NCBI RefSeq assembly: GCF_000025605.1
Contig: NC_013894.1
Coordinates: forward strand, 1,039,529-1,103,528
Reading direction: 5' to 3'
Length of the DNA: 64,000 bases
From: Thermocrinis albus DSM 14484
Lineage (GTDB): Bacteria > Aquificota > Aquificia > Aquificales > Aquificaceae
Shown: piece after piece, positions 1 to 64,000 of the stretch
How the letters are laid out: every line of letters starts with the position of its first letter
How positions within the stretch are numbered: the first letter of the stretch is position 1
Position numbers and translations under genes: made by a program
The notes under the pieces: model-generated
Databases searched by the model: none
What the model was told of the DNA's origin: nothing
What the model saw: only the letters and a program-made list of their open reading frames with translations

Positions 1-1336
1 GACCCTGTTTCACAGCGGTGTAGATAACTATATAACGGGCAAGCGGGCCAACCTCGCAGGGCTTTCCGCGCCATCTGGGAGATTTTATCCATGAGTATTT
101 TCCTTTTTCGTCAAGGTACTTCCACTGGGTCTTAGTTCCTTCTTTTGGTCCCGTATAGTTAGGTTCTGTTATACCATCCCAAGGATGAAGCCCTTTCGTC
201 TCGTCAGGATACTTGTACCAAGAGTGGGCCACAAACTCCTGTATCACTTCAGGGTTGGTAAAGTCCTTACCTACCATAGGATAGTATTTAGCCTTTTCTA
301 CACCCTCCGCGAAGTCTTCTACCACACCATTAGAGTGGTACAGAATCTTGGCGTGATAGTCCCCACCCTTTATATTTCTGTAAGGTTCATCTGGAAACTC
401 CCCGTACCCTATTACCCTCTTCTTGGCCAGTCCACCACCGTATGTTTGGCCTTTTTGAACGTACAGGTGTCCTATAGCCAAAAGATCAATGAGGTAGAAG
501 TAGTTGACAGCTTCTATCTGAGTATAGATTGAGTCCTCCACCACCGCCAGTCTTTCAGCGTTTATGGGAGCGTTCATATCCTCAAAGGATATGGAACAGG
601 TCATACCACCTACAAGGTAATGGGGGTGCGGGTTCTTACCGCCAAAGACCACCTGAGGTATAAAGAATTCTCTCTGCACGTCCAACATGTTAAGGTAGTG
701 AGCTACCGCCATCAGGTGAACTTCGGGAGGCAACAGTTTGTAGTCAGGGTGATCCCACCAGTGTGCTGCAAATATACCTAGCTGGCCACTCTCTACTACT
801 TTCTTTATCCTCTCTTGGAACGTTCTGTAATAGCCAGGCGTGGCTTTAGGAAATTTTTTAGGATAGGCCCTGTGCCCCATAAAGTCGGGCATGAGCTCCG
901 TTATGGCACCGTATTTTTCCAAAAGTTGATTTTGTAAAACTGCTGTTTGAACAGGATCAGCTTTCAGAGCCTCTAAAGGTGAAACCCAGTCGAGGGCGTG
1001 TAGGTGATAGAAGTGTACCAAGTGGTCGTGTACTTGCAGGGATCCGTACATGATGTTCCTTATGTAATTGGCATTCTTGGGTATCTGGATATCGAGAGCG
1101 TCCTCCACACAACGTACCGATGCGAGAGCGTGTATGGAAGTACACACACCACAGATCCTTTGGGTGAAGGCCCATACGTCTCTTGGGTCTCTGTTACGCA
1201 CTATGAGTTCTATACCGCGCCACATAGTTCCAGAAGATACAGCATCCAACACTTTTCCACTCTTTTCGTCCACTATCAACTCGATCCTTAAATGGCCTTC
1301 GATTCTGGTTACTGGGTCCACCACCACTCTCGCCAT
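1..1336 (-). CDS. hupL: [NiFe] hydrogenase large subunit, 3' end outside window
   Basis: Catalytic subunit of a group 1 uptake [NiFe] hydrogenase, which splits H2 and feeds electrons to the respiratory chain. About 445 residues are visible from the ATG at 1336; the C-terminal nickel-binding motif lies beyond the window edge. The start MARVVVDPVTRIEGHLRIE is typical of the family, and RICGVC (residues 60-65, C62 and C65) gives the N-terminal pair of Ni-Fe cysteines. A strong AGGTGA ribosome site precedes the ATG. It lies 2 nt after the small-subunit stop codon, as is normal for these operons. The family assignment is certain; the exact symbol (hupL, hyaB, mbhL) is a convention. Confidence 0.95.
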   Translation of the reverse strand, partial: MARVVVDPVTRIEGHLRIELIVDEKSGKVLDAVSSGTMWRGIELIVRNRDPRDVWAFTQRICGVCTSIHALASVRCVEDALDIQIPKNANYIRNIMYGSLQVHDHLVHFYHLHALDWVSPLEALKADPVQTAVLQNQLLEKYGAITELMPDFMGHRAYPKKFPKATPGYYRTFQERIKKVVESGQLGIFAAHWWDHPDYKLLPPEVHLMAVAHYLNMLDVQREFFIPQVVFGGKNPHPHYLVGGMTCSISFEDMNAPINAERLAVVEDSIYTQIEAVNYFYLIDLLAIGHLYVQKGQTYGGGLAKKRVIGYGEFPDEPYRNIKGGDYHAKILYHSNGVVEDFAEGVEKAKYYPMVGKDFTNPEVIQEFVAHSWYKYPDETKGLHPWDGITEPNYTGPKEGTKTQWKYLDEKGKYSWIKSPRWRGKPCEVGPLARYIVIYTAVKQG

Positions 1337-1338
1337 GA

Positions 1339-2403
1339 TCACTCACCTCCTTCTTTATCTTTGTTTCTTATCTTAGAAACAACACCATGCAGTACAGCAC
1401 CTGCTGCTGCGGCAGTAGCCACAGCTACACCTACTTTATCAGCGTTGGCTTCTACCGATGGTACAGGTATAGTGGTCAGTCTTTGGTAGAAGGGACCGTT
1501 GTCCCAGAAGTTATCCTCAGCACACCCTATACAACCGTGACCTGCTTGAATGGGGTAGGACAAACCGTTGTACCATCTTATGTTACCACAAGAGTTGTAG
1601 GTGGTCGGTCCTCTGCACCCTACCTTGTAGAGACACCACCCTTTCTTTGCTCCTTCATCGTCAAATCTTTCCACAAACTGACCTGCATTGAAGAAGGCTC
1701 TCCTGTAACACGTGTCGTGAATCCTATTACCGTAGTACTGCTTGGGTCTTCCTTGAGCATCTAAGGGAGGTATGCTTCCGAAAAGGGCTATGTGCATTAT
1801 AACACCCGTCATCACTTCCGCAATGGGAGGGCATCCAGGTACCTTGATGATAGGTTTGTCCTTTATTACCTTATCTATGGGCACAGCGGTGGTGGGGTTT
1901 GGTTTCGCTGCCTGTACACATCCCCAGCTGGCACAAGATCCCCAAGCTATAACGGCCATAGCACCTTCAGCAGTTTCCTTCAAAACTTCCAAAAAGGGTC
2001 TTCCACCCACTATACAGTACATACCATCCTCACCGAGGGGTGGGTTCCCTTCAACGGCCAGTATGTACTTACCCCAGTACTTTTTCATTATCTCTTCCCT
2101 GTGCTTCTCGATGGCATCTCCAGCGGCGGCAGATAGCGTGTCATCGTACTCGAGGGATATCATGGTGAGAACTACGTCCGAAGCTAGAGGCGTGGAGGAT
2201 CTTATGAAAGATTCTGAACAGCAGGTACACTCAAGCCCGTGAAGCCACAGGACAGGTGTACGGGGTCTTGTCTCTAAGGCTCTCACCACCTCCGGCACCA
2301 TGGTGGGGGCCAGTCCCATGATACCTGTTATGGTGGTGGCAAACTTTAAGAAATCCCTCCGGCTTACGCCGTGCCGCTTTAGAGCCTCGTAGAAGGTCTC
2401 CAT
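1339..2403 (-). CDS. hupS: [NiFe] hydrogenase small subunit (Tat-exported)
   Basis: Electron-transfer subunit carrying three iron-sulfur clusters, partner of the large subunit just downstream. 354 residues. A twin-arginine signal with SRRDFLKF at residues 14-21 predicts export of the folded dimer to the periplasmic face. Cluster ligands are visible: LECTCCSES (C59, C62), WGSCASWGC and VPGCPP in the middle, then [17 protein letters not shown] and CIGCAEDNF near the C-terminus. An alanine-rich segment close to the C-terminus ([13 protein letters not shown]) may be a short membrane anchor, and a charged tail ends the protein. The start has a GGAGGTGG ribosome site at the usual distance. Confidence 0.95.
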
Positions 2404-2416
2404 CGGTCCACCTCCT

Positions 2417-2438
2417 ATATTGATCGTTCATTCAATAT
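2417..2438. promoter_or_regulatory. Inverted repeat upstream of hydrogenase genes
   Basis: A perfect 7-bp inverted repeat, ATATTGA-N8-TCAATAT, lies 14-35 nt upstream of hupS, between a possible -35 (TTGACA on the minus strand at 2461-2466) and the ribosome site. Its position fits an operator or a 5' hairpin. No -24/-12 element is visible here, so the neighbouring sigma-54 activator is not an obvious regulator of this promoter. Confidence 0.4.
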
Positions 2439-2492
2439 TCTGACCTATGATAATGGTGAATGTCAAATCATTTTTCTTATAGAGGTATAAGT

Positions 2493-3812
2493 TTAACTTA
2501 TAAGCTTCCTTAGGGTAGTCCTGGTGATACCTAAAACCTCAGCAGCCTTTACCTGAGAGCGGAGCTCTTCGTAAGCTGTTTTTGCCATAACTCTGGCCAT
2601 CATTTCCATCAAGCGGTTGTAGATGTTCCTCTCTCCTGCCCTTATCCTTCGCCTCACTTCTTCCTCCACTATAGTCAGTATATTGTGAGATGGACTTTCC
2701 ACTGATGGAAGATCCAGGTGCTTGGACGTGAGTATGGAACCGTAGCATACAGTGACAGCTTTCCTTATAGCATTTTCCAACTCCCTTACGTTGCCAGGCC
2801 ACGGATGTTCCAGTACGGTTCTCAGAAAGTCTTCTGTATAGCCTTCTATCCTTTTACCCAGCTCCTTGCATACCTTACTGAGTATGTAGTTGAGGAGCAT
2901 GGGTATTTCCGATCTCCTTTCCCTGAGGGGTGGTATGTGTATATGTATAACACTGATTCTGTAGTAGAGGTCTTCTCTGAATAGACCCTGTTTTACCATG
3001 TCCTTCAGGTCTCTGTTAGTGGCACACACTAACCTGAAGTTGACGGGTATCTCTCTGTTGCTACCAAGTCTACGTATCTTCCTGTCCTGCAAAACCCTCA
3101 GCAGCTTTGACTGTAGAGATAGGGGAAGCTCTCCCACCTCGTCCAGAAAGAGTATCCCTTTTTCTGCCTCCTCCATTAAGCCTCTCTTGGAACTCGTGGC
3201 ACCGGTAAAAGCTCCCTTTTCGTATCCAAAGAGCTCCGCCTCAAAGAGCTCATGAGGTATAGCAGCACAGTTAACCGCTACAAAGGGTCCCCTCCACCTG
3301 CTGGACAGCTTCCAGAGAGCCCTAGCAAAAGATTCCTTACCTGTTCCAGACTCGCCCGTGATAAGGACAGGCACATCGACGGATGCTGCCTTCCCCAGTA
3401 TGCGTAACACACTTCCCATAACACCTTCTGTGCTACCAGCTATGGAACAAAGCTCCTCACATAACTCACCGTGGAGGTAGGTATCCTCTGGTCTGAAAGG
3501 TATAACTCTTTCCCTATGTCTGAACTCTTCCTCCAGCTTTGCGTACAACTCCTTCCACTTATCCTCCCTCACCGGTTTTCTCAATACATCGTAGAATCCA
3601 AGACTTATAAGTTTCATTACATAACCAGGTATGCTGTTGGCGGTAATGGCTACGAGAACATTGTTTTCTCTGAGGTCCGCAAGAGGGGAAAGGCCCACCG
3701 TATCTACATCCAGAAGGATCACATAACCTTCTAGATCCTCCGGTGGTTCCTCCACTCGGTGCACACCGTTCAGACACAGTGTCTTGTCTCTGGTACAGAG
3801 AAGGACCTTCAT
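2493..3812 (-). CDS. Sigma-54-dependent transcriptional activator
   Basis: 439-residue bacterial enhancer-binding protein. Residues 1-115 resemble a receiver domain, with LLDVD at the phospho-acceptor position and RKP at the conserved lysine, but the N-terminal acidic pair is missing, so phosphorylation is doubtful. The AAA+ domain has Walker A GESGTGKE (about residue 152) and the sigma-54 contact loop GAFTGA (about 199). A Fis-type helix-turn-helix, AAEVLGITRTTLRKLI, closes the protein. I chose the ATG at 3812 because upstream codons encode no domain and the receiver fold begins there. It is divergent from the sulfur-assimilation operon, whose promoter has a sigma-54 signature, so it probably controls that operon; control of the hydrogenase is an alternative. 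Confidence 0.9.
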   Translation of the reverse strand: MKVLLCTRDKTLCLNGVHRVEEPPEDLEGYVILLDVDTVGLSPLADLRENNVLVAITANSIPGYVMKLISLGFYDVLRKPVREDKWKELYAKLEEEFRHRERVIPFRPEDTYLHGELCEELCSIAGSTEGVMGSVLRILGKAASVDVPVLITGESGTGKESFARALWKLSSRWRGPFVAVNCAAIPHELFEAELFGYEKGAFTGATSSKRGLMEEAEKGILFLDEVGELPLSLQSKLLRVLQDRKIRRLGSNREIPVNFRLVCATNRDLKDMVKQGLFREDLYYRISVIHIHIPPLRERRSEIPMLLNYILSKVCKELGKRIEGYTEDFLRTVLEHPWPGNVRELENAIRKAVTVCYGSILTSKHLDLPSVESPSHNILTIVEEEVRRRIRAGERNIYNRLMEMMARVMAKTAYEELRSQVKAAEVLGITRTTLRKLIS

Positions 3813-3822
3813 GATCATTAAA

Positions 3823-3837
3823 TATACACAATGTATA
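3823..3837. promoter_or_regulatory. Palindrome, candidate activator-binding site
   Basis: TATACA-CAA-TGTATA is a perfect 6-bp inverted repeat, 10 bp upstream of the activator start codon and about 67-81 bp upstream of the -24 element of the divergent operon. This is a normal enhancer position for a sigma-54 activator and would also allow autoregulation. Binding is inferred. Confidence 0.45.
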
Positions 3838-3903
3838 CCAAATAGACAAAAGGTTGTTAGGCTAAAGTATGAAACTGCGCCACTTTCCTCACTTCTTTTA
3901 TGT

Positions 3904-3917
3904 GGCATGTACCTTGC
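3904..3917 (+). promoter_or_regulatory. Sigma-54 (-24/-12) promoter of sulfur operon
   Basis: The sequence TGGCATG-TACC-TTGCAT matches the sigma-54 consensus TGGCACG-N4-TTGCA with one change. GG is at 3904-3905 and GC at 3916-3917, 12 nt apart, as required. Transcription would start near 3929, about 16 nt before the start codon at 3945, leaving room for the GGAGGTGG ribosome site at 3931-3938. The divergent sigma-54 activator gene next to it supports the call. Confidence 0.75.
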
Positions 3918-3944
3918 ATGTAATAGTTGTGGAGGTGGACGGTT

Positions 3945-6599
3945 ATGGTAAGTAGGGAAGTACTGGAGAAGAACCCTAGGGAGGCTTTGAAAATGGAGAA
4001 ACATCCTCTGGACATCCTAGAGGAGCTTCCCAGAATGATAGAGAAGGGGTACGAAGGTGTACCCGAAGAGGATCTTGTCAGACTTCAGTGGTACGGGCTT
4101 TATCATGACAAACCTCGTGTAGGCTACTTTCTGCTGAGAGTTAGAATACCTGGAGGGATTCTCACGCCTTCCCAGTTGAGGGTTTTGGGAGAACTTGCCA
4201 CTAGCTTTAACAACTACGCTGAACTTACCATGAGACAAGATCTTCAGCTCCATTACATACGTCTCGAACATCTACCTGAGGTGCTGGAGACATTAAAGGA
4301 AGTGGGTCTTTTCCCCGTGGGAGCCTGTGGAGATACTGTTCGCAACATAACGTGTTGCCCAGTGGCCGGACATCAGAGGGAGGAGTTAGAAGACGTGAGA
4401 CCTATTCTACACACATTGGAGAGTATCTTCCATGATCCTTCCCGTAGAGAACACTTTAACCTTCCCAGGAAGTTCAAAATAACAGTAACGGCGTGTCCTT
4501 ACCATTGCAGCATGCCAGAGATGCACGATCTTGCTTTTGTAGGAACTGTAAAGGATAGGGAATTTGGCTTTGCTGTATGGGTTGGTGGAGGACTATCCTC
4601 CACACCTAGAATAGCCAGAAAACTGGGAATTTTTATCCCACCAGATAAGGTAGGTGAGGTGGCCGAAGCGGTTGTCAGTATGTGGAGTCAGGATCCTGAG
4701 AACAGGAAATCTTTTGTGAAAGCACGGATAAAGTATTTTGTGGACAGGCTTGGTGTCGAAAGGTTTAAAGAGGAACTCCTCAAAAGACTATCCTTTGTAC
4801 CAGAGCCCCTGACGGAGGAGCCCAGGCCCGTAGCCCGTTTCTTTCATACAGGTATCAGAAAACAGAAGGAAGAAGGTTTTTACTACGTGGGTGTTCCTGT
4901 GCTGGCGGGGAGGGTGAGGGGGGACCAGTTACTTAGGCTAGCAGAACTGACGGAGAGATTGGACCTTTCCGTTAGAATAACCCAGAGACAGAATCTTCTT
5001 TTACTTAACGTAGCGGAAAATCACTTAGGGACCGTCCTGGAAAAACTGAAGGAGATAGGCTTCGACATGGATTCTGGTGAAACCAGGAGTGTTTCTGTGG
5101 CATGTACCAGTGATCCTTTCTGCAACTACTCGGTGGGAGCTGCAAAGGAAGCGCTAATAGAACTTCTTCAGTATCTGGAAGGAGAGCTAGGTAAGTTGGA
5201 AGGCCTGACAATAGGCGTAGATGGTTGTCCCCACGCGTGTGCCCATCACTGGTTGAATGACATAGGACTTCAGGCCACTCATCTGAGGCAACCGGACGGT
5301 TCTGTGGAAACCACCTACAACTTGGTACTGAGGGGAGGTTACGGTAAAGAAGCGAGCATAGGCAAGATAGTACTTAAAAAGGTTCCTTTTGTGGACCTGA
5401 AGGTGTTTATAAAGAACCTTGTAGCGGCCTATAAGAGATCGGGACTTTCCTCTTTCCACGAGTTTATCAACAGTTACACCGACGAGGAGCTTATAGAGAT
5501 CATGAAGGGAGAAAATAAAGCACGGCAGGACGAGGGGAAAGTTAGGGTCAGGATATTTGGTCCCCTCACGCGTTTTTCCGGTGGCTTATCTGAGATAGAG
5601 CTGCCTCCTGGTACCTTAAGGGAGATCTTGCGCCACCTAGAGACAGAACTGGAAGGTTTCAGGGGAAGACTTCTGGATGAGAACGGTAAACTCAAACCCT
5701 TTGTGAAAGTGTTTCTGAACGATGAAGACATCGCCTTCTTACCTGACGGTCTGAACACTACCGTTAGGGAAGGGGATGAGATCATGCTGTACCCTGCTTT
5801 AGCTGGTGGCGCACCGCCGCTTGATGAAACTGAAGTTCACGAACTGGCCATAGAGTTTGAGGACAAAACAGCCCATGATGTACTGCGCTGGGCCATAGAA
5901 AATCTCCATCCCAGACTTTACATAGCATGGAGTGGACAGGTGGAGGATATGGTCTTGTTGGATATGGCGTGGAGAATAAATCCGGCAGTACGTGTGTTCA
6001 CCGTGGATACAGGTAGATTACACGAAGAAACCTACCGGTTGATGGAGGAAGTATACGAAAGATATGGTGTAAGGATTGAGGTCTACTTTCCAGAACCGTC
6101 CGATGTGGAGAAAATGGTGAAAGAACACGGCGTTAATCTCTTCTATCGCTCCGTAGAGCTAAGACACCTGTGCTGTTATGTAAGAAAGGTAAAACCCCTG
6201 CTGAGGGCTCTGTCTCAGGTGGACGGATGGGTTACAGGTCTCAGAAGAGAGCAATGGGCCAGTAGGCATAACATCATGAAGCTAGAAGTTGACCATGACC
6301 ATGGCCAGATCGTAAAGGTCAACCCATTAGCCGATTGGACAGAGAGGGAGGTATGGCAGTACATCAGAGAAAACTCTGTACCCTACAACCAGCTCTATTC
6401 TAGAGGTTACAGAAGCATAGGTTGTGAGCCGTGCACGAGACCAGTAGCCCCCTTTGAAGATCCGAGAGCTGGTAGATGGTGGTGGGAAAAGGACGCTCCA
6501 AAAGAGTGTGGTATGCACTGCAGTATAGAGACCGGAGGCTTTGAGAAGATAGCCGACAAACTGATAAGGGAGGACAAGCATGGCTATAAGGGTTCTTGA
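3945..6599 (+). CDS. Sulfite reductase / ubiquitin-like (MoaD/ThiS) / APS reductase fusion
   Basis: An 884-residue protein with three parts. Residues 1-525 are a siroheme sulfite reductase: two ferredoxin-like repeats, GDTVRNITCCPVAG near residue 129, and the [4Fe-4S]/siroheme ligands C-x5-C (ACTSDPFC, about 386) and C-x3-C (GCPHAC, about 426). Residues 532-621 are a MoaD/ThiS/CysO-like beta-grasp domain ending in an internal Gly-Gly (AGGAPP, about 620). Residues 622-884 are an APS reductase with the cluster cysteines CC (HLCCYVRK, about 740) and GCEPC (about 826), plus the catalytic tail ECGMHC. It would reduce APS to sulfite and sulfite to sulfide on one chain. The ATG at 3945 was chosen over an in-frame TTG at 3927 because GGAGGTGG lies between them. 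The reading frame is open throughout. Confidence 0.92.
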   Translation: MVSREVLEKNPREALKMEKHPLDILEELPRMIEKGYEGVPEEDLVRLQWYGLYHDKPRVGYFLLRVRIPGGILTPSQLRVLGELATSFNNYAELTMRQDLQLHYIRLEHLPEVLETLKEVGLFPVGACGDTVRNITCCPVAGHQREELEDVRPILHTLESIFHDPSRREHFNLPRKFKITVTACPYHCSMPEMHDLAFVGTVKDREFGFAVWVGGGLSSTPRIARKLGIFIPPDKVGEVAEAVVSMWSQDPENRKSFVKARIKYFVDRLGVERFKEELLKRLSFVPEPLTEEPRPVARFFHTGIRKQKEEGFYYVGVPVLAGRVRGDQLLRLAELTERLDLSVRITQRQNLLLLNVAENHLGTVLEKLKEIGFDMDSGETRSVSVACTSDPFCNYSVGAAKEALIELLQYLEGELGKLEGLTIGVDGCPHACAHHWLNDIGLQATHLRQPDGSVETTYNLVLRGGYGKEASIGKIVLKKVPFVDLKVFIKNLVAAYKRSGLSSFHEFINSYTDEELIEIMKGENKARQDEGKVRVRIFGPLTRFSGGLSEIELPPGTLREILRHLETELEGFRGRLLDENGKLKPFVKVFLNDEDIAFLPDGLNTTVREGDEIMLYPALAGGAPPLDETEVHELAIEFEDKTAHDVLRWAIENLHPRLYIAWSGQVEDMVLLDMAWRINPAVRVFTVDTGRLHEETYRLMEEVYERYGVRIEVYFPEPSDVEKMVKEHGVNLFYRSVELRHLCCYVRKVKPLLRALSQVDGWVTGLRREQWASRHNIMKLEVDHDHGQIVKVNPLADWTEREVWQYIRENSVPYNQLYSRGYRSIGCEPCTRPVAPFEDPRAGRWWWEKDAPKECGMHCSIETGGFEKIADKLIREDKHGYKGS

Positions 6600-6873
6600 G
6601 AAAGTGAGTGTGGAAGGCTTAATAAAAGAACTCACATTGAGGGGTTGGAAGGAGGGGAAGTTTAATGGAAAGCAAGCCATGTTTAAGGAATTTGAAAACT
6701 ACCTGTGGGTTGCAGTAATAGAAGAGTATCCCTACTTTCTATCCCTTCCAAAGGAGGAAAGCTCTAAGGTACACTCGGAGGGTATGAAAAAACTGATAGA
6801 GGAGGTAAGTCAACTGGCCACCCAACTAAACTTCTCATTACCCGTTAAGCCAGGAGGTGGCTACCATGTTTGA
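6580..6873 (+). CDS. Hypothetical 97-residue protein in sulfur operon
   Basis: Unrecognised small soluble protein. It starts 20 nt inside the end of the fusion gene, with AGGGAGGA upstream of its ATG, so translation is likely coupled. The sequence is a mixed alpha/beta pattern with several aromatics (NYLWVAVIEEYPYFLSL), no cysteine, no signal peptide and no membrane segment. The C-terminus is KPGGGYHV, with glycines close to the end, but it does not otherwise look like a ubiquitin-like fold. Its position suggests a role with the reductase or in sulfur transfer. Confidence 0.8.
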   Translation: MAIRVLEKVSVEGLIKELTLRGWKEGKFNGKQAMFKEFENYLWVAVIEEYPYFLSLPKEESSKVHSEGMKKLIEEVSQLATQLNFSLPVKPGGGYHV

Positions 6874-7615
6874 GTTTGCTATCTTTGGATTCTTCATAGC
6901 TTTTGCCATAGGATTGACAGGTGTGGGTGCTGGTACTCTTACTGCACCTCTTCTCATCTTGCTTGGCTTAGATCCTGCAAAAGCTGTTGGTTCTGCTTTG
7001 GCCTTCTCAACAGTGGTGAAGTTCCCGGCAGTGCTTGCTCATGCCGTCTACAAAAATTTGGATTATAAAACCCTTCTCCTTATGCTTGTGGGAGGAGTTC
7101 CTGGTACACTCTTGGGTTCTCTTCTTCTCACACTGTTCCATGACCCCTCAAGATTAAAGAAGATCCTCCTTCTGGTGATAGGTATAACGGTGATCTTCTC
7201 CATCCTTCTAAATCTCCTTATGATTTGGAAAGGTAAGCGCTTGGACTTAACTAGATATAGATATCTTCTGCCTGTTGCCTGCTTCCTAATAGGCCTTGAA
7301 GTTGGTTTCACGTCTGCCGGTGCTGGAGCCTTGGGTATGGTACTGCTCTTGTACTTTACAAACCTGAGCCCTGCAAGAGCGGTTGGTGTGGATATAGCCT
7401 TTGGTCTGGCTTGTTCTTTTGTGGGTGGTACCTCTCACTTTTTACAAGGTCATACAGATTTGGGAGTTTTTCTTCCCATGTCCTTAGGTGGTCTTGCTGG
7501 AGTGTTTCTTGGAACTCATTTAGCAAGGACCGTAAACCCCAAGCCTCTAAGGGTAATCATATCACTACTACTTCTCATAGTTGCCGTGAACCTCATACAG
7601 AGGGGTTTGAGATGA
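6866..7615 (+). CDS. TauE/SafE family sulfur-anion permease
   Basis: 249-residue inner-membrane protein with two related halves of hydrophobic helices, each opening with a glycine-rich motif (GLTGVGAGTLTAPLL near the N-terminus; GFTSAGAGALGMVLL in the middle), the hallmark of the TauE/SafE (DUF81) family. Members move sulfite, sulfoacetate or other sulfur anions. Inside a sulfate-assimilation operon it may import sulfate or export excess sulfite; direction cannot be read from sequence. The ATG at 6866 is preferred because the in-frame GTG at 6857 lies in its AGGAGGTGG ribosome site. It overlaps the preceding gene by 8 nt and the next by 4 nt. Confidence 0.88.
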   Translation: MFEFAIFGFFIAFAIGLTGVGAGTLTAPLLILLGLDPAKAVGSALAFSTVVKFPAVLAHAVYKNLDYKTLLLMLVGGVPGTLLGSLLLTLFHDPSRLKKILLLVIGITVIFSILLNLLMIWKGKRLDLTRYRYLLPVACFLIGLEVGFTSAGAGALGMVLLLYFTNLSPARAVGVDIAFGLACSFVGGTSHFLQGHTDLGVFLPMSLGGLAGVFLGTHLARTVNPKPLRVIISLLLLIVAVNLIQRGLR

Positions 7616-8373
7616 TGGGTAAAGTCTACATAGTGGGAGCAGGACCTGGAGATGTGGAACTTCTTACCTTAAAGGCTGTGAGGATAATAAAGGAAGCGGA
7701 TGTTATCCTCTACGACAGATTGGTCAGTGAGGACATACTCCAGTTGGCGAGACCCGACTGTGAGATTATCTACGTAGGGAAGGAAGAGGGTAAACACACA
7801 CCACAGGACAGTATCAACAGGATGTTGGTGGAACTTTCTAAAGTTTACAGAAGGGTGGTGAGACTGAAGGGAGGGGATCCTTTCGTGTTTGGAAGGGGTG
7901 CGGAGGAAGCGCTCTATCTTGCTCAAAAGGGTGTTGAGTTTGAGGTGGTTCCTGGTGTCAGTTCGGTGACTGGTGTACCTACGTACGTAGGGATACCCCT
8001 CACCATGAGGGGTGTTTCTTCCTCCTTTGGAGTGGTGACTGGGCACGAGGGGGAAGGTTGTTACGGTGTGAGGTGGGAGCTGAGCAAATACGTGGACACT
8101 CTGGTGGTGGTGATGGGTGTGGGTAAGAGGCAGGAGATAGGTAGGAAGCTGTTGGAGTTGGGGAGGGATGCTGAAGAGCCCGTGGCCTTTGTGGAGAGGG
8201 GATGCACATCCAGGCAGAGGGTTGTGGTGACCAGTTTAGGTAGGTTGGCCAGTGATCCACCACCTGTGGAACCTCCTGCGTTGCTGGTGGTGGGTAAAGT
8301 GGTGGATCTAATAAACACACTGGGAAAGGAGGTAGAGAGATGGCGGCAGAACCCTACGGTGGTCATCTGGTGA
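7612..8373 (+). CDS. cobA: Uroporphyrinogen-III C-methyltransferase
   Basis: 253-residue SAM-dependent methyltransferase that converts uroporphyrinogen III to precorrin-2, the first step to siroheme, the cofactor needed by the sulfite reductase encoded upstream. Family motifs are VYIVGAGPGDVELLTLKA at the N-terminus, YVGKEEGKH, RLKGGDPFVFGRGAEEA and VVPGVSSVTGVP. It has the methyltransferase domain only, with no fused precorrin-2 dehydrogenase/ferrochelatase, so another gene must finish siroheme. The start overlaps the permease stop (ATGA); a second in-frame ATG follows at once. The C-terminus overlaps the ATP sulfurylase gene by 34 nt. Confidence 0.93.
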   Translation: MMGKVYIVGAGPGDVELLTLKAVRIIKEADVILYDRLVSEDILQLARPDCEIIYVGKEEGKHTPQDSINRMLVELSKVYRRVVRLKGGDPFVFGRGAEEALYLAQKGVEFEVVPGVSSVTGVPTYVGIPLTMRGVSSSFGVVTGHEGEGCYGVRWELSKYVDTLVVVMGVGKRQEIGRKLLELGRDAEEPVAFVERGCTSRQRVVVTSLGRLASDPPPVEPPALLVVGKVVDLINTLGKEVERWRQNPTVVIW

Positions 8374-9491
8374 ACAGAGTTATTCCGGAAAGAGAAAGGG
8401 AGCGTGTGCTAGAAGAGGCTTCCCGCTTTCCGAGACTGGAGATGGACATGGACACAGCCCTCGACGTGGAAAACATAGCCACCGGTGTTTTCTCCCCTTT
8501 AAAGGGTTTTATGACAAAGGAGGAACTGGAAAGTGTGGCCCACAACATGACGTTACCGGATGGTCTCGTGTGGACCATACCCATACTTCTTCAACTTCCT
8601 CAAAGACCTCAGTTTCAGAAAGGGGACAGGGTGGCGCTCACCTTTCGTGGTAAGGTCAGAGCCATACTGGAGGTGAAGGATATATATACTCTGGATCTTT
8701 TGACTATAGCGAAGGCTGTGTGGGGAACCGACAGCACAGAGCATCCTGGTGTGAACAAATTCCTCTCCAGAGGTGAATGGGCAGTAGGAGGAGAGATATG
8801 GCTGGTGGAAAAAATGGAGAATCCCTACTCCGTGTGGTTGTTGGAACCTGCAGAAACCAGGAAGATCTTCCAGTACAGAGGATGGAAAACAGTGGTGGGG
8901 TTCCAAACAAGAAATGCACCACACAGGGGGCATGAGTATTTGCAAAGGCTAGGCTTGGAGATAGCAGACGGTCTGTTCATAAACCCGGTACTCGGTTGGA
9001 AGAAGTCTGACGATTTTGATTCCCTTACTGTTATTAAAGCTTACCAACTTCTTATAAACACTTACTATCCCGTAGATAGGGTGCTGCTGGCAGGGTTGGC
9101 TACAGCCATGAGATACGCAGGTCCAAGGGAGGCGGTGTTTCACGCCATTGTGAGAAAAAACTTTGGGTGTACCCACTTTGTGGTAGGAAGGGATCATGCT
9201 GGAGTAGGTAATTTTTACGGGCCCTACGACGCTCACCGTATCTTTGACCGGCTTCCTTCCTCCATAGGTATAGAGGTGATCAAGGTGTCAGATGTGTTCT
9301 ACTGTAGGAAATGTGAGGGTATGGCTTCTTCCAAAAGTTGTGGTCACAGTGAGGAAGAGAGGATCTACGTTAGCATGACCAAAATAAGGAAGATGTTGGC
9401 GGAAGGAGAACTACCTCCGGAAGAGATGATAAGACCCGACATAGCGCGTTTTCTTCTTAGACATTACTCCTACCAGGGAACGAGCTTATAA
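8340..9491 (+). CDS. sat: ATP sulfurylase (sulfate adenylyltransferase)
   Basis: 383 residues. Makes APS from sulfate and ATP, the substrate of the APS reductase domain in the operon's first gene. The nucleotide-binding motifs QTRNAPHRGHEYLQR and GRDHAGVGNFYGPYD are intact, and a zinc site CRKC...SCGH is seen near residue 325, as in thermophile homodimeric enzymes. There is no fused APS kinase, which agrees with a pathway that reduces APS directly instead of PAPS. A GGAGG ribosome site precedes the ATG, which lies inside the end of cobA. Confidence 0.96.
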   Translation: MAAEPYGGHLVNRVIPERERERVLEEASRFPRLEMDMDTALDVENIATGVFSPLKGFMTKEELESVAHNMTLPDGLVWTIPILLQLPQRPQFQKGDRVALTFRGKVRAILEVKDIYTLDLLTIAKAVWGTDSTEHPGVNKFLSRGEWAVGGEIWLVEKMENPYSVWLLEPAETRKIFQYRGWKTVVGFQTRNAPHRGHEYLQRLGLEIADGLFINPVLGWKKSDDFDSLTVIKAYQLLINTYYPVDRVLLAGLATAMRYAGPREAVFHAIVRKNFGCTHFVVGRDHAGVGNFYGPYDAHRIFDRLPSSIGIEVIKVSDVFYCRKCEGMASSKSCGHSEEERIYVSMTKIRKMLAEGELPPEEMIRPDIARFLLRHYSYQGTSL

Positions 9492-9492
9492 T
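9487..9492 (+). promoter_or_regulatory. -10-like TATAAT before E1-like gene
   Basis: TATAAT overlaps the sat stop codon and ends exactly 7 nt before the ATG at 9500, with no Shine-Dalgarno sequence between. Transcription would begin at or next to the start codon, giving a leaderless mRNA from inside the operon. No clear -35 is visible. Confidence 0.4.
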
Positions 9493-9499
9493 TAATAGC

Positions 9500-10315
9500 A
9501 TGTTCAGGCTCACGGAAGAACAGATAAAGCGTTACGCACGTCACATAATACTACCTGAGGTAGGAGGAAAGGGTCAAGAGAAGCTCCTCTCCTCCAAGGT
9601 ACTGGTTATAGGGGCAGGTGGTCTAGGATCTCCCGCCATATTCTACTTGGCCGCCGCCGGTGTGGGCACTATAGGCATAGTGGACTTTGACGTGGTGGAT
9701 TTTTCCAACCTGCAGAGGCAGATACTTCACACCACCGACAGGGTAGGTATACCCAAGGTGGAGTCTGCCAAAAGGACGGTGGAGGCCCTCAATCCGGACG
9801 TGAAGGTCATTACCTACAACACCATGATCAACAAAAACAACATTATGGAGATAATAAAGGATTATGACGTGGTACTGGATGGGACAGACAACTTTCCCAC
9901 TCGGTTTCTGATAAACGACGCTTGTTACTTCATGGGTAAACCCCTTGTGTCGGCGGCTATGCTGAGGTTTGAAGGACAGATAACGGTGTTTGATTTCCGC
10001 GATAGGGAAAACTCCCCCTGTTACAGGTGTCTGTACCCAGAGCCGCCACCTCCAGGCCTTGTGCCCTCCTGTCAGGAAGCAGGTATACTGGGTTCCATAG
10101 GTGGGATAATGGGGTGCATACAGGCAACGGAGGCTATAAAACTGCTCTTAGGTATAGGTGAACCCCTCGTAGGTAAGCTTCTCATAATGGACGCCCTTTC
10201 TATGGATTTTAGGAAGGTGAAGCTCAGGAAGGATCCTTCCTGTCCTCTTTGCAGTGAGAAGGCCACTATAAAGGAACTTATAGAGTACCAACAGACGTGC
10301 GACGCTCATTTCTGA
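9500..10315 (+). CDS. moeB: E1-like sulfur-carrier adenylyltransferase (MoeB/ThiF family)
   Basis: 271-residue ATP-dependent enzyme that adenylates the C-terminal glycine of a ubiquitin-like sulfur carrier. It has the nucleotide-binding GAGGLGSPAIFYLAAAGVG, the DGTDNFPTRFLINDAC segment, the family cysteine in PSCQEAGILG, and two zinc CxxC pairs (CYRC, CPLC). There is no rhodanese domain. It may serve MoaD/ThiS elsewhere, but its place behind ATP sulfurylase makes the ubiquitin-like domain of the sulfite-reductase fusion a likely partner. The gene begins 8 nt after sat without an obvious ribosome site and is followed 1 nt later by pdxJ. Confidence 0.92.
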   Translation: MFRLTEEQIKRYARHIILPEVGGKGQEKLLSSKVLVIGAGGLGSPAIFYLAAAGVGTIGIVDFDVVDFSNLQRQILHTTDRVGIPKVESAKRTVEALNPDVKVITYNTMINKNNIMEIIKDYDVVLDGTDNFPTRFLINDACYFMGKPLVSAAMLRFEGQITVFDFRDRENSPCYRCLYPEPPPPGLVPSCQEAGILGSIGGIMGCIQATEAIKLLLGIGEPLVGKLLIMDALSMDFRKVKLRKDPSCPLCSEKATIKELIEYQQTCDAHF

Positions 10316-10316
10316 G

Positions 10317-11042
10317 ATGAGACTAGGGGTCAATATAGATCACGTGGCCACACTGCGACAGGCCAGGAGAACCTTTGAACCTAGTCCCGTGTTGGCTGCC
10401 CTCATAGCTCAACAAGCGGGTGCGCACCAGATAACCCTCCACCTGAGGGAAGACAGAAGACACATCCAAGACGAAGATCTGGAGTTGATAAAGAAGTTGG
10501 TGATACTACCTGTGAATCTGGAGATGGCTCCCACCGAGGAGATGAAGATGATAGCCCTAAGGGTGAGACCGGACAGATGCACTCTTGTTCCCGAAAGGAG
10601 ACAGGAGATCACCACCGAAGGTGGACTGGACGTAGTAAAGTTAGAGAGTTTCTTAAGGGATTACCTAAAAGAGCTGAAGGAGGCGGGCATAGAGATATCC
10701 CTTTTTGTAGAACCTCAGGAAGAGCAGATAAGGGCATCTCACCGAGTGGGTGCGGATGCGGTGGAGCTTCATACAGGAAGGTACGCGGAACTGTGGAACC
10801 AACACAGGTTTGCTGAAGCTCAGGAAGAACTAAAAAGACTACGGGAGGCGGGAATGTTGGCAAAGAGTCTGGGTCTCAGAGTATACGCTGGCCACGGTCT
10901 TACCTATCAGAACGTAACACAGCTGGTGGCCTACCTTAAGGATGTGGTGGAGGAGCTAAACGTGGGCCACTCTATAGTATCCAACGCCGTACTCTTCGGT
11001 TTGGAGAAAGCTATAAAAGAGTTTATGGAAAAAATGAGATAA
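10317..11042 (+). CDS. pdxJ: Pyridoxine 5'-phosphate synthase
   Basis: 241-residue TIM-barrel enzyme joining deoxyxylulose 5-phosphate and aminoacetone phosphate in vitamin B6 synthesis. Diagnostic segments are LGVNIDHVATLRQAR at the N-terminus, ITLHLREDRRHIQDED, VNLEMAPTEEM and the late GHGLTYQNV plus NVGHSIVS. Length is normal for the family. It starts one base after the E1-like gene ends, with GAGATG as the junction, so the two are probably cotranscribed; a functional link is not evident. Confidence 0.96.
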   Translation: MRLGVNIDHVATLRQARRTFEPSPVLAALIAQQAGAHQITLHLREDRRHIQDEDLELIKKLVILPVNLEMAPTEEMKMIALRVRPDRCTLVPERRQEITTEGGLDVVKLESFLRDYLKELKEAGIEISLFVEPQEEQIRASHRVGADAVELHTGRYAELWNQHRFAEAQEELKRLREAGMLAKSLGLRVYAGHGLTYQNVTQLVAYLKDVVEELNVGHSIVSNAVLFGLEKAIKEFMEKMR

Positions 11043-11050
11043 TATTTAGT

Positions 11051-12142
11051 ATGCTGAAGCAGCTATTGGAAAAGGCTGTGCAAGTGGGTGCCTCCGATAT
11101 TCACCTAAAGGTGGGAAGTCCACCTGTGTTCCGCATAAAGAAGAGGCTCGTTAGGCTGGATACTCTTCCTCCTTTGGACGATAAGGTTATGTTAGATCTC
11201 CTGTCGGAGATTTTGGCCAAAAACAGGAAAAAACTGGAAGAGTTTGAGAGAATGGGAGAAACGGACACCTCTTACTCCATACCAGGAGTTGCTCGTTTTA
11301 GGGTCAATATCTTTAGGCAGCGGGGTAGTGTAGGTATGGCCTTTAGAACCGTGCCCTTTCAAGTGCCGGCTTTCGAAAGTCTGAACCTGCCGCAGGTTAT
11401 GAAGAAGGTTATTCTGGAGAACACAAAGGGACTTATTTTGGTTACAGGTCCCACAGGTTCAGGTAAGTCCACCACACTGGCGTCTCTCATAGAGATAATA
11501 AACCAAACGAGAGACTGTGTGATAGTGACTATAGAGGATCCCATAGAGTATCTCTTCAGGGATGGCAAAGCTTACATAGTACAGAGGGAGGTGAGTATTG
11601 ACACCTCCTCCTTTGCCACAGGGTTGAGGGCTGCTCTCCGTGAAGACCCTGATGTCATCATGGTGGGAGAGATAAGAGACTCAGAAACCGCCATAACAGC
11701 CCTACAGGCAGCAGAAACAGGCCATTTGGTTCTCTCCACACTTCACACCCTAGATGCGAAGGAGACCATAAATAGGCTCATAAGTATGTTCCCTTTAGAG
11801 TCAAGACAACAAGTAAGATTACTCCTGTCAGAGACTTTGGTGGCGGTTTTCTCTCAGCGACTTCTTCCGAAGGCAGACGGAACAGGGGTGGTACCTGCAG
11901 TGGAGGTACTTATAAACACGCCTTCCATAAAAGAGTGCATACAAAATCCCGACAAACTGGATGAGATACCCACGCTTCTGGAAAAGGGCAGGAGTGTTTA
12001 CGGTACCCAGACCTTTGATCAACACCTTGAACAACTGGTTCGTCAAGGATTGATAGATGTTAAGACAGCTCTTGCATATGCTACAAAGCCGGCCGACTTA
12101 GAGATAAAGCTGAAGGGGGTATCTTCCGGAGGATACTTCTAA
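11051..12142 (+). CDS. pilT: Type IV pilus retraction ATPase
   Basis: 363-residue secretion ATPase that depolymerises type IV pili for twitching motility. It has the PilT N-terminal ASDIHLKVGSPP, Walker A GPTGSGKSTT, the Asp box DPDVIMVGEIRD, Walker B/His box GHLVLSTLHT, and the PilT-specific AIRAGR-like C-terminal region. A GATAAT hexamer (11038-11043) ends 7 nt before the ATG and no Shine-Dalgarno is present, so it may be expressed from its own leaderless transcript. The 3' end overlaps a convergent gene by 4 bp. Confidence 0.95.
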   Translation: MLKQLLEKAVQVGASDIHLKVGSPPVFRIKKRLVRLDTLPPLDDKVMLDLLSEILAKNRKKLEEFERMGETDTSYSIPGVARFRVNIFRQRGSVGMAFRTVPFQVPAFESLNLPQVMKKVILENTKGLILVTGPTGSGKSTTLASLIEIINQTRDCVIVTIEDPIEYLFRDGKAYIVQREVSIDTSSFATGLRAALREDPDVIMVGEIRDSETAITALQAAETGHLVLSTLHTLDAKETINRLISMFPLESRQQVRLLLSETLVAVFSQRLLPKADGTGVVPAVEVLINTPSIKECIQNPDKLDEIPTLLEKGRSVYGTQTFDQHLEQLVRQGLIDVKTALAYATKPADLEIKLKGVSSGGYF

Positions 12143-12792
12143 AGGAAAAGGGAAAGTATCAAGGAGGGAAGCAGGTTAACGGTACTGACTCTAAGTGGAA
12201 CCTCCAACATCCTCAGTCCTACCACCACCATGAGAACACCACCTACGCAGAGGGTGTTGGCTATACTCTGCGGCTGCAGGATGTGTCCCAAAAAGTAAGC
12301 TAGCGCGGTGACACCACCTTGAAAGAGGAGTATAAATCCAGAAGAGAGGGCCACACCTCTTCCCATAGAGGTGGCTAAGAGGATGGAGGAAAAGCCATCC
12401 ATGAGGGATTTGGTAATGAGAAGGGAGCTATCACCTCTTGTAGCTTCCAGTATGCACCCCGTCAAAGTCATCGGACCTACCGTGAAGAGGAGGGAAGAGG
12501 AAATGAAGGCCCTCAGTAGGCTTTTGTCCTCTCCTGTGAGCTTACTGAGGTGTTCCTCAAGATGTAAGATGTGTCCTAAGAGGGAGCCTACGATGAGGGA
12601 TGCAAAGACTTTGAGAAGGTCCGGCTTGTTCTCTGTTACGAACCTTATACCTATCAGGATGGTGAAGATACCTATACCCATAAAGACCGACTCCCTGATC
12701 CTTTCCGGAACGTAACGGGAGAAGATAAGCCCTAAGGAAGAACCCACCAATACGAGGGATGCGTTCAGAAGAGTCCCAAAACCCGGAAACAT
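12139..12792 (-). CDS. DUF554 family membrane protein
   Basis: 217-residue integral membrane protein with about six hydrophobic helices. Family features are the N-terminal GTLLNASLVLVGSSLGL and the internal GCILEATRGDSSLLITKS with LMDGFSSILLA. Function of DUF554 is unknown; transport has been suggested because of the membrane topology. It immediately follows the glycosyltransferase-like gene (adjacent stop and start) and converges with pilT. Confidence 0.85.
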   Translation of the reverse strand: MFPGFGTLLNASLVLVGSSLGLIFSRYVPERIRESVFMGIGIFTILIGIRFVTENKPDLLKVFASLIVGSLLGHILHLEEHLSKLTGEDKSLLRAFISSSLLFTVGPMTLTGCILEATRGDSSLLITKSLMDGFSSILLATSMGRGVALSSGFILLFQGGVTALAYFLGHILQPQSIANTLCVGGVLMVVVGLRMLEVPLRVSTVNLLPSLILSLFL

Positions 12793-13992
12793 TCAGCGAG
12801 ACTGGTTTTGAGCTTGCTCCAGTATGCTAGAGAACATGTCCCTTAAAAACTCGGCTCTTCTCTCCATGCCGAAGGCCTCCAAAACTTTTTTCCTGGCCCT
12901 CTGACCAATCTCTTCCGCCTCTTCCGGATGATCAAGGTAATAAAGGACCTTCTCCTCTATGTCTGCCCTGTCCATGGGGTAGTAAGTTATGACCTCCTCA
13001 CCGGGTACCAAGAAACCGGGTAGTGTGGATCTGTAATCCAACACGGGCGCACATCCCATCATGCCTATTTCAAGGGGTGTGAAACCTATACCGGTGGGTA
13101 CGCTGTGAGGAAAAACCGCTATGGCCATACGGGACCTTCCAAGAACATCCAAGAAAACATCCCACGACGTGGTCTCTATCTGGGTGTGTCCTTCGGGGAG
13201 CTCTCCCTCTACCAGGCCCACCACCTTTAGATCCACACCCTCTAAGAAGCTCAGGATGTACCATCTCTTCCTCTGGGTAGCGTACACCAGTATTTGATTT
13301 AGGAATCTCAGTGCCTCTTCAGGTTTCTCAGATCTCCAAAGGGTGTATTTTTCTTGAAGCTCTGGGGTAAACATGGAGAGGATGTAGTCATGGGCAAAAA
13401 GTATATGGGCTTCTGGATTTCTGAAGAGGAACTCTCCCACCTCATAAAAGATGGGAAGGAACTCCTCCGGATAGCTCTGGGAAATCTCAGACGCTATGAG
13501 AGAGGGATCTATCACCGGTCCTAAGAAAAGGAGATCTATGTCTCTGTCTTCCTTCGGAGGCGGAAAGGAAGAGCTGTCCACGAAAGGTGTCATGTAGGTG
13601 GGGAACCTCTCCACTCCCAAGAAGCGAAGAGTGTCCGCGTACTTAAGATCCGTCACTATAGGTAGGAAGTTGTTGGCGTTTTTAAGATCCAGTAAAGGAG
13701 GGAAGTAAACGAGGGGCTCATCCAGGAAAAAGGAAACGTGAACAAACCCCAAAAGATCACAGAGGGGAACTTTTTTGTCATCCTGAAGACCCACTATGGA
13801 ACCTGTACCGTTTATATCCACGTAGAAATGAGGTGAGAACTCCTGTATCTGCTGTACCTTCTCTGATAGGTCACCGTCCTGAAGGTGAATCTCCAAAAGC
13901 TCAGCACCACTCTCCCTCAAGGAACGCACCAAACTAACTATGTGTCTTCCCACCCATGTTTCTCTGTCCGGTGATGCAAAAACTATACGCAT
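12793..13992 (-). CDS. Glycosyltransferase-like protein (GT-B, CgeB-like)
   Basis: 399 residues. The N-terminus (MRIVFASPDRE) and the C-terminal half, with GIGFTPLEIGMMGCAPVLDY and a tail rich in glutamates and arginines (DHPEEAEEIGQRARKK), match the two-domain GT-B glycosyltransferases of the CgeB/DUF3880 type, in which the E of PLEIGMMG binds the nucleotide sugar. Substrate is unknown. The ATG at 13992 gives the expected fold start; a TTG at 14010 is possible but adds only six residues. It sits directly behind tyrA in a leftward operon. Confidence 0.75.
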   Translation of the reverse strand: MRIVFASPDRETWVGRHIVSLVRSLRESGAELLEIHLQDGDLSEKVQQIQEFSPHFYVDINGTGSIVGLQDDKKVPLCDLLGFVHVSFFLDEPLVYFPPLLDLKNANNFLPIVTDLKYADTLRFLGVERFPTYMTPFVDSSSFPPPKEDRDIDLLFLGPVIDPSLIASEISQSYPEEFLPIFYEVGEFLFRNPEAHILFAHDYILSMFTPELQEKYTLWRSEKPEEALRFLNQILVYATQRKRWYILSFLEGVDLKVVGLVEGELPEGHTQIETTSWDVFLDVLGRSRMAIAVFPHSVPTGIGFTPLEIGMMGCAPVLDYRSTLPGFLVPGEEVITYYPMDRADIEEKVLYYLDHPEEAEEIGQRARKKVLEAFGMERRAEFLRDMFSSILEQAQNQSR

Positions 13993-14010
13993 ACTCAAAT
14001 CATAACACAA

Positions 14011-14862
14011 TCAGTAAAGTCTCAACCTACCTTCCCTGGCCTCTTGGAGGTATAGGAATAGATCCTCCCACTTTTCCTCCTCTATCATCTTACGTAGATC
14101 CTCCAAGGAGTCTTTAAAAACAGTGAGGGCTTTCAGTAGGTACTCTTTGTTTTCGGTAAATATGTCTCTCCACATGGTGGGGTCAGAGGCAGCGATACGC
14201 GTAAAATCCTTAAAACCTGCGCCGGCGTACAGAAGCATGTCCACCTTTTCTTCTTGACTCATCCGCAGAACAGCCTTTACGAGAGCAAAGGCTACAGCAT
14301 GAGGAAGATGGGAAACCGCACCGAAGATAAGATCGTGAAGATAAGGATCCATAAACTCCACATGGGACCCTATCCCTTTCCACAACTGTTCCACCCAACG
14401 GAGACTCTCCTGAGAGGTGTTAGGTGTAGGTGTTATCACCACCTTTTTATCTTTAAAAAGACCCCTCACACTGTTCTCCACACCGGATTTTTCTGTACCT
14501 GCTATGGGATGTCCACCTACAAAACGTGGACCTAAAACATCCTCCAAGAAGAAGACCAACCTTCCCTTCACACTTCCTATATCGGTAATTACACACTGAG
14601 GAGACACTACATGAACAAGTCTGGGGGCTATCTCGTAATAAGCTCTTACAGGCGTGGCCAGAACCACTAGCTGAGGATCAAAGGATGCTATATCCTCTAT
14701 CTGGGTGCTTCCTTCTTCCAAAAGTCCCATTTTTTTGGCAGTTTGCAGGGCTTGGTGGCTTCTGTCTATACCCATAATACGGCAAGAGTACACATCTCTG
14801 ATGGCCATGGCCAGAGAACCGCCCATGAAACCAAAACCTATTATGGCTACGCGCTCAAACAT
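14011..14862 (-). CDS. tyrA: Prephenate dehydrogenase
   Basis: 283-residue NAD-dependent enzyme of tyrosine synthesis. It has the Rossmann motif VAIIGFGFMGGSLAMAIR, a GSVKGR segment, the catalytic histidine context GGHPIAGTEKSGVE and SHLPHAVAFAL. Length is that of monofunctional thermophile TyrA; there is no ACT or chorismate mutase domain. The ATG at 14862 overlaps the end of pyrC by 8 nt, so translation is coupled. Confidence 0.94.
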   Translation of the reverse strand: MFERVAIIGFGFMGGSLAMAIRDVYSCRIMGIDRSHQALQTAKKMGLLEEGSTQIEDIASFDPQLVVLATPVRAYYEIAPRLVHVVSPQCVITDIGSVKGRLVFFLEDVLGPRFVGGHPIAGTEKSGVENSVRGLFKDKKVVITPTPNTSQESLRWVEQLWKGIGSHVEFMDPYLHDLIFGAVSHLPHAVAFALVKAVLRMSQEEKVDMLLYAGAGFKDFTRIAASDPTMWRDIFTENKEYLLKALTVFKDSLEDLRKMIEEEKWEDLFLYLQEAREGRLRLY

Positions 14863-16126
14863 CACTGTAAACCACCTTACCTCTGTATATGGTGTAAAGA
14901 ACCTTACCCTTCAGCTTTTTTCCCCAAAGGGGGGTGTTCTTGGATCTGGAGAGGTTGGTATGTTGATCAAGGGTCCACTCCCTTTCTGGATCAAAGACCA
15001 CCACGTTGGCCTCCGAGCCAGGTCTCAAGCTTCCACCTTCTATACCCAACAGTCGTGCCGGGTTGCAAGACATAAGTTCCACCATCCTCTGCATAGTTAT
15101 GTGCCCTTCCCTCACCAAAGATAAGGCTATGGGTAATGCTGTCTGAAGTCCTATCATTCCTGGTAATGCGAAACTCACCAGTTCTTTTTCGGAGGTGTGG
15201 TGAGGAGCGTGATCTGTTGCTATACAGTCTATGGTACCATCTGCCACCGCTTCCAACAACGCTGCGCGATCTTCCTCTCTCCTAAGGGGTGGGTTCACTT
15301 TAGCGTCTGCACCTGAAGAGAGGATCTCTTTTTCCGTAAAAAGAAGATGGTAGGGATTTACTTCGCAGGACACGGGTGCACCCAGTTTCTTAAAGAACCT
15401 TATTATCTCCACGCTGAGAGCACTGCTCACGTGTTGAATGTGTACGGGACAACCGGTTCTATAGGAGAGGATACAGTCACGGGCCACCAGAATATCCTCC
15501 GCCTCCACAGGTCTCACCGAAAGACCCAAAAGATCGCTTATACTCCCTTCGTTGATGGAACCGTATGCCAGTTTGTCATCCTCACAGTGGTTCATAACAA
15601 GAAGACCGAGCTGTTTTGCCAACTGCAGAGCTCTCTTCATGAGGAGGGAGTCAGTTAAGGGACTACCATCGTCGGTAAGAGCCACACATCCCGCCATCTT
15701 GAGGGCATAAAAATCTGTAAGCTCTTTCCCCTTTCTTCCTTTGGTGATGGCGCCTGCTGGTAATACGTTACACAGACCTATCTTCTCACCTTTCTGTATC
15801 ACGTAACGAGCAACATGAGGGTTGTCTATGGGAGGTTCTGTGTTGGGCATACATACCAAAGTGGTGAACCCACCTGCCACCGCCGATCTGCAGGCCGTTT
15901 CTATATCCTCCTTGTAAGTTTGTCCTGGATCCCTCATATGGACGTGTATGTCCACGAAGGCAGGTGCCACCACGCAACCTTCCACATGGAGTACAAGACA
16001 CTCTGTTTCAAAAAGATCCTTACCTAACGCCTTTATCTTTCCTTTGTCTATGAGCACATCCAAGGTTTCGTCCAACCCTTGAGAAGGATCAACAACCCTG
16101 CCCTTCTTTAATAGGATTCTGGACAT
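14855..16126 (-). CDS. pyrC: Dihydroorotase
   Basis: 423-residue class I dihydroorotase of pyrimidine synthesis. Metal ligands are visible in DIHVHMRDPGQTYKED, in the NHCED segment in the middle, in HIQHVS, and in the ATDHAPH motif. Length fits the long class found in Aquifex, where the enzyme works with aspartate transcarbamoylase. The ATG at 16126 lies within the end of the upstream transporter gene (38-nt overlap) and has no Shine-Dalgarno, but a TATAAT ends 7 nt upstream. Confidence 0.95.
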   Translation of the reverse strand: MSRILLKKGRVVDPSQGLDETLDVLIDKGKIKALGKDLFETECLVLHVEGCVVAPAFVDIHVHMRDPGQTYKEDIETACRSAVAGGFTTLVCMPNTEPPIDNPHVARYVIQKGEKIGLCNVLPAGAITKGRKGKELTDFYALKMAGCVALTDDGSPLTDSLLMKRALQLAKQLGLLVMNHCEDDKLAYGSINEGSISDLLGLSVRPVEAEDILVARDCILSYRTGCPVHIQHVSSALSVEIIRFFKKLGAPVSCEVNPYHLLFTEKEILSSGADAKVNPPLRREEDRAALLEAVADGTIDCIATDHAPHHTSEKELVSFALPGMIGLQTALPIALSLVREGHITMQRMVELMSCNPARLLGIEGGSLRPGSEANVVVFDPEREWTLDQHTNLSRSKNTPLWGKKLKGKVLYTIYRGKVVYSDV

Positions 16127-17261
16127 TGCCTAAATTATACACAACTTCTGACACAGCTCTGTAAGGGTTCTTCTCACAGGTTTCCCAAACAAACACACCT
16201 TTGGATCCCAGTATGGTCTTAGCATGTGGATCCTCCGGATGATGGCCGCTTATTAGTATGGATATGTTCCTATCCACCACCAGCCGGGCTATATCCTCCT
16301 CCTTCTGGGGTAATGGGAGAAGTTCCTTACTGTCTTTGGAAAAAAGAAGCAGGTAGCGAGCTTCTCTAAAACTGGGGGCCACCTGTTTCTGTCCGTTCAT
16401 CAACACCGCCACTTTGGGTGTATCTGTAGCCGGTTCGTAGTGTATAAAGGCCATCTCCAACTGGGGTATTGCTTTCCTTAGTTTCTCCTCTATGGTGTCT
16501 ATAAGATGGTGTATCTCGTAAAAGTCCTTACCTTCCACCTTTATGGTAAGGTCCATGAACAACCTTCCTCCTGAGGCCCTCACAAAGAGATGTTTTATCT
16601 CTTTTACCTGAGGAAAGGAGTTGATAACGGACCTTATTCTCTCCAAAGTTTCTTCATCGGCGGATACGTCCAAGAGTATAGATACCTCCTTTTTGAGAAT
16701 AGAAAGTCCTGTGTAGGCTATGAGGAGGGCAACACCCCCAGCGAAGTATCTGTCCCACTGAAATCCCAACATCAGCCCCAAAAAACTTAAGAAAACCAAC
16801 GAAGAACCAAAGAAGTCGGTGAGAGTGTGGTAAGAGTCAGCCATCAAGGTAGGTGAGTTAAGCTTCTTTGCGGCCCTTCTCTCAAGGAGAGACAGAGTGA
16901 GGGAGGATACCATGGAAAGCAGAGCAACACTGAGACCAGCCAGTGCCGTATCTTCCTTCACCTTCACAGAACCGCTTATAGCTCTACCCATTATTTCGTA
17001 AGAGGCCAATAGGAGAAAAAAGGCTATAGCTATGGAACCTAAGTTCTCAAGTCTGTAAAGACCGTAAGGAAAACGTTCACTTTTATGCTCTGAGAACTTG
17101 ACAGTGATATAGGCTATGACAGATGCCATAGAGTCGGCGGCGGAATGAACAGCCTCACCAATAAGAGACAGACTACCTGTCCAAACACCTACCACCAGTT
17201 TCACCAAAGCCTGGAGTAGGTTAACCACCAGCGAGATCAGTGCCCAGTGTTCCTTTCTCAT
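16089..17261 (-). CDS. CDF metal-cation transporter with NifX-like C-terminal domain
   Basis: 390 residues. The first ~200 form the six-helix cation diffusion facilitator domain, with site-A-like LIGEAVHSAADSMAS and a second HTLTDFFGSSLV segment, so it probably exports Zn, Co, Fe or similar divalent ions. A cytoplasmic dimerisation domain follows to about 285. The last ~100 residues (VAVLMNGQKQVAPSFREAR, ISILISGHHPED, GVFVWE) resemble the NifX/NifB-type iron-molybdenum-cofactor-binding fold, an unusual addition. The ATG at 17261 overlaps the upstream stop codon (ATGA). Confidence 0.85.
   Translation of the reverse strand: MRKEHWALISLVVNLLQALVKLVVGVWTGSLSLIGEAVHSAADSMASVIAYITVKFSEHKSERFPYGLYRLENLGSIAIAFFLLLASYEIMGRAISGSVKVKEDTALAGLSVALLSMVSSLTLSLLERRAAKKLNSPTLMADSYHTLTDFFGSSLVFLSFLGLMLGFQWDRYFAGGVALLIAYTGLSILKKEVSILLDVSADEETLERIRSVINSFPQVKEIKHLFVRASGGRLFMDLTIKVEGKDFYEIHHLIDTIEEKLRKAIPQLEMAFIHYEPATDTPKVAVLMNGQKQVAPSFREARYLLLFSKDSKELLPLPQKEEDIARLVVDRNISILISGHHPEDPHAKTILGSKGVFVWETCEKNPYRAVSEVVYNLGNVQNPIKEGQGC
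16134..16139 (-). promoter_or_regulatory. -10-like TATAAT before pyrC
   Basis: On the minus strand TATAAT is followed by TTAGGCA and then the pyrC ATG, a 7-nt gap that would put the transcription start on the start codon. It lies within the 3' end of the transporter gene. Likely a leaderless internal promoter; the -35 region is weak. Confidence 0.4.
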
Positions 17262-18202
17262 CTGTTGAAGGGTGTTTTGCAACCCTGATAACTACCTCGT
17301 CTCTTTAGTTCTTGCAGTATGGCCGATATAACCTCGGTCTTCTTCCTGTAAGTACAGTAATCAGGAGCTATCAGCCTATCCTCCTCTACTTCTCCCGTCA
17401 CCCTGTGAATCACCATGTTAGGAGGCAACAACTCTATAACATCTGCAGCAACAGAAGCGTACTCTTCCAAGCTTAGAACACGGAACTCTCCCCTCATATA
17501 CTGCTCTGCCATCTTGGTACCCTTTATCACATGGAGGGGATGTATTTTAATGCCGTCTATGGGTAAACTGGCCACCAGCTTAGCGGTCTCTATCATATCT
17601 TCCCTGTCCTCGTGGGGAAGCCCTAGTATAACATGAGCGCACACCTTTAGGTTCCTTTTCTTGGTTCTGAGCACAGCGTCCACAAAGTCAGAGACTCCGT
17701 GAGCCCTGTTGATGAACTTAAGGGTAGAGAAGTTGGCCGACTGCAGACCGTACTCTACCCATACCTCAAGACCCTTCTCGGTATAGCTTTCCAGAAGATC
17801 CAAGACCCACTCGGGTGCACAGTCAGGTCTGGTGCCTACATCTATACCCACCACCTCATCAAACTCAAGGGCTGTATCATAAACCTTCTTCAGGTATTCT
17901 TTATCTCCGTAAGTGTTGGAGTAAGACTGGTAGTATATGAAAAAGTAAAGGTTTTTACCATACCTCTCTCTGGCACGTTTTATCCCTTCCTCTATCTGTT
18001 CTTTCAGAGGAACAGAAGGAGACAGATGAGCAGGGCGAGTACCGGCGAAGCAGTAAGTGCAGCCTCCCGTTGCCTTTGTCCCATCAATGTTGGGACACGT
18101 GAAAGGTAAAGCCACCGTTATCTTCTGAACCCTTCTACCGAACCTCTCCTTCAGATAATCCTTCAGAGAGTAATATAGTCCTTCCGTAGAAACACTCACC
18201 AT
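17258..18202 (-). CDS. Radical SAM protein, YhcC family
   Basis: 314-residue radical SAM enzyme. The cluster cysteines lie in TCPNIDG...GGCTYCFAG, spaced as in the YhcC/TIGR01212 family in place of the standard CxxxCxxC. Other family segments are FIYYQSYSNTYG, GIDVGTRPDC, WVEYGLQSAN and HVILGLPHEDREDM. The reaction is unknown for the family, though tRNA or rRNA modification has been proposed. It overlaps the transporter gene by 4 nt. Confidence 0.88.
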   Translation of the reverse strand: MVSVSTEGLYYSLKDYLKERFGRRVQKITVALPFTCPNIDGTKATGGCTYCFAGTRPAHLSPSVPLKEQIEEGIKRARERYGKNLYFFIYYQSYSNTYGDKEYLKKVYDTALEFDEVVGIDVGTRPDCAPEWVLDLLESYTEKGLEVWVEYGLQSANFSTLKFINRAHGVSDFVDAVLRTKKRNLKVCAHVILGLPHEDREDMIETAKLVASLPIDGIKIHPLHVIKGTKMAEQYMRGEFRVLSLEEYASVAADVIELLPPNMVIHRVTGEVEEDRLIAPDYCTYRKKTEVISAILQELKRRGSYQGCKTPFNR

Positions 18203-18213
18203 AAGATGATAAT

Positions 18214-18573
18214 TTATAGCCAGATGCCGGGTAAAACCTTTTTGAGAACCTCGTAGGGTTGCATCGTTATCACACTGTTGGGTACCACCAAGTCCACACC
18301 CATGCTCTTTGCCTTCTCCTGAAGACTTACGTTTTTGTGGCCACAGTAACCCACCAGTTTCACGTGAGGGTAGGTTCTTTTTATGTTTATCAGAGCATCC
18401 TCTTGCGTAAGAGCCTCCAGATTGACAAAAACCGCCGCATCACCCACTTCTTTCAGAAAGTCCTCAACAGCTTGGTAACTACTTAAGACCTTAACCTCAA
18501 CACCTCTTTCCGCAAGAAGGGATCTTATTCTCTGGGCGGTTATGAGATTTCTGTCCCACAGAACCACCTTCAT
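18214..18573 (-). CDS. CheY-like pseudo-receiver
   Basis: 119-residue stand-alone domain with the alternating strand/helix pattern of a response-regulator receiver (MKVVLWDRNLITAQRIRSLL..., then AVFVNLEAL and KLVGYCGHKN). The phospho-acceptor aspartate is replaced by asparagine in VFVNLEAL, and the conserved lysine before the last helix is not evident, so it is probably not phosphorylated. It is coupled to the gene upstream by an ATGA overlap and likely interacts with that product. Confidence 0.8.
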   Translation of the reverse strand: MKVVLWDRNLITAQRIRSLLAERGVEVKVLSSYQAVEDFLKEVGDAAVFVNLEALTQEDALINIKRTYPHVKLVGYCGHKNVSLQEKAKSMGVDLVVPNSVITMQPYEVLKKVLPGIWL

Positions 18574-19448
18574 GGTTCTTTACCCACAGTCCTTTTCTCC
18601 TCTAAGAGTTTGCGTAATGCAGAAGATATATGTTTGAGGATAGGTTCCATAGTGTCTTTGGTATCGGCCAACTCCTGGTATAGTTCATCGGGACTTATCT
18701 CCCATGTATTCAAAAGGCGGTTCCTCAGTCGCGTAAGTTTCTGGATTTTCTCCTCATACTCCGGGGGTATAACTCCTATCTGTACCAACTTGATGAGACA
18801 GTCATCACCGAACTTCTTTACTCCCCACTTGGGAGCTAAGTGCTTACATATCTCAAAGAGAGAGTCGTAAGCTACTGTATAAAAATACCTAGCTCTGTCA
18901 TAATACATAGGCCTTTTCGCAAACTCCACCCTTCCTTGGGACAAAACAAACTCTATCTTCCTTATGGAATCCTTAAGGTACTTGGCTTTTTCGTTAAGGA
19001 GATCAAAGTCTATGAGCAGCACGTTTCCGGTGGTTTTTTTAACGTGTTCCACCACCCACCTGGCGTATTCTTTGAAGACATCCAGGTTCTCTTTTAGAAA
19101 ACTGTAGAGCTCCTTGGGGTCTACAGGTTCTTTCAGGTCCCTGTAACGAAAGTAAAAATCGGTGATGGCTTTAAGGTTTTCCAAGTTCTGCATACCTATA
19201 TACTCGGCCAACTTAACAAGGCAGTCTTTGGAAGAGGTCTTAAGACCATAGAGGACAGAAAGGTGTCTGCAAGGCCTCATGGAGCTTTCGAAGGCTAGAT
19301 TAAAGTCCACACGCACCTTGTCCTGAAGTAATGGGTTGCTGAGAAACTCCTCCACACTTACGGAGAGGTTCTTTTTCAGATCTGCGTAAGCTTTCTCCAA
19401 CTGATGGAAACTCTCAAGGAGGAGACTGATGTTTACCTTTTTCTCCAT
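18570..19448 (-). CDS. Tandem HepT-like (HEPN) helical protein
   Basis: 292 residues, almost all helical, with two related halves. The C-terminal half (about 180-275: YYDRARYFYTVAYDSLFEI, DCLIKL, RLRNRLLNTW, DELYQEL) follows the HepT/DUF86 pattern; the N-terminal half (about 45-115) repeats it (FESSMRPCRHL, KDCLVKLAEYIG). The catalytic RX4-6H motif of HEPN ribonucleases is degenerate: RNRLLNTW lacks the histidine. So it is more likely a scaffold or binding protein than a toxin nuclease; no MNT-type antitoxin is next to it. It is coupled to a pseudo-receiver gene and divergent from flgG. Confidence 0.65.
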   Translation of the reverse strand: MEKKVNISLLLESFHQLEKAYADLKKNLSVSVEEFLSNPLLQDKVRVDFNLAFESSMRPCRHLSVLYGLKTSSKDCLVKLAEYIGMQNLENLKAITDFYFRYRDLKEPVDPKELYSFLKENLDVFKEYARWVVEHVKKTTGNVLLIDFDLLNEKAKYLKDSIRKIEFVLSQGRVEFAKRPMYYDRARYFYTVAYDSLFEICKHLAPKWGVKKFGDDCLIKLVQIGVIPPEYEEKIQKLTRLRNRLLNTWEISPDELYQELADTKDTMEPILKHISSALRKLLEEKRTVGKEP

Positions 19449-19454
19449 TCTCTA

Positions 19455-19463
19455 TATAATATA
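19455..19463. promoter_or_regulatory. Short symmetric promoter region, flgG / HepT-like gene
   Basis: Only 31 bp separate the divergent start codons. TATAAT at 19455-19460 faces flgG, and TATATT on the minus strand (19458-19463) ends 9 nt before the HepT-like ATG. flgG has a GTGGAGGGG ribosome site; the other gene has none. The two -10 elements overlap, so one AT-rich block probably drives both directions. Confidence 0.4.
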
Positions 19464-19479
19464 AGTGGAGGGGTAAGAA

Positions 19480-20268
19480 ATGTTCAGAGCCCTTTGGACA
19501 TCGGCGTCTGGTATGTCGGCACAACAGACAAACCTAGATGTAATTTCCCACAATATGGCTAATGTAAACACAGTAGGTTTCAAGAAGATGCGCCCCACTT
19601 TTCAGGACCTCCTCTACCAAACTGTGAGAGATCCCGGAGCACCCACATCTCCAACGACACGCGCTCCATCTGGCTTTCAAATAGGCCTAGGTGTCTACAT
19701 ATCGGACACTTACGGAATATTCACCCAAGGTAATCTCTTCCAAACGGGCAACCAGTTAGACTTGGCCATACAGGGTGACGGTTTTTTTAAGGTGGTGCTT
19801 CCAGATGGCACAATAGCCTATACCCGTAACGGTCAGTTTCGGTTAGATGCGGACGGCAGAATAGTTAATCCCGATGGGTATCCGCTGGATCCAGAAATAA
19901 CAGTACCAGCAGATGCTATAAGTGTGAGTATAGGGCCAGATGGTACTGTGAGTGTCCTAAGGCAGGGGGCCACGACGGTGGAGGAGATAGGAAGGATAGA
20001 ACTTGCCAAATTTGTGAACCCAGCAGGTTTAAGAAGAATAGGCAACAACCTTTTCATACAGACAGACGCTTCCGGAGAACCTATTGTGGACAATCCTGGC
20101 AACCAGGGACTCGGTACACTTCTACAGGGATACTTGGAATCCTCCAACGTGAACATTGTGGAAGAAATGGTGAACCTCATCATAGCCCAGAGGGCTTTTG
20201 AGTTCAACAGCAAGGGTATAATGGCTGCCGACGATATGCTGGGCCAGGTGGCTAATCTTCGGAAATAG
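19480..20268 (+). CDS. flgG: Flagellar distal rod protein FlgG
   Basis: 262 residues, normal length. The N-terminus ([20 protein letters not shown], then [12 protein letters not shown]) and the C-terminus ([20 protein letters not shown]) are the conserved coiled ends of flagellar rod/hook proteins; the spacing and the FQDLLYQT segment point to FlgG. It is exported to build the periplasmic axle. It is the first gene of a flagellar export operon and has a strong ribosome site. Confidence 0.95.
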
Positions 20269-20274
20269 TATAAT
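20269..20274 (+). promoter_or_regulatory. -10-like TATAAT before fliL
   Basis: TATAAT starts just after the flgG stop codon and ends exactly 7 nt before the fliL ATG at 20282; no Shine-Dalgarno intervenes. Candidate leaderless internal promoter of the flagellar operon; no convincing -35. Confidence 0.4.
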
Positions 20275-20281
20275 TTAGCGC

Positions 20282-20758
20282 ATGGCGGAGGAAGCAAAGG
20301 GGGCAGGCCAAGAAAAAAAAGGTAAGAAGGGGAAACTCTTTCTTATCCTCGCCGTAATCCTGCTGGTGACAGCGGGAGCTGGGGTGGGGGCTTACCTTTT
20401 ACTCTACTCCAAAGACAGGAGAGATAAATCCCTGACGCCTAAGGATCAAGTAGGTGTTATGATGGAACTGGGTACCTTCACCCTCAATCTGGCAGATAAA
20501 GACAGGGACGCTTACATACGTATCTCCATAACCGTAGAGCTTTCCGATGAAAAGGTGAGGCAAGAAGTGGAGAAAAGGCTACCTATCATAAAGGATGCAG
20601 TTATAGATGTAATAAGTAGCAAGACATCCTCCTTTGTAAAGACACCTGAGGGAAGGGAGTCCTTGAGATTGGAGCTCATAAAGAGACTTAACAGTGTGTT
20701 GGTGGAAGGTGGCATTAGAAACATATACTTTACCGAGTTCGTGGTACAGACCTCATGA
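20282..20758 (+). CDS. fliL: Flagellar basal-body-associated protein FliL
   Basis: 158-residue membrane protein near the flagellar stator. A lysine-rich cytoplasmic start is followed by one transmembrane helix (LFLILAVILLVTAGAGVGAY, about 20-40), then a periplasmic FliL domain with LGTFTLNLADKDRDAYIRIS and a C-terminal IYFTEFVVQ, the usual FliL ending. The stop codon overlaps the fliO-like start. Confidence 0.9.
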   Translation: MAEEAKGAGQEKKGKKGKLFLILAVILLVTAGAGVGAYLLLYSKDRRDKSLTPKDQVGVMMELGTFTLNLADKDRDAYIRISITVELSDEKVRQEVEKRLPIIKDAVIDVISSKTSSFVKTPEGRESLRLELIKRLNSVLVEGGIRNIYFTEFVVQTS

Positions 20759-21030
20759 GTGACCTGCTCACCTCTCTTTTAAGGTCGCTACTGGCCCTTG
20801 CCATCGTACTGGTACTAATCCTGCTGATACTGCCTTACGTAGTTCCCCTTTTGGAAAGGCTGAGTTTGGGAAGAAGAGGGCAGAGTTCCACCGTTAAGGT
20901 AGTGAGAGTCTTACACCTTGCCAAGGACGTTGTACTTTTGGAACTGGAAATAAGGGGGAAGCTGCTGGTGGTACTGGTAACTCAGCACTATGCGGAGGTA
21001 CTCTACAGAGATGATACTTCTGCTTCTTAG
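20755..21030 (+). CDS. fliO: FliO-like flagellar export protein
   Basis: 91 residues: a single N-terminal transmembrane helix (about 10-35) then a short beta-rich cytoplasmic domain (VKVVRVLHLAKDVVLLELEI). Sequence similarity in FliO is low, but length, topology and position between fliL and fliP make the identity likely. It starts in the fliL stop codon (ATGA) and overlaps the start of fliP. Confidence 0.75.
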   Translation: MSDLLTSLLRSLLALAIVLVLILLILPYVVPLLERLSLGRRGQSSTVKVVRVLHLAKDVVLLELEIRGKLLVVLVTQHYAEVLYRDDTSAS

Positions 21031-21721
21031 CGTCTTCCTCTCCTTCGCTTTCGCACAGCAAGGTCCTGGCATAGAACTCAAGGTTTCCACCGGTAGTTGG
21101 GATAACTCCATAAGAATTCTCTTGTTACTGACAGTACTATCCTTAGCGCCTTCCATACTTATCATGACGACAGCCTTTGTGAGAATAGTTATTGTGTTGT
21201 CATTACTCAGGCAAGCCATCGGTGTTCCCACTGTTCCACCCAATCAGGTAATAGTGTCCTTGGCCATGTTTCTTACCTTCTTTGTGATGAAACCCACGTG
21301 GGATAAGATAAATCAACAAGCTCTACAGCCTCTGCTGAACAAACAGATAACCGACGTGGAGTTCTTAGAACGGACCTCCTCCATCATGAAGGAGTTTATG
21401 TTACGTAACACCAAAAGGGAAACACTGCAGGCATTTCTAAAAGCATCCACTGTACAGAGAGGGGAGGAGGTGAGGGATGTTCCCATGCACGTCCTAATAC
21501 CTGCCTTTATGGTAAGTGAGATCTCCGTAGCCTTCCAGATAGTTTTTCTACTCTACCTTCCTTTCCTCATAGTAGACATGGTTGTTGCTTCCATCCTAAT
21601 ATCCATGGGGGTACTCATGGTTCCCCCTCAGATTATCTCCCTGCCTTTCAAACTCATGCTCTTTGTGCTGGCAAACGGGTGGGAACTGGTTATACTATCA
21701 TTGGTGAGGAGCTACCAGTGA
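21011..21721 (+). CDS. fliP: Flagellar export gate protein FliP
   Basis: 236-residue core component of the type III export channel. It begins with a cleavable signal (MILLLLSVFLSFAFAQ), then LAPSILIMTTAFVRIVIVLS, RQAIGVPTVPPNQV and the C-terminal MGVLMVPPQIISLPFKLMLF, all family hallmarks. The ATG at 21011 puts the signal peptide at the N-terminus; an in-frame ATG at 20990 would add seven residues. Its 5' end overlaps fliO. Confidence 0.94.
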   Translation: MILLLLSVFLSFAFAQQGPGIELKVSTGSWDNSIRILLLLTVLSLAPSILIMTTAFVRIVIVLSLLRQAIGVPTVPPNQVIVSLAMFLTFFVMKPTWDKINQQALQPLLNKQITDVEFLERTSSIMKEFMLRNTKRETLQAFLKASTVQRGEEVRDVPMHVLIPAFMVSEISVAFQIVFLLYLPFLIVDMVVASILISMGVLMVPPQIISLPFKLMLFVLANGWELVILSLVRSYQ

Positions 21722-21987
21722 GTCCCGATATGGTTTTGACAGTAGGACAGAGGGCTCTTGAGCTCATGCTGCTTCTGTCGGCACCTGTGCTTTTGGTTAC
21801 ATTTTTAGTGGGGCTTTTGGTGAGTCTCCTGCAGGCAGCTACTCAGATACAGGAAATGACCCTCAGTTATATACCTAAGATACTGGCAGCCTACATAACA
21901 GTCCTGTTTCTAGGTGGATGGATGATGTCCAAGCTGATAGATTATACCAAAGACATTATCACCAGCATACCTCTGTGGTTCCGTTAG
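21718..21987 (+). CDS. fliQ: Flagellar export gate protein FliQ
   Basis: 89-residue protein with two transmembrane helices, including the conserved LLSAPVLLVTFLVGLLVSLL and QAATQIQEMTL segments. The GTG at 21718 overlaps the fliP stop (GTGA), has GGTGAGGAG just upstream and yields the standard start SPDMVLTVGQRALEL; an ATG at 21730 is the alternative. Confidence 0.92.
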   Translation: MSPDMVLTVGQRALELMLLLSAPVLLVTFLVGLLVSLLQAATQIQEMTLSYIPKILAAYITVLFLGGWMMSKLIDYTKDIITSIPLWFR

Positions 21988-22736
21988 AGCTTTTAAAAAC
22001 GGATCATCTTATCACCTTCATGTTGTACCACATTAGAGTGACAGCCTTCCTCTTTCTCGTACCCTTCTTCGGTAAAGAGTTTCTTCCACAAACCTTTAAA
22101 GTTTTCCTGAGCACCGCGCTCTCTCTGTCCATCTTTATGTACACGGACCCACAACCCCTTTCTCCAGAGGCACCCCTTCTTACGTACGTTGTGAAAGAAT
22201 TTCTCCTAGGATTCGTAGCGGGTTTGGTGCTGAGACTTGTGTTTGACGCTGCACAGACAGCTGGAGAGATCATCAGCTACAGTATAGGCCTTTCTTACGC
22301 CACCCTCTTTGTACCTCAGTTAGCTCAGATGTCTCTTTTCTCTTTATTCCTCAGTTTACTGACAACAGTCACATTTCTACAGATAGGTGGTCCAGAGGTG
22401 GTCTTTCTGGCCCTCGTCAAGAGTTTCCAAACCATACCTGTGGGTAGCTTCCCCCTATGGTCATTAGACCCCCAACAGATGGTCAAACTTTTCCACGAGA
22501 GTTTTTCCTTAGGTTTTCGCGTGGCCCTTCCTCTGGTAATATCCACACTGCTTGTCAACCTAGGACTTGCGTTGATAAACCGTCTGATACCTCAGGTGAA
22601 TGTCTTCATGGTAGGCTTGCCTCTGCAGCTTATGGTGGGATACATTATCCTCTTTCTGGTCTTTCCTCTCATCACAGATCTCGTGGCGGATCACGTAAGG
22701 GAGAATATAATTAGATTCGTTCAGATGCTGGGTTGA
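21975..22736 (+). CDS. fliR: Flagellar export gate protein FliR
   Basis: About 253 residues with six hydrophobic helices; HIRVTAFLFLVPFFG near the N-terminus and the late GLALINRLIPQVNVFMVGLP are FliR motifs. It completes the FliPQR channel. The start is uncertain: a GTG at 21975, overlapping the end of fliQ by 13 nt, gives the usual distance to the first helix, while an ATG at 22020 would cut it short. No clear ribosome site is seen for either. Confidence 0.88.
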   Translation: MVPLELLKTDHLITFMLYHIRVTAFLFLVPFFGKEFLPQTFKVFLSTALSLSIFMYTDPQPLSPEAPLLTYVVKEFLLGFVAGLVLRLVFDAAQTAGEIISYSIGLSYATLFVPQLAQMSLFSLFLSLLTTVTFLQIGGPEVVFLALVKSFQTIPVGSFPLWSLDPQQMVKLFHESFSLGFRVALPLVISTLLVNLGLALINRLIPQVNVFMVGLPLQLMVGYIILFLVFPLITDLVADHVRENIIRFVQMLG

Positions 22737-22739
22737 AGC

Positions 22740-23789
22740 ATGCCTGAGGAAAGCAGGACAGAGAGAGCTACACCTTACAGAAGGAGGAAGCTAAGGGAAG
22801 AGGGACATGTAGCCAAGAGTACGGACCTTGTTGCAAGTCTTAGCCTGTTGGTTATCACTGTGTCCCTATACCTGGTGGGACCCCAGCTTTACTACAGTTT
22901 GCTAAGCATCTTTTACACAGCGCCAACGCTATCCGTGACAGAGCATCCCACCTTACTGCGGTTTTTTGTGGAAAAGGTTTCGCCTTACATACTGTCCCTC
23001 ATGGTGCTAAGTACCCTCACGGTGATCTTAGCTCACTTAGGTCAGTTCGGTGTTGTTTTTACCCTTAAGCCCTTACGTTTCAGGTGGGAGAGATTGAACC
23101 CTGTTGAGGGTATCAAAAGGTTGTTGTCTCTCACCACCCTCTTTGAACTTTTCAAGAACACCCTGAAGATAGGTATCCTGCTTTTTACAGTTTATCTCTT
23201 CTTAAGGACGGAGATCTATAGATTGATGGAGAGCGTGCTTCTTCCGCTACATATAAGTATTCTGGACGTCATGGGTCTTACCCTGAAACTTTTCATCATC
23301 TTGGGCACCTTGGCCATCATAATGGCTTCCTTAGATCTTTTATACAGGAGATGGGACTATGAAAGAAAGATAAGGATGACCAAACAGGAGGTAAAGGAAG
23401 AGTACAAACAGCACGAAGGGAACCCTATGGTCAAAGGAGCTATACGTAAACGCATGAGACAACTGGCTAAGGGAAGGATGATAAAGGAAGTTCCCAAAGC
23501 CACCGTTGTTATCACAAATCCCACCCACGTGGCTGTAGCCCTCAGATATGACCCATCCGGTGGTGACAGAGCACCGGTAGTTCTTGCCAAAGGTGTAGGA
23601 CAAATAGCTGAGAGAATTATCAATGTGGCCAGAGAATACGGTGTGCCTATCGTGAGGAAAGAAGAACTGGCGAGATCTCTGTACCGTTGGGCAGAGGTGG
23701 GTGAAGAAATCCCTCCGAGGTTCTACAGAGCGGTTGCCGAGATAATCGCTTTCATATTATGGGAAAGGAGGAGGGCATACCATGGGTGA
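22740..23789 (+). CDS. flhB: Flagellar export switch protein FlhB
   Basis: 349 residues: ERATPYRRRKLREEGHVAKS at the N-terminus, four membrane helices, then a cytoplasmic domain with the self-cleaving NPTH motif (VVITNPTHVAVALRYDP) that switches export from rod/hook to filament proteins. Follows fliR by 3 nt. Its end overlaps a small membrane-protein gene by 8 nt. Confidence 0.95.
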   Translation: MPEESRTERATPYRRRKLREEGHVAKSTDLVASLSLLVITVSLYLVGPQLYYSLLSIFYTAPTLSVTEHPTLLRFFVEKVSPYILSLMVLSTLTVILAHLGQFGVVFTLKPLRFRWERLNPVEGIKRLLSLTTLFELFKNTLKIGILLFTVYLFLRTEIYRLMESVLLPLHISILDVMGLTLKLFIILGTLAIIMASLDLLYRRWDYERKIRMTKQEVKEEYKQHEGNPMVKGAIRKRMRQLAKGRMIKEVPKATVVITNPTHVAVALRYDPSGGDRAPVVLAKGVGQIAERIINVAREYGVPIVRKEELARSLYRWAEVGEEIPPRFYRAVAEIIAFILWERRRAYHG

Positions 23790-24012
23790 TGTGGGCAAAC
23801 TTTTCATCTTCATGGGTGTTTTACTGGTGGTGATAGGACTTCTCATCACCTTTATGGAGAAACTACCCTTTGGGCTGGGGAAACTACCGGGGGATATCCT
23901 CATAAAGCGGGACGGACTCACCCTCTACATACCTATAGTGAGCTCCATACTGTTGAGCCTGATTATAACCCTCCTGCTGAACGTAGTCTTCTTCTTCTTG
24001 AGTAGAAAGTAA
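23782..24012 (+). CDS. DUF2905 small membrane protein
   Basis: 76 residues with two transmembrane helices flanking a short polar stretch (GLGKLPGDILIKRDG), which is the conserved core of DUF2905. Function unknown. It overlaps flhB by 8 nt and is probably expressed with the flagellar genes. Its stop codon abuts the 3' end of a convergent tRNA gene. Confidence 0.85.
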   Translation: MGDVGKLFIFMGVLLVVIGLLITFMEKLPFGLGKLPGDILIKRDGLTLYIPIVSSILLSLIITLLLNVVFFFLSRK

Positions 24013-24090
24013 TGGCGGAGCCGACGGGACTTGAACCCGCGACCTCCGGCTTGACAGGCCGGCGTTCTGACCGGGCTGAACTACGGCTCC
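24013..24090 (-). tRNA. tRNA-Asp (GTC)
   Basis: Complete cloverleaf on the minus strand: acceptor GGAGCCG/CGGCTCC, anticodon stem CCGGC/GCCGG with loop CTGTCAA (anticodon GTC), T arm GCGGG-TTCAAGT-CCCGT, and an encoded CCA end. The 3' end touches the stop codon of the convergent DUF2905 gene. Confidence 0.96.
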
Positions 24091-24103
24091 TACCTTTTTA
24101 ATA

Positions 24104-24421
24104 TTATAACACCTTTTTTACGCGTAGGAGATCTTCTATATGACCAGCCAGCTCAAAGTCCCTGTCAGTTATACCGTTAAGTTCATGGGTTTTGAGTTTT
24201 ATCTTAACGCGACGGAAGGAGAGCTCCACGTCCGGATGGTGCCATAGAGCTTCCGCTAAGTAAGCCACCGCGTTAAAGATCATCACCGTCTCTTTCCAAC
24301 TCTTGGTGGATATCTCCTTTACCAGATAACCTTCCTCGTAGCTCCAAGAGGGCAGTTTTTCCTTTATAAGACTTATCACCTCGTGGGGTAAGTAAACCTT
24401 CAGGTCTTGCTGTTCTGACAT
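24104..24421 (-). CDS. phhB: Pterin-4a-carbinolamine dehydratase
   Basis: 105 residues. The family signature is present: ALWHHPDVELSFRRVKIKL followed by THELNGITDRD, with the paired histidines of the active site. It dehydrates 4a-hydroxy-tetrahydrobiopterin and in bacteria may act in pterin or molybdopterin metabolism. ATG at 24421 preferred; a GTG at 24430 is in frame. It overlaps the end of the Fur-family gene by about 22 nt. Confidence 0.88.
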   Translation of the reverse strand: MSEQQDLKVYLPHEVISLIKEKLPSWSYEEGYLVKEISTKSWKETVMIFNAVAYLAEALWHHPDVELSFRRVKIKLKTHELNGITDRDFELAGHIEDLLRVKKVL

Positions 24422-24834
24422 TTTGGACACACTCCATAGATGTTAATGGAAAAACGATGTACCTGATAACCTTTCATGTAGGCGGGCGGTTCCCAGTTTA
24501 TGTTAAGGTCTACATCTGCTATGGCACCACACACGGTACAGATAAGATGGTGGTGGTGGGATGTGTTGGCATCGTAACGTGCAGATCCCCCCCAATAAGG
24601 AACCTTACTGATAAAACCTAACTCCTCTAATGTTTCCACTGTACGGTAAACGGTAGCCAAAGAAACGAAGGGATACAGTTTCCTCACCTCCTCGTAGACC
24701 TCTTCCACCGTAGGGTGGTCTGTCCTTCGCAGGAGCACCTCGTAAACAGCCAGTCTCTGGGGAGTGATCTTCAACCCTATACTCTTGCAGGCCTTCACAA
24801 ACTCGTCAAGGCGCTCCTGCACATCCGTCACCAT
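24400..24834 (-). CDS. Fur/PerR family metal-dependent repressor
   Basis: 144 residues. Winged-helix N-terminal DNA-binding part (LKITPQRLAVYEVL, FVSLATVYRTVETL), then the metal-binding HHHHLICTVCG and the C-terminal CPKC that completes a structural zinc site with two CxxC pairs. The pattern suits PerR or Fur; which metal or peroxide it senses cannot be read with confidence. The ATG at 24834 is chosen over an upstream in-frame codon that would lie inside the divergent gene. Only 22 bp separate it from that gene. Confidence 0.9.
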   Translation of the reverse strand: MVTDVQERLDEFVKACKSIGLKITPQRLAVYEVLLRRTDHPTVEEVYEEVRKLYPFVSLATVYRTVETLEELGFISKVPYWGGSARYDANTSHHHHLICTVCGAIADVDLNINWEPPAYMKGYQVHRFSINIYGVCPKCQNSKT

Positions 24835-24841
24835 AGTGGGG

Positions 24842-24849
24842 TATAATAT
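24842..24849. promoter_or_regulatory. Symmetric -10 block between fur-type gene and selU
   Basis: TATAATAT fills the centre of a 22-bp intergenic gap. TAATAT ends 7 nt before the selU ATG (24857), and the complementary TATTAT faces the regulator ATG (24834). Neither gene has a Shine-Dalgarno sequence. A shared bidirectional promoter giving leaderless messages is likely. Confidence 0.45.
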
Positions 24850-24856
24850 AAAGCAT

Positions 24857-25936
24857 ATGAGAATGATTTTCAAGCCCGTAGAGTTGGAAGCCTCACAGAT
24901 TTACCTTTTGGAAGACAGAGTGCTAGTAGATATAAGAAGTCCACAGGAGTTCCAAGATTCTCATATTCCTGGTGCCATAAATATACCCCTCTTCGAGGAC
25001 CAAGAGAAGGCCCTCATTGGTTTTATCTATAGGACGGAGGGCGTGGAAAAGGCCATGGAGGTTGGTTACAACATAGCTGTGCGAAAGTTAGATCTTCTGG
25101 TAAACACTTTCAAAGAGCTTTCGGAAAAACATAAAAACGTGGTGGTTTACTGCTGGAGAGGTGGTATGAGGAGTCAAGAACTGTGTAAGTTTCTTGCACA
25201 GGCAGGGATAAGGGTCTTGAGACTTAAGGGCGGTTACAGAGCGTACCGGCAGTTCATTCTTTCAGATCTACCACGCTTGATTAACGGCAGGCAGTTTTTA
25301 GTGATTACTGGAAAAACGGGTGTAGGCAAAACAAAGATCCTGAGAAGACTCAAGGAGGAAGGATTTCCTGTATTAGATCTGGAAGGGTTAGCGATGCACA
25401 GAGGATCTGTATTTGGACATATAGGAATGGAGGGGAAGGTGTCCCAGAAGATGTTTGAGGCTCTTATCTACGAAGAACTTAGGAGCATGCCACAAGGTGT
25501 CATATTGGTGGAAGACGAGAGTCGCTGTATAGGAAACTTACATCTACCGGATGCTCTTTGGTGGAAGAAAGAAGAAGCTCCAAAGCTGGAGCTCCTCTCC
25601 TCCATGGAAAGGAGGATCAAAAACATCATAGAGGAGTATACACGTTTCGAGGGCTGGAAGGAGATGGCTCGTGATGCTCTTCTTAGATTGGAGAAACATC
25701 TTGGTCCACAGAAGTTAAGGACTGCCCTGGATCTGCTGGAAAAAGATAACGTGGAGGAGTTTGTGAGGATACTTCTGAAGGAGCATTATGACAAACGCTA
25801 TCGCATCGATCCCTATAGAATAGTGGGAAGAGTAGATTGCGAAGATGAAGAATCCTGCCTGCAACAGGTTGCAAATTTTTACTCCAGGATGAGCCTCAAA
25901 CCTGAGGCAGCATCCAGTGCTTTTCTCATCTCGTAA
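24857..25936 (+). CDS. selU: tRNA 2-selenouridine synthase
   Basis: 359 residues. A rhodanese domain (VDIRSPQEF, active-site cysteine in VYCWRGGMRSQELC) is followed by a P-loop domain (TGKTGVGKTKILRRL), the defined architecture of SelU/MnmH, which swaps sulfur for selenium at the wobble uridine of tRNA-Lys, -Glu and -Gln. It would need selenophosphate from SelD, not in this window. Without selenium the family can make geranylated thiouridine. Its 3' end overlaps a convergent gene by 58 bp. Confidence 0.92.
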   Translation: MRMIFKPVELEASQIYLLEDRVLVDIRSPQEFQDSHIPGAINIPLFEDQEKALIGFIYRTEGVEKAMEVGYNIAVRKLDLLVNTFKELSEKHKNVVVYCWRGGMRSQELCKFLAQAGIRVLRLKGGYRAYRQFILSDLPRLINGRQFLVITGKTGVGKTKILRRLKEEGFPVLDLEGLAMHRGSVFGHIGMEGKVSQKMFEALIYEELRSMPQGVILVEDESRCIGNLHLPDALWWKKEEAPKLELLSSMERRIKNIIEEYTRFEGWKEMARDALLRLEKHLGPQKLRTALDLLEKDNVEEFVRILLKEHYDKRYRIDPYRIVGRVDCEDEESCLQQVANFYSRMSLKPEAASSAFLIS

Positions 25937-26778
25937 CCGGTAACAGGTCTCGCTATTTCTGGATACAGGTAAGCCTTGTAATAGGGTCTGTACTGGGACA
26001 TGACGTTAACCGCCATACTGGGAGAGAGGTTTCTTATAAACTCCATAACCCTCTGCGTGCCCGCCACGTCATTCGGTAGAACCAGATGTCTTATCAACAC
26101 ACCCCTCACCGCCACACCTTCCTCGTCCAGCACCAGATCACCTACTTGTCTGTACATCTCCTCAACAGCTCTGGAAGCCACGCTGAAGTAATCTTTTACC
26201 TTTGAGTATCTCTTGCCCACTGTATCGTCAGCGTACTTAAGGTCCGCCAAATATATGTCCACAATGCCTTCCAGCAACTGTAGGGACTCAACACTGTCGT
26301 AAGAGGATGTGTTGTAAACTATCGGAATTCTCAATCCCCTCTTGACCGCCAAGTACAGAGCTTCCAGTATCTGAGGCACTACGTGAGAGGGTGTTACCAG
26401 GTTGATATTATGACAGCCCAACTTCTGAAGGGTAAGAAAAGCGTCAGCCAGCTCCTGAGGAGTGACCTCTTTACCCTCTCCCAGCTGGCTTATGGGATAA
26501 TTTTGGCAGTAAACGCACTTCATGTTACAGTATGAGAAGAACACTGTTCCAGAACCACGCCTTCCTCTTATGGGTTTCTCCTCACCACGATGAGGGAAAA
26601 AGGAGTCCACCACCGCGTACCTTCCCGTCTTACAGTAGCCCAGCTCACCTTTCAGTCTGTTTACACCGCACTGATGAGGACATACCCTGCATTCTTCCAA
26701 CATACTGATAGCCTTTTCTATTCTCTCCTTCCACTCACTGTCTGTCAGGTGAAGGTAAGAAGGTGATGCATATGCCAT
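25879..26778 (-). CDS. PflX-like radical SAM protein (COG1313)
   Basis: 299 residues. An N-terminal cysteine motif (CRVCPHQCG...GYC) precedes the radical SAM site YCNMKCVYCQNYP (CxxxCxxC), typical of pyruvate-formate-lyase-activase-like proteins of COG1313 with unknown target. Conserved NLVTPSHVVPQI and YNTSSYDSVESL are seen. The start lies 15 nt downstream of tRNA-Gly on the same strand, so the message may be released by tRNA 3' processing. Confidence 0.86.
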   Translation of the reverse strand: MAYASPSYLHLTDSEWKERIEKAISMLEECRVCPHQCGVNRLKGELGYCKTGRYAVVDSFFPHRGEEKPIRGRRGSGTVFFSYCNMKCVYCQNYPISQLGEGKEVTPQELADAFLTLQKLGCHNINLVTPSHVVPQILEALYLAVKRGLRIPIVYNTSSYDSVESLQLLEGIVDIYLADLKYADDTVGKRYSKVKDYFSVASRAVEEMYRQVGDLVLDEEGVAVRGVLIRHLVLPNDVAGTQRVMEFIRNLSPSMAVNVMSQYRPYYKAYLYPEIARPVTGYEMRKALDAASGLRLILE

Positions 26779-26793
26779 GTGTGAACCTCTAAA

Positions 26794-26867
26794 GAGCGGG
26801 CGACGGGAATCGAACCCGCGACCTTCTGCTTGGGAAGCAGACGCTCCACCACTGAGCTACGCCCGCT
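26794..26867 (-). tRNA. tRNA-Gly (CCC)
   Basis: Minus-strand cloverleaf with acceptor AGCGGGC/GCCCGCT, D arm from GCTCAGTGGTGGAGC, anticodon stem TCTGC/GCAGA with loop TTCCCAA (anticodon CCC), and T arm GCGGG-TTCGATT-CCCGT. CCA is not encoded. Thirteen bases of its 5' end recur at 33061-33073. Confidence 0.94.
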
Positions 26868-26888
26868 AAATATATAATTTATAACATA

Positions 26889-28151
26889 TCACAGTTTCTT
26901 TTCTTTTATGAGTTTTCTGTCTAATATATATCTTGCCCTTGAACGCACTATGGGATAGGGATGATAAGAGAGTTTCCTGAGAAGCTCCAAAGCTTCTACA
27001 TGGGACATTTTACCAAGAGCATCCACTATAGCCAGTAAAAGCATGGGGTTTGATTCTTTACTTGCCATATACTCAAGTTGAGGTAAAGCAGATGCAAGGT
27101 TTTTAATGCCAACCGTGTGTATAACGTTAATCCTCATTTCTAATACCGGATGTTCTAGACCCATGAGAAGCTTATACTCGTAAGGCATCTTATGGAAATC
27201 AGTAATGTCATATCCACAGTTAGGGCACAAGTTGTCCTTTTCTGAGACAACGCTCCAACAAGCCGGACAGAAGTAGATTATGTCAGACTCCTCATTAGAC
27301 TTAAAAATTTTTATCTTGCTACCTTCTTGTATGTAATCATCAGGCTTTAGTATATCAAACTGCTTTATTTGATTGATTAGGTAAACCTCAAAAACACACG
27401 CTTCCTCGTCAAAAGCGCTTTGATATATCACATGGCCATCCATAAACATCCTATAACCGTAATCCTGCATAGATACACTTACTAAGAGTACTAAATGTCC
27501 CATGTGCCTCTTGGACAGTTCTTGACAGAAGTCCTGTACATCCTCTAATTTCTGCGATGTAGAGACCATCTTAGGATCGGAAAGTAGAAAGCTCAGTACT
27601 ATATCTTCCAACTGGTAGATACTTATCAAACATACGTTTTCAGAAAGGTTGGTGATTATTTGTTTAATAGCCTCTCTACCTTTGTGTTGCTCAGTTCTCG
27701 CATCTACAATCAGCCCGTTCTGTAGAAATATGTACCCTCTTTCTCTTTGTACTCTGTCCTCTACCTCCACAAACCCAGTTATAGCAAATTCCTCTAGCTT
27801 CCTAAAAAACTCTTTCACATTAAAGCTTATGCTCTCTAGGTTTATCCATATAGGCTCTTCTTTACATAAAGGTATTTCGGGAGACACGGATAGTTGAAAG
27901 TGATGTATAAGAAAGTTTCTTGTGGATTTATAAAAACTGAGCATTTCAAAGTACTCAGGGATCTTACCCCACAGGGCACCGTTAACCGTTGGTAAGAAAT
28001 GTGTTTGTTCCAGGGACTGAAACACATAAAAACCTGTTTGAAGGGAAGAACTATGTATCTCAATTACCCAGCTTAGATTTACCGCCTCTCTGTGTATTGG
28101 ACCAAAAGCGGGTTTATACTTTTTAAGAAGTTCTGACAACTCCTTCCTCAT
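26889..28151 (-). CDS. PATAN/DUF4388-like, zinc-ribbon, HEAT-repeat protein
   Basis: 420 residues, third gene of an MglB-MglA operon. Residues ~110-165 (AITGFVEVED, RGYIFLQNGLIVDARTEQ, GREAI) resemble the DUF4388/PATAN domain found with small GTPases and gliding proteins. A zinc ribbon, FCPACWS...LCPNCGYDI, lies near residue 295-317, and the last ~90 residues form two or three HEAT-like repeats (ASALPQLEYMASKE, HVEALELLRKLSYHPYPIVR). A role as effector or scaffold of the GTPase is inferred. The start overlaps the GTPase gene by 29 nt; no strong ribosome site. Confidence 0.7.
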   Translation of the reverse strand: MRKELSELLKKYKPAFGPIHREAVNLSWVIEIHSSSLQTGFYVFQSLEQTHFLPTVNGALWGKIPEYFEMLSFYKSTRNFLIHHFQLSVSPEIPLCKEEPIWINLESISFNVKEFFRKLEEFAITGFVEVEDRVQRERGYIFLQNGLIVDARTEQHKGREAIKQIITNLSENVCLISIYQLEDIVLSFLLSDPKMVSTSQKLEDVQDFCQELSKRHMGHLVLLVSVSMQDYGYRMFMDGHVIYQSAFDEEACVFEVYLINQIKQFDILKPDDYIQEGSKIKIFKSNEESDIIYFCPACWSVVSEKDNLCPNCGYDITDFHKMPYEYKLLMGLEHPVLEMRINVIHTVGIKNLASALPQLEYMASKESNPMLLLAIVDALGKMSHVEALELLRKLSYHPYPIVRSRARYILDRKLIKEKKL

Positions 28152-28662
28152 CGCTTAAAGCGATCTTTATAGCTTCCCTTAGAGTTTCCAGTACACCAAT
28201 ACCGTCCTTTGCAACCGCAGGAATTACAGGTATGCCCTTGAAGGCTTCTTTTATGTCTTCCAACGGAATCGCGTTTGGCACATCTCTTTTGTTGGCCTGT
28301 ACTACTATTTTATTCACACTTACAGTATTCTTTATCTCATAAAAACTTTCCATGTTTTCTTGTATGTCCCTCGAAGAGTCAAAGACAAACACCACGGAAG
28401 ATGTGTATCCAAAAAGCCAAGGTCTAAGTATAGAAAACCTCCTTTGCCCAGGGGTGGTAAATAAAGAAACGATAACGTCCGAACTTTGAACACTAGTGTG
28501 GAACTTCAGCATGAGCATGTCAAGATAAACTGTCCTTCCTTCGGTAGTTTGCTGATGGATTCTATCGTAAACCCTGTCTTTGTAAATTTCTTTGAGTCTT
28601 TCTAAATTTGTAGTTTTGCCCGCCATACCAAGACCATGATAGAGTATACGTAGTTCTCTCAT
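28123..28662 (-). CDS. mglA: MglA-like small GTPase
   Basis: 179-residue Ras-like GTPase: P-loop GLGMAGKTT, switch region with TTEGRT, switch II FTTPGQRRF (the G of DxxG replaced by the MglA-type TPGQ), and nucleotide-specificity motif ANKRD. MglA sets cell polarity and drives gliding or type IV pilus motility with its GAP MglB, whose homologue is encoded just upstream (ATGA overlap). The retained pilT in the genome fits a role in pilus polarity. Confidence 0.86.
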   Translation of the reverse strand: MRELRILYHGLGMAGKTTNLERLKEIYKDRVYDRIHQQTTEGRTVYLDMLMLKFHTSVQSSDVIVSLFTTPGQRRFSILRPWLFGYTSSVVFVFDSSRDIQENMESFYEIKNTVSVNKIVVQANKRDVPNAIPLEDIKEAFKGIPVIPAVAKDGIGVLETLREAIKIALSDEEGVVRTS

Positions 28663-29111
28663 ATGGCTATGTCCTCAAACCTTATAGTACGGTTGGTTAT
28701 CTGTCTATTGCGTGCGCTTTCTAATATAGGATGGATCTCTCTCATGAGTCTTTCGCTGAAAAGCTTCACACTACCAAGGGGTGTTTTATTGAGGAAAGAA
28801 ACGAACAGAATAAAGGAGTGCTCTGATTTAAGCATGTACACGCTCTTGGTCTTCCCTGACACATAAAGGGATCTTCCACTATCAACAAAGTTTTCTAAGT
28901 ATTCTATCGCTCCGTTTACCGCTGCAGAAATAACAGCACTCCTATGGGCAATAGGTTTTAAGTTCTCCAGCTTTGGCGCGTAAGTTATAAGTCTTCCACC
29001 TTCATCACATAATACACACAACTCAACACCGACGTTCCTGACGAAGTTTTCCAGCATCGTAGAAAGTCTTTCCAGTTCTTCATCTAAAAAGGTGTAAGAA
29101 ATCATGTCCAT
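28659..29111 (-). CDS. mglB: Roadblock/LC7 domain protein, MglB-like
   Basis: 150 residues of roadblock/LC7 fold: an N-terminal helix, then GVELCVLCDEGGRLITYAPK, a long helix AAVNGAIEYLENF, and the strands SVYMLKSEHSFILFVSF. Such proteins act as GTPase-activating partners of MglA. The ATG at 29111 is 7 nt after AGGAGGT and is preferred to an upstream TTG and a downstream ATG. It overlaps the GTPase gene by 4 nt. Confidence 0.8.
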   Translation of the reverse strand: MDMISYTFLDEELERLSTMLENFVRNVGVELCVLCDEGGRLITYAPKLENLKPIAHRSAVISAAVNGAIEYLENFVDSGRSLYVSGKTKSVYMLKSEHSFILFVSFLNKTPLGSVKLFSERLMREIHPILESARNRQITNRTIRFEDIAI

Positions 29112-29188
29112 CTCCAATACCTCCTGGGTATAACTTTAAGAAGGTATTGTTAAATTTTGGTTAAGGGGCTTTAAGCGTGCTATCTATG

Positions 29189-29560
29189 TTAGTTTTTAAC
29201 CGCAATCTGCAAAGGATCTCTTACCACGATCTGAGGCACTCCCCTGTATGAATCAATAAGCCCTTCCACACATATTCTCTTTCCCTTGTAGTAGCTTTCT
29301 GGTGGATGGCTGAATTTGCGTCTGTCCTTACCCCAGATTACTACAGTGAAAATATGGTTTGGGTAAGGCCTGTCAAGGTTGAGAAATGTAGGCTGTCCCC
29401 TGCTGTGAGAAGCATACTTTGCACTTGCAACAACACCGCAGACTGTTTTAACTTCTCCAACGTAGTTTCCTGCTTGTTCAGGTGTAATGTAATCCTCAGC
29501 ATACAAAAAGCTTACAAAACTCAGAAAGATAAAAACTGCTGAATAAAACCTCTTCCTCAT
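29189..29560 (-). CDS. Secreted OB-fold protein, copy 1
   Basis: 123 residues with a signal peptide (FYSAVFIFLSFVSFLYAED, cleavage after YA). The mature part (TVCGVVASAKYA, PTFLNLDRPYPNHIFTVVIW, KRICVEGLIDSYRGVPQIV) is an OB-fold of the type often found next to or fused to thermonuclease-like proteins in bacterial periplasms. Ligand unknown. A paralogue at 31255-31623 is almost identical. Strong GGGGAGGT ribosome site. Confidence 0.8.
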   Translation of the reverse strand: MRKRFYSAVFIFLSFVSFLYAEDYITPEQAGNYVGEVKTVCGVVASAKYASHSRGQPTFLNLDRPYPNHIFTVVIWGKDRRKFSHPPESYYKGKRICVEGLIDSYRGVPQIVVRDPLQIAVKN

Positions 29561-29573
29561 AGCTATACCTCCC
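29204..29573. repeat. 370-bp direct repeat, copy 1 (OB-fold gene)
   Basis: Aligns without gaps to 31267-31636 at a constant offset of 2063 bp, with only scattered substitutions. Together with the 513-bp repeat it shows recent local duplication. Confidence 0.85.
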
Positions 29574-29644
29574 CAGAAAGTCAGCCTAAGTATAAGAGAA
29601 AATAAGCAGTTTCTTTCTCATCTTAGACACCCTTAGTACAACAT

Positions 29645-30583
29645 TCACTTTTTCTCTTTGTGCTTTTTGCACACATACTTTTCTATGCGCTCCGCGAAGC
29701 TTCCAGGGATGATTTTATCCCACTTTTCGTATTGAGAAGAATAAGAATATAAAACTGTTTTTTCGAAAGAATAAACAACCTCTTCCAAACGAGCATATTG
29801 ACGAGTTCTACAATTAATTTTGTATAATACGACGACATACCGAAGCCTTTCAGCGTTATTCGGATCCTCTCCTTTAAAAGTGAGGTTCTTCTTAAGACGA
29901 TTTACCAAGGTCTTCCTCCATTCTCCCCTCGGAACAAACAAAGCCCATACTTCAACAATACCTTCCGGTAAGTAATTTATCCTCCTTGTGTTGACATAAA
30001 GAGTTACACTAGGGTTTGTAGCTACCAACTTCCACTCAGGACCTAACGAAGGCTCTGGTATAGGTGGTTTGGGTGGTTCATCTTTGTGCTTTTCGCATAC
30101 AAGCTTTTCCACTTCCTCCATTATGCTTCCAGGAACGATATCTTTCCATGCATTATATTGAGAAGGAGCAGAATATAAAACTGTTTTTCCGAAAGAATAA
30201 GCAAAAAATTTCTCTGTGGTATATTGATGGGTTTTACAATTAATCTTGTCTAAAGAAGTGATGTACCAGAGTTTTTCAGCGTTGTTCGGATCATTTCCTT
30301 GAAGAAGGAGAAACGTCTTAAGAGTATTTACCCAGTTCCTCCTCCATTCTCCTTTTGGAACAAGCAAAGTCCATGCTTCAACAATACCTTCCCGTAAGTG
30401 ATTTATTCTCCTTGTGTTGACATAAAGAGTTGCATTAAAGTCTGTAACTACCAAGCTCCAGTCAGGACTTAATGAAGGCTCTGGTATAGGTGGTTTGGGT
30501 GGTTCATCTTGTGCAAACACATTCCCCACAGTTACTAGGATGGCCATTGCCAAGCTAATTAAAACAAACACCCTCTTCATCAT
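29645..30583 (-). CDS. Secreted protein with two adhesin-E-like domains
   Basis: 312 residues: signal peptide (MKRVFVLISLAMAILVTVGNVFAQ), then two copies of a ~135-residue domain joined by a proline-rich linker (DEPPKPPIPEPSL, present before each copy). Each domain has the pattern W-x-LV...LYVNTRRIN...EGIVEAW...PKGEWR and a C-terminal conserved cysteine pair (INC, LVC), resembling surface-adhesin protein E. Function unknown; secreted or surface protein. The N-terminal half is nearly identical to the gene upstream, so this gene probably arose by fusion of two tandem copies. Start at one of two adjacent ATGs after GGGGGTAAG. Confidence 0.75.
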   Translation of the reverse strand: MMKRVFVLISLAMAILVTVGNVFAQDEPPKPPIPEPSLSPDWSLVVTDFNATLYVNTRRINHLREGIVEAWTLLVPKGEWRRNWVNTLKTFLLLQGNDPNNAEKLWYITSLDKINCKTHQYTTEKFFAYSFGKTVLYSAPSQYNAWKDIVPGSIMEEVEKLVCEKHKDEPPKPPIPEPSLGPEWKLVATNPSVTLYVNTRRINYLPEGIVEVWALFVPRGEWRKTLVNRLKKNLTFKGEDPNNAERLRYVVVLYKINCRTRQYARLEEVVYSFEKTVLYSYSSQYEKWDKIIPGSFAERIEKYVCKKHKEKK

Positions 30584-30592
30584 CTTACCCCC
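30080..30592. repeat. 513-bp direct repeat, copy 1 (adhesin-E-like domain)
   Basis: Matches 30673-31185 without insertions or deletions at an offset of 593 bp and with only a few base changes, covering the first domain, signal peptide and ribosome site. The encoded mature domains differ at no residue that I can see; the signal peptides differ at one. Confidence 0.88.
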
Positions 30593-30663
30593 TTGTACTA
30601 TATGGTTCAAATAAGAGGAAATAAACAACTTCTTTCTCATCTTAGGCCCACTTAGTATGACCC

Positions 30664-31176
30664 TCACTTTTTATCTTTGTGCTTTTCGCATACAAGCTTT
30701 TCCACTTCCTCCATTATGCTTCCAGGAACGATATCTTTCCACGCATTATATTGAGAAGGAGCAGAATATAAAACTGTTTTTCCGAAAGAATAAGCAAAAA
30801 ATTTCTCTGTGGTATATTGATGGGTTTTACAATTAATCTTGTCTAAAGAAGTGATGTACCAGAGTTTTTCAGCGTTGTTCGGATCATTTCCTTGAAGAAG
30901 GAGAAACGTCTTAAGAGTATTTACCCAGTTCCTCCTCCATTCTCCTTTTGGAACAAGCAAAGTCCATGCTTCAACAATACCTTCCCGTAAGTGATTTATT
31001 CTCCTTGTGTTGACATAAAGAGTTGCATTAAAGTCTGTAACTACCAAGCTCCAGTCAGGACTTAATGAAGGCTCTGGTATAGGTGGTTTGGGTGGTTCAT
31101 CTTGTGCAAACACATTTCCCACAGTTACTAGAATGGCCACTGCCAAGCTAATTAAAACAAACACCCTCTTCATCAT
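30664..31176 (-). CDS. Secreted adhesin-E-like protein, single domain
   Basis: 170 residues: signal peptide, proline-rich DEPPKPPIPEPSL, then one domain identical to the first domain of the neighbouring two-domain protein, ending CEKHKDKK. Two in-frame ATGs follow GGGGGTAAG; the first is used here. An AT-rich upstream segment (31196-31243) recurs before the frameshifted copy at 32161 and is probably the promoter. Function unknown. Confidence 0.75.
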   Translation of the reverse strand: MMKRVFVLISLAVAILVTVGNVFAQDEPPKPPIPEPSLSPDWSLVVTDFNATLYVNTRRINHLREGIVEAWTLLVPKGEWRRNWVNTLKTFLLLQGNDPNNAEKLWYITSLDKINCKTHQYTTEKFFAYSFGKTVLYSAPSQYNAWKDIVPGSIMEEVEKLVCEKHKDKK

Positions 31177-31185
31177 CTTACCCCC
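30673..31185. repeat. 513-bp direct repeat, copy 2 (adhesin-E-like domain)
   Basis: Partner of 30080-30592; same length, near identity. See copy 1. Confidence 0.88.
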
Positions 31186-31195
31186 TACAAAATTT

Positions 31196-31243
31196 GTACT
31201 ATAAAGTATATCATCACTTTATATCCTATATGGTTCAGATAAA
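31196..31243. repeat. Duplicated upstream/promoter segment
   Basis: Begins GTACTATAAAGTATATCATC on the plus strand and recurs almost unchanged at about 32174-32221, each time just upstream of an adhesin-E-like gene on the minus strand. A shortened version (30594-30616) upstream of the two-domain gene has lost the middle ~27 bp between short TATA repeats. Likely carries the promoter. Confidence 0.55.
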
Positions 31244-31254
31244 ACCTTTTAAAC

Positions 31255-31623
31255 CTATCTCACTCTAATCTGCGAAGGATCTCTTACCACGATTTGAGGC
31301 ACTCCCCTGTATGAATCAATAAGCCCTTCCACACATATTCTCTTTCCCTTGTAGTAGCTTTCTGGTGGATGGCTGAATTTGTGTCTGTCCTTGCCCCAGA
31401 TTACTACAGTGAAAATGTGGTTTGGGTAAGGCCTGTCAAGGTTGAGAAATGTAGGCTGTCCCCTGCTGTGAGAAGCATACTTTGCACTTGCAACAACACC
31501 GCAGACTGTTTTAACTTCTCCAATGTAGTTTCCCGCTTGTTCAGGTGTAATGTAATCCTCAGCATACAAAAAGCTTATAAAACTCAGAAAAATAAAAACT
31601 GCTGAATAAAACCTCTTCCTCAT
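31255..31623 (-). CDS. Secreted OB-fold protein, copy 2
   Basis: 122-residue paralogue of the 29189-29560 product, with the same signal peptide and OB-fold core; differences are a few substitutions (FVSF to FISF, NYVG to NYIG, RRKF to RHKF) and the C-terminus (QIRVR against QIAVKN). Close identity at DNA level indicates recent duplication. Ribosome site GAGGT precedes the ATG. Confidence 0.8.
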   Translation of the reverse strand: MRKRFYSAVFIFLSFISFLYAEDYITPEQAGNYIGEVKTVCGVVASAKYASHSRGQPTFLNLDRPYPNHIFTVVIWGKDRHKFSHPPESYYKGKRICVEGLIDSYRGVPQIVVRDPSQIRVR

Positions 31624-31636
31624 GGCTATACCTCTT
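31267..31636. repeat. 370-bp direct repeat, copy 2 (OB-fold gene)
   Basis: Partner of 29204-29573; gap-free alignment. Confidence 0.85.
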
Positions 31637-31653
31637 TCTCATCTTAGACACCC

Positions 31654-32161
31654 TTAGTATGACCCTCGCTCTTTGCATACATACTTTTCTATGTCCTCTA
31701 TTATGCTTCCAGGAGAAATCTTACTCCACTCTTCGTATTGAGAAGAATTAGAAAATAAAACTGTTTTTTCAAAAGAATAAAAAGATATTTCCAGTAAAGC
31801 AAATTGATGAGTTCTACAATTAATTTTGTATAAAAAAAGTGCTATACCAAAGTCTTTCAGCGTTGTTCGGATCCTTTCCTTCAGAAGTGAGGTCCTTCTT
31901 AAGACTATTCACAAAGCGCTCCCTCCATTCTCCCCTTAGAACATTCAAAGTCCATACTTTAACAATACCTTCCGGTAAGTAATTTATCTTCCTTGTATTA
32001 ACATAAAACGTTGACCCATCAGAGTCTGTAAATATAAGTTTCCACTCAGGACCTAACGAAGGCTCTGGTATATTAGATGTTTTATCCTGTGCAAATACAT
32101 TTCCCACAGTTACTAAAATGGCTACTGCCAAGCTAATTAAAACAAACACCCTCTTCATCAT
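31654..32161 (-). pseudogene. Adhesin-E-like gene frameshifted in an A/T homopolymer
   Basis: The intact signal peptide and first ~105 residues follow the paralogues, then the frame breaks at a run of seven T (A7 on the plus strand, 31832-31838) and stops at 31820. One base shift restores the rest: YKINCRTHQFALLEIS, SSQYEEWSKISPG and a final YVCKERGSY ending at 31654. Either a pseudogene, a phase-variable or slippage-expressed gene, or a sequencing error in the homopolymer. The protein lacks the proline-rich linker of its paralogues. Confidence 0.75.
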
Positions 32162-32225
32162 CTTACCCCCCTTTGTACTATAAAGTATATCATCACTTTA
32201 TATCCTATATGGCTTGGATAAAACC

Positions 32226-32426
32226 AAAGTTCACAAAGGTGACACTATCTCGGTCCGCATGAGTAGGATTGATGCACCTGAAAAAAGGTAGGCTTATGGG
32301 GAAGAAGCAAGATTGAGTTTAAAAGAGTTAATTGGTGGCAAAAAGGTAAAACTTGATGTGAAAGACATGGATCAGTATGAGCGCGAAGTTGCTTATGTTT
32401 TTGTAAATGGTATTAGCTCTAAGTGA
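32226..32426 (+). pseudogene. Thermonuclease (SNase-like) remnant
   Basis: In one frame the stretch reads KVHKGDTISVRMSRIDAPEK, then a TAG stop at 32289-32291, then AYGEEARLSLKELIGGKKV, LDVKDMDQYEREVAYVFVNG and a stop at 32424. This is the core of a micrococcal-nuclease domain (GDT, the IDAPE motif, and a degraded D-x-YGR as DQYER). It lacks its start and its C-terminal part. It is the only substance in the 395-bp gap 32162-32556; a further short fragment, ending ALEQYKILKNLDPELANKSF-like codons near 32514, may be a decayed neighbour. Confidence 0.75.
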
Positions 32427-32556
32427 TAGAGGCTCTGCATTAGAGCAATATAAAATACTTAAAAACCTTGACCCTGAACTGGCTAATAAATCGTTCAAAA
32501 GGGCTAACTTCTAAACCCTTCTCCTGATGTTTTAACTTCCCCTTTAAAGATAATAT

Positions 32557-32823
32557 TTACCACCCTCTTTTGTAATATCTTCTTGGCCCGTAGTCATATC
32601 GGTAAGGATCATACTGATAAGGGGTCTGGATGCGTGGGTTTCTGTCGTTATAATCATACATGTTTATTACACCATCTCCGTCTGTATCTTTGTATAGGTT
32701 CTCTGGGTATTTGTAGCTGTTTCCCCAAATGTCTTTGTAAGGCCTCATGTTGCCCCAGTCGCCCGCAACAGAAATACTAACCACACCCATTAACAATATT
32801 AAGCTTAAAAATATTGTCTTCAT
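32557..32823 (-). CDS. Secreted protein with calcium-binding-type repeat
   Basis: 88 residues: signal peptide (MKTIFLSLILLMGVVSISVAG), then a short mature part with DTDGDGVINMYDYNDRNP, which matches thrombospondin type 3/dockerin-like calcium loops, and a tyrosine/arginine-rich tail (YRYDYGPRRYYKRGW). The ATG at 32823 has GGAG upstream and begins the signal peptide; an upstream in-frame start is unlikely. Function unknown. Confidence 0.7.
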   Translation of the reverse strand: MKTIFLSLILLMGVVSISVAGDWGNMRPYKDIWGNSYKYPENLYKDTDGDGVINMYDYNDRNPRIQTPYQYDPYRYDYGPRRYYKRGW

Positions 32824-33060
32824 GGCACTCCTCCTCTCTTTACTCCTTCCCATTTTAATTAAAATTATCATAAATATTCATAAATATTAAGTCCTGTCAA
32901 CAATTTTCTATTAAAGAGCTGTCTAAGGCTCAGGTCTTCAAGAAAGAATGGTCTGGGATAATGTATCCCGATTCACCTTCTATCTTTTCTCCTACAAAGA
33001 CGTTTTTTTTAACTCCTCAAAAAACTTCCGCTCCTTGTCCCTGCATTGAACCCCTTCCTT

Positions 33061-33073
33061 TGAGCTACGCCCG
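33061..33073. repeat. 13-bp copy of tRNA-Gly 5' end
   Basis: TGAGCTACGCCCG is identical, and in the same orientation, to 26853-26865 in tRNA-Gly. No tRNA can be folded here. The 228-bp gap 32872-33099 around it otherwise shows AT-rich sequence with a short ATAAATATT repeat and no gene. Confidence 0.5.
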
Positions 33074-33099
33074 ATGGATGGATAATAAAATATTAAACC

Positions 33100-33801
33100 A
33101 TGGACAACCCCTATGTCCAGCCTGTGAAGGATGAAGATGTTCTCAAGTACTTGCCGTTGGTCAAAAGTGTCGCTAAGAAGATCCACAGGCACCTACCCCC
33201 CTCTGTAGATATAAACGATCTCATAGGATACGGTATACTGGCCGTCATGGAATCATTATCACGCATTGATCCCACCAAGAATCCATCAACGTATCTCTAC
33301 ATGAGGGTCAAGGGGGCGATGTACGATTACCTGCGTAGTCTCCATCTGTGTAGCAGACGTGTGAGAGAGAGGGAGAAGCTCATAAGAAGAAAGATGGAGG
33401 AGCTGAGACAACAACTGGGAAGGGATCCTACCGATGAGGAAATAGGAGAGGCCTTGGGGGAAACTCCTGACAAAATCTACGAGGATGTTCAGAGGGCGGC
33501 CTTCGCTCAGATTCTCAGTTTGGACGCGTTGTTTAGGGAGGGGAGGAGCTATGAGGAATTACTAGCAGCTGCCGAAGATGGTCCTGAAGAAAAAGTACTG
33601 AGAGAGGAACGAAGGAGACGTTTGTTGGAGGCTATAGAGAAGCTCAGCTACAGAGAGAAGCTGGTGCTACAGCTCCTCTTTTACGAAGAACTTCCAGCAA
33701 AGACGGTGGCAAAGCTTCTGGGTGTGTCCAGTGCACGGATATCCCAGATAAAAGAACAGGCCATAGAAAAGTTGAAGGAGGAGTTAATGGATACACTCTA
33801 A
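33100..33801 (+). CDS. fliA: Sigma-28 family RNA polymerase sigma factor FliA
   Basis: 233 residues with sigma region 2 (LPLVKSVAKKIHRHLPPSVD, DLIGYGILAVMESLSRIDP, YLYMRVKGAMYDYLR), region 3 (LGRDPTDEEIGEALG) and region 4 (LSYREKLVLQLLFYEEL, VSSARISQIKEQAIEKL). It directs late flagellar genes. It stands alone, away from flagellar operons. TAAAAT at 33086-33091 lies 8 nt before the ATG with no ribosome site, so it may be leaderless. Confidence 0.94.
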   Translation: MDNPYVQPVKDEDVLKYLPLVKSVAKKIHRHLPPSVDINDLIGYGILAVMESLSRIDPTKNPSTYLYMRVKGAMYDYLRSLHLCSRRVREREKLIRRKMEELRQQLGRDPTDEEIGEALGETPDKIYEDVQRAAFAQILSLDALFREGRSYEELLAAAEDGPEEKVLREERRRRLLEAIEKLSYREKLVLQLLFYEELPAKTVAKLLGVSSARISQIKEQAIEKLKEELMDTL

Positions 33802-33806
33802 GGAAC

Positions 33807-34457
33807 TCACGAAAGCCTCACCTCTACACTGGACTGTAATATTTTGGCTACAACACCCTCAGAAAGACGTTCCTCCAGGCTCAGACCCTCTGCTCCTATT
33901 CTCCTGAGGGGATACGATGTGGTGATGATGGTACTCTTAAGGTGGTTGTATCTGTACGTGATAATGTGGGAAAGAACTTCTGCACGCCAGTCGGAAAGCA
34001 TTTCGCTTCCCAGATCATCCAATACGAGGAGCGGGCGCTCCAGAAGAGCCAAAAGTAATCTCTGGTATCTTTGCTCACTATCCCGTAGGAGTCCCAGACG
34101 GAAGAAGAGGTCCTTAGTATCAAAGAAAAGGCCTTTTATCTGCTTAAGCCTGTAAACGGTTTTCAAAATACCCACCGCCAGGTGAGTTTTTCCCATCTGA
34201 GAAGCTCCTACCAGTACAAGTCCCTCACCTTTGGAAGCATCAAAGTTTACAGCATAAAGTTTACAAATGGAGAGGGCTGTCTTTTGTTTTTCGGTAGTAG
34301 GTACATAGTTGTCCAGTTCCGCATCAAAGAATCTCTTGGGAATACCCATCAGTCTAAACCAATCCAGGTTCTGAAAGCGGCAGGAACATAACTCCACCAC
34401 CTTGCCTTTGCTCACAAAACCGGTCCCACCACACAGAGGACAGCTCTTCCCTTCCAT
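33807..34457 (-). CDS. dnaC: DnaC-like helicase loader ATPase
   Basis: 216 residues: N-terminal zinc-binding CPLCGGTGF...CSCR, then an AAA+ domain with Walker A VGASQMGKTHLAVG and Walker B LLVLDDLGSE, and an arginine-rich sensor region (EERLSEGV). This is the DnaC/DnaI type that loads replicative helicase. It is convergent with fliA, 5 bp apart, and has no IS21 partner gene nearby, which argues against an IstB transposition helper. Confidence 0.87.
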   Translation of the reverse strand: MEGKSCPLCGGTGFVSKGKVVELCSCRFQNLDWFRLMGIPKRFFDAELDNYVPTTEKQKTALSICKLYAVNFDASKGEGLVLVGASQMGKTHLAVGILKTVYRLKQIKGLFFDTKDLFFRLGLLRDSEQRYQRLLLALLERPLLVLDDLGSEMLSDWRAEVLSHIITYRYNHLKSTIITTSYPLRRIGAEGLSLEERLSEGVVAKILQSSVEVRLS

Positions 34458-34498
34458 ACCTTATTAAAGATAATCCACGGGCGAGGTGTGAGATATAT

Positions 34499-34523
34499 CA
34501 TATTGAGATCCGATATCAATATG
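34499..34523. promoter_or_regulatory. Operator-like inverted repeat before DUF2325 gene
   Basis: CATATTGA-N9-TCAATATG, perfect 8-bp arms, ends one base before a TATAAT -10 box (34525-34530) of the DUF2325 gene. A repressor here would block RNA polymerase. The core TTGAGAT-CCG-ATATCAA resembles the repeat at 34874-34890. Confidence 0.55.
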
Positions 34524-34548
34524 CTATAATCATCCCGGGAGGTGTATC

Positions 34549-34851
34549 ATGAAGGTGGTGGTTTTAGGAGGTCATGACAGGTTAAAGGTTCATGTATCCA
34601 ACATAGCAAGGCGCTATGGCTTGCAGATAGAGTTCATTAATAAAGAGACACAGAATAACATAGACAGTGCGTTGGCATGTGCGGACTGGGTCTTAGTATT
34701 TACATCCCTCGTAGGTCACAACATGGTCAAGCTGGCAAAGCGATACGCTGGCGAAAGATGTATCTTCTGTAAAGGTCACGGGGTATGTGCCTTAGAGAGG
34801 GAGATAAAGAAGCTGATGGACCGCTATGAGGAGGATCATATTGACACTTAG
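34549..34851 (+). CDS. DUF2325 family protein
   Basis: 100 residues, alpha/beta: MKVVVLGGHDRLKVHVSNIA, ADWVLVFTSLVGHNMVKLAK, and a C-terminal cysteine pair RCIFCKGHGVCAL. It matches DUF2325, function unknown, often found by redox or metal genes. It has its own promoter and a GGGAGGTG ribosome site, and lies upstream of the porin/cytochrome cassette with a related operator. A regulatory or redox-sensing role is only a guess. Confidence 0.75.
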   Translation: MKVVVLGGHDRLKVHVSNIARRYGLQIEFINKETQNNIDSALACADWVLVFTSLVGHNMVKLAKRYAGERCIFCKGHGVCALEREIKKLMDRYEEDHIDT

Positions 34852-34873
34852 TCTTAATATCTGCCAAAATATA

Positions 34874-34890
34874 TAGAGATCTAATCTCAA
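34874..34890. promoter_or_regulatory. Operator-like inverted repeat before porin gene
   Basis: TAGAGAT-CTA-ATCTCAA (17 bp, one mismatch between arms) lies immediately before the AGGAGGTG ribosome site of the porin gene. On the minus strand it reads TTGAGAT-TAG-ATCTCTA, the same layout as the site before the DUF2325 gene. Confidence 0.45.
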
Positions 34891-34905
34891 TAGGAGGTGA
34901 TCATC

Positions 34906-36240
34906 ATGAGAAGAGCTCTGCTGCTGACAGCCCTTATGACAGGCCTTGCCTTTGCTCAGTCCACCGAAGACAGGATAAGGGAGTTGGAAGAGCGTATCAG
35001 GGAGCTACAGAGAGAGATTCAGAAACTCAAAGAGGAACAAAGGGAGACAGAAGTTCTTAAGGACGAAATAAGAAAGCTTAGGCTCGAAATAGCTATGCCT
35101 ACTCTTGAGATGAGATCTTACTATGGCCTCGGGCCTGCAGCTTCAAAAGCTCTCTTCAACCCTAAGGGAGTGTCTATAGGTGGGTACGGAGAGATCCACT
35201 TCGTTCACGACCCAGACAGGAGACCAAGAAACGAAGTGGATGCCAAGAGACTGATCCTTTACTTTGGATACGCCTTCAACGAGAAACTGAAACTGAACTC
35301 TGAGATAGAGTGGGAGCATGCTTTTGTGGAAGGTGGTGAGAAGAGTGGTGAGGTCAACGTAGAGTTTGCCTTTTTGGATTACAACGTTAACGAAAAATTG
35401 GGGTTGAGGGGAGGACTCCTGTTGGTACCTGTAGGTATCATAAACGAGTATCACGAACCACCTACCTTTCCTACCGTGGACAGACCTTTCCTGGAGAGGA
35501 ACATCATACCTACCACATGGAGGGAGTTGGGTTTCGGAATGTACGGTAAGTGGGGGGCTTTAGAGTACAGAGCTTACCTTCTTAACGGAATGAGGGCAAA
35601 CGAAGAGGCAGGAGAGAAGGTGAAGAAGGGAGAACTGTTAAAAGGCTTCAGACAAAAAGGATTTAAAGCAGCTTCTGACCAGATAGCCTTTGTGGGAAGA
35701 TTGGACTACCTTCTTCCTTACAACCTTAAGGTGGGTGCCAGTGTCTATACAGGTGGTGTTCAGGATGAAAAGGGTCACAAACTGGGAACGCTGAGCCTAC
35801 TTTCTCCTCATCTTTGGTGGCAGTATGCGGGCTTTGACGTGCGTTTTGTGGGGGTTTATGGTACAGTTAGCGGTGCAAAAAAGATATCAGAGGTCATCAC
35901 CGACAATCCTCTCTGTAACTTAGATCCCTCCCAATGTGTCAGTTTCCCCAAAAAGTTTTATGGCTTTTACACACAAGTGGCCTACGATATCTTTAGGCTT
36001 CTAAAGATTGATGGGCAGGAACTTTACTTGTTCGGTATGTACGAAAACTACAACACTCACGCCAACGTACCTCAAGGTTTTACAAAACCAGACGGTCACA
36101 AAGTACAGGTACTCAACTTTGGACTATCTTACAAACCGCATCCCTTGATAGCTCTAAAGGCAGACTACGCCAAGGTTCTTTATTCTCCCAACAAAGAGGA
36201 TAAGGATCTTTACAGAGCTGCCCTCACTTGGATGTTCTAA
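34906..36240 (+). CDS. Outer-membrane porin with N-terminal coiled coil
   Basis: 444 residues. Signal peptide (MRRALLLTALMTGLAFAQ), a heptad-rich coiled coil (DRIRELEERIRELQREIQKL, about 20-65), then a beta-barrel with alternating strands and a terminal aromatic (LTWMF), as expected for an outer-membrane protein. It resembles phosphate-selective/OprO-like or bacterial metal-reducer porins; substrate unknown. ATG at 34906 follows AGGAGGTG. It leads a cassette with a dihaem lipoprotein, so it may be the barrel of an electron conduit. Confidence 0.82.
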   Translation: MRRALLLTALMTGLAFAQSTEDRIRELEERIRELQREIQKLKEEQRETEVLKDEIRKLRLEIAMPTLEMRSYYGLGPAASKALFNPKGVSIGGYGEIHFVHDPDRRPRNEVDAKRLILYFGYAFNEKLKLNSEIEWEHAFVEGGEKSGEVNVEFAFLDYNVNEKLGLRGGLLLVPVGIINEYHEPPTFPTVDRPFLERNIIPTTWRELGFGMYGKWGALEYRAYLLNGMRANEEAGEKVKKGELLKGFRQKGFKAASDQIAFVGRLDYLLPYNLKVGASVYTGGVQDEKGHKLGTLSLLSPHLWWQYAGFDVRFVGVYGTVSGAKKISEVITDNPLCNLDPSQCVSFPKKFYGFYTQVAYDIFRLLKIDGQELYLFGMYENYNTHANVPQGFTKPDGHKVQVLNFGLSYKPHPLIALKADYAKVLYSPNKEDKDLYRAALTWMF

Positions 36241-36252
36241 GGGGGTGGTAGC

Positions 36253-37884
36253 ATGAAAAGGTGGGTAGCGTTAGGTCTTATTCTGGTAGCTTCGTGTGGT
36301 GGAGGTGTAAAATCAGAAGACGAGACATCTGTGGTTAATCCAGAACCCAACATACCCCTTGAGTGTTATACCGACACGGGTATAGTACGCTATGGGAAGG
36401 CTGTGGCTAACCCCTGCTATGTTTGTCATACTACAGCCAACACACCCTATGCCAACGAGGTGGAAGATTTTCATCTTCAGTTCTCTTACAGCTTTCCCGA
36501 GAGTATAAAGAGGATAGGGAACCCTTGGCTCAACGCCATAAGGCCAGATTTGACACTGGCAGGCATACCGGTTCCCTCAGATCAGGAGATAATGAGCTAT
36601 ATAAGGGAGGATAACTGGGGGCTTGCCTACCAGAACAGAGGGAGAGGAGACCTTGAGTATTTTCCGGACGTACCACCCCTTTACACCTATAAGAACGGCA
36701 CTTACCAGCTTATCAACGTAGATGGAGAAGGCTTTGTGGGTGATACCGGATGGCGTGTGTTTAAGTGGAAACCCTTCCCCGGCTTTTTCCCCACCAACGG
36801 CAGGATAGACTCTACCCTCATCAGACTGGCTGAGCCTTTCCGGAAGAAGAACGGACAGTGGGACAGAGAAACCTATAAGAAGAACCTTGCTATAGTGGAG
36901 TGTGCCGTCAAAGGTGTAAAACCCGGTGATATCTGTGAAGGTACAGAGTTAGGATCCTTCACTATGCCCTCCTACTACGAAGGAGACGCTTCTCATGTGA
37001 AGGTAGTCACGTACCAGTATCCGCCAGGAACTGAGTTTGCCCATCCCCTTTACTATCTTGACCCAGATAACCCCATTTCCTTTAAGTCCGTTCGGATAAG
37101 GGAGATGCGTTATATGAAAAAGCTGGCTTACGCAGGTTCTTCACCTGGAGGAGGAGAAGAAGAAGAAGGAAGCTTCTTCTGGGACAAAGGGAAAGTTTTA
37201 AACCTCAGCAAGAACTGGCTCATGGCTGGGTTCATAGAGGACAAAGATGGACGCTTAAGACCTCAAACCGCTGAGGAGATGAAGTTCTGTGTGTCGTGTC
37301 ACGGTGGTATAGGTGGTACGGTGGATGCCACCTTCACCTTCTGGAGAAAGGTACCAGGAGCAGCAGGGTGGAAGGAACAGGACTACAACTTAACAGATCG
37401 CAGCATAAAGGACTGGAACTACTCCAGTTTGGAAGGTTATTGGGGAGACAAACTGGGAGCTCTGATAAGTTACGTAACGGGAGAGTACCAGCTTTATTTC
37501 TCTATGACAGCAGGTGGTGATCATTTCAGAAGCAACAAGGAGATTCTCAACAAGATAAGTAAAGATCCGGAGAAGATATCCTTCCTTCTCTCTCCTCAGG
37601 ACAACATCATTACAAATCCTGCCCTCATCAACTACTTAGACGGTAATGGCTACATAAAACCTGATCTTTTCCTTCCTTCACCTCAAAGAGCGCTCGGGAT
37701 AGACAAGCAGTATTACAGGGTGGTGAGGGCCCAGGCTTTCCGATTTGGTAGGGATGTGTTCGATGGTCCCTTCGGTATATCCAGCGGCGGTAATTCCTTA
37801 GAGAAGCTGGACAAGGTAGATAGTACCGGCGTAAAGGAGAGCGGCATATGGAGCGTTATAAAAACTCTCCTCTTTATAAGATGA
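36253..37884 (+). CDS. Dihaem cytochrome lipoprotein
   Basis: 543 residues. Lipoprotein signal with lipobox LVASC (lipidated Cys about 15), then two c-type haem sites, NPCYVCHT (about 55) and KFCVSCHGG (about 348). Between them is a long region without a recognised fold (WKPFPGFFPTNGRID, SFTMPSYYEGDASH). A low-complexity GGGEEEEGS segment lies near 300. Predicted to sit in the outer membrane and carry electrons. 12 nt behind the porin gene, with AGGGGGTGG as ribosome site. Family not identified; distant members appear annotated as haem-containing hypothetical proteins. Confidence 0.8.
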   Translation: MKRWVALGLILVASCGGGVKSEDETSVVNPEPNIPLECYTDTGIVRYGKAVANPCYVCHTTANTPYANEVEDFHLQFSYSFPESIKRIGNPWLNAIRPDLTLAGIPVPSDQEIMSYIREDNWGLAYQNRGRGDLEYFPDVPPLYTYKNGTYQLINVDGEGFVGDTGWRVFKWKPFPGFFPTNGRIDSTLIRLAEPFRKKNGQWDRETYKKNLAIVECAVKGVKPGDICEGTELGSFTMPSYYEGDASHVKVVTYQYPPGTEFAHPLYYLDPDNPISFKSVRIREMRYMKKLAYAGSSPGGGEEEEGSFFWDKGKVLNLSKNWLMAGFIEDKDGRLRPQTAEEMKFCVSCHGGIGGTVDATFTFWRKVPGAAGWKEQDYNLTDRSIKDWNYSSLEGYWGDKLGALISYVTGEYQLYFSMTAGGDHFRSNKEILNKISKDPEKISFLLSPQDNIITNPALINYLDGNGYIKPDLFLPSPQRALGIDKQYYRVVRAQAFRFGRDVFDGPFGISSGGNSLEKLDKVDSTGVKESGIWSVIKTLLFIR

Positions 37885-37939
37885 TGCTCTTACTCATGGC
37901 GAATGGGGGAGGGAGTGCTAAAATTAAAGGGGTTGTAGC

Positions 37940-38458
37940 ATGCTGATACTGTTGCTGCTCTTAATGATACTGGCTGTCGGGAGAGAGTTTAAAAAGCCGG
38001 AGGATGTCCTCAGAAGCATTTACCCGGGAGCACAGGTGGAGGTTAAGAACATAATCTTGAGTCCTCAGCAGATGGAGGAGGTAAAGAAACTCTCGGGACT
38101 ACATCCAAAGGAAAGACTAGTCTCCTGGTACATAGTGAGAAGGGACTCTAAAGTGATAGCGTATGGTTACGTGGATACTCATGTTGTGAGAACCCATCCG
38201 GAAGTAGTTCTCTACACAGTAACACCCGATGGTAGACTAGATGTGGTGGAGGTTCTCGCCTTCAATGAACCTATTGAGTACATGCCCGACGAAAGATGGT
38301 TAGCTCTCTTTAAGGGAAAAACCCTGAGCGGCGATTCTCTGAGACTCAGAAGGGACGTGCCCAACATGACGGGAGCCACTCTCACCAGCCGAGCTATCAC
38401 TGACAACGCCCGCAAAGTGTTGGCCATGTGGCAGGTACTGTTCGGAGGAAGACGATGA
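37940..38458 (+). CDS. FMN-binding domain protein
   Basis: 172 residues: a short hydrophobic N-terminal signal/anchor (LILLLLLMILAVG) and an FMN_bind domain ending in NMTGATLTSRAITDNARKVL, the motif where ApbE attaches FMN covalently to threonine in RnfG, NqrC and NosR. It is likely periplasmic. It would link electron transfer to the cytochrome lipoprotein upstream and the membrane protein downstream (ATGA overlap). Confidence 0.82.
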   Translation: MLILLLLLMILAVGREFKKPEDVLRSIYPGAQVEVKNIILSPQQMEEVKKLSGLHPKERLVSWYIVRRDSKVIAYGYVDTHVVRTHPEVVLYTVTPDGRLDVVEVLAFNEPIEYMPDERWLALFKGKTLSGDSLRLRRDVPNMTGATLTSRAITDNARKVLAMWQVLFGGRR

Positions 38459-39408
38459 GGTTCTTTGTAACGTCGGGTGTAAGGAACAACAAACCCCTCT
38501 TCTTCATGCTGGCAAGCTTTTCCCTTCTGGCAACCCTCTTTTGGATCACATCGTGGTTTTACTTTTACACCAAGTACGGCTTTTCCCAAGAGACTCTCTT
38601 TAGATACTTTTTCACAGACTCCCAGTTTCCTGAAAAGATCCCTCTCTCCCAGCTTCTGGAAACTGTGCATATAGAACTTTTTTTACACAGTATGTTTTTG
38701 CTGGTTTTAGGTAGTATCCTACTCCTCTCCCCTTCCCTGGAGAAACTTAAGATACCTATCCTCTCTTTGTCCTTCATCACAGCTTTCCTGTACGTCTTCT
38801 CCGATCTTATAATCTACACTTTTGGACCCACCTATTTGATCCTCAAGGTAATCTCCTTTGTGGCTTACCAGACAGCCAGCGGATCCCTTGTAGGTATGGT
38901 ACTTTTTTTCTTGTTTTTTCGGAAGGATGAAGGAAAACCTCAACCACGGAAGATAAAAAAGCTCCTCCTAATGTTCTCTTTCAGTATCCTTATGAACGCT
39001 TTGGTAAATCTAGCTCTCTTTACTAGCAAGATGGGTATAAGTCCATCTTCGGTACAAACCTACTACCTGGGAGACCCCACTGTTTTCAGTAGACCTAAAA
39101 CCCTGGAAGGTCTCACCAAGATCCTCTACCCCCACATCCTGGCGGTGCCCCTTTACCTCTTCGTGATCCTTCATCTTCTTGTCTTTACAGGTACGAAGAG
39201 AAGGAACCTTATACTCCTGTCGGTTGTGGCTTTTCTATTCTCCTTTACAGAGATGATGGGAGGACTTCTGGTGAGGTTTCTTCACCCTTCCTTTTCCCTT
39301 CTAAAGTTGGTAAGTTTTGCTCTCACCGAGATCTTTCTCTTCTACGCCTCCTTTCGCCTGATGAGAGAGTCCCTCAGAAAGGAGACTTATCCGGTGCTTT
39401 ATATTTAA
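38455..39408 (+). CDS. Multi-pass membrane protein of electron-transfer cassette
   Basis: 317 residues with about eight transmembrane helices. Histidines lie within or beside helices (TVHIELFLHSMFLL; KILYPHILAVPLYLFVILHLL), which could bind b-type haem or a quinol, but no known cytochrome-b signature is met. Family not recognised. The ATG at 38455 overlaps the FMN-protein stop codon (ATGA), so the two are made together. Likely electron input module of the porin-cytochrome cassette (inference). Confidence 0.7.
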   Translation: MRFFVTSGVRNNKPLFFMLASFSLLATLFWITSWFYFYTKYGFSQETLFRYFFTDSQFPEKIPLSQLLETVHIELFLHSMFLLVLGSILLLSPSLEKLKIPILSLSFITAFLYVFSDLIIYTFGPTYLILKVISFVAYQTASGSLVGMVLFFLFFRKDEGKPQPRKIKKLLLMFSFSILMNALVNLALFTSKMGISPSSVQTYYLGDPTVFSRPKTLEGLTKILYPHILAVPLYLFVILHLLVFTGTKRRNLILLSVVAFLFSFTEMMGGLLVRFLHPSFSLLKLVSFALTEIFLFYASFRLMRESLRKETYPVLYI

Positions 39409-39415
39409 ATGTACC

Positions 39416-40942
39416 GTGGATCTAAGATCCGTAGTAAGCAAACTGGACATAGTGGATGTCATTTCCTCTTATATAGATCTTAAGAGGGTAGGTAGTAACT
39501 ACGCCGGTAGATGTCCTTTTCATCCGGATGATACCCCATCTCTGTACGTATCCCCTTCAAAGGGTATATGGAAGTGTTTTGGGTGCGGTGTAGGAGGTGA
39601 TGCGGTAAAGTTTGTGGCTCTCTACGAAGGTGTAAGCTACACAGAAGCCCTCATGGAACTTGCCAGAAAGTACAAAATACCTTTGAAACTTCCATCCCAA
39701 CGTCACGATGACGCACTACTGGAGGCCCTCCGGCAAGCATCCCAGTTTTATCATGAGAGGTTGAAGGAAAACCAACAAGCTTTGGAGTACCTCTACGGCA
39801 GAGGCCTGTCGGGAAGAAGTATCCAGCGGTTTGAACTAGGTTACTCTCCTACTTCTCACCAGCTGTGCCAGTTCCTGAAAGAGGCGGGACTTTTGGAAGT
39901 TTACGAGCGATCAGGTAACATCCTTCGCCTTGCGGATGGATCTTGCAGGGATATGTTTGCGGGAAGACTCATCATACCCATAAGGGATCACAGAGGCAAC
40001 GTGGTGGCCTTTGGGGGAAGGACTCTCACCGACGAGAAACCTAAGTATCTTAACTCCCCGGAGAAGGAACATTTCCAGAAGAGGAACATCTTGTTTGGTT
40101 TTTACGAAGGAAAGGAGTTCATAAAGGAGCGTAGAAGGGTCATATTGGTGGAAGGTTACTTTGATGTCATCAGTATGCACCAGGCGGGTTTTAAGGAAAC
40201 GGTGGCACCCTTGGGTACCTCCCTCACCAGTCAGCAAGCACACCTCATAGCATCCTACGCGGACGAAGTGATTCTTATCTTTGATGGAGACTCTGCAGGA
40301 AGGCAAGCTGTTCGTAGAGCTGTTCCTCATCTCCTTTCCGAAAACCTTTCGGTGAAGGTCCTTTACCTACCGGAGGGTGAGGATCCCGACACTTACGTGA
40401 AGAAAACAGATCTGCACAGAGAGCTGGAATCCCTCCCAGATATTCTGGAGGATCTCTTAAGCAAGGCAAAGAATGACAGAAACTCTTTAGAGACTCTCCT
40501 TTATCTGAGCGGTTTCGTAAGAGATCCCGTAAAGAGGGGTGAGATCCTCCTTACGTTGGCAAAACTGACGGGTATGCCGGTATCCCTCCTTAGTGAAAAG
40601 GTTCCACGTGTGAGAGGAGAGAGAGAAGAGGAAGAAAAAAAGCTGACCTTCCACGAAAAGATCCTACTTACCGGAATACTGAGGTACAACTTCACCAACG
40701 TGCCTCTTGAGGAGCTCAACTTATCTCCTTACGCTGCCCAGATACTGGAGGCTATACAAAAAGAGGATCTTCATCTCGTACCTGCTGAGATAAGAAGAGG
40801 TAGGATATCTGACGAAAGGGTGTTTTGGGATGCCGTCAAAGCTCTTAGTATCAAAAAAGAGGACCTGGAGGAAGAGACTCCTAAGGACCTTTCCCAGTTG
40901 AGGAAGAGACCAGCCACAAGATTGAGAAAAAGGAGGTTATAA
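39416..40942 (+). CDS. dnaG: DNA primase
   Basis: 508 residues. N-terminal CHC2 zinc finger (CPFHPDDTPSLYV...CFGCG), then the primase core with the TOPRIM motif VILVEGYFDVISMH and IFDGDSAGRQA. The C-terminal helicase-binding region is short, ending in a basic tail. Start is a GTG 7 nt after the upstream stop; no ribosome site is visible. Confidence 0.96.
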   Translation: MDLRSVVSKLDIVDVISSYIDLKRVGSNYAGRCPFHPDDTPSLYVSPSKGIWKCFGCGVGGDAVKFVALYEGVSYTEALMELARKYKIPLKLPSQRHDDALLEALRQASQFYHERLKENQQALEYLYGRGLSGRSIQRFELGYSPTSHQLCQFLKEAGLLEVYERSGNILRLADGSCRDMFAGRLIIPIRDHRGNVVAFGGRTLTDEKPKYLNSPEKEHFQKRNILFGFYEGKEFIKERRRVILVEGYFDVISMHQAGFKETVAPLGTSLTSQQAHLIASYADEVILIFDGDSAGRQAVRRAVPHLLSENLSVKVLYLPEGEDPDTYVKKTDLHRELESLPDILEDLLSKAKNDRNSLETLLYLSGFVRDPVKRGEILLTLAKLTGMPVSLLSEKVPRVRGEREEEEKKLTFHEKILLTGILRYNFTNVPLEELNLSPYAAQILEAIQKEDLHLVPAEIRRGRISDERVFWDAVKALSIKKEDLEEETPKDLSQLRKRPATRLRKRRL

Positions 40943-40963
40943 TTTTCTGCGCGGGGGTTTGGC

Positions 40964-41851
40964 ATGGCTATACTGGTGAATAAAAACACAAGGGTTGTGG
41001 TGCAAGGTATAACAGGTAAGGAGGGATCCTTTCACGCCCTCCAGTGTAAGGCTTACGGCACTCAGGTGGTGGCGGGTGTCACGCCCGGTAAGGGTGGCCA
41101 AAAGGTGGAGGACATCCCTGTTTTCAACACGGTGGATGAAGCTGTAAAGGAGACGCAGGCCAACTGTTCTCTCATATTTGTACCACCTGCCTTCGCGGCA
41201 GATGCCATAGTGGAAGCTTTGGACGCTGGTATAGAGTTGGTGGTGTGTATAACGGAAGGTATTCCGGTAAGGGACATGCTTATGGTGAAGCATTACATGC
41301 TTAAGAACTACCCCAATGCCAAACTTATAGGTCCCAACTGCCCAGGTGTCATAACTCCCGGAGAGGCAAAAGTAGGGATAATGCCAGGTCATATATTTAC
41401 GAGAGGTAGTGTAGGCATAGTTTCCAGGAGCGGTACGTTAACCTACGAAGCTGCCTATCAACTCACCAAGATGGGTATAGGTCAGTCTACTGCGGTAGGG
41501 ATAGGAGGTGATCCGGTACACGGGTTGTCCCATAAGGACGTTATAGCTCTCTTCAATGAAGATCCTGAGACACAAGCTATACTGATGATAGGGGAGATAG
41601 GTGGTACTGCTGAGGAGGAGGCTGCCGAGTACATAGCCAGTTACGTCAAGAAACCTGTTTTTGCTTACATAGCGGGTATAACGGCTCCCCCCGGTAGGAG
41701 GATGGGACACGCAGGAGCCATTATAAGCGGTGGTAAAGGAACAGCTCAGGCCAAAATGGAGGCTCTAAGGGAGGCCGGTGTTCACGTCATAGAGAACCCC
41801 GCTTTCATAGGCAAAACGGTGGCGGAAGTACTGGGTGGAGTTATGATTTAG
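40964..41851 (+). CDS. sucD: Succinyl-CoA synthetase alpha subunit
   Basis: 295 residues: CoA-binding domain with [17 protein letters not shown], then [19 protein letters not shown] and the phospho-histidine region ([14 protein letters not shown]). In an Aquificaceae setting it would run succinate to succinyl-CoA in the reductive TCA cycle. The related citryl-CoA synthetase small subunit is an alternative, but length and motifs fit SucD. The beta subunit is not adjacent. TATAAT at 40938-40943 may serve as promoter. Confidence 0.92.
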
Positions 41852-41872
41852 GATATACTAAATCGCCTATGT

Positions 41873-41889
41873 GGGTTATATTATAACCC
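41873..41889. promoter_or_regulatory. Perfect inverted repeat between sucD and ferredoxin gene
   Basis: GGGTTAT-ATT-ATAACCC, 7-bp arms with a 3-nt centre, no T-run after it. More likely an operator overlapping a TATATT/TATTAT -10 for the ferredoxin gene than a terminator. Confidence 0.4.
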
Positions 41890-41919
41890 TTCAATAAATC
41901 CCTTTAAGGAGGTGGAATT

Positions 41920-42138
41920 ATGGCACTAAGAACTAAAGTAGATCCGGACACCTGCACTTCCTGTGAGCTCTGCTACGATAGGGTACCGGAAGTTTACAAG
42001 AACAGAGGAGACGGCATAGCGGAGGTAGTGAATCCAGGCCCCGACGGATGGATGTTGGTTCCTCCTGAACTGGAACAGGAGGTTAAGGAGGTAACCGACG
42101 AATGTCCAAGCGGCTCTATAATAACGGAGGAAGTTTGA
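41920..42138 (+). CDS. Single-cluster [4Fe-4S] ferredoxin, first of pair
   Basis: 72 residues with one cluster motif, C-x2-C-x2-C (TCTSCELC) near the N-terminus, the third usual cysteine present as LCYD, and the closing ECPSGSI. This short type resembles the ferredoxins that donate electrons to 2-oxoglutarate:ferredoxin oxidoreductase in Hydrogenobacter. Strong AAGGAGGTGG ribosome site. The next gene encodes a paralogue. Confidence 0.92.
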   Translation: MALRTKVDPDTCTSCELCYDRVPEVYKNRGDGIAEVVNPGPDGWMLVPPELEQEVKEVTDECPSGSIITEEV

Positions 42139-42326
42139 GAATCTTGGTGGATATAGATACTTGTACATGCTGTCAGCTATGCTACGAGGAGGCACCTGAG
42201 GTGTTTGCAAACAGGGGGGATGGCTATCCTTTAGTGATCATGAGGGAGGTCATCCCTCCTTTTTTGGAAAAAGTGGTGTGGGTAGCAGAAGCTTGTCCCA
42301 GCGGGTCTATACTGCTTGAAGGATAG
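42135..42326 (+). CDS. Single-cluster [4Fe-4S] ferredoxin, second of pair
   Basis: 63 residues if read from the TTG at 42135, which overlaps the first ferredoxin's stop (TTGA) and follows GGAGG. The cluster ligands are TCTCCQLC and ACPSGSI; the RGDG turn is shared with the first copy. Tandem duplication suggests paired or redundant low-potential donors. A longer start at 42102 would run through the ribosome site. Confidence 0.85.
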   Translation: MRILVDIDTCTCCQLCYEEAPEVFANRGDGYPLVIMREVIPPFLEKVVWVAEACPSGSILLEG

Positions 42327-43077
42327 GGTTCTATTTCTGGGAACAGCGGGTGGTAGAGGTAGCGTATTTCGGTTTTTACGTCGTTCCGGTGGTTTCCTCC
42401 TTCAGTTAAGGGGTGTGTGGATTCACGTGGATCCTGGACCAGGGGCCTTCGTCTATTTACACCAGATGGGCTTAGACCCAAGAAACATAGACATCGTAGT
42501 CCTTTCACACCTTCACTTAGATCACTCCGCTGATGTTAACGTAGTGATAGAGGCAGCCTCCGAAGGAGGCAAAAACAGGAGGGTGGTTCTGGTAGCACCA
42601 AGAACTGCTTTAGAGGGAGAGGACAGAGTGGTTTTACCCTACATCAGGAAAGAACGTGTGGGAGCTGAGTACGTGCTGGAGGAAGGTACAGAGATAAAAC
42701 ATGCCGGCATAAGTATCAGAGCTGTTATGAAACACCGTCATCACGGAGTAGAAACCTACGCCCTTCTGTTTGATAACAGGGTTCTTTATGTTTCGTGTGC
42801 CCTTTACGAAGATAAGATGCTGGATATGTATCCCAAAAACGTGGATGTTACCATCATCAACACCACCCTCTACAAAAAGAGTAAGTATGTAGAACATCTA
42901 AGTGTGGAGGATGCTAAAAAGATCATAGGGAGTGTTCGGCCTAAGTTGGCCGTGCTCACTCACTTCGGTTACGAAATTCTCAAAAACATGGACCCTCAAG
43001 CGATAGCTTCTGAGGTGGAAGAAAGTACGGGTATTCGCACCGTATCCGCCTATGACGGAATGGAGGTGATCTTTTAG
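42316..43077 (+). CDS. Metallo-beta-lactamase-fold hydrolase
   Basis: 253 residues with HLHLDHSADV (HxHxDH), the later MKHRHH and LAVLTHFGYE histidines. It resembles the RNase Z/PhnP-like group, but the usual aspartate motif between strands is replaced by SCALYEDK, so activity is uncertain. TTG start at 42316 overlaps the ferredoxin gene by 11 nt; alternatives are not better. Confidence 0.8.
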   Translation: MKDRVLFLGTAGGRGSVFRFLRRSGGFLLQLRGVWIHVDPGPGAFVYLHQMGLDPRNIDIVVLSHLHLDHSADVNVVIEAASEGGKNRRVVLVAPRTALEGEDRVVLPYIRKERVGAEYVLEEGTEIKHAGISIRAVMKHRHHGVETYALLFDNRVLYVSCALYEDKMLDMYPKNVDVTIINTTLYKKSKYVEHLSVEDAKKIIGSVRPKLAVLTHFGYEILKNMDPQAIASEVEESTGIRTVSAYDGMEVIF

Positions 43078-43553
43078 TGCTGGAGGTGTTTTTCCCGGAA
43101 CTTAAGAAACAAGCGGAAGAGTGGGTTCAACATTATGGATACACAGCTCTCTTTATCCTATCCTTCACAGAATCCGTACTCCAACCTGTTCCACCTTTTC
43201 CTTTTATAACAGCTGCGCCCCTCTTTAAGCTGGATCCTTATGTGGCCGGTTTGGTGGCCCTTGTAGGAAACGTTTTGGGTGCATTGGTGGCTTACTTTTT
43301 GGCGCGCTATGTGGGAGAGGGTTTTGTGAGGAAACTTTTGGGAGAGAAGAGGTTTTTGAAGGGAGAAGCTCTCTTTAACAGATACGGCTTTTGGGCAGTG
43401 TTGATAGGAGAACCTTACAAACTGGTCTGCTGGCTTTCCGGTATATTTGGTATGCCTCTTTGGAGATTTCTTCTGGCAAGCCTTATAGCAAGGGGTGTGA
43501 GGATAGCTTTCTTTGTCTTCTGGGGAGACCTTCTGAGAAGGTGGGTGTCTTAA
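43077..43553 (+). CDS. DedA/VTT-like membrane protein
   Basis: 158 residues. Hydrophobic protein with the VTT/DedA core (TESVLQPVPPFPFITAAPLF, GNVLGALVAYFLARYVGEGF, GRYGFW-like RYGFWAVLIGE, LVCWLSGIFGMPLWRFLLAS). DedA proteins act in lipid scrambling and membrane homeostasis. Starts with GTG in the preceding stop codon (TAGTG). Confidence 0.8.
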   Translation: MLEVFFPELKKQAEEWVQHYGYTALFILSFTESVLQPVPPFPFITAAPLFKLDPYVAGLVALVGNVLGALVAYFLARYVGEGFVRKLLGEKRFLKGEALFNRYGFWAVLIGEPYKLVCWLSGIFGMPLWRFLLASLIARGVRIAFFVFWGDLLRRWVS

Positions 43554-43556
43554 AAG

Positions 43557-43628
43557 TGGGTGCGGGAGGACTCGAACCCCCAACCGGGCGGTTATGAGCC
43601 GCCCGCTCTGCCATTGAGCTACGCACCC
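43557..43628 (-). tRNA. tRNA with CAT anticodon (Met elongator or Ile2)
   Basis: Acceptor GGGTGCG/CGCACCC, D arm GCTCAATGGCAGAGC, anticodon stem GGCGG/CCGCC with loop CTCATAA, T arm GGGGG-TTCGAGT-CCTCC. CCA is not encoded. An initiator is unlikely; elongator Met and lysidine-modified Ile2 cannot be separated by eye. Confidence 0.93.
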
Positions 43629-43674
43629 ATCTCCAAGATTAATATTATAAAAAAACCTAACTGCTGTGGCAAGG

Positions 43675-43680
43675 TATAAT
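43675..43680 (+). promoter_or_regulatory. -10 box of structured leader
   Basis: TATAAT whose start site would fall near 43687, right at the first paired base of the RNA element that precedes the M23 peptidase gene. No clear -35. Confidence 0.5.
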
Positions 43681-43687
43681 AGAGGTA

Positions 43688-43781
43688 GGGGGTGTTCAAA
43701 TGGCGCCTGCCGGGTCTCTGGACACCCATAAAGGGCGCGTTACAAATAGCCCGGCACCTTGCTGGGTAAGGAGGAAGAGGG
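43688..43781 (+). ncRNA. Candidate structured RNA leader (possible riboswitch)
   Basis: GGGTGTTC (43690-43697) pairs with GGACACCC (43720-43727). Its loop holds TGCCGGG (43708-43714), complementary to CCCGGCA (43750-43756), and GCGCC (43703-43707), complementary to GGCGC (43734-43738). CCCGGCA can instead pair with TGCTGGG (43760-43766), forming a hairpin next to the ribosome site AAGGAGGA (43768-43775). The alternatives are mutually exclusive, the pattern expected of a translational switch. I match it to no known riboswitch class. Confidence 0.5.
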
Positions 43782-44402
43782 ATGAGAAAGATGTTAGCAG
43801 TGCTGCTGTTGTTGGGTGGTGTGAGTAATACGGTGCCTGTGGTTAACTCCTTGGGTGTGGGTGGCCCGTCGGAGGATCCCTTTCCCATACCCCCCGACAA
43901 AGACATAAACCTCAAGGTAGAGGAGGATATGGACACCCAGAAGGTGAGGGATATAGTGGAGAAGGAGATCTCCCTTTCCGAGGCCATGCAGGAGTTGGCT
44001 AATGTCAAAACTGTGGAGATGGCAAGGCCAGACATATGGCCTGTGGTGGGTATAATAACATCCGACTACGGATGGCGTACCATAGGTGGTTCGAGAGAGT
44101 TTCACACAGGTGTTGATATATCGGCACCATACGGTGCACCTGTGAGTGTGTCTGCAGATGGAAGAGTCATATTCGCAGGTTGGCTCAAGGGTTACGGAAA
44201 AACGGTGATAGTATACCATGGCTATGGTTTCGTTACCCTTTACGCTCACCTTTCCTCCATACTGGTGGATTACGGGGAGAGAGTGGTGAAAGGTCAGGTG
44301 ATAGGGAAAGTAGGTTCCACGGGAAGGGCTTTTGGAACACACCTCCATTACGAGGTTCTCAAGTACGGTATAAGGCAGAACCCTATAGCTTACCTTCCCT
44401 AA
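43782..44402 (+). CDS. M23 family peptidoglycan endopeptidase
   Basis: 206 residues. Signal-like N-terminus (MRKMLAVLLLLGGVSNTVPVV), a linker, then the LytM/M23 domain with zinc ligands FHTGVDI (HxxxD) and the HLHYEV motif (HxH). It cleaves cell-wall cross-links or, if degenerate, activates amidases; the catalytic residues look intact. Preceded by a possible regulatory RNA and convergent with a DUF507 gene (4-bp overlap). Confidence 0.9.
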   Translation: MRKMLAVLLLLGGVSNTVPVVNSLGVGGPSEDPFPIPPDKDINLKVEEDMDTQKVRDIVEKEISLSEAMQELANVKTVEMARPDIWPVVGIITSDYGWRTIGGSREFHTGVDISAPYGAPVSVSADGRVIFAGWLKGYGKTVIVYHGYGFVTLYAHLSSILVDYGERVVKGQVIGKVGSTGRAFGTHLHYEVLKYGIRQNPIAYLP

Positions 44403-44947
44403 AGGAGGCCTCTCTTTCTGAGAGCGTCCTCGTATATACGTCTGTACAGATGGTTCCACTCGGGGGTCCCTTCCACTATCTTCTTGGAGTAAGCTTTTAT
44501 CCTTTCCCTCACCTCCCTATCTATCTCCTCTTCTTCCTTTACAGCCTCCATAAGAATGTTCCTTATCTTCCCTCTTATCACGTGGGGATCTTCGTAAATT
44601 TCCACCGTTTCGTCTTCCATAATGAGATCCTTTATAGCGTTGGCCACTTGGTTCATGCGTTCCCTTCTGTTGGTGTGGATGTTCATCTCCTCTGCCAGTT
44701 TTGCTCTTACAACCCTGTAGGCGGTTCTGTAATCTAAGCTGGTTTCTTCCAAAAGAGACAGCTTTTCTCTAAGTATTTCCTTGGTCTTTTCGTCCAGGAG
44801 TTTTTCCTCTTCTTCCGCTTTTTTAAAAACTGCTATAATCTTCTTCTTAAAAGTATACGGGTCCTCTGGCTCTATTATTCTCTCCTCTGTGAGCTCCTTC
44901 ACTATTCTGTCCGCTATTCTTTCCACCAGCTTCTCTGGTAGTCTCAT
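44399..44947 (-). CDS. Duplicated DUF507 protein
   Basis: 182 residues formed by two copies of the ~90-residue DUF507 domain: LVERIADRIVKEL...EPEDPYTFKKKIIAVFK in the first half and MNQVANAIKDLIMED...EDPHVIRGKIRNILMEA in the second. All-helical, highly charged, function unknown. TATAAT on the minus strand (44956-44961) lies 8 nt before the ATG, within the end of the upstream gene. Confidence 0.82.
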   Translation of the reverse strand: MRLPEKLVERIADRIVKELTEERIIEPEDPYTFKKKIIAVFKKAEEEEKLLDEKTKEILREKLSLLEETSLDYRTAYRVVRAKLAEEMNIHTNRRERMNQVANAIKDLIMEDETVEIYEDPHVIRGKIRNILMEAVKEEEEIDREVRERIKAYSKKIVEGTPEWNHLYRRIYEDALRKRGLL

Positions 44948-44956
44948 AAAAGGTTA

Positions 44957-45673
44957 TTATACCATGAAGAAACTATCAAGGGTGAGAGCTACATCCCTTT
45001 CGTAAGATCCGTCCTCGGTGTTGATAATAAGTGGTTTTTCTATTATCATCTGAGATCTCATGTTTTTTCTTCCGTGTATGCGTACAAGACGTGCGTTTTT
45101 GCTCAGTTTCGGATAAAAAAACATAACATGTACGGGTGCTATGTTGTATCTTTTCATATTTTCTACAGCCTCTAAAAATCTAAAAGACGGAATAAGTATA
45201 TTCAAGTGTCCTCCATCCTTTAGTAAATAGCTGGAAGCTTTTATAAAATCCTCCAGTTTTGTATCCATCTCAAAATGGTATCCACCGTCCTTTGATCCCC
45301 AGTGAGCAGGATAGAAGGGTGGATTAACTATAACAGCATCTGCTGTATATCTCTTTAAAAAATGTTCCACATCTCTCACATCTCCCTCCACTACGCTCAC
45401 CTTATCCTGCAGTTGGTTTACCTTAACGTTGTACCTTAAAAGCTCCAACATGAGGGAGTCCCTCTCTACGGCCAGCACATGACAGGAGTACCTGAGAGCT
45501 GTCAGTACACTGAGAGCACCGAAACCTGCCCCAAGGTCCACCACAGTAGAAGTTCTCTTTATACCTCTGAGATGAGCGACGAAGAGAATCTCTATTATGG
45601 AGAGTCTGTGCCGTCTGGGTTGACGAAACTTTACCTTACCTCTGAAGAACTCAAACTCCTTAAAGGTTTCCAA
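44957..45673 (-). CDS. N6-adenine methyltransferase, TrmN6/YfiC-like
   Basis: 238-residue class I methyltransferase with SAM-binding VVDLGAGFGALSVLTAL, VEGDVRD and the N6-adenine catalytic motif VNPPFYPAHWG. This group modifies A37 of tRNA1-Val in E. coli. Its start overlaps atpC by 14 nt. Confidence 0.85.
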   Translation of the reverse strand: METFKEFEFFRGKVKFRQPRRHRLSIIEILFVAHLRGIKRTSTVVDLGAGFGALSVLTALRYSCHVLAVERDSLMLELLRYNVKVNQLQDKVSVVEGDVRDVEHFLKRYTADAVIVNPPFYPAHWGSKDGGYHFEMDTKLEDFIKASSYLLKDGGHLNILIPSFRFLEAVENMKRYNIAPVHVMFFYPKLSKNARLVRIHGRKNMRSQMIIEKPLIINTEDGSYERDVALTLDSFFMV

Positions 45674-46061
45674 ATCTCTCCACGAGCTCCAACAGAGTTC
45701 TTGCCCTCTCCATCTGTCTGAGGTATTCCTCGTACTCCTCCACTGTGGTGGCTGTGGCCAGCTTTTTCACCGCTTCATCAAAGAGTTCCTTTTCCCTTCC
45801 TGGGTCTATGGAGCCTATTGGGTAGGCCTCCTCTGCCAGCACTATCACCTTGGTAGGCGTTACGTCCACAAATCCATAGGTCACAGCAAAGCCGTTCTCC
45901 TGCTTGCCGTCAAAGTACAGAAGTCCCGGTTTGAGGAGCGTCATCAGATACATGTGTTTTTCCAAAACTCCTATCTCTCCCTCTACGGTGGGAATGTTCA
46001 CCGACGTCACGTCGTTGGAAAAAACTATACCCTTAGGTGTTACTACCTCTACTCTTATCAT
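45660..46061 (-). CDS. atpC: ATP synthase epsilon subunit
   Basis: 133 residues, normal length. Family segments are VEVVTPKGIVFSNDVTSVNIP, EGEIGVLEKHMYLMTLL and the C-terminal helical pair ELFDEAVKKLA...LRQMERARTLLELVE. It regulates the F1 rotor. Here it stands apart from other ATP synthase genes, behind an Fe-S subunit gene (ATGA-type 4-nt overlap), in line with the broken-up operons of Aquificaceae. Confidence 0.92.
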   Translation of the reverse strand: MIRVEVVTPKGIVFSNDVTSVNIPTVEGEIGVLEKHMYLMTLLKPGLLYFDGKQENGFAVTYGFVDVTPTKVIVLAEEAYPIGSIDPGREKELFDEAVKKLATATTVEEYEEYLRQMERARTLLELVERFGNL

Positions 46062-46738
46062 GCTTCTGTATTATAAATCATAAGTTCCCTTATCAGAGTA
46101 GCAGGTTGTACTTCCTTTGGACACACGTTGTTGCATTTGTTACAAGAAAGACAGTGATAGAGGTATCCTTCTTCCACAGCCTGTTTTAATCTCAGCTGTG
46201 GCTTTCTGTCTCTTGGATCCATCAGGAAACGGAAGATCTTGGCAAAAAAGAGAGGACCCGCGTACCTTTCTTCCAAGGTCTGGGGACAGTAGGACTGGCA
46301 CGCAAAACACAGGATACAGTCAGAGGCCTCTTCTATCTTTCTGCTTCTCTCCTGCTCTATCCTCGGTTCTTCTTTTCTCTCCTCTATCCAGGCTCCTATA
46401 TCTCTCAACTTTCTGATGGCTGGATCTATGTCTACTGCCAGATCCTTTATGACCCTGAAGTTCTTCAGTGGTTCTACTATGACTTCCCTCTGGGTGATGA
46501 CATAAGGAAGTACCTGTTCTTTACATGCCAGCTTGGGATACCCGTTTATGTAGATAGTACATGTGCCGCATATTCCCGCCCTGCAGAAGTGTCTGAAGGT
46601 AAGGGTAGGGTCTTGCTCTTCCTTTATACGCTGGAGCGCTTCTAAGAAGGTCATACCTTCCTCGTACTTAACGTGATAAGTTTCATAGCGCACACCTTTC
46701 TCTCTGTCCTCTCTCCTTATCCTCAGCTTCAGATACAT
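46058..46738 (-). CDS. frdB: Fumarate reductase/succinate dehydrogenase Fe-S subunit
   Basis: 226 residues. N-terminal [2Fe-2S] domain with CRAGICGTC and the later C (LACKEQ), then a bacterial ferredoxin domain with CILCFACQSYCP and CLSCNKCNNVCP binding [4Fe-4S] and [3Fe-4S]. In a reductive TCA organism it would run as fumarate reductase. No flavoprotein or anchor genes are adjacent. No Shine-Dalgarno; TATATT ends 8 nt before the ATG. Confidence 0.9.
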   Translation of the reverse strand: MYLKLRIRREDREKGVRYETYHVKYEEGMTFLEALQRIKEEQDPTLTFRHFCRAGICGTCTIYINGYPKLACKEQVLPYVITQREVIVEPLKNFRVIKDLAVDIDPAIRKLRDIGAWIEERKEEPRIEQERSRKIEEASDCILCFACQSYCPQTLEERYAGPLFFAKIFRFLMDPRDRKPQLRLKQAVEEGYLYHCLSCNKCNNVCPKEVQPATLIRELMIYNTEA

Positions 46739-46754
46739 GGGAGATAAATATAAT

Positions 46755-47585
46755 TCAACCTCTCCTCAACTTGGATAGAAGTTTTTCCCAGAAAGAAAGT
46801 CTATGGGGAACAACGCCTATAGGTAACCTGCTGAGAGCTAAGGATAGTTCCCTTGTCAACTCCTGATGAAAGGGGTTCTGCTGCACTATGCTTCTTATGA
46901 GCTTTGGGCTGTATCTTATACCTCCTAGGTACATCACCTGAGCAGGTGTAAACTTCTGGCATACAGTGTTTATACTTTCGTAAACACGCCTCGCTTCGTC
47001 CTCGTGGCTCACCTTATTAACTATAAGATAGAAGTTCTTAACACCACACTCTAAGCTCAGCACCTTTATAAGTCCGTATGCATCAGCAACGGCGGTAGGT
47101 TCAGGTGTCGTTATCACTATAGGGAAGTGGGAAGAGGATACTATGGAAAGTGTGTCGTTGTGTATGCCAGGTGGTGTATCAAATACCACAATGTCGTAGT
47201 TTTTCTCTGCGTACTCCTGAAGGAGCAGTATGAGGTTTCTCAGTTGTTTTTCCGGTAAGTTCACTAGTTCCCTTACACCGCTTCCACTGGAGATAAAATG
47301 GAGCCCCTCCTCTATAGGTATAGAGATCTCATCCAGGCTTGCCTCGCCTCTGAAGAAGTGATACAGGTTCTTGGGTGGTGCGATACCCAACATAAGGTGG
47401 ATGTTGCTGAGTCCAAGGTCACCGTCTATGAGAAGCACTCTTTTGCCCTGCTTCCTCAGAATACTACCTATGTTAATGCTCAGTAGAGTCTTGCCTACAC
47501 CTCCCTTCCCACTGGCTACAGCCAGGTAAGGAACGTATCTTTCCTTACCTTCAACCACCCTCAGGTGCTGGGCCTGACCTTCCAT
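46755..47585 (-). CDS. flhG: Flagellar number regulator FlhG (MinD-like ATPase)
   Basis: 276-residue ParA/MinD-type ATPase with deviant Walker A SGKGGVGKTLLS, LLIDGDLGLSNIHLMLG and VVFDTPPGIHNDT. Position next to flhF and flhA identifies it as FlhG/FleN, which limits flagella number; a true MinD is encoded at 60930-61724. The ATG at 47585 follows GGAGG and lies inside the end of flhF. Confidence 0.9.
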   Translation of the reverse strand: MEGQAQHLRVVEGKERYVPYLAVASGKGGVGKTLLSINIGSILRKQGKRVLLIDGDLGLSNIHLMLGIAPPKNLYHFFRGEASLDEISIPIEEGLHFISSGSGVRELVNLPEKQLRNLILLLQEYAEKNYDIVVFDTPPGIHNDTLSIVSSSHFPIVITTPEPTAVADAYGLIKVLSLECGVKNFYLIVNKVSHEDEARRVYESINTVCQKFTPAQVMYLGGIRYSPKLIRSIVQQNPFHQELTRELSLALSRLPIGVVPHRLSFWEKLLSKLRRG

Positions 47586-48687
47586 GATTGACCTCCAGTA
47601 AAAGTTGAGCCAGAAATCGACCGTTAGCCAACACGATGTCTTCTGGTACACGTTGTCCGTTGGTGAAGCAAAGTATAGGTAGTTTTGTTCTAAAGGCTAC
47701 GTTAATTATGTTTCCAAAGTAAGCGGTCTCATCTACTTTGGTGAACACTAGCCCCTCCAAAGGAAGAAAGCTGAAATGCTCTACAGCTTCATACATTATC
47801 CTCTCATCGGTATTGGCGCTCAGAGTTAGGTAAAGTTCCACTGTAGGTAGACGGTGGAAGAAGGTGGCGAGCTCTCTTATCCTCATCTCATCATACTGAC
47901 TTCTACCGGCTGTATCCACCAACAGAAGATCCATAGAGGACAGCTCTCCCACGCACTCTCTTAGCTTCTGGGGTGTATCAGCGATACGGAAGGGTATTTC
48001 CATAAGATGAGCATAAGTCCTCAGTTGTTCCCGAGCACCTACCCTGTAACTATCTACGGTTATTACTCCTATCCTCTTACCGCTCTTCTTCAACACATAA
48101 GCCAGCTTTGCTAGGGTTGTTGTCTTCCCTACACCCGTAGGCCCTAGAAGAGCAATCACCCTAAAATCCTTCCACCTCTCCATGGGTTCCTTTATCATAG
48201 GTACGTTCCTCTCTATACCCTCCGTTAGAGACTCCAGAACTTCACCTTTGAGATCCAGTTTCCTGATTTCGTAGTCATACCCACAGGCGGCTTCCATTAT
48301 AGCCTTTGCCACATCTCGTGCAACACCTCTCTCCAGAAGTTTCTTCATGATCTGGGTTGCCCTCATGGAGTACTCTTCCTGTGATGTGTTCTTTTCCTCC
48401 TCTACCTGTGGTCTTTTCATTGTTTGAAGCACTTCCTTCAAAGTTTCCTTGAGTTTTTCCAGTTCCGCGTACACATCCTCCTGCTTTTTGAGTTGGTAAG
48501 CAAAATCCTCCGTATCGGGTAATCCTACTGTAACCTCAAGGAACGACCTTCTCGGAAAAGGCAAGAAGGGTATGATCCTCTTCTTCACTATACGGGTGGA
48601 GAGAATCACGGCATCGGGTCCATAAATGGCCCTCACTTCTTCCACAGCTTTCTGCAAAGATTCCGCCATGAACTTTTTAATCTTCAT
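47551..48687 (-). CDS. flhF: Flagellar placement GTPase FlhF
   Basis: 378 residues: N-terminal basic/B domain ([20 protein letters not shown]), then an SRP-type NG domain with [31 protein letters not shown] and DTAGRSQYD. It sets the site of polar flagellum assembly with FlhG. Overlaps flhA by 11 nt and flhG by 35 nt. Confidence 0.94.
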
Positions 48688-50710
48688 CTATAACTCCCAA
48701 TACCTTTAGGTTTACCTGTCTATCCAGTTCGTTGTAAGAGAGTACCACCAGATGGGGTAGGTATGCTTCCAAAACCCTCTTGATCTGTCTCCTAACAGGT
48801 GTAGGTGTAATGAGGAGAGGCTTTGCATGGTGAGGTACAAAGTGGGAGAGTTGGGAAGAGATCTTGGGGTATATAACGTTAATCACCGTATCCAAAAAGT
48901 CCTCTTCTTTACCCTCCTGAAGGAATACCACGAGTTTTGTCTCAAGTTTTGGAGAGAGCACAAGGGCGTAAAGTGTACCATCGGTGGTGTAAAGTTTGGT
49001 GATCCTCTTAGCCATCCTCTGCCTTACGTACTCTGTCAAAAGGTCTGGATCCTTCGTCTGATCTATATAGTCCGCCAATGTCTCCACTATGGTAATAAGA
49101 TCGTTAATGGGTATTCCTTCCCTCAGGAGGTTCTGTAACACTCTGTGCAGGACTGACATAGGTACCACATCGGGTACCAGTCCCTGAAGGGCCTTAGGAT
49201 ATCTTCTGGAAACATTCTCCACCAAGTCCATAACCTCTGCTCTACCTAATATCTCATGGAGATTCCGCTTTATGGTTTCGGAGAGGTGTGTCGTTATCAC
49301 AGTAGGTAAGTCAACCACTACGTATCCCATCCTCTGTGCCTCGTCCTTGTCTTCAGGATCTATCCAGTAAGCTTTGAGTTTAAAAGCTGGATCCTGTGTC
49401 AGGCGTCCTTCCAGCTCCCCCTTTGCCCCACCCATATCTATTGCCAGATACTTCCCGGGAACCACTTCATACGAGTCTATCTCCACACCCCTTATTAGAA
49501 TACGGTACTGGTGTGGTCTAAGTCTGAGATTGTCCCTTATATGTACGAGAGGTATGATGACACCCATCTCCTGAGCTATCTGTTTTCTTATAGTTTTTAT
49601 CCTCTCTGGAATTTCACCACCCTGGGCCTCATCCACATACACGATGAGGCCATACCCCACCTCGAAGGAGATGGTTTCAGGCTGAGGTACGATCTCCTCT
49701 CTCTGTTCCTGTAAAGTTCTCTGCTGAGCAAACACTTTTTCCAGTTCTTTCAACTCCTGTTCCTTAAGGGATCTTCTGAGGGCATAGTAAAGGCCAAAGA
49801 GGAGAACCACCATGAAGAGGAATGGGGGCTTGGGAAGACCCGGTAGAAGACCTACGAAGGCGAGAAGACCTGCGGAGAAAAGGAAGACACGAGGTTCTTT
49901 TGAAAACTCACTGACGATAGATCTACTAAGTTGGTCTTGAGAAGAGGATTTGGTAACTATTATGCCAGCTGCCGTTGACAGGAGAAGAGCCGGTATCTGA
50001 CTGGCCAAGCCTTCACCTACTGTCAACAGCGTGTAGGTGGATACAGCCTCCACGAAGGGCATACCTTTACCCAGTATACCTATCAAAAGCCCCCCCACTA
50101 TACTGAGGAAGAGTATGATAAGAGCTGCGATGGCATCACCCCTTATAAACTTACTGGCACCGTCCATAGCACCGTAAAAGGCCGATTCTGTCTCTAACTG
50201 TTCTCTCCTCTTCTTTGCCTCTTCCTCGGTTATTATCCCTGCGTTGAGATCCGCATCTATGCTCATCTGTTTTCCAGGTAGGGCGTCGAGAGTGAACCTG
50301 GCAGCCACTTCGGATATCCTCTCAGCTCCTCTGGTGATCACTACAAAGTTGATAATTATGAAGATGAAAAATACGATCATACCTACCACCACATCTCCAC
50401 CTACTACGAATCTTCCGAAACCTTCTATGATATGTCCCGCCGCGTGTGTACCTTCATGACCATGTAAAAGTATCCTCCTAGCGGCAGCTACGTTGAGGGA
50501 TAACCGTAGGAGTGTTCCCATGAGGAGAAGAGAGGGGAACGTTGAAAGTTCCAAAGGGTTCTTTATGAAGGTAGTGAGGACCAACACAGTGAGAGAAAAG
50601 CTTATACTCAGCGTAAGGAGGAGATCCAACAGAAAAGCTGGTACAGGTAGAAGTATCGCAGAAAGGACTACCACAAAGGCCAGTAAGACCCACCCTTCTC
50701 TGTATCCCAC
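48677..50710 (-). CDS. flhA: Flagellar export gate protein FlhA
   Basis: 677 residues: about eight N-terminal helices (including the FHIPEP-like [17 protein letters not shown] segment), and a large cytoplasmic domain with [29 protein letters not shown] and [13 protein letters not shown]. It forms the nonameric ring of the export apparatus. The GTG start at 50710 is only 17 bp from the divergent rimP ATG. Confidence 0.95.
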
Positions 50711-50712
50711 GA

Positions 50713-50720
50713 AGTATAAT
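50713..50720. promoter_or_regulatory. Overlapping -10 elements between flhA and rimP
   Basis: TATAAT at 50715-50720 ends 7 nt before the rimP ATG (50728), with no ribosome site; TATACT faces flhA on the other strand at 50713-50718. The whole intergenic gap is 17 bp. Confidence 0.4.
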
Positions 50721-50727
50721 TTTATCC

Positions 50728-51201
50728 ATGCAGATAAACGAAAAAGCTATAGTGGAGAGAGTAAAGGAGCTGGTAACGCCTCTGGTAAAGAAGATGGGTT
50801 ACAGACTGTTTGATGTGGAATTCAAACCGGAGAGGGGGTGGGTACTGAGGATAATACTGGACAAAGAGGGGGGAATCACCATAGGGGATTGTGAGGAGGT
50901 CAGTAGGAAGGTGAGCGCACTTCTGGACGTGGAGGATATAATCCCTTTCTCCTACATGCTGGAAGTCTCATCGCCTGGTCTAAACAGAGAACTCACCAAG
51001 CCGGAACACTTTGAGTTCTTTGAAGGAAGACTCGTGCGTGTTATACTGCGCCAGCCGGTGGAGGGACGCAGGGAGATAAAGGGGTACATAAGGGGTGTCA
51101 CGGAGGGGGTGCTGAAGCTGGAGGAAAAGGATTCGAGGAACATACTTCACGTACCTCTCAGCCACGTAGCTAGGGCCAATCTGGAGATGGAAGAATGGTA
51201 A
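50728..51201 (+). CDS. rimP: Ribosome maturation factor RimP
   Basis: 157 residues. Typical segments: [38 protein letters not shown], and [21 protein letters not shown], followed by a C-terminal SH3-like domain. Needed for 30S subunit maturation. First gene of rimP-nusA, a widely conserved pair; overlaps nusA by 7 nt. Confidence 0.95.
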
Positions 51202-52178
51202 AGAACCTAAGAAGACTGATAGAACAGGTGGCCAAAGAGAAGAATCTACCCGAGTGGCTCGTAGAGAGAGCTCTCAGAAACTCCATAGCACTGGCCGTCA
51301 AGAAGTCTCAGAAGATCAGAGAGGATGTGGAAGTACAGCTGGAGGACGATCACATAAAAGCTTACCTGGTGCGTAGGAGTAAAGATCAGACTATTAAGTT
51401 ACCCATAGATATAGAACCGGCGGATATGGACAGGATAGCAGCTTACGCCGCCAAGGAGGAGTTTTTGAAGGAGCTGGAGAGAGCCGAGGAAGAGCGTAGT
51501 TACTTGGAGTTTGTGGAGTTGGAGGGTGAGATAGTGGTGGGGATAGTGAGAAAGGTTCAGGAGGATGGGGATCTTTTGGTGGATCTTGGAAAGGTGATGG
51601 GAGTTCTTCCCAAGAAGGAACAGATACCTAAGGAACATTACAAAGTGGGAGATAGATTGAGGGCTCTTTTACTGGAAGTGAGAAAAAGGCGAGGAAAGTA
51701 CGAGATAATCCTTTCACGTACCCACCCGCGCTTTTTAAAAAAACTCCTTGAGGCAGAGGTACCGGAGATAAAGGAGGGATACATCAAGGTGGAGGCTATA
51801 GCTCGCGAACCGGGTGAGAGGGCTAAGGTGTTGGTGAGCTCCACCGACTCCAGAATGGACCCTGTGGGGGTGGTGGTGGGTGTAAGAGGTTCCAAGATAG
51901 CTCCCATAACGGAGGAGCTCTCCGGTGAGCGTATAGACGTGATAAAAAAGAGTGATAGTGTAGAGGAGCTCATTAAACGTAGTCTGGCACCGGCACCTGT
52001 CAGTGCCGTTAGACTGTTCCCAGAAGAAAAGAGGGCTGAGGTGGCTGTACCGAAGGAGAAACTGTCTTTGGCCATAGGAAAAGGTGGGGTTAACGTCCGA
52101 CTTGCCAGTAAGATAACCGGTTGGCGCATAGATGTTTATTCAGAGGAGGATTTTGAAAAACTTACCAAGATGACATGA
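51195..52178 (+). CDS. nusA: Transcription factor NusA (short form)
   Basis: 327 residues: N-terminal RNA-polymerase-binding domain (to ~100), S1 domain (GEIVVGIVRKVQEDGDLLVDLG), and two KH domains (VRGSKIAPITEELSGERIDV; LAIGKGGVNVRLASKITGWRI). The C-terminal acidic repeats of proteobacterial NusA are absent, as in many thermophiles. ATGA overlap with the next gene. Confidence 0.95.
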   Translation: MVKNLRRLIEQVAKEKNLPEWLVERALRNSIALAVKKSQKIREDVEVQLEDDHIKAYLVRRSKDQTIKLPIDIEPADMDRIAAYAAKEEFLKELERAEEERSYLEFVELEGEIVVGIVRKVQEDGDLLVDLGKVMGVLPKKEQIPKEHYKVGDRLRALLLEVRKRRGKYEIILSRTHPRFLKKLLEAEVPEIKEGYIKVEAIAREPGERAKVLVSSTDSRMDPVGVVVGVRGSKIAPITEELSGERIDVIKKSDSVEELIKRSLAPAPVSAVRLFPEEKRAEVAVPKEKLSLAIGKGGVNVRLASKITGWRIDVYSEEDFEKLTKMT

Positions 52179-53449
52179 AAGGAGTTCAAGAACTCAAGAT
52201 TCAAAAACTGGTTTACGGCGGGTACGGTTTTGCTACGGGAGAGGATGGAAGGGTGTATCTGGTTAGGTACGCTGCTCCCGGTGAGGTGGTGAGGGCTCAG
52301 ATCATAAGGGAGAAGAGGGATTACTCAGAAGCTACTGTGGAAAAGGTGATCATACCTTCCGGTACGCGGAGGAACCCTCCCTGTAGGTACTATACCCACT
52401 GCGGTGGGTGTCAGATACAGCATATGGACTACTCTGCTCAGCTGGAGGCCAAAAACGACATTCTTCTGGATAATCTGAAGAGAATAGGAAAACTTCAGTC
52501 AGTGAACCTGGGTCCTCCTGTGGTTTCCGGCAGCGAGTTTCACTACAGGCTAAGGGTGCAGTTCAAGGTGGAGGATGGAAAGGTGGGTTTCTTCGCATGG
52601 GGAACCCACCAATTGGTGGACATAGAGGAGTGCCTCTTGGTGCACAGAGACATAAACCAGATAATACCGACCCTGCGGGAACTCAGCAGACAAGTAAAGG
52701 ACTTGAGAGAGATTCATGTTCTTTACTCACCGTGGGAGAAAGAGTTTCTTCTCAAACTGGTGACTGTGTCACCCATTGATAAGGACCGTCTGAGAAAACT
52801 GAAGGAGCTTTATATACCACCTCAGGTGGTGGGAGTAGGGAACTACACGATGCTACGGGACACACCAGTGAGAAGGTACTTTTTGGGAAGGGACTTTACC
52901 TTCATACAGGTGGGTCCTTACCGGTACAGAGTGAGTGCCGATTCCTTCCTTCAGGTCAACTACACTCTGTACGAGGAATTTGTTAACGCAGTTCTGGAGA
53001 AGGTGCAGAGAGTAAGGAAAGCTGTAGAGATACACTGTGGCATAGGCTTTTTCAGTCTACCCCTCTCTCAGCGAGCCGAGTTTCTCTACGCCTCCGACGT
53101 AAACCAAGTGGCGGTGAGAGATGCCCAGTACAGTGCTAGGATAAACAGTGTAGACAAGGTGGTGTTTGTCCACGAAAGAGCTGTAGATACCCTAAAGAAC
53201 TTGGCAGGTGAGGTGATAGATCTTTTGGTGGTGGATCCTCCAAGAGAGGGACTCTCAGAAGGAGAAACCCAACTAATACTCTCCAACAAACCTAAGAACA
53301 TCGTGTACGTTTCCTGTAACCCTTCCACGCTGGCCAGGGATCTGAAGGTCCTGTCCAAAGGTGGCTATAGTCTTAAGGTTATCAGGCTTGTGGACAACTT
53401 TCCTCAAACTTATCATGTGGAGAGTGTGAGTTTCTTGGAGCTAAGCTAA
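52175..53449 (+). CDS. rlmD: 23S rRNA uracil-5 methyltransferase, RlmD-like
   Basis: 424 residues. N-terminal TRAM domain, then the [4Fe-4S] cysteines CRYYTHCGGCQ plus a fourth in EECLLVH, a SAM-binding AVEIHCGIGFFSLPL, VVDPPREGLSE, and the catalytic cysteine in YVSCNPSTLARDL. This layout is that of RlmD/RumA; a TrmA-like role on tRNA is possible because the family's specificity varies. Confidence 0.9.
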   Translation: MKGVQELKIQKLVYGGYGFATGEDGRVYLVRYAAPGEVVRAQIIREKRDYSEATVEKVIIPSGTRRNPPCRYYTHCGGCQIQHMDYSAQLEAKNDILLDNLKRIGKLQSVNLGPPVVSGSEFHYRLRVQFKVEDGKVGFFAWGTHQLVDIEECLLVHRDINQIIPTLRELSRQVKDLREIHVLYSPWEKEFLLKLVTVSPIDKDRLRKLKELYIPPQVVGVGNYTMLRDTPVRRYFLGRDFTFIQVGPYRYRVSADSFLQVNYTLYEEFVNAVLEKVQRVRKAVEIHCGIGFFSLPLSQRAEFLYASDVNQVAVRDAQYSARINSVDKVVFVHERAVDTLKNLAGEVIDLLVVDPPREGLSEGETQLILSNKPKNIVYVSCNPSTLARDLKVLSKGGYSLKVIRLVDNFPQTYHVESVSFLELS

Positions 53450-53452
53450 AAT
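53447..53452 (+). promoter_or_regulatory. -10-like TAAAAT before PilZ gene
   Basis: TAAAAT overlaps the rlmD stop codon and ends exactly 7 nt before the ATG at 53460; no ribosome site. Candidate leaderless start. Confidence 0.35.
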
Positions 53453-53459
53453 TCTATCC

Positions 53460-54137
53460 ATGAACCTCTATGATCTTATAGGGGAACTGAGAGAAGGCGG
53501 AAGTGTAGAACTGCTATCCCAATGGAAAGGTGTGCCTGTAAGGGTCAGGATGACCATCAAGTGGGTGTCTCCTGAGGAGAGGTTTGTGAGCCTGGATATG
53601 AAAGACTGCAGGTTTCGTCACATATTCTCCTCACCCTCCGTGTATATGAAACTGAAGGAGGTGTATATAGAGGCTTCTGTCTTCAGTAACATAAGGGATG
53701 AGCTCGTTGTTGAGGTGTTAGGTATAGCACCACCTCCCCCCTTTGTTCTCCGAGAGTTCGTGAGGGTAGAACCCTCTGATAGGGAACCCATCTACGTGAA
53801 TTTCTGGGTACATGAGACCGAATTCGTGAGGGCTAAGGTTGTGGACATAAGCGAAGTAGGTGTGGGTGTTCTGCTCACTAAAGAAGAAGCGGAGAGGTTA
53901 CTGACCGACTTAACCCCTCCCCACAGTCTTCACAAGGAGGTTTATCTGGAGCTTTACCTTCCTCACAGTGATACCATCAGGGGATTGGGTGAGCTCAGAA
54001 ACATACTGAGCCATCAGGAAGGTGTCTACGTAAGACTCGGTTTTAGGTTGGAGATGGAGGAGAAAGATAAAAGGAAACTAAGACAGTATATCCTCAGAAG
54101 GCAGAGGGAGATCTTAGAAGACTTGAGAAAACTATGA
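53460..54137 (+). CDS. PilZ domain c-di-GMP receptor, YcgR-like
   Basis: 225 residues. An N-terminal beta-rich YcgR-N-like part precedes a PilZ domain with the ligand motifs REFVRVEP (RxxxR-type) and DISEVGVGVLL (D/NxSxxG). It would bind cyclic di-GMP and may control flagellar or pilus motility. It overlaps the lipoprotein-transport gene by 4 nt. Confidence 0.82.
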   Translation: MNLYDLIGELREGGSVELLSQWKGVPVRVRMTIKWVSPEERFVSLDMKDCRFRHIFSSPSVYMKLKEVYIEASVFSNIRDELVVEVLGIAPPPPFVLREFVRVEPSDREPIYVNFWVHETEFVRAKVVDISEVGVGVLLTKEEAERLLTDLTPPHSLHKEVYLELYLPHSDTIRGLGELRNILSHQEGVYVRLGFRLEMEEKDKRKLRQYILRRQREILEDLRKL

Positions 54138-55312
54138 GGACCATTTTTGTAATAGCTCTGAGATACCTTCTTTCCAGCAGAGGTTCCACCCTCGTGGTAT
54201 CCGGTGTTGCCCTTTTGGGTGTAGCCTTGGGTGTTTCGGCTGTTCTCCTCACCATGGCTGTCTTCGCAGGTTTTCAGCACGCCCTTAAGGATAAGATTCT
54301 GGCAAGTTCGCCCCATGTAGTGGTAAGCCTTATGACAGAAAAGGATGCGAGAGATGTTAGATCAGTTATACAGAAGGTGAAAGGTGTCAGAAGTGTGAAG
54401 TTGGTGACGGTGTACCAGGCTCTCCTTTCCTACAACGGTCGTATCCAGTCTATCACGGTAAAGGGAATGGAACCTGAGGATATAAGGAGTATGGAGAAGT
54501 TCTTGGTAAAGGGAAAACTGGAGAAGGGACTGTTGTTGGGTGAGGGTGTGGCAGACGTGTTGGGTGTAAAGATAGGTGATAAAGTGGTCCTCGTTTCTCC
54601 TATGGGAATCAGGACTCCCTTAGGGTTTCTTCCTAAAACGGCCACCTTTGAGGTGGCAGGTATCTTTAAAACAGGTACTTTCGAACAGGATTATCTTACT
54701 GTGATACTCCCGTTACAGGAGGCCCAGCGTTTCTTTGGGGACGATTGGCAGATGCGTGGTTTTGAAGTGTACCTTTATGATCCTTACAAAGCTGACGAAA
54801 TAAAGAGAAACATATCAGACATACTGCAAGACGATGCCATAGTAAGGTCATGGATGGACCTTAATGCTCCTCTCTTTAACGCTCTTCAACTGGAAAAGGT
54901 GGGTTTGTTCTTTGTACTCCTCCTTATGGTGGTGGTGGCTTCCTTCAACATAACCAGCCTCCTCTTTATGAAGGTAAAGGAGAAGACGAAGGACATAGCT
55001 GTTTTAAGGACCTACGGTCTGAAGAGCAGACAGGTACTTGCAATCTTTATACTACAAGGTCTTATGATAGGTTCTACCGGTACTGTGCTTGGACTCTTAC
55101 TGTCGGTGGTTGGTGCTTACTTCATCAACGAGTACCGGCTGATAAGGGTACCTGCGGATGTGTATATGATGGACCACGTACCAGCCTACTTTGAGGTGAG
55201 GGATGTGCTCTGGACTTTGTTGGGAAGTTTAATGCTGTCTGTAGTATCCAGTATACTTCCTTCCTACAGAGCCTCACGCCTTAGTATAGTGGAGGTTCTC
55301 AGGAGTGAGTGA
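54134..55312 (+). CDS. lolC: Lipoprotein-releasing ABC transporter permease (LolC/E type)
   Basis: 392 residues: N-terminal membrane helix (VVSGVALLGVALGVSAVLL), a periplasmic MacB-like domain, then three C-terminal helices of the FtsX fold (FFVLLLMVVVASFNITSLLF; LRTYGLKSRQVLAIFILQG). A single permease gene accompanies one ATPase gene, so the transporter is likely a homodimeric LolF-type machine that moves lipoproteins to the outer membrane. Confidence 0.9.
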   Translation: MRTIFVIALRYLLSSRGSTLVVSGVALLGVALGVSAVLLTMAVFAGFQHALKDKILASSPHVVVSLMTEKDARDVRSVIQKVKGVRSVKLVTVYQALLSYNGRIQSITVKGMEPEDIRSMEKFLVKGKLEKGLLLGEGVADVLGVKIGDKVVLVSPMGIRTPLGFLPKTATFEVAGIFKTGTFEQDYLTVILPLQEAQRFFGDDWQMRGFEVYLYDPYKADEIKRNISDILQDDAIVRSWMDLNAPLFNALQLEKVGLFFVLLLMVVVASFNITSLLFMKVKEKTKDIAVLRTYGLKSRQVLAIFILQGLMIGSTGTVLGLLLSVVGAYFINEYRLIRVPADVYMMDHVPAYFEVRDVLWTLLGSLMLSVVSSILPSYRASRLSIVEVLRSE

Positions 55313-55970
55313 GATCATACTTATAGAGAACCTTCACAAGAAGTATCCCAACGGAACTTACGCTCTCAGAGGTGTGAGTTTGAAAATAAAAAAGGGTGAG
55401 ATGGTGGGTCTCATGGGGCCTTCAGGCTCTGGTAAAAGCACGCTGCTACACATCATAGCAGGACTGGATCTTCCCACGGAAGGAAGGGTATGGGTTATGG
55501 GAAGGGAGGTATCTTCTATGAAGGAGGATGAACGAGCTGACTTTAGAAAGAGACACGTGGGCTTTATCTTTCAGTTTTTTTATCTTCTTGAGGACTTTAC
55601 CGCCTTGGAGAACGTGGCTCTGATAGGCCAACTGGCAGGAGTTCCGGATCCGGTAAGGAAGGCGGAGAAACTTTTGGAACGACTGGGACTTTCCCACAGG
55701 CTTCATCACAGACCTTCTGAGCTCTCTGGTGGAGAACAGCAACGCACCGCCATAGCCAGAGCCCTTATACTTCAGCCTGACGTGCTCTTGGCCGATGAAC
55801 CTACCGGCAATTTGGGTATAGAAGAGGGGAGGAAAGTTATGGAACTTCTCGTGAATCTCAAGGAAGAGGGCATGACCCTTCTGGTAGCAACCCACAACGT
55901 GGATCTTATCCCTTACTTTGATAGAATCGTAAGACTGAGGGACGGTCGTGTGGTGGAAGAAGGTGGATGA
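55305..55970 (+). CDS. lolD: Lipoprotein-releasing ABC transporter ATPase
   Basis: 221 residues: Walker A GPSGSGKSTLLHIIAGLD, signature LSGGEQQRTAIARAL, Walker B VLLADEPTGNLG. Partner of the permease just upstream (8-nt overlap). GTG start. Confidence 0.93.
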   Translation: MSEIILIENLHKKYPNGTYALRGVSLKIKKGEMVGLMGPSGSGKSTLLHIIAGLDLPTEGRVWVMGREVSSMKEDERADFRKRHVGFIFQFFYLLEDFTALENVALIGQLAGVPDPVRKAEKLLERLGLSHRLHHRPSELSGGEQQRTAIARALILQPDVLLADEPTGNLGIEEGRKVMELLVNLKEEGMTLLVATHNVDLIPYFDRIVRLRDGRVVEEGG

Positions 55971-56787
55971 TCTTTTACTGTCTTATCTGGAGGAAGATGT
56001 AGGGTGGGGTGATGTGACCACCCAATCCATCTTTGGGGGAGAGAAGGTAAGAGCGGTGATGCTGGCCAAGGAGGGAGGCGTGGTAGCGGGTATACCCTTT
56101 GCCATAAGGGTGTTTCAGCTTTTGGGAGAAGTAAGGGTCCTGAGAAAGATGGAAGAAGGCACCGAGATAAAGAAGGGAGATGTGCTCCTTGAGATAGAAG
56201 GTGAGGCAGATACCATACTTACGGGAGAGAGGGTAGCCCTCAACATACTGCAACGCCTCAGTGGTGTAGCGACCCTCACAAGGGAGATGGCCAAGAGACT
56301 GGAAAAAAAGGGGATAAGGTTGTTGGATACGCGAAAAACCACACCTGGCATGAGGTATCTGGAGAAGTATGCGGTAAGAGTAGGCGGAGGTGTGAACCAT
56401 CGTATGGATCTTCAGCACATGGTCCTTATAAAGGACAACCACAAACTCTTAGCGGGAGGTGTGAAGGAGGCGGTCAGGAGAGTAAGGGAAAAGATAGGCC
56501 CAACCTATGTGGTGGAGGTGGAGGTGGAAAATCTGGAAGAGCTCAGAGAGGTTCTAGAATGTGATGGTGTTAACATGGTACTTCTTGATAACTTCTCACC
56601 TGAAGATGTGAAGGAGGCTGTGAAGATACTGAAAGGTAGGCTTACGGTGGAGGTTTCAGGTAACATAACCCCCCAAAACATAGATCTGTACGCCATTGAG
56701 GGTATCCATTACATCTCCAGTGGTTACATAACCCACTCTGCTCGCTGGCTGGACATAAGTATGAGGGTTCTGGAGGTAGTCAGGTAA
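55948..56787 (+). CDS. nadC: Quinolinate phosphoribosyltransferase
   Basis: 279 residues. Makes nicotinate mononucleotide in NAD synthesis. Motifs: EDVGWGDVTTQSI, NILQRLSGVATLTREM, LLDTRKTTPGMRYLEKYAV, GGGVNHRMDL and VEVENLEELREVL. A GTG at 55948 is used here; a GTG at 55963 is a possible shorter start. It overlaps lolD by 23 nt and its end overlaps the convergent rel gene by 8 bp. Confidence 0.94.
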   Translation: MWWKKVDDLLLSYLEEDVGWGDVTTQSIFGGEKVRAVMLAKEGGVVAGIPFAIRVFQLLGEVRVLRKMEEGTEIKKGDVLLEIEGEADTILTGERVALNILQRLSGVATLTREMAKRLEKKGIRLLDTRKTTPGMRYLEKYAVRVGGGVNHRMDLQHMVLIKDNHKLLAGGVKEAVRRVREKIGPTYVVEVEVENLEELREVLECDGVNMVLLDNFSPEDVKEAVKILKGRLTVEVSGNITPQNIDLYAIEGIHYISSGYITHSARWLDISMRVLEVVR

Positions 56788-58876
56788 AGAGGCGTTGTAC
56801 CCACTCTACACCTTCTACTTCCATAAGAGCCTTCTGAAGGGTGAGAAGGTGCTGATAATCTCTGAGTTCTACCGTAAACTCCATAAGAGCATTACCAGTG
56901 CTGAGACTTCTGGTACGAGCTTCTGTTATGTTGGCACCTACCTTTGCCATGGCGGATGTTACCTCTGCCAGTATCCCCACCCTGTCCTTTACACTGAGAC
57001 GTAGGCGCACGGGATGTTTCCCTTCTGAAGAAGGCCACTCCAGTTTCATGACACGCTCCGGAGCCTTCAGAGCCATATACTGAAGATTGGGGCACTGGGC
57101 TGAGTGTACCACCAGTCCCTTCCCCTTTGAAATGACACCGTACACCTCCTCCCCCGGCAGAGGAGAACAACACACAGCTATCTGATACATCACCTTTCCC
57201 AAACCCTCTAAACTGAGAACAGGAGAAGATCTAGCGTCGCTGTGTTTCTCCTCCTGTTTCTTATAACCCAAAAGATGGAGGATCCTCTCACGAGTGAGCT
57301 TACCACTACCCATCAGTAGGAGAGTATCCTCCTCGGAAACCTTTAGTTTTTCTTTCAAAAGTGCCAACAGCTGATCTTTGCCCATATTCAGCTTGCGAGC
57401 CAAACTTTCCAGTACCTGTCTTCCCTCCGCCAAGGTAGCTTCCTTCTGCTGCTCTCTTAGAAAAGCCTTTATCTTGTTTCTGGCCCGTGATGTTACTACG
57501 AACTTCAACCACTCTGGACTGGGTTTCTTCTGGGGACTGGTTATGATTTCCACTACGTCACCGTTCTGGAGTTTGTAGTCAAGGGAGACGATTCTGCCGT
57601 TTACCTTAGCTCCTGCGCAGTGATGCCCTATGTCCGTGTGGATGTGATAGGCAAAGTCCACGGGTGTGGATCCCTTAGGAAGAACCAGAAGGTCCCCTTT
57701 AGGTGTGAAGACGAAGACTTCTTCCGAAAAGAGCTCCAACCTTATGTTCTCAAGAAGGTCCGAAGGGTTTGTACTGCCCTGTATGCTCTCCACCAGACTT
57801 TTGAGCCAAGCATACACTGACTGGTCGTGGGGTGTCTTACCTTCCTTGTAAGCCCAGTGAGCAGCCACACCTTTCTCCGCCCTTTCGTGCATCTCCCACG
57901 TTCTTATCTGTACCTCCACCATCTTACCCTTCGGGCCAATTACAGTGGTATGAAGGGACTGATACAGGTTGGGTTTAGGTAGTGATATGTAGTCGTCAAA
58001 TTTGCCAGGCACAGGCTTAAAGATGTTATGAAGTATCCCTAAAACCAGATAACACTCGGGAACAGTGTTGACGATGACTCTGACTCCCAGTATGTCGTGA
58101 ACATCCTCCAGACGAATACCTTTTCTGATGGTTTTCTGCCATATACCGTACAGATGCTTGGGTCTGTAAGTTATCTCCGCCTGCAGACCGTGATGCTCTA
58201 AGTGAGTTTTGAGGACCGGTATGAAGTGTTTGCGAAGGTAATCCTTAAGTTGTTCCCTGTTGGCCTTTACAAAACTCTTCACCCTCTCGTACTCGGCAGG
58301 GTATAAAAACATAAAACACAGATCCTCCAGCTCTGTCTTTATACTCCATATGCCCAACCTGTTGGCTATAGGTACGTATATCTCCATAGTCTCCTTGGCT
58401 ATACGAATCTGTTTCTCTCGCGGTAGGTGACCCAAGGTCTTCATATTGTGCAGTCGGTCGGCCAGTTTCACCAGTATGACCCTTATGTCTTTGGCCATGG
58501 CCAGAAGCAACTTTCGGTAGTTCTCCGCTTTCTCCGTTTTAACATCTTTAAACTGTACCTTACCTAGTTTGGTGACACCTTCCACGATGTCCGCTACCCT
58601 TTTACCGAAGCGCTCCTTGAGTTCCTGATAGGTGGTAGATGTATCTTCCAGGATGTCATGGAGAAGACCTGCCACCACCGTGTCCCTGTCTAGCCCCAGT
58701 TTAGCTAAAATGATGGCCACCTGAAGGGGATGAATCACGTAAGGTTCTCCCGACGCTCTTTTTTGACCGGCGTGCTTCTCCTGAATATACTCTACCACCT
58801 GTGATACGTACTCTCTGTCTTCCTCTCTCAACAAGGTTAGTAGAGTATCTACATGCCGCGATACTACCGCCTGCAT
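56780..58876 (-). CDS. rel: Bifunctional (p)ppGpp synthetase/hydrolase
   Basis: 698 residues. An HD hydrolase domain with intact LLHDILEDT, a RelA/SpoT synthetase domain (RPKHLYGIWQKTIRKG, YISLPKPNLYQSLHT), a TGS domain (VFTPKGDLLVLPKGSTPVDF) and a C-terminal ACT domain (RLRLSVKDRVGILAEVTSAM). Both activities look possible. The ATG at 58876 avoids overlap with the divergent gene; a further in-frame ATG at 58924 would lie inside that gene. Confidence 0.95.
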   Translation of the reverse strand: MQAVVSRHVDTLLTLLREEDREYVSQVVEYIQEKHAGQKRASGEPYVIHPLQVAIILAKLGLDRDTVVAGLLHDILEDTSTTYQELKERFGKRVADIVEGVTKLGKVQFKDVKTEKAENYRKLLLAMAKDIRVILVKLADRLHNMKTLGHLPREKQIRIAKETMEIYVPIANRLGIWSIKTELEDLCFMFLYPAEYERVKSFVKANREQLKDYLRKHFIPVLKTHLEHHGLQAEITYRPKHLYGIWQKTIRKGIRLEDVHDILGVRVIVNTVPECYLVLGILHNIFKPVPGKFDDYISLPKPNLYQSLHTTVIGPKGKMVEVQIRTWEMHERAEKGVAAHWAYKEGKTPHDQSVYAWLKSLVESIQGSTNPSDLLENIRLELFSEEVFVFTPKGDLLVLPKGSTPVDFAYHIHTDIGHHCAGAKVNGRIVSLDYKLQNGDVVEIITSPQKKPSPEWLKFVVTSRARNKIKAFLREQQKEATLAEGRQVLESLARKLNMGKDQLLALLKEKLKVSEEDTLLLMGSGKLTRERILHLLGYKKQEEKHSDARSSPVLSLEGLGKVMYQIAVCCSPLPGEEVYGVISKGKGLVVHSAQCPNLQYMALKAPERVMKLEWPSSEGKHPVRLRLSVKDRVGILAEVTSAMAKVGANITEARTRSLSTGNALMEFTVELRDYQHLLTLQKALMEVEGVEWVQRLFT

Positions 58877-58884
58877 GAAGTTAA

Positions 58885-58892
58885 AATATAAG
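58885..58892. promoter_or_regulatory. Symmetric -10 block between rel and deacetylase gene
   Basis: In a 24-bp gap, TATATT (minus strand, 58885-58890) and TATAAG (plus strand, 58887-58892) each end 8 nt before their start codons (58876 and 58901). Neither gene has a ribosome site. Confidence 0.45.
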
Positions 58893-58900
58893 GCTCTACC

Positions 58901-59926
58901 ATGATCCTCATTCTCCTGTATCACAAACTGATGAAGTATCCCTCTTCTGATCTCTGGTGGAAAACCTTTGATCTTCAGCTCAGCATACTAAAGAAAACTT
59001 ACCGTGTCTTAAGCTTGGAAGAAGCTTTGGAGTACCTTCACAGAGGTGTCATGCCCGACAGAAAATGTGTGGTGATAACCTTTGACGATGGGTATGCCGA
59101 CAACTATGTGTACGCTTATCCCCTTCTTAAGAAACATGGGCTGAGAGCTACCCTCTTTGTGGCCACTTCCCGCATACAACCCACGGAAAGTAAAAGAAAA
59201 ACCTTACTGGATTACTGGGAAGGGAGGGTATCCTTTAGGGAGCTTTTTTCTGGGGACAATATGTTTATGGCCAACAAGAAGTTTGTGGAAGATGGACAGA
59301 AAGAACAGTTCCTTACGGTGGGAGAACTTAGGGCCATGAGGGATGTTTTTGAGTTCGGATGGCACTCGGTGAGTCATGTGAAAACTTTTTCAGAGGAAAG
59401 GCTTCTTGGTTTCTTCACGGGTAAAGGTCACTGGTCACTGGCCCTCTCTTATGGAGAGAAGCCGAGAAAGGGTTTCCCCCTCTTCCCCCTCTCTTCCAAT
59501 CTTGTCACCAGAGAAGGAAGACTGAAGAGAGAAGTAAAGGAGATGATAAAAAGCCTTCCTGAGAAGTTCTTCCAAAGGAGGGACTGGGAGAGTCTCCTAA
59601 GAAGAGAACTTTATTCCCATTTTAGTAGTCTCATAGAGTGGGAGGAAGAGGAAAGTTTCGAAAGGAGAAAGGTGCACGAAGTGGAGAAAGCTATTGAGGA
59701 CCTATCCGGATGGTTGGATACCGTTATCTCTGTAGGAGCTTATCCCTTCGGTGAGTACAACCAGCAGTTGGTAGCTCTTTGTAAAAAGTACCTAAAGGCC
59801 GCTCTCACCACAGAGAAGGCTTATGTGAAAGAAGATACGGACATGTACCGTATACCCAGAGTGACTGTACCAAGAGACATGTGGTCTTTCATGGGCATAC
59901 TCATAAAGTTTTTAAGAGCTCCATGA
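58901..59926 (+). CDS. Polysaccharide deacetylase family protein
   Basis: 341 residues. NodB-type domain with ITFDDGYADNYVYAYPLL (metal-binding DD) and GWHSVSHV (HxxxH-type metal site). A long inserted helical part lies in the middle (~residues 190-275). No signal peptide, so a cytoplasmic or lipid-linked sugar substrate is possible. Overlaps a convergent gene by 26 bp. Confidence 0.85.
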   Translation: MILILLYHKLMKYPSSDLWWKTFDLQLSILKKTYRVLSLEEALEYLHRGVMPDRKCVVITFDDGYADNYVYAYPLLKKHGLRATLFVATSRIQPTESKRKTLLDYWEGRVSFRELFSGDNMFMANKKFVEDGQKEQFLTVGELRAMRDVFEFGWHSVSHVKTFSEERLLGFFTGKGHWSLALSYGEKPRKGFPLFPLSSNLVTREGRLKREVKEMIKSLPEKFFQRRDWESLLRRELYSHFSSLIEWEEEESFERRKVHEVEKAIEDLSGWLDTVISVGAYPFGEYNQQLVALCKKYLKAALTTEKAYVKEDTDMYRIPRVTVPRDMWSFMGILIKFLRAP

Positions 59927-60689
59927 GTTCTGTCAGAGAATCTACAACGTAGTGAGGTTCAAAGTTGGCCTTTGTAAGCTCCTCCTTAGAGTACTTGCCG
60001 GTGGTTATAAAGATGGTTTTTATTCCCTGTTCCTTCGCACCTACCAGATCAGTGTAAAGGTCATCGCTTACCAAGTACACCTCATCCCCCTCCATACCAC
60101 TGAGAGCCAGCCTCATGAACTCTTCGGAAGGTTTACCTAAGTTGGGTATAGGTTGTGAGTATCCGCAGGCGTGTGCCAACATATGAGCCAACGAACCTGC
60201 ACCCGGAAAATAAAGACCATCGTCGTCTCTCACTATCCTGCTATGATTGACGGGCACTATCTTGGCAGATTCTAGGAAGACCGCCGAGGTAGCCAGCTTC
60301 AACTTGGTAAAGTTAATGTTCCTGTCTTGCCCTATCACAACCGCATCTACTTTTTGATCCTCCACTACTTGAAAACCTTCCTCTACAAGAAACTCTGCCA
60401 GTAAGGGAGAACCTATCACCAAGAGCCTGCTGCAGTGTAGCTCCCTTAGGTATACAGGCAGTATCTTTAGGGGTGTTATCAGTTCGTCCTCCTTGAGGTT
60501 TATCCCCTTCTTACTGAGGTCCTCCAGAAGGGTGGAAGGTGGCCGTGTGGAGTTGTTGGAAACAACCCGAAAGGGTATGCCTTCGGAACGCAGGAAGTCC
60601 AAAAAGGGCAATGTGTCAGGAAAAGGATTAAGGGCTTTGTCCTTCACCAGAACTCCGTCCATATCAAGAAGTAAGATCTTCCTTCTCAT
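59901..60689 (-). CDS. HAD-superfamily phosphatase, NagD-like
   Basis: 262 residues: LLLDMDGVLVKDK (catalytic DxD), VVSNNSTRPPSTLLEDL, GKPSEEFM and VSDDLYTDLVGAKEQG. The C2-cap NagD/4-nitrophenylphosphatase group dephosphorylates sugar or nucleotide phosphates. It follows minE by 1 nt in the min operon, without an evident link. Confidence 0.9.
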   Translation of the reverse strand: MRRKILLLDMDGVLVKDKALNPFPDTLPFLDFLRSEGIPFRVVSNNSTRPPSTLLEDLSKKGINLKEDELITPLKILPVYLRELHCSRLLVIGSPLLAEFLVEEGFQVVEDQKVDAVVIGQDRNINFTKLKLATSAVFLESAKIVPVNHSRIVRDDDGLYFPGAGSLAHMLAHACGYSQPIPNLGKPSEEFMRLALSGMEGDEVYLVSDDLYTDLVGAKEQGIKTIFITTGKYSKEELTKANFEPHYVVDSLTELMELLKTL

Positions 60690-60690
60690 C

Positions 60691-60933
60691 TCAGTGTTTG
60701 AAGGGTATGCTTATCCAAAGTTCGTCAAAACCCTCCTTTTCCCTCTTTATATCTACTTCTATTTTACTAACGTCAAAAAGGGAGTACTTGGAGAAGACGG
60801 TTACGAGGTCATCCTTCAACATATCGGCGAAGTTGGGAGGCAGACCCCTCCTTTCGTAAGCCAGTACCATCGTGAGTCTCCTCTTAGCGTCGTCCTTACT
60901 CTTTCTCCTTCCTATCAGAAAATCAAAGATCAT
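60691..60933 (-). CDS. minE: Cell-division topological factor MinE
   Basis: 80 residues: DAKRRLTMVLAYERRG (MinD-activating strand/helix) followed by LKDDLVTVFSKYSLFDVSKIEVDI, standard for MinE. Overlaps minD by 4 nt. With MinC and MinD it places the division site. Confidence 0.93.
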   Translation of the reverse strand: MIFDFLIGRRKSKDDAKRRLTMVLAYERRGLPPNFADMLKDDLVTVFSKYSLFDVSKIEVDIKREKEGFDELWISIPFKH

Positions 60934-61724
60934 GCCCCTCCCCCAAATATCCTCTCTATTATGCTCCTCTTTTGACCATGGTAAACCATGGGCACTTCCT
61001 CACCCAGCAACCTCCTCGCTATATCCAGTATGGCCTTTGAGGCCGGATAAGAATCCTCCAGTACTATGGGCTCACCTCTGTTGGTAAAGTCCACCAGTTT
61101 GGGCTCTTCCGGTACAACACCTATGAGGGGAGCTTTCAGTATATCTACCACGTCCTCCACGGAAAGCATCTGTCCCTTCTTCACAGCATCCCACCTTATT
61201 CTATTGACCACCAAATAGTACTCGTTTTTCCCCATGTTCTCCAACATACCTATGATACGATCAGCATCTCTCACGGAAGAAACCTCAGGGTTCACCACTA
61301 CCAGAGCAGCGTCTGCCGGTAACGAAGCTATCTGGAAGCCTCTCTCTATCCCCGCGGGAGAATCTATGAAGATATAGTCATACTGTCCGGAGCTTTTAAC
61401 CTCCTCTACCATCTTCACCCATCTCTCAGGATCTACAGCATCCTTGTTCTTGGTCTGGTTTGCCGGCAAGAGCCAGAGATTCAGGCCCCTTTTGTCCTTA
61501 ACAAGAGCCTTGCTGAACTCAACCCTTCCTTCCAGAACATCCAACACATCGTACACGATCCTGTTCTCAAGCCCCAGTATCATATCTAAGTTCCTCAAAC
61601 CTATGTCAGCGTCTATATCCAGCACTTTTTTACCTAGCTTGGCAAGAGCTACGGAAATGTTAGCCGTCAGTGTGGTCTTACCCACACCTCCTTTACCGGA
61701 AGTCACCACAAACACTTTTGTCAT
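60930..61724 (-). CDS. minD: Septum-site-determining ATPase MinD
   Basis: 264 residues: deviant Walker A SGKGGVGKTTLTANIS, DIDADIGLRNLDMILGLEN, IFIDSPAGIERGFQ, and a C-terminal amphipathic helix (RSIIERIFG) that docks on the membrane. 1 nt after minC. Confidence 0.96.
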   Translation of the reverse strand: MTKVFVVTSGKGGVGKTTLTANISVALAKLGKKVLDIDADIGLRNLDMILGLENRIVYDVLDVLEGRVEFSKALVKDKRGLNLWLLPANQTKNKDAVDPERWVKMVEEVKSSGQYDYIFIDSPAGIERGFQIASLPADAALVVVNPEVSSVRDADRIIGMLENMGKNEYYLVVNRIRWDAVKKGQMLSVEDVVDILKAPLIGVVPEEPKLVDFTNRGEPIVLEDSYPASKAILDIARRLLGEEVPMVYHGQKRSIIERIFGGGA

Positions 61725-61725
61725 C

Positions 61726-62289
61726 TCACACCCTCTCCAGAACTATTGTACCATCCTCCACCTTAGCCATCTCAGGATAACCGGGAGACCTTCTATCCTC
61801 ATCGCTGGTTATGGCCAGTTTTCTTCCTATCCTTATCTGCTGAGGTTCCATCTGCTGAGCCACTACAACAGCACTTTCGTCTCCTAAGGCGCCTGCGAAA
61901 GCGATGCCTCTCAGTTTCCCCATCACTATTATGTTACCTGTTGCTATGACCTGTGCGTCCCTGTTGACATCCCCTAGCACCAGAACATCACCGTTGTGTT
62001 CTATCCTCTGTCCCGAGCGAAGATGCTTTCTTATCACCAACAACCTTCCCCACGTGCCCGGTTTGTTCTCCTGAGAGAGTTTACGCACATTCCTGAGCTT
62101 TTTTTCCAGGAGAAACTCCTCCACCTTCCTAAGAAGATCACCGTCCGATGTATCCACCAGGAAGTAAGCACCCTCCATAAGGCGACTGTTGGTTATATCC
62201 CTTAACCTTTCTAAAACCTCCCTGTGATCTGCGCCCTCCTGTATTCTGACAATGACTACGGGAAGGGTTGTACCTTTTATCTCTATCAT
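61726..62289 (-). CDS. minC: Septum inhibitor MinC (short)
   Basis: 187 residues, shorter than E. coli MinC. Small N-terminal domain, then the C-terminal beta-helix with SGQRIEHNGDVLVLGDVNRD and ATGNIIVMGKLRGIAFAGA. The ATG is 10 nt downstream of the tRNA-Asn 3' end on the same strand, so the mRNA is probably freed by tRNA processing. Confidence 0.94.
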   Translation of the reverse strand: MIEIKGTTLPVVIVRIQEGADHREVLERLRDITNSRLMEGAYFLVDTSDGDLLRKVEEFLLEKKLRNVRKLSQENKPGTWGRLLVIRKHLRSGQRIEHNGDVLVLGDVNRDAQVIATGNIIVMGKLRGIAFAGALGDESAVVVAQQMEPQQIRIGRKLAITSDEDRRSPGYPEMAKVEDGTIVLERV

Positions 62290-62299
62290 GCTGAGAAAA

Positions 62300-62372
62300 C
62301 TCCGGGGGAGGGACTCGAACCCCCAACCAGGTGGTTAACAGCCACCCGCTCTGCCGGTTGAGCTACCCCGGA
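62300..62372 (-). tRNA. tRNA-Asn (GTT)
   Basis: Minus-strand cloverleaf: acceptor TCCGGGG/CCCCGGA, D arm GCTCAACCGGCAGAGC, anticodon stem GGTGG/CCACC with loop CTGTTAA (GTT), T arm with TTCGAGT. CCA not encoded. It heads the min gene cluster. Confidence 0.95.
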
Positions 62373-62375
62373 TGC

Positions 62376-63308
62376 TTAATATATTATACCCGATTCTAAC
62401 CTTTTAACGTAATCCTCTATCCCATCCTCTAGGCTAAACATAGGCTCATAGCCGAGGATCTCTCTGGCGAGACTTATATCCGCTTCCGTGTGCTCCTGAT
62501 AAAAGTCGTAAGGACAGTCAAAGTAGTCAGGCTCAAGATTTGTTCCAAGAAGGCCGTTGAGTATGCCAACTATATCGTTAAAACTCCTTGCCTTCCCTGT
62601 GGCTATGTTGAAGACTCCCGAAACATCCTTTTCGAGGGCCAAGAGGTTGGCCTTCACCACATCTTCTATGTACACGAAGTCCCTCTTTTGCTCACCCCAC
62701 TTAAACAGCCTGGGCCTTCTTCCCTCCTTCATCTGTAGATATAACTGGTATACCATGCTGGCTGCCTTTCCCTTAAAGGACTCTCCTGGTCCGTAAACGT
62801 TAAAGTACCTAAAACCCACCACCTTTATGTCTGTCTGTGTCTGCAAGTATCTGAGCGCTATTCTGTCCATGATGAGTTTGGAAAAGCCGTAAACGTTCTG
62901 TGGTATCTCCCCTTTTCCCTCCTTCATAGGGGGTGTGGTCTTACCATAAACGGCTGCCGAAGAAGCGTAGATGAGCTTAGCTCCCCAGTAGGAACAGGCA
63001 TCCAGTATGTACCTAAGACTGTCAGCGTTAGTTCTCATGACGAGGGCCTGATCCATAACGGTGGTGTCCGTTATGGCAGCTTTATGAAAGACCACTTCAA
63101 ACCTAAAGTTCTTCTTCAGATACTCCCACAGGGAGAGATCTGTTACATCCCCTGTTATCACATCTCCGCCGAATCCCCACAGGTTTTTAAAATGACCCGA
63201 GGAGAAGTTGTCCAGTACCGTAACCCGTGCCTCTGGATAAGCCCTCTCTACAGCCTTCGCTACGTTGGAGCCTATGAAACCAGCTCCACCCGTTACCAAG
63301 ACCCTCAT
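62376..63308 (-). CDS. hldD: ADP-glyceromanno-heptose 6-epimerase-like protein
   Basis: 310-residue short-chain epimerase: NAD motif VTGGAGFIGSNVAKAV, catalytic YGFSK (YxxxK), FRYFNVYGPGE, and the HldD-like stretch WGEQKRDFVYIEDVVKANL. It would make the heptose precursor of lipopolysaccharide core; a GalE-type sugar epimerase is the alternative. ATGA overlap with yidC upstream. Confidence 0.88.
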   Translation of the reverse strand: MRVLVTGGAGFIGSNVAKAVERAYPEARVTVLDNFSSGHFKNLWGFGGDVITGDVTDLSLWEYLKKNFRFEVVFHKAAITDTTVMDQALVMRTNADSLRYILDACSYWGAKLIYASSAAVYGKTTPPMKEGKGEIPQNVYGFSKLIMDRIALRYLQTQTDIKVVGFRYFNVYGPGESFKGKAASMVYQLYLQMKEGRRPRLFKWGEQKRDFVYIEDVVKANLLALEKDVSGVFNIATGKARSFNDIVGILNGLLGTNLEPDYFDCPYDFYQEHTEADISLAREILGYEPMFSLEDGIEDYVKRLESGIIY

Positions 63309-64000
63309 CTCTTCTTACCCCTTTTGCCCCTCTTAGGTTCCTCCTTGAGGAGAAACCTCTTTATTACGTAACTTTGGACTATGTTAAGGATGTTGTTGAA
63401 AGTCCAGTAAAGCACGAGACCTGATGGAAAACTGGCAAACAAGAAGGTAAACACAACACTGGTAACGTACATCATCAAATTCTGACTTTTGTCAGGTGCA
63501 GGGCTCACCCATTGCTGAGCTATCATGGTGACACCCATGAGGATAGGTAGGAGATAGTAAGGATCCTTTTGAGCTAAGCTGGGTATCCACAGAAAAGAGG
63601 CAAGCTGTAACTCTGCCGTTATGGTGAGCACTTTGTAGAGGGCAAAGAAGATAGGTATCTGCAAAAGTATGGGAAGGCATCCCGACATGGGATTAAACCC
63701 AGCCTCCGCGTACAACTTCATAAGCTCTTCCTGAAACTTTACAGGATCATCTTTGTACTTCTCCCTCAGCTCCTGCATCTTAGGAGCCAGTTCCGAAAGC
63801 CTCATCATGGAAACAGTGCTTTTGTAGGTGAGTGGGAAGACTATCAGTCTTACCAAAAGAGTGAGAACCAGTATGGAGAAAACCCACGAATGGAGGTGTT
63901 CGTATATCCAGTACATGAAGACAAACAGTGGTTTTACTATGATCCTGAGAGTTCCGTAGTCTAAAACTTCCGAGAGACCTAACACCCTCAACCTGCCGTA
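63305..64000 (-). CDS. yidC: Membrane protein insertase YidC, 5' part outside window
   Basis: The last ~231 codons of YidC/Oxa1. The frame is open to the window edge, so the N-terminal periplasmic region is missing here. Five-helix core seen: WIYEHLHSWVFSILVLTLLV with the conserved hydrophilic-groove arginine (LLVRLIVFPLTYKS), PMSGCLPILLQIPIFFALYK, and the last helices ending SGLVLYWTFNNILNIVQ. A basic tail (KRGKRGKKR) may contact ribosomes. Confidence 0.95.
   Translation of the reverse strand, partial: YGRLRVLGLSEVLDYGTLRIIVKPLFVFMYWIYEHLHSWVFSILVLTLLVRLIVFPLTYKSTVSMMRLSELAPKMQELREKYKDDPVKFQEELMKLYAEAGFNPMSGCLPILLQIPIFFALYKVLTITAELQLASFLWIPSLAQKDPYYLLPILMGVTMIAQQWVSPAPDKSQNLMMYVTSVVFTFLFASFPSGLVLYWTFNNILNIVQSYVIKRFLLKEEPKRGKRGKKR

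Follow-up and report, generated by a model that had tools for sequence, protein, structure and literature searches.

A thiocarboxylate on a ubiquitin-like (Ubl) sulfur carrier requires a free C-terminal glycine. In the HcyS pathway of Wolinella, which Krishnamoorthy and Begley are said to have described in 2011, the Ubl reportedly needs processing, the E1 lacks a rhodanese domain and there is a gene link to sulfate reduction. NirA/SirA-type sulfite reductases and bacterial APS reductases usually occur as two proteins, neither of which has a carrier domain. Fusions of sulfite reductase with ThiS have been described in the actinobacteria Nocardioides and Acidothermus, and JAB peptidases were proposed to free fused ThiS/MoaD domains (Iyer et al. 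2006, PMC1779556). MoaX of Mycobacterium tuberculosis is cut between Gly82 and Ser83, which is a condition of its activity (PMC4326299), and DRJAMM cuts DR2607, a MoaD-MoaE fusion of Deinococcus (PMC8832034).

Here we describe a chain of Thermocrinis albus in which a Ubl domain lies between a sulfite reductase (SiR) and an APS reductase (APR), a testable case of a sulfide-producing enzyme possibly joined physically to a protein sulfide carrier. We consider it probable, though well short of certain, that the fusion is a precursor, which a JAMM peptidase would cut after Gly622, leaving the SiR with a tethered carrier onto which sulfide may be channelled as a thiocarboxylate. If so, a metabolic enzyme would need the cutting of a ubiquitin-like precursor in order to mature.

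Domain organisation of the fused chain

The T. albus genome is a single contig of 1,500,577 bp, the size published for strain HI 11/12 (PMC3035279), and the window analysed is a stretch of 64,000 nucleotides from it. Positions 3945-6599 (+ strand) form one open frame of 884 residues in which Pfam recognised a SiR, then a Ubl and then an APR, as the original prediction had read from the letters alone. The siroheme-cluster, beta-grasp Gly-Gly and APR motifs it had listed were all located in the chain, and its claim that every reductive step from APS to sulfide lies within one protein is borne out by the domain identities.

The SiR part (residues 1-530; 3945-5534, + strand) is matched by NIR_SIR_ferr (E 1e-35) and NIR_SIR (E 5e-50) across its first ~525 residues, with the siroheme/4Fe-4S cysteines at Cys387-x5-Cys393 and Cys428-x3-Cys432. 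Lys-x-Lys marks sulfite reductases and Lys-x-Asn nitrite reductases. The signature, at residues 176-178 of the chain, lies in the stretch LPRKFK in the fusion and its Aquificaceae homologues and in LPRKFN in the nitrite reductase paralogue, the other siroheme enzyme of T. albus, and a nitrite reductase identity was ruled out by the Lys-x-Lys in place of Lys-x-Asn. Judged by its sequence, this part is an assimilatory ferredoxin-type sulfite reductase of the one-subunit NirA/SirA kind; the closest solved chain, PDB 1zj8 (NirA/SirA-type), has active-site motifs and fold in common with it. Similarly, the C-terminal part (residues 626-884; 5820-6596, + strand) is identified by its motifs and family matches as a thioredoxin-dependent APS reductase, with PAPS_reduct at 658-833 (E 3e-51), a TIGR02055 score of 276 against a cut-off of 235, and the motifs CC (743-744), CxxC (827-830) and ECGMHC (854-859). 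Its closest solved chain is the bacterial APS reductase PDB 2goy, with which it shares active-site motifs and fold.

Between the two enzymes lies the Ubl domain (residues 533-622; 5541-5810, + strand), matched by Pfam ThiS at 535-622 (E 6e-8; score 33.5 bits, cut-off 22.5). By phmmer, CysO chains were the closest solved relatives in sequence (4n6e_B, 1.3e-11; 3dwg_C, 1.5e-11), and in NCBIfam the best match was SAMP1, with 49.7 bits under a cut-off of 60. The isolated domain was predicted as a beta-grasp (a modest model, pLDDT 74), which Foldseek matched to CysO (4n6e, 3dwg), SAMP1 and Urm1. It is, on these matches, a member of the CysO-like thiocarboxylate-carrier superfamily (ThiS/MoaD/CysO) and may itself carry a thiocarboxylate. 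The beta-grasp fold and Gly-Gly expected of the middle domain are thus both present: the Gly-Gly at 621-622 closes the domain, and every Aquificaceae member, whether fused or split, has ALAGG unchanged.

This Gly-Gly is internal, with 262 residues encoded after Gly622. The earlier proposal that the fusion loads sulfide onto its own carrier is supported in that the domain is genuinely CysO-like, but is incomplete, as an internal Gly-Gly cannot bear a thiocarboxylate without a cut. A full-length structure model (pLDDT 79, pTM 0.75, from an alignment of 14 sequences) was mostly confident for the SiR and APR parts. Its confidence was low at 524-531 and very low at 618-624, which fits flexible joints flanking the Ubl on both sides.

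Distribution, split forms and gene neighbourhood

The three-part chain was found in nine of the 136 Aquificota genomes searched (among them G029), all nine belonging to the 64 Aquificaceae, so that the domain order is real and a misassembly is ruled out. One genome (G039) has two fused copies, and another (G049) has a further copy truncated at a contig end. The ten fused proteins compared are 67-72% identical to that of T. albus. The Ubl-APR stretch, run as a query against 84,980 species genomes, found no three-part chain outside Aquificaceae, although such a query reaches close relatives only.

In four other genomes (G007, G011, G013, G018) SiR-Ubl and APR are separate, overlapping genes, and an equivalent join, ALAGGVS-stop, was seen in G008, where the contig ends. 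The split SiR-Ubl proteins end in ALAGG followed by AL, VS or VDNEV, that is, Gly-Gly plus two to five residues. It was also observed in split relatives (L043, L044, L046) that the Gly-Gly codons GGA GGT resemble a Shine-Dalgarno sequence for the overlapping APR gene. SiR-Ubl proteins ending exactly in Gly-Gly occur in two of 400 Chloroflexota genomes (L165, 5265-7193; L166, 5618-7519), with the ends PALAGG-stop and AMSGG-stop, and APR is the next gene, 15-18 bp downstream. In the SiR tree these two fall among Chloroflexota and Acidobacteria proteins that have no Ubl, separate from Aquificaceae (100/100); their C-terminal Ubl is probably an independent gain, the alternative being repeated loss. 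In the Ubl tree, the SiR-linked Aquificaceae domains are a single clade (100/98), within which those of the fused chains group together (98/96); this is consistent with one retained fusion.

Near-identical cassettes were found across genera (G025, L036, with one of the G039 copies; G028, L035, with G046, L034), and G039 has two distinct complete cassettes (L038, L039), which together point to horizontal movement. The suggestion that the fusion protects a hot cell from losing H2S is not favoured, since SiR-Ubl also occurs in the two Chloroflexota and most of the 64 Aquificaceae genomes searched are without the cassette.

The Aquificaceae cassette consists of a divergent NtrC-type activator, SiR-Ubl-APR, a 97-residue orphan, a TauE-family transporter, a uroporphyrinogen methyltransferase (missing from some cassettes) and ATP sulfurylase. 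In T. albus, a sigma-54-type -24/-12 site, TGGCATGTACCTTGCA (3903-3918, + strand), agrees with 11 of 12 consensus positions, and no other site on the two strands of the window reaches 10; similar sites lie upstream of most homologous genes. The divergent sigma-54 activator (2493-3812, - strand; Sigma54_activat, E 2e-69) neighbours the fusion in relatives too, and no receiver domain was found in it by Pfam. Downstream, on the + strand, follow the 97-residue protein (6580-6873), a TauE/TSUP-family transporter (6857-7615; TauE, 5e-41), a uroporphyrinogen-III C-methyltransferase, which may supply siroheme (7612-8373; over the TIGR01469 cut-off), ATP sulfurylase, sat (8340-9491; over the TIGR00339 and NF003166 cut-offs), and a MoeB/ThiF-family E1 without a rhodanese domain (9500-10315; PF00899, E 1e-88). 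The E1 starts 9 bp downstream of sat in T. albus; such adjacency was seen in no other cassette compared, and the E1 was thus rejected as a conserved cassette member. The 97-residue protein has no Pfam match at E<=10 and no cysteines; its gene comes after APR in the Ubl-bearing Aquificaceae cassettes, and a Chloroflexi relative has it there as well (L055, ~6515-6793).

Proposed processing of the chain and alternative readings

As no thiocarboxylate can form on a Gly-Gly within the chain, the working form would have to be a cut product, SiR-Ubl-GG with a free APR. In the precursor reading, Sat would make APS from sulfate, APR would reduce APS to sulfite and SiR would reduce sulfite to sulfide. 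The JAMM/Mec-type metalloprotease of the genome would cut the chain post-translationally after Gly622, giving a SiR-Ubl with a free Gly-Gly and a separate APR. The single E1 would then adenylate the Gly-Gly of the SiR-tethered Ubl, sulfide from the SiR would displace the adenylate, and the resulting thiocarboxylate may give its sulfur to PLP enzymes, either CysM (for cysteine) or a ThrC-like enzyme (possibly for homocysteine).

The candidate partners are present in the genome. Exactly one E1 over cut-off was found in each of the 20 genomes examined, T. albus included. Of the 64 Aquificaceae, 60 have a JAMM domain that exceeds the Pfam cut-off; the motif E...HSHPDHPDRPS..D is intact in T. albus, as is the catalytic motif in ten others that were read, and the T. 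albus gene lies next to asd, more than 370 kb from the fusion. T. albus CysM is over the TIGR01138 cut-off and is 61% identical to a CysM whose neighbours include a JAMM gene and a fusion of Ubl, E1 and rhodanese. Chains in which a Ubl-Gly-Gly is joined in line to an E1 were seen at three loci (L151, 1370-2815; L152, 349-1815; L150, 5420-6517), with a rhodanese-like C-terminus in two Acidobacteria and with CysM and JAMM genes nearby in two genomes; such chains would likewise need a cut to work.

Three lines of evidence suggest cutting. The C-termini of SiR-Ubl proteins form a natural series, from an exact Gly-Gly via short caps to a whole enzyme. Additionally, YPALAGG (residues 616-622; 5790-5810, + strand), with the proposed cut after Gly622, was found by codon alignment and an invariant-run scan of the ten fused proteins to be the sole invariant run of at least six residues between SiR and APR. 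Its Gly-Gly codons change synonymously (GGT GGC, GGA GGT, GGT GGT, GGA GGC), while drift is seen in the residues next to it on the APR side, as in the first linker. Third, the stand-alone Ubls of the family keep AIAGG and either stop there or go on for 1, 2, 3 or 5 unrelated residues (R, V, HR, YR, YLT, YLM, SLRET), a variability expected if whatever follows Gly-Gly is removed.

Some observations weigh against the precursor reading. The JAMM and E1 are also accounted for by the stand-alone Ubl, MoaD and ThiS; the JAMM lies outside the cassette, and the E1 is beside sat in T. albus only. Conservation of the Gly-Gly could be partly structural. A cut after Gly622 would also mean that APR and SiR are no longer covalently joined, and for the retention of a fusion that is always cut the reading offers no explanation beyond 1:1 production or delayed activation. 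A bolder form of it, which we regard as less likely than not, holds that sulfide from the SiR is caught directly by the adenylated Gly-Gly of its own tethered Ubl, with APR as a removable carrier cap. Sulfur would then pass from sulfate to amino acid largely without free sulfide, and the thiocarboxylate would serve CysM and a homocysteine-making ThrC-like enzyme linked to a Ubl.

The chain may instead work as an intact bifunctional enzyme, the Ubl being a relic or a structural spacer by which the two reductases are kept together for the passage of sulfite from APR to SiR. The single open frame in all nine genomes would agree with this, and SiR and APR genes are adjacent without any Ubl in Chloroflexota and Acidobacteria, which indicates that the coupling of both enzymes is old. 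However, a spacer is not expected to hold YPALAGG unchanged while the first linker drifts, SiR-Ubl proteins ending at or just past Gly-Gly occur without the APR fusion in two phyla, and the predicted tail at 618-624, with its very low confidence, resembles a free tail and not a packed interface. We regard an intact enzyme as unlikely.

Less likely still is a chain that is cut but whose Ubl serves regulation or turnover, through SAMP-like conjugation or partner delivery, in place of sulfur transfer. SAMP-type Ubls of archaea have both sulfur-transfer and conjugation jobs; among NCBIfam models the Ubl is closest to SAMP1, and the JAMM scores 81 against desampylase, under a cut-off of 130. Against these stand the CysO sulfur carriers as the closest solved relatives by sequence, and the position of the carrier on a sulfite reductase in a sulfate-assimilation cassette, which is repeated in Chloroflexota and found also in actinobacteria (Iyer 2006). 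Although the genes of the split relatives overlap (ATGA), and a small indel would join them, there is a negligible probability that the fusion stems from an error in sequencing or assembly, or from two genes joined in frame by chance, given a fused form in nine genomes, with one Ubl clade and the identity to the T. albus protein noted above.

As regards sulfur acceptors for the precursor reading, MetY and DUF39/HcyBio were rejected as T. albus sulfur sinks: no Cys/Met-metabolism PLP enzyme (PF01053) is over cut-off in T. albus, where the matches are weak and partial, and a search of eight Aquificaceae, T. albus among them, gave no DUF39/HcyBio. A ThrC-like PLP enzyme of 410 residues is encoded in T. 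albus (L153, 2821-4053; G000:C1, 523820-525049) and in 59 of the 64 Aquificaceae, as a second one beside ThrC352. Directly after this gene, on the same strand, a stand-alone CysO-like Ubl gene follows in eleven genomes, and a Chloroflexi genome has the order ThrC-like, Ubl, E1; L108, L117 and L150 are further loci with the enzyme. It is a reasonable guess that this enzyme is a candidate thiocarboxylate-dependent homocysteine synthase of Aquifex-type bacteria. The lead bears on how such autotrophs make homocysteine, as Aquifex aeolicus has no known homocysteine pathway (Price et al. 2018, PMC5764234). The split and fused relatives constitute a natural experiment, and gene disruption works in Hydrogenobacter thermophilus (PMC3317640).

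Comparison with described systems

The actinobacterial SiR-ThiS proteins are, by description (PMC1779556), similar to the T. albus chain in having a Ubl at the C-terminus of the SiR and sulfur-assimilation neighbourhoods with E1 and JAB; however, the Ubl is terminal there, whereas in T. albus APS reductase comes after it. Likewise, the sulfur-assimilation operon of class 4e of Iyer 2006 has the JAB within the cluster, while the T. albus JAMM lies elsewhere, beside asd.

The carrier of Wolinella HcyS is reportedly similar in its need for processing, in an E1 without rhodanese and in its sulfate reduction genes. It is reportedly unfused, whereas that of T. albus is fused and the genome has no MetY-family acceptor over the Pfam cut-off. 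The CysO/CysM/Mec+ system of M. tuberculosis (PMC3227635) shares the CysO-like domain, a CysM-type synthase, a JAMM and an E1, but it uses a free CysO and an E1 (MoeZ) with a rhodanese domain, while the T. albus carrier is SiR-tethered and its E1 is without one.

MoaX and DR2607 are comparable as in-line chains of Ubl, Gly-Gly and enzyme with a JAMM in the genome, and the residues at the cut are alike, Gly-Ser in MoaX and Gly-Ala or Gly-Ser at the proposed site in the fusions. Those two-domain proteins belong to Moco synthesis and have the Ubl first, whereas in T. albus the Ubl is in the middle; their cleavage is demonstrated, whereas that of the T. albus fusion is the step we infer.
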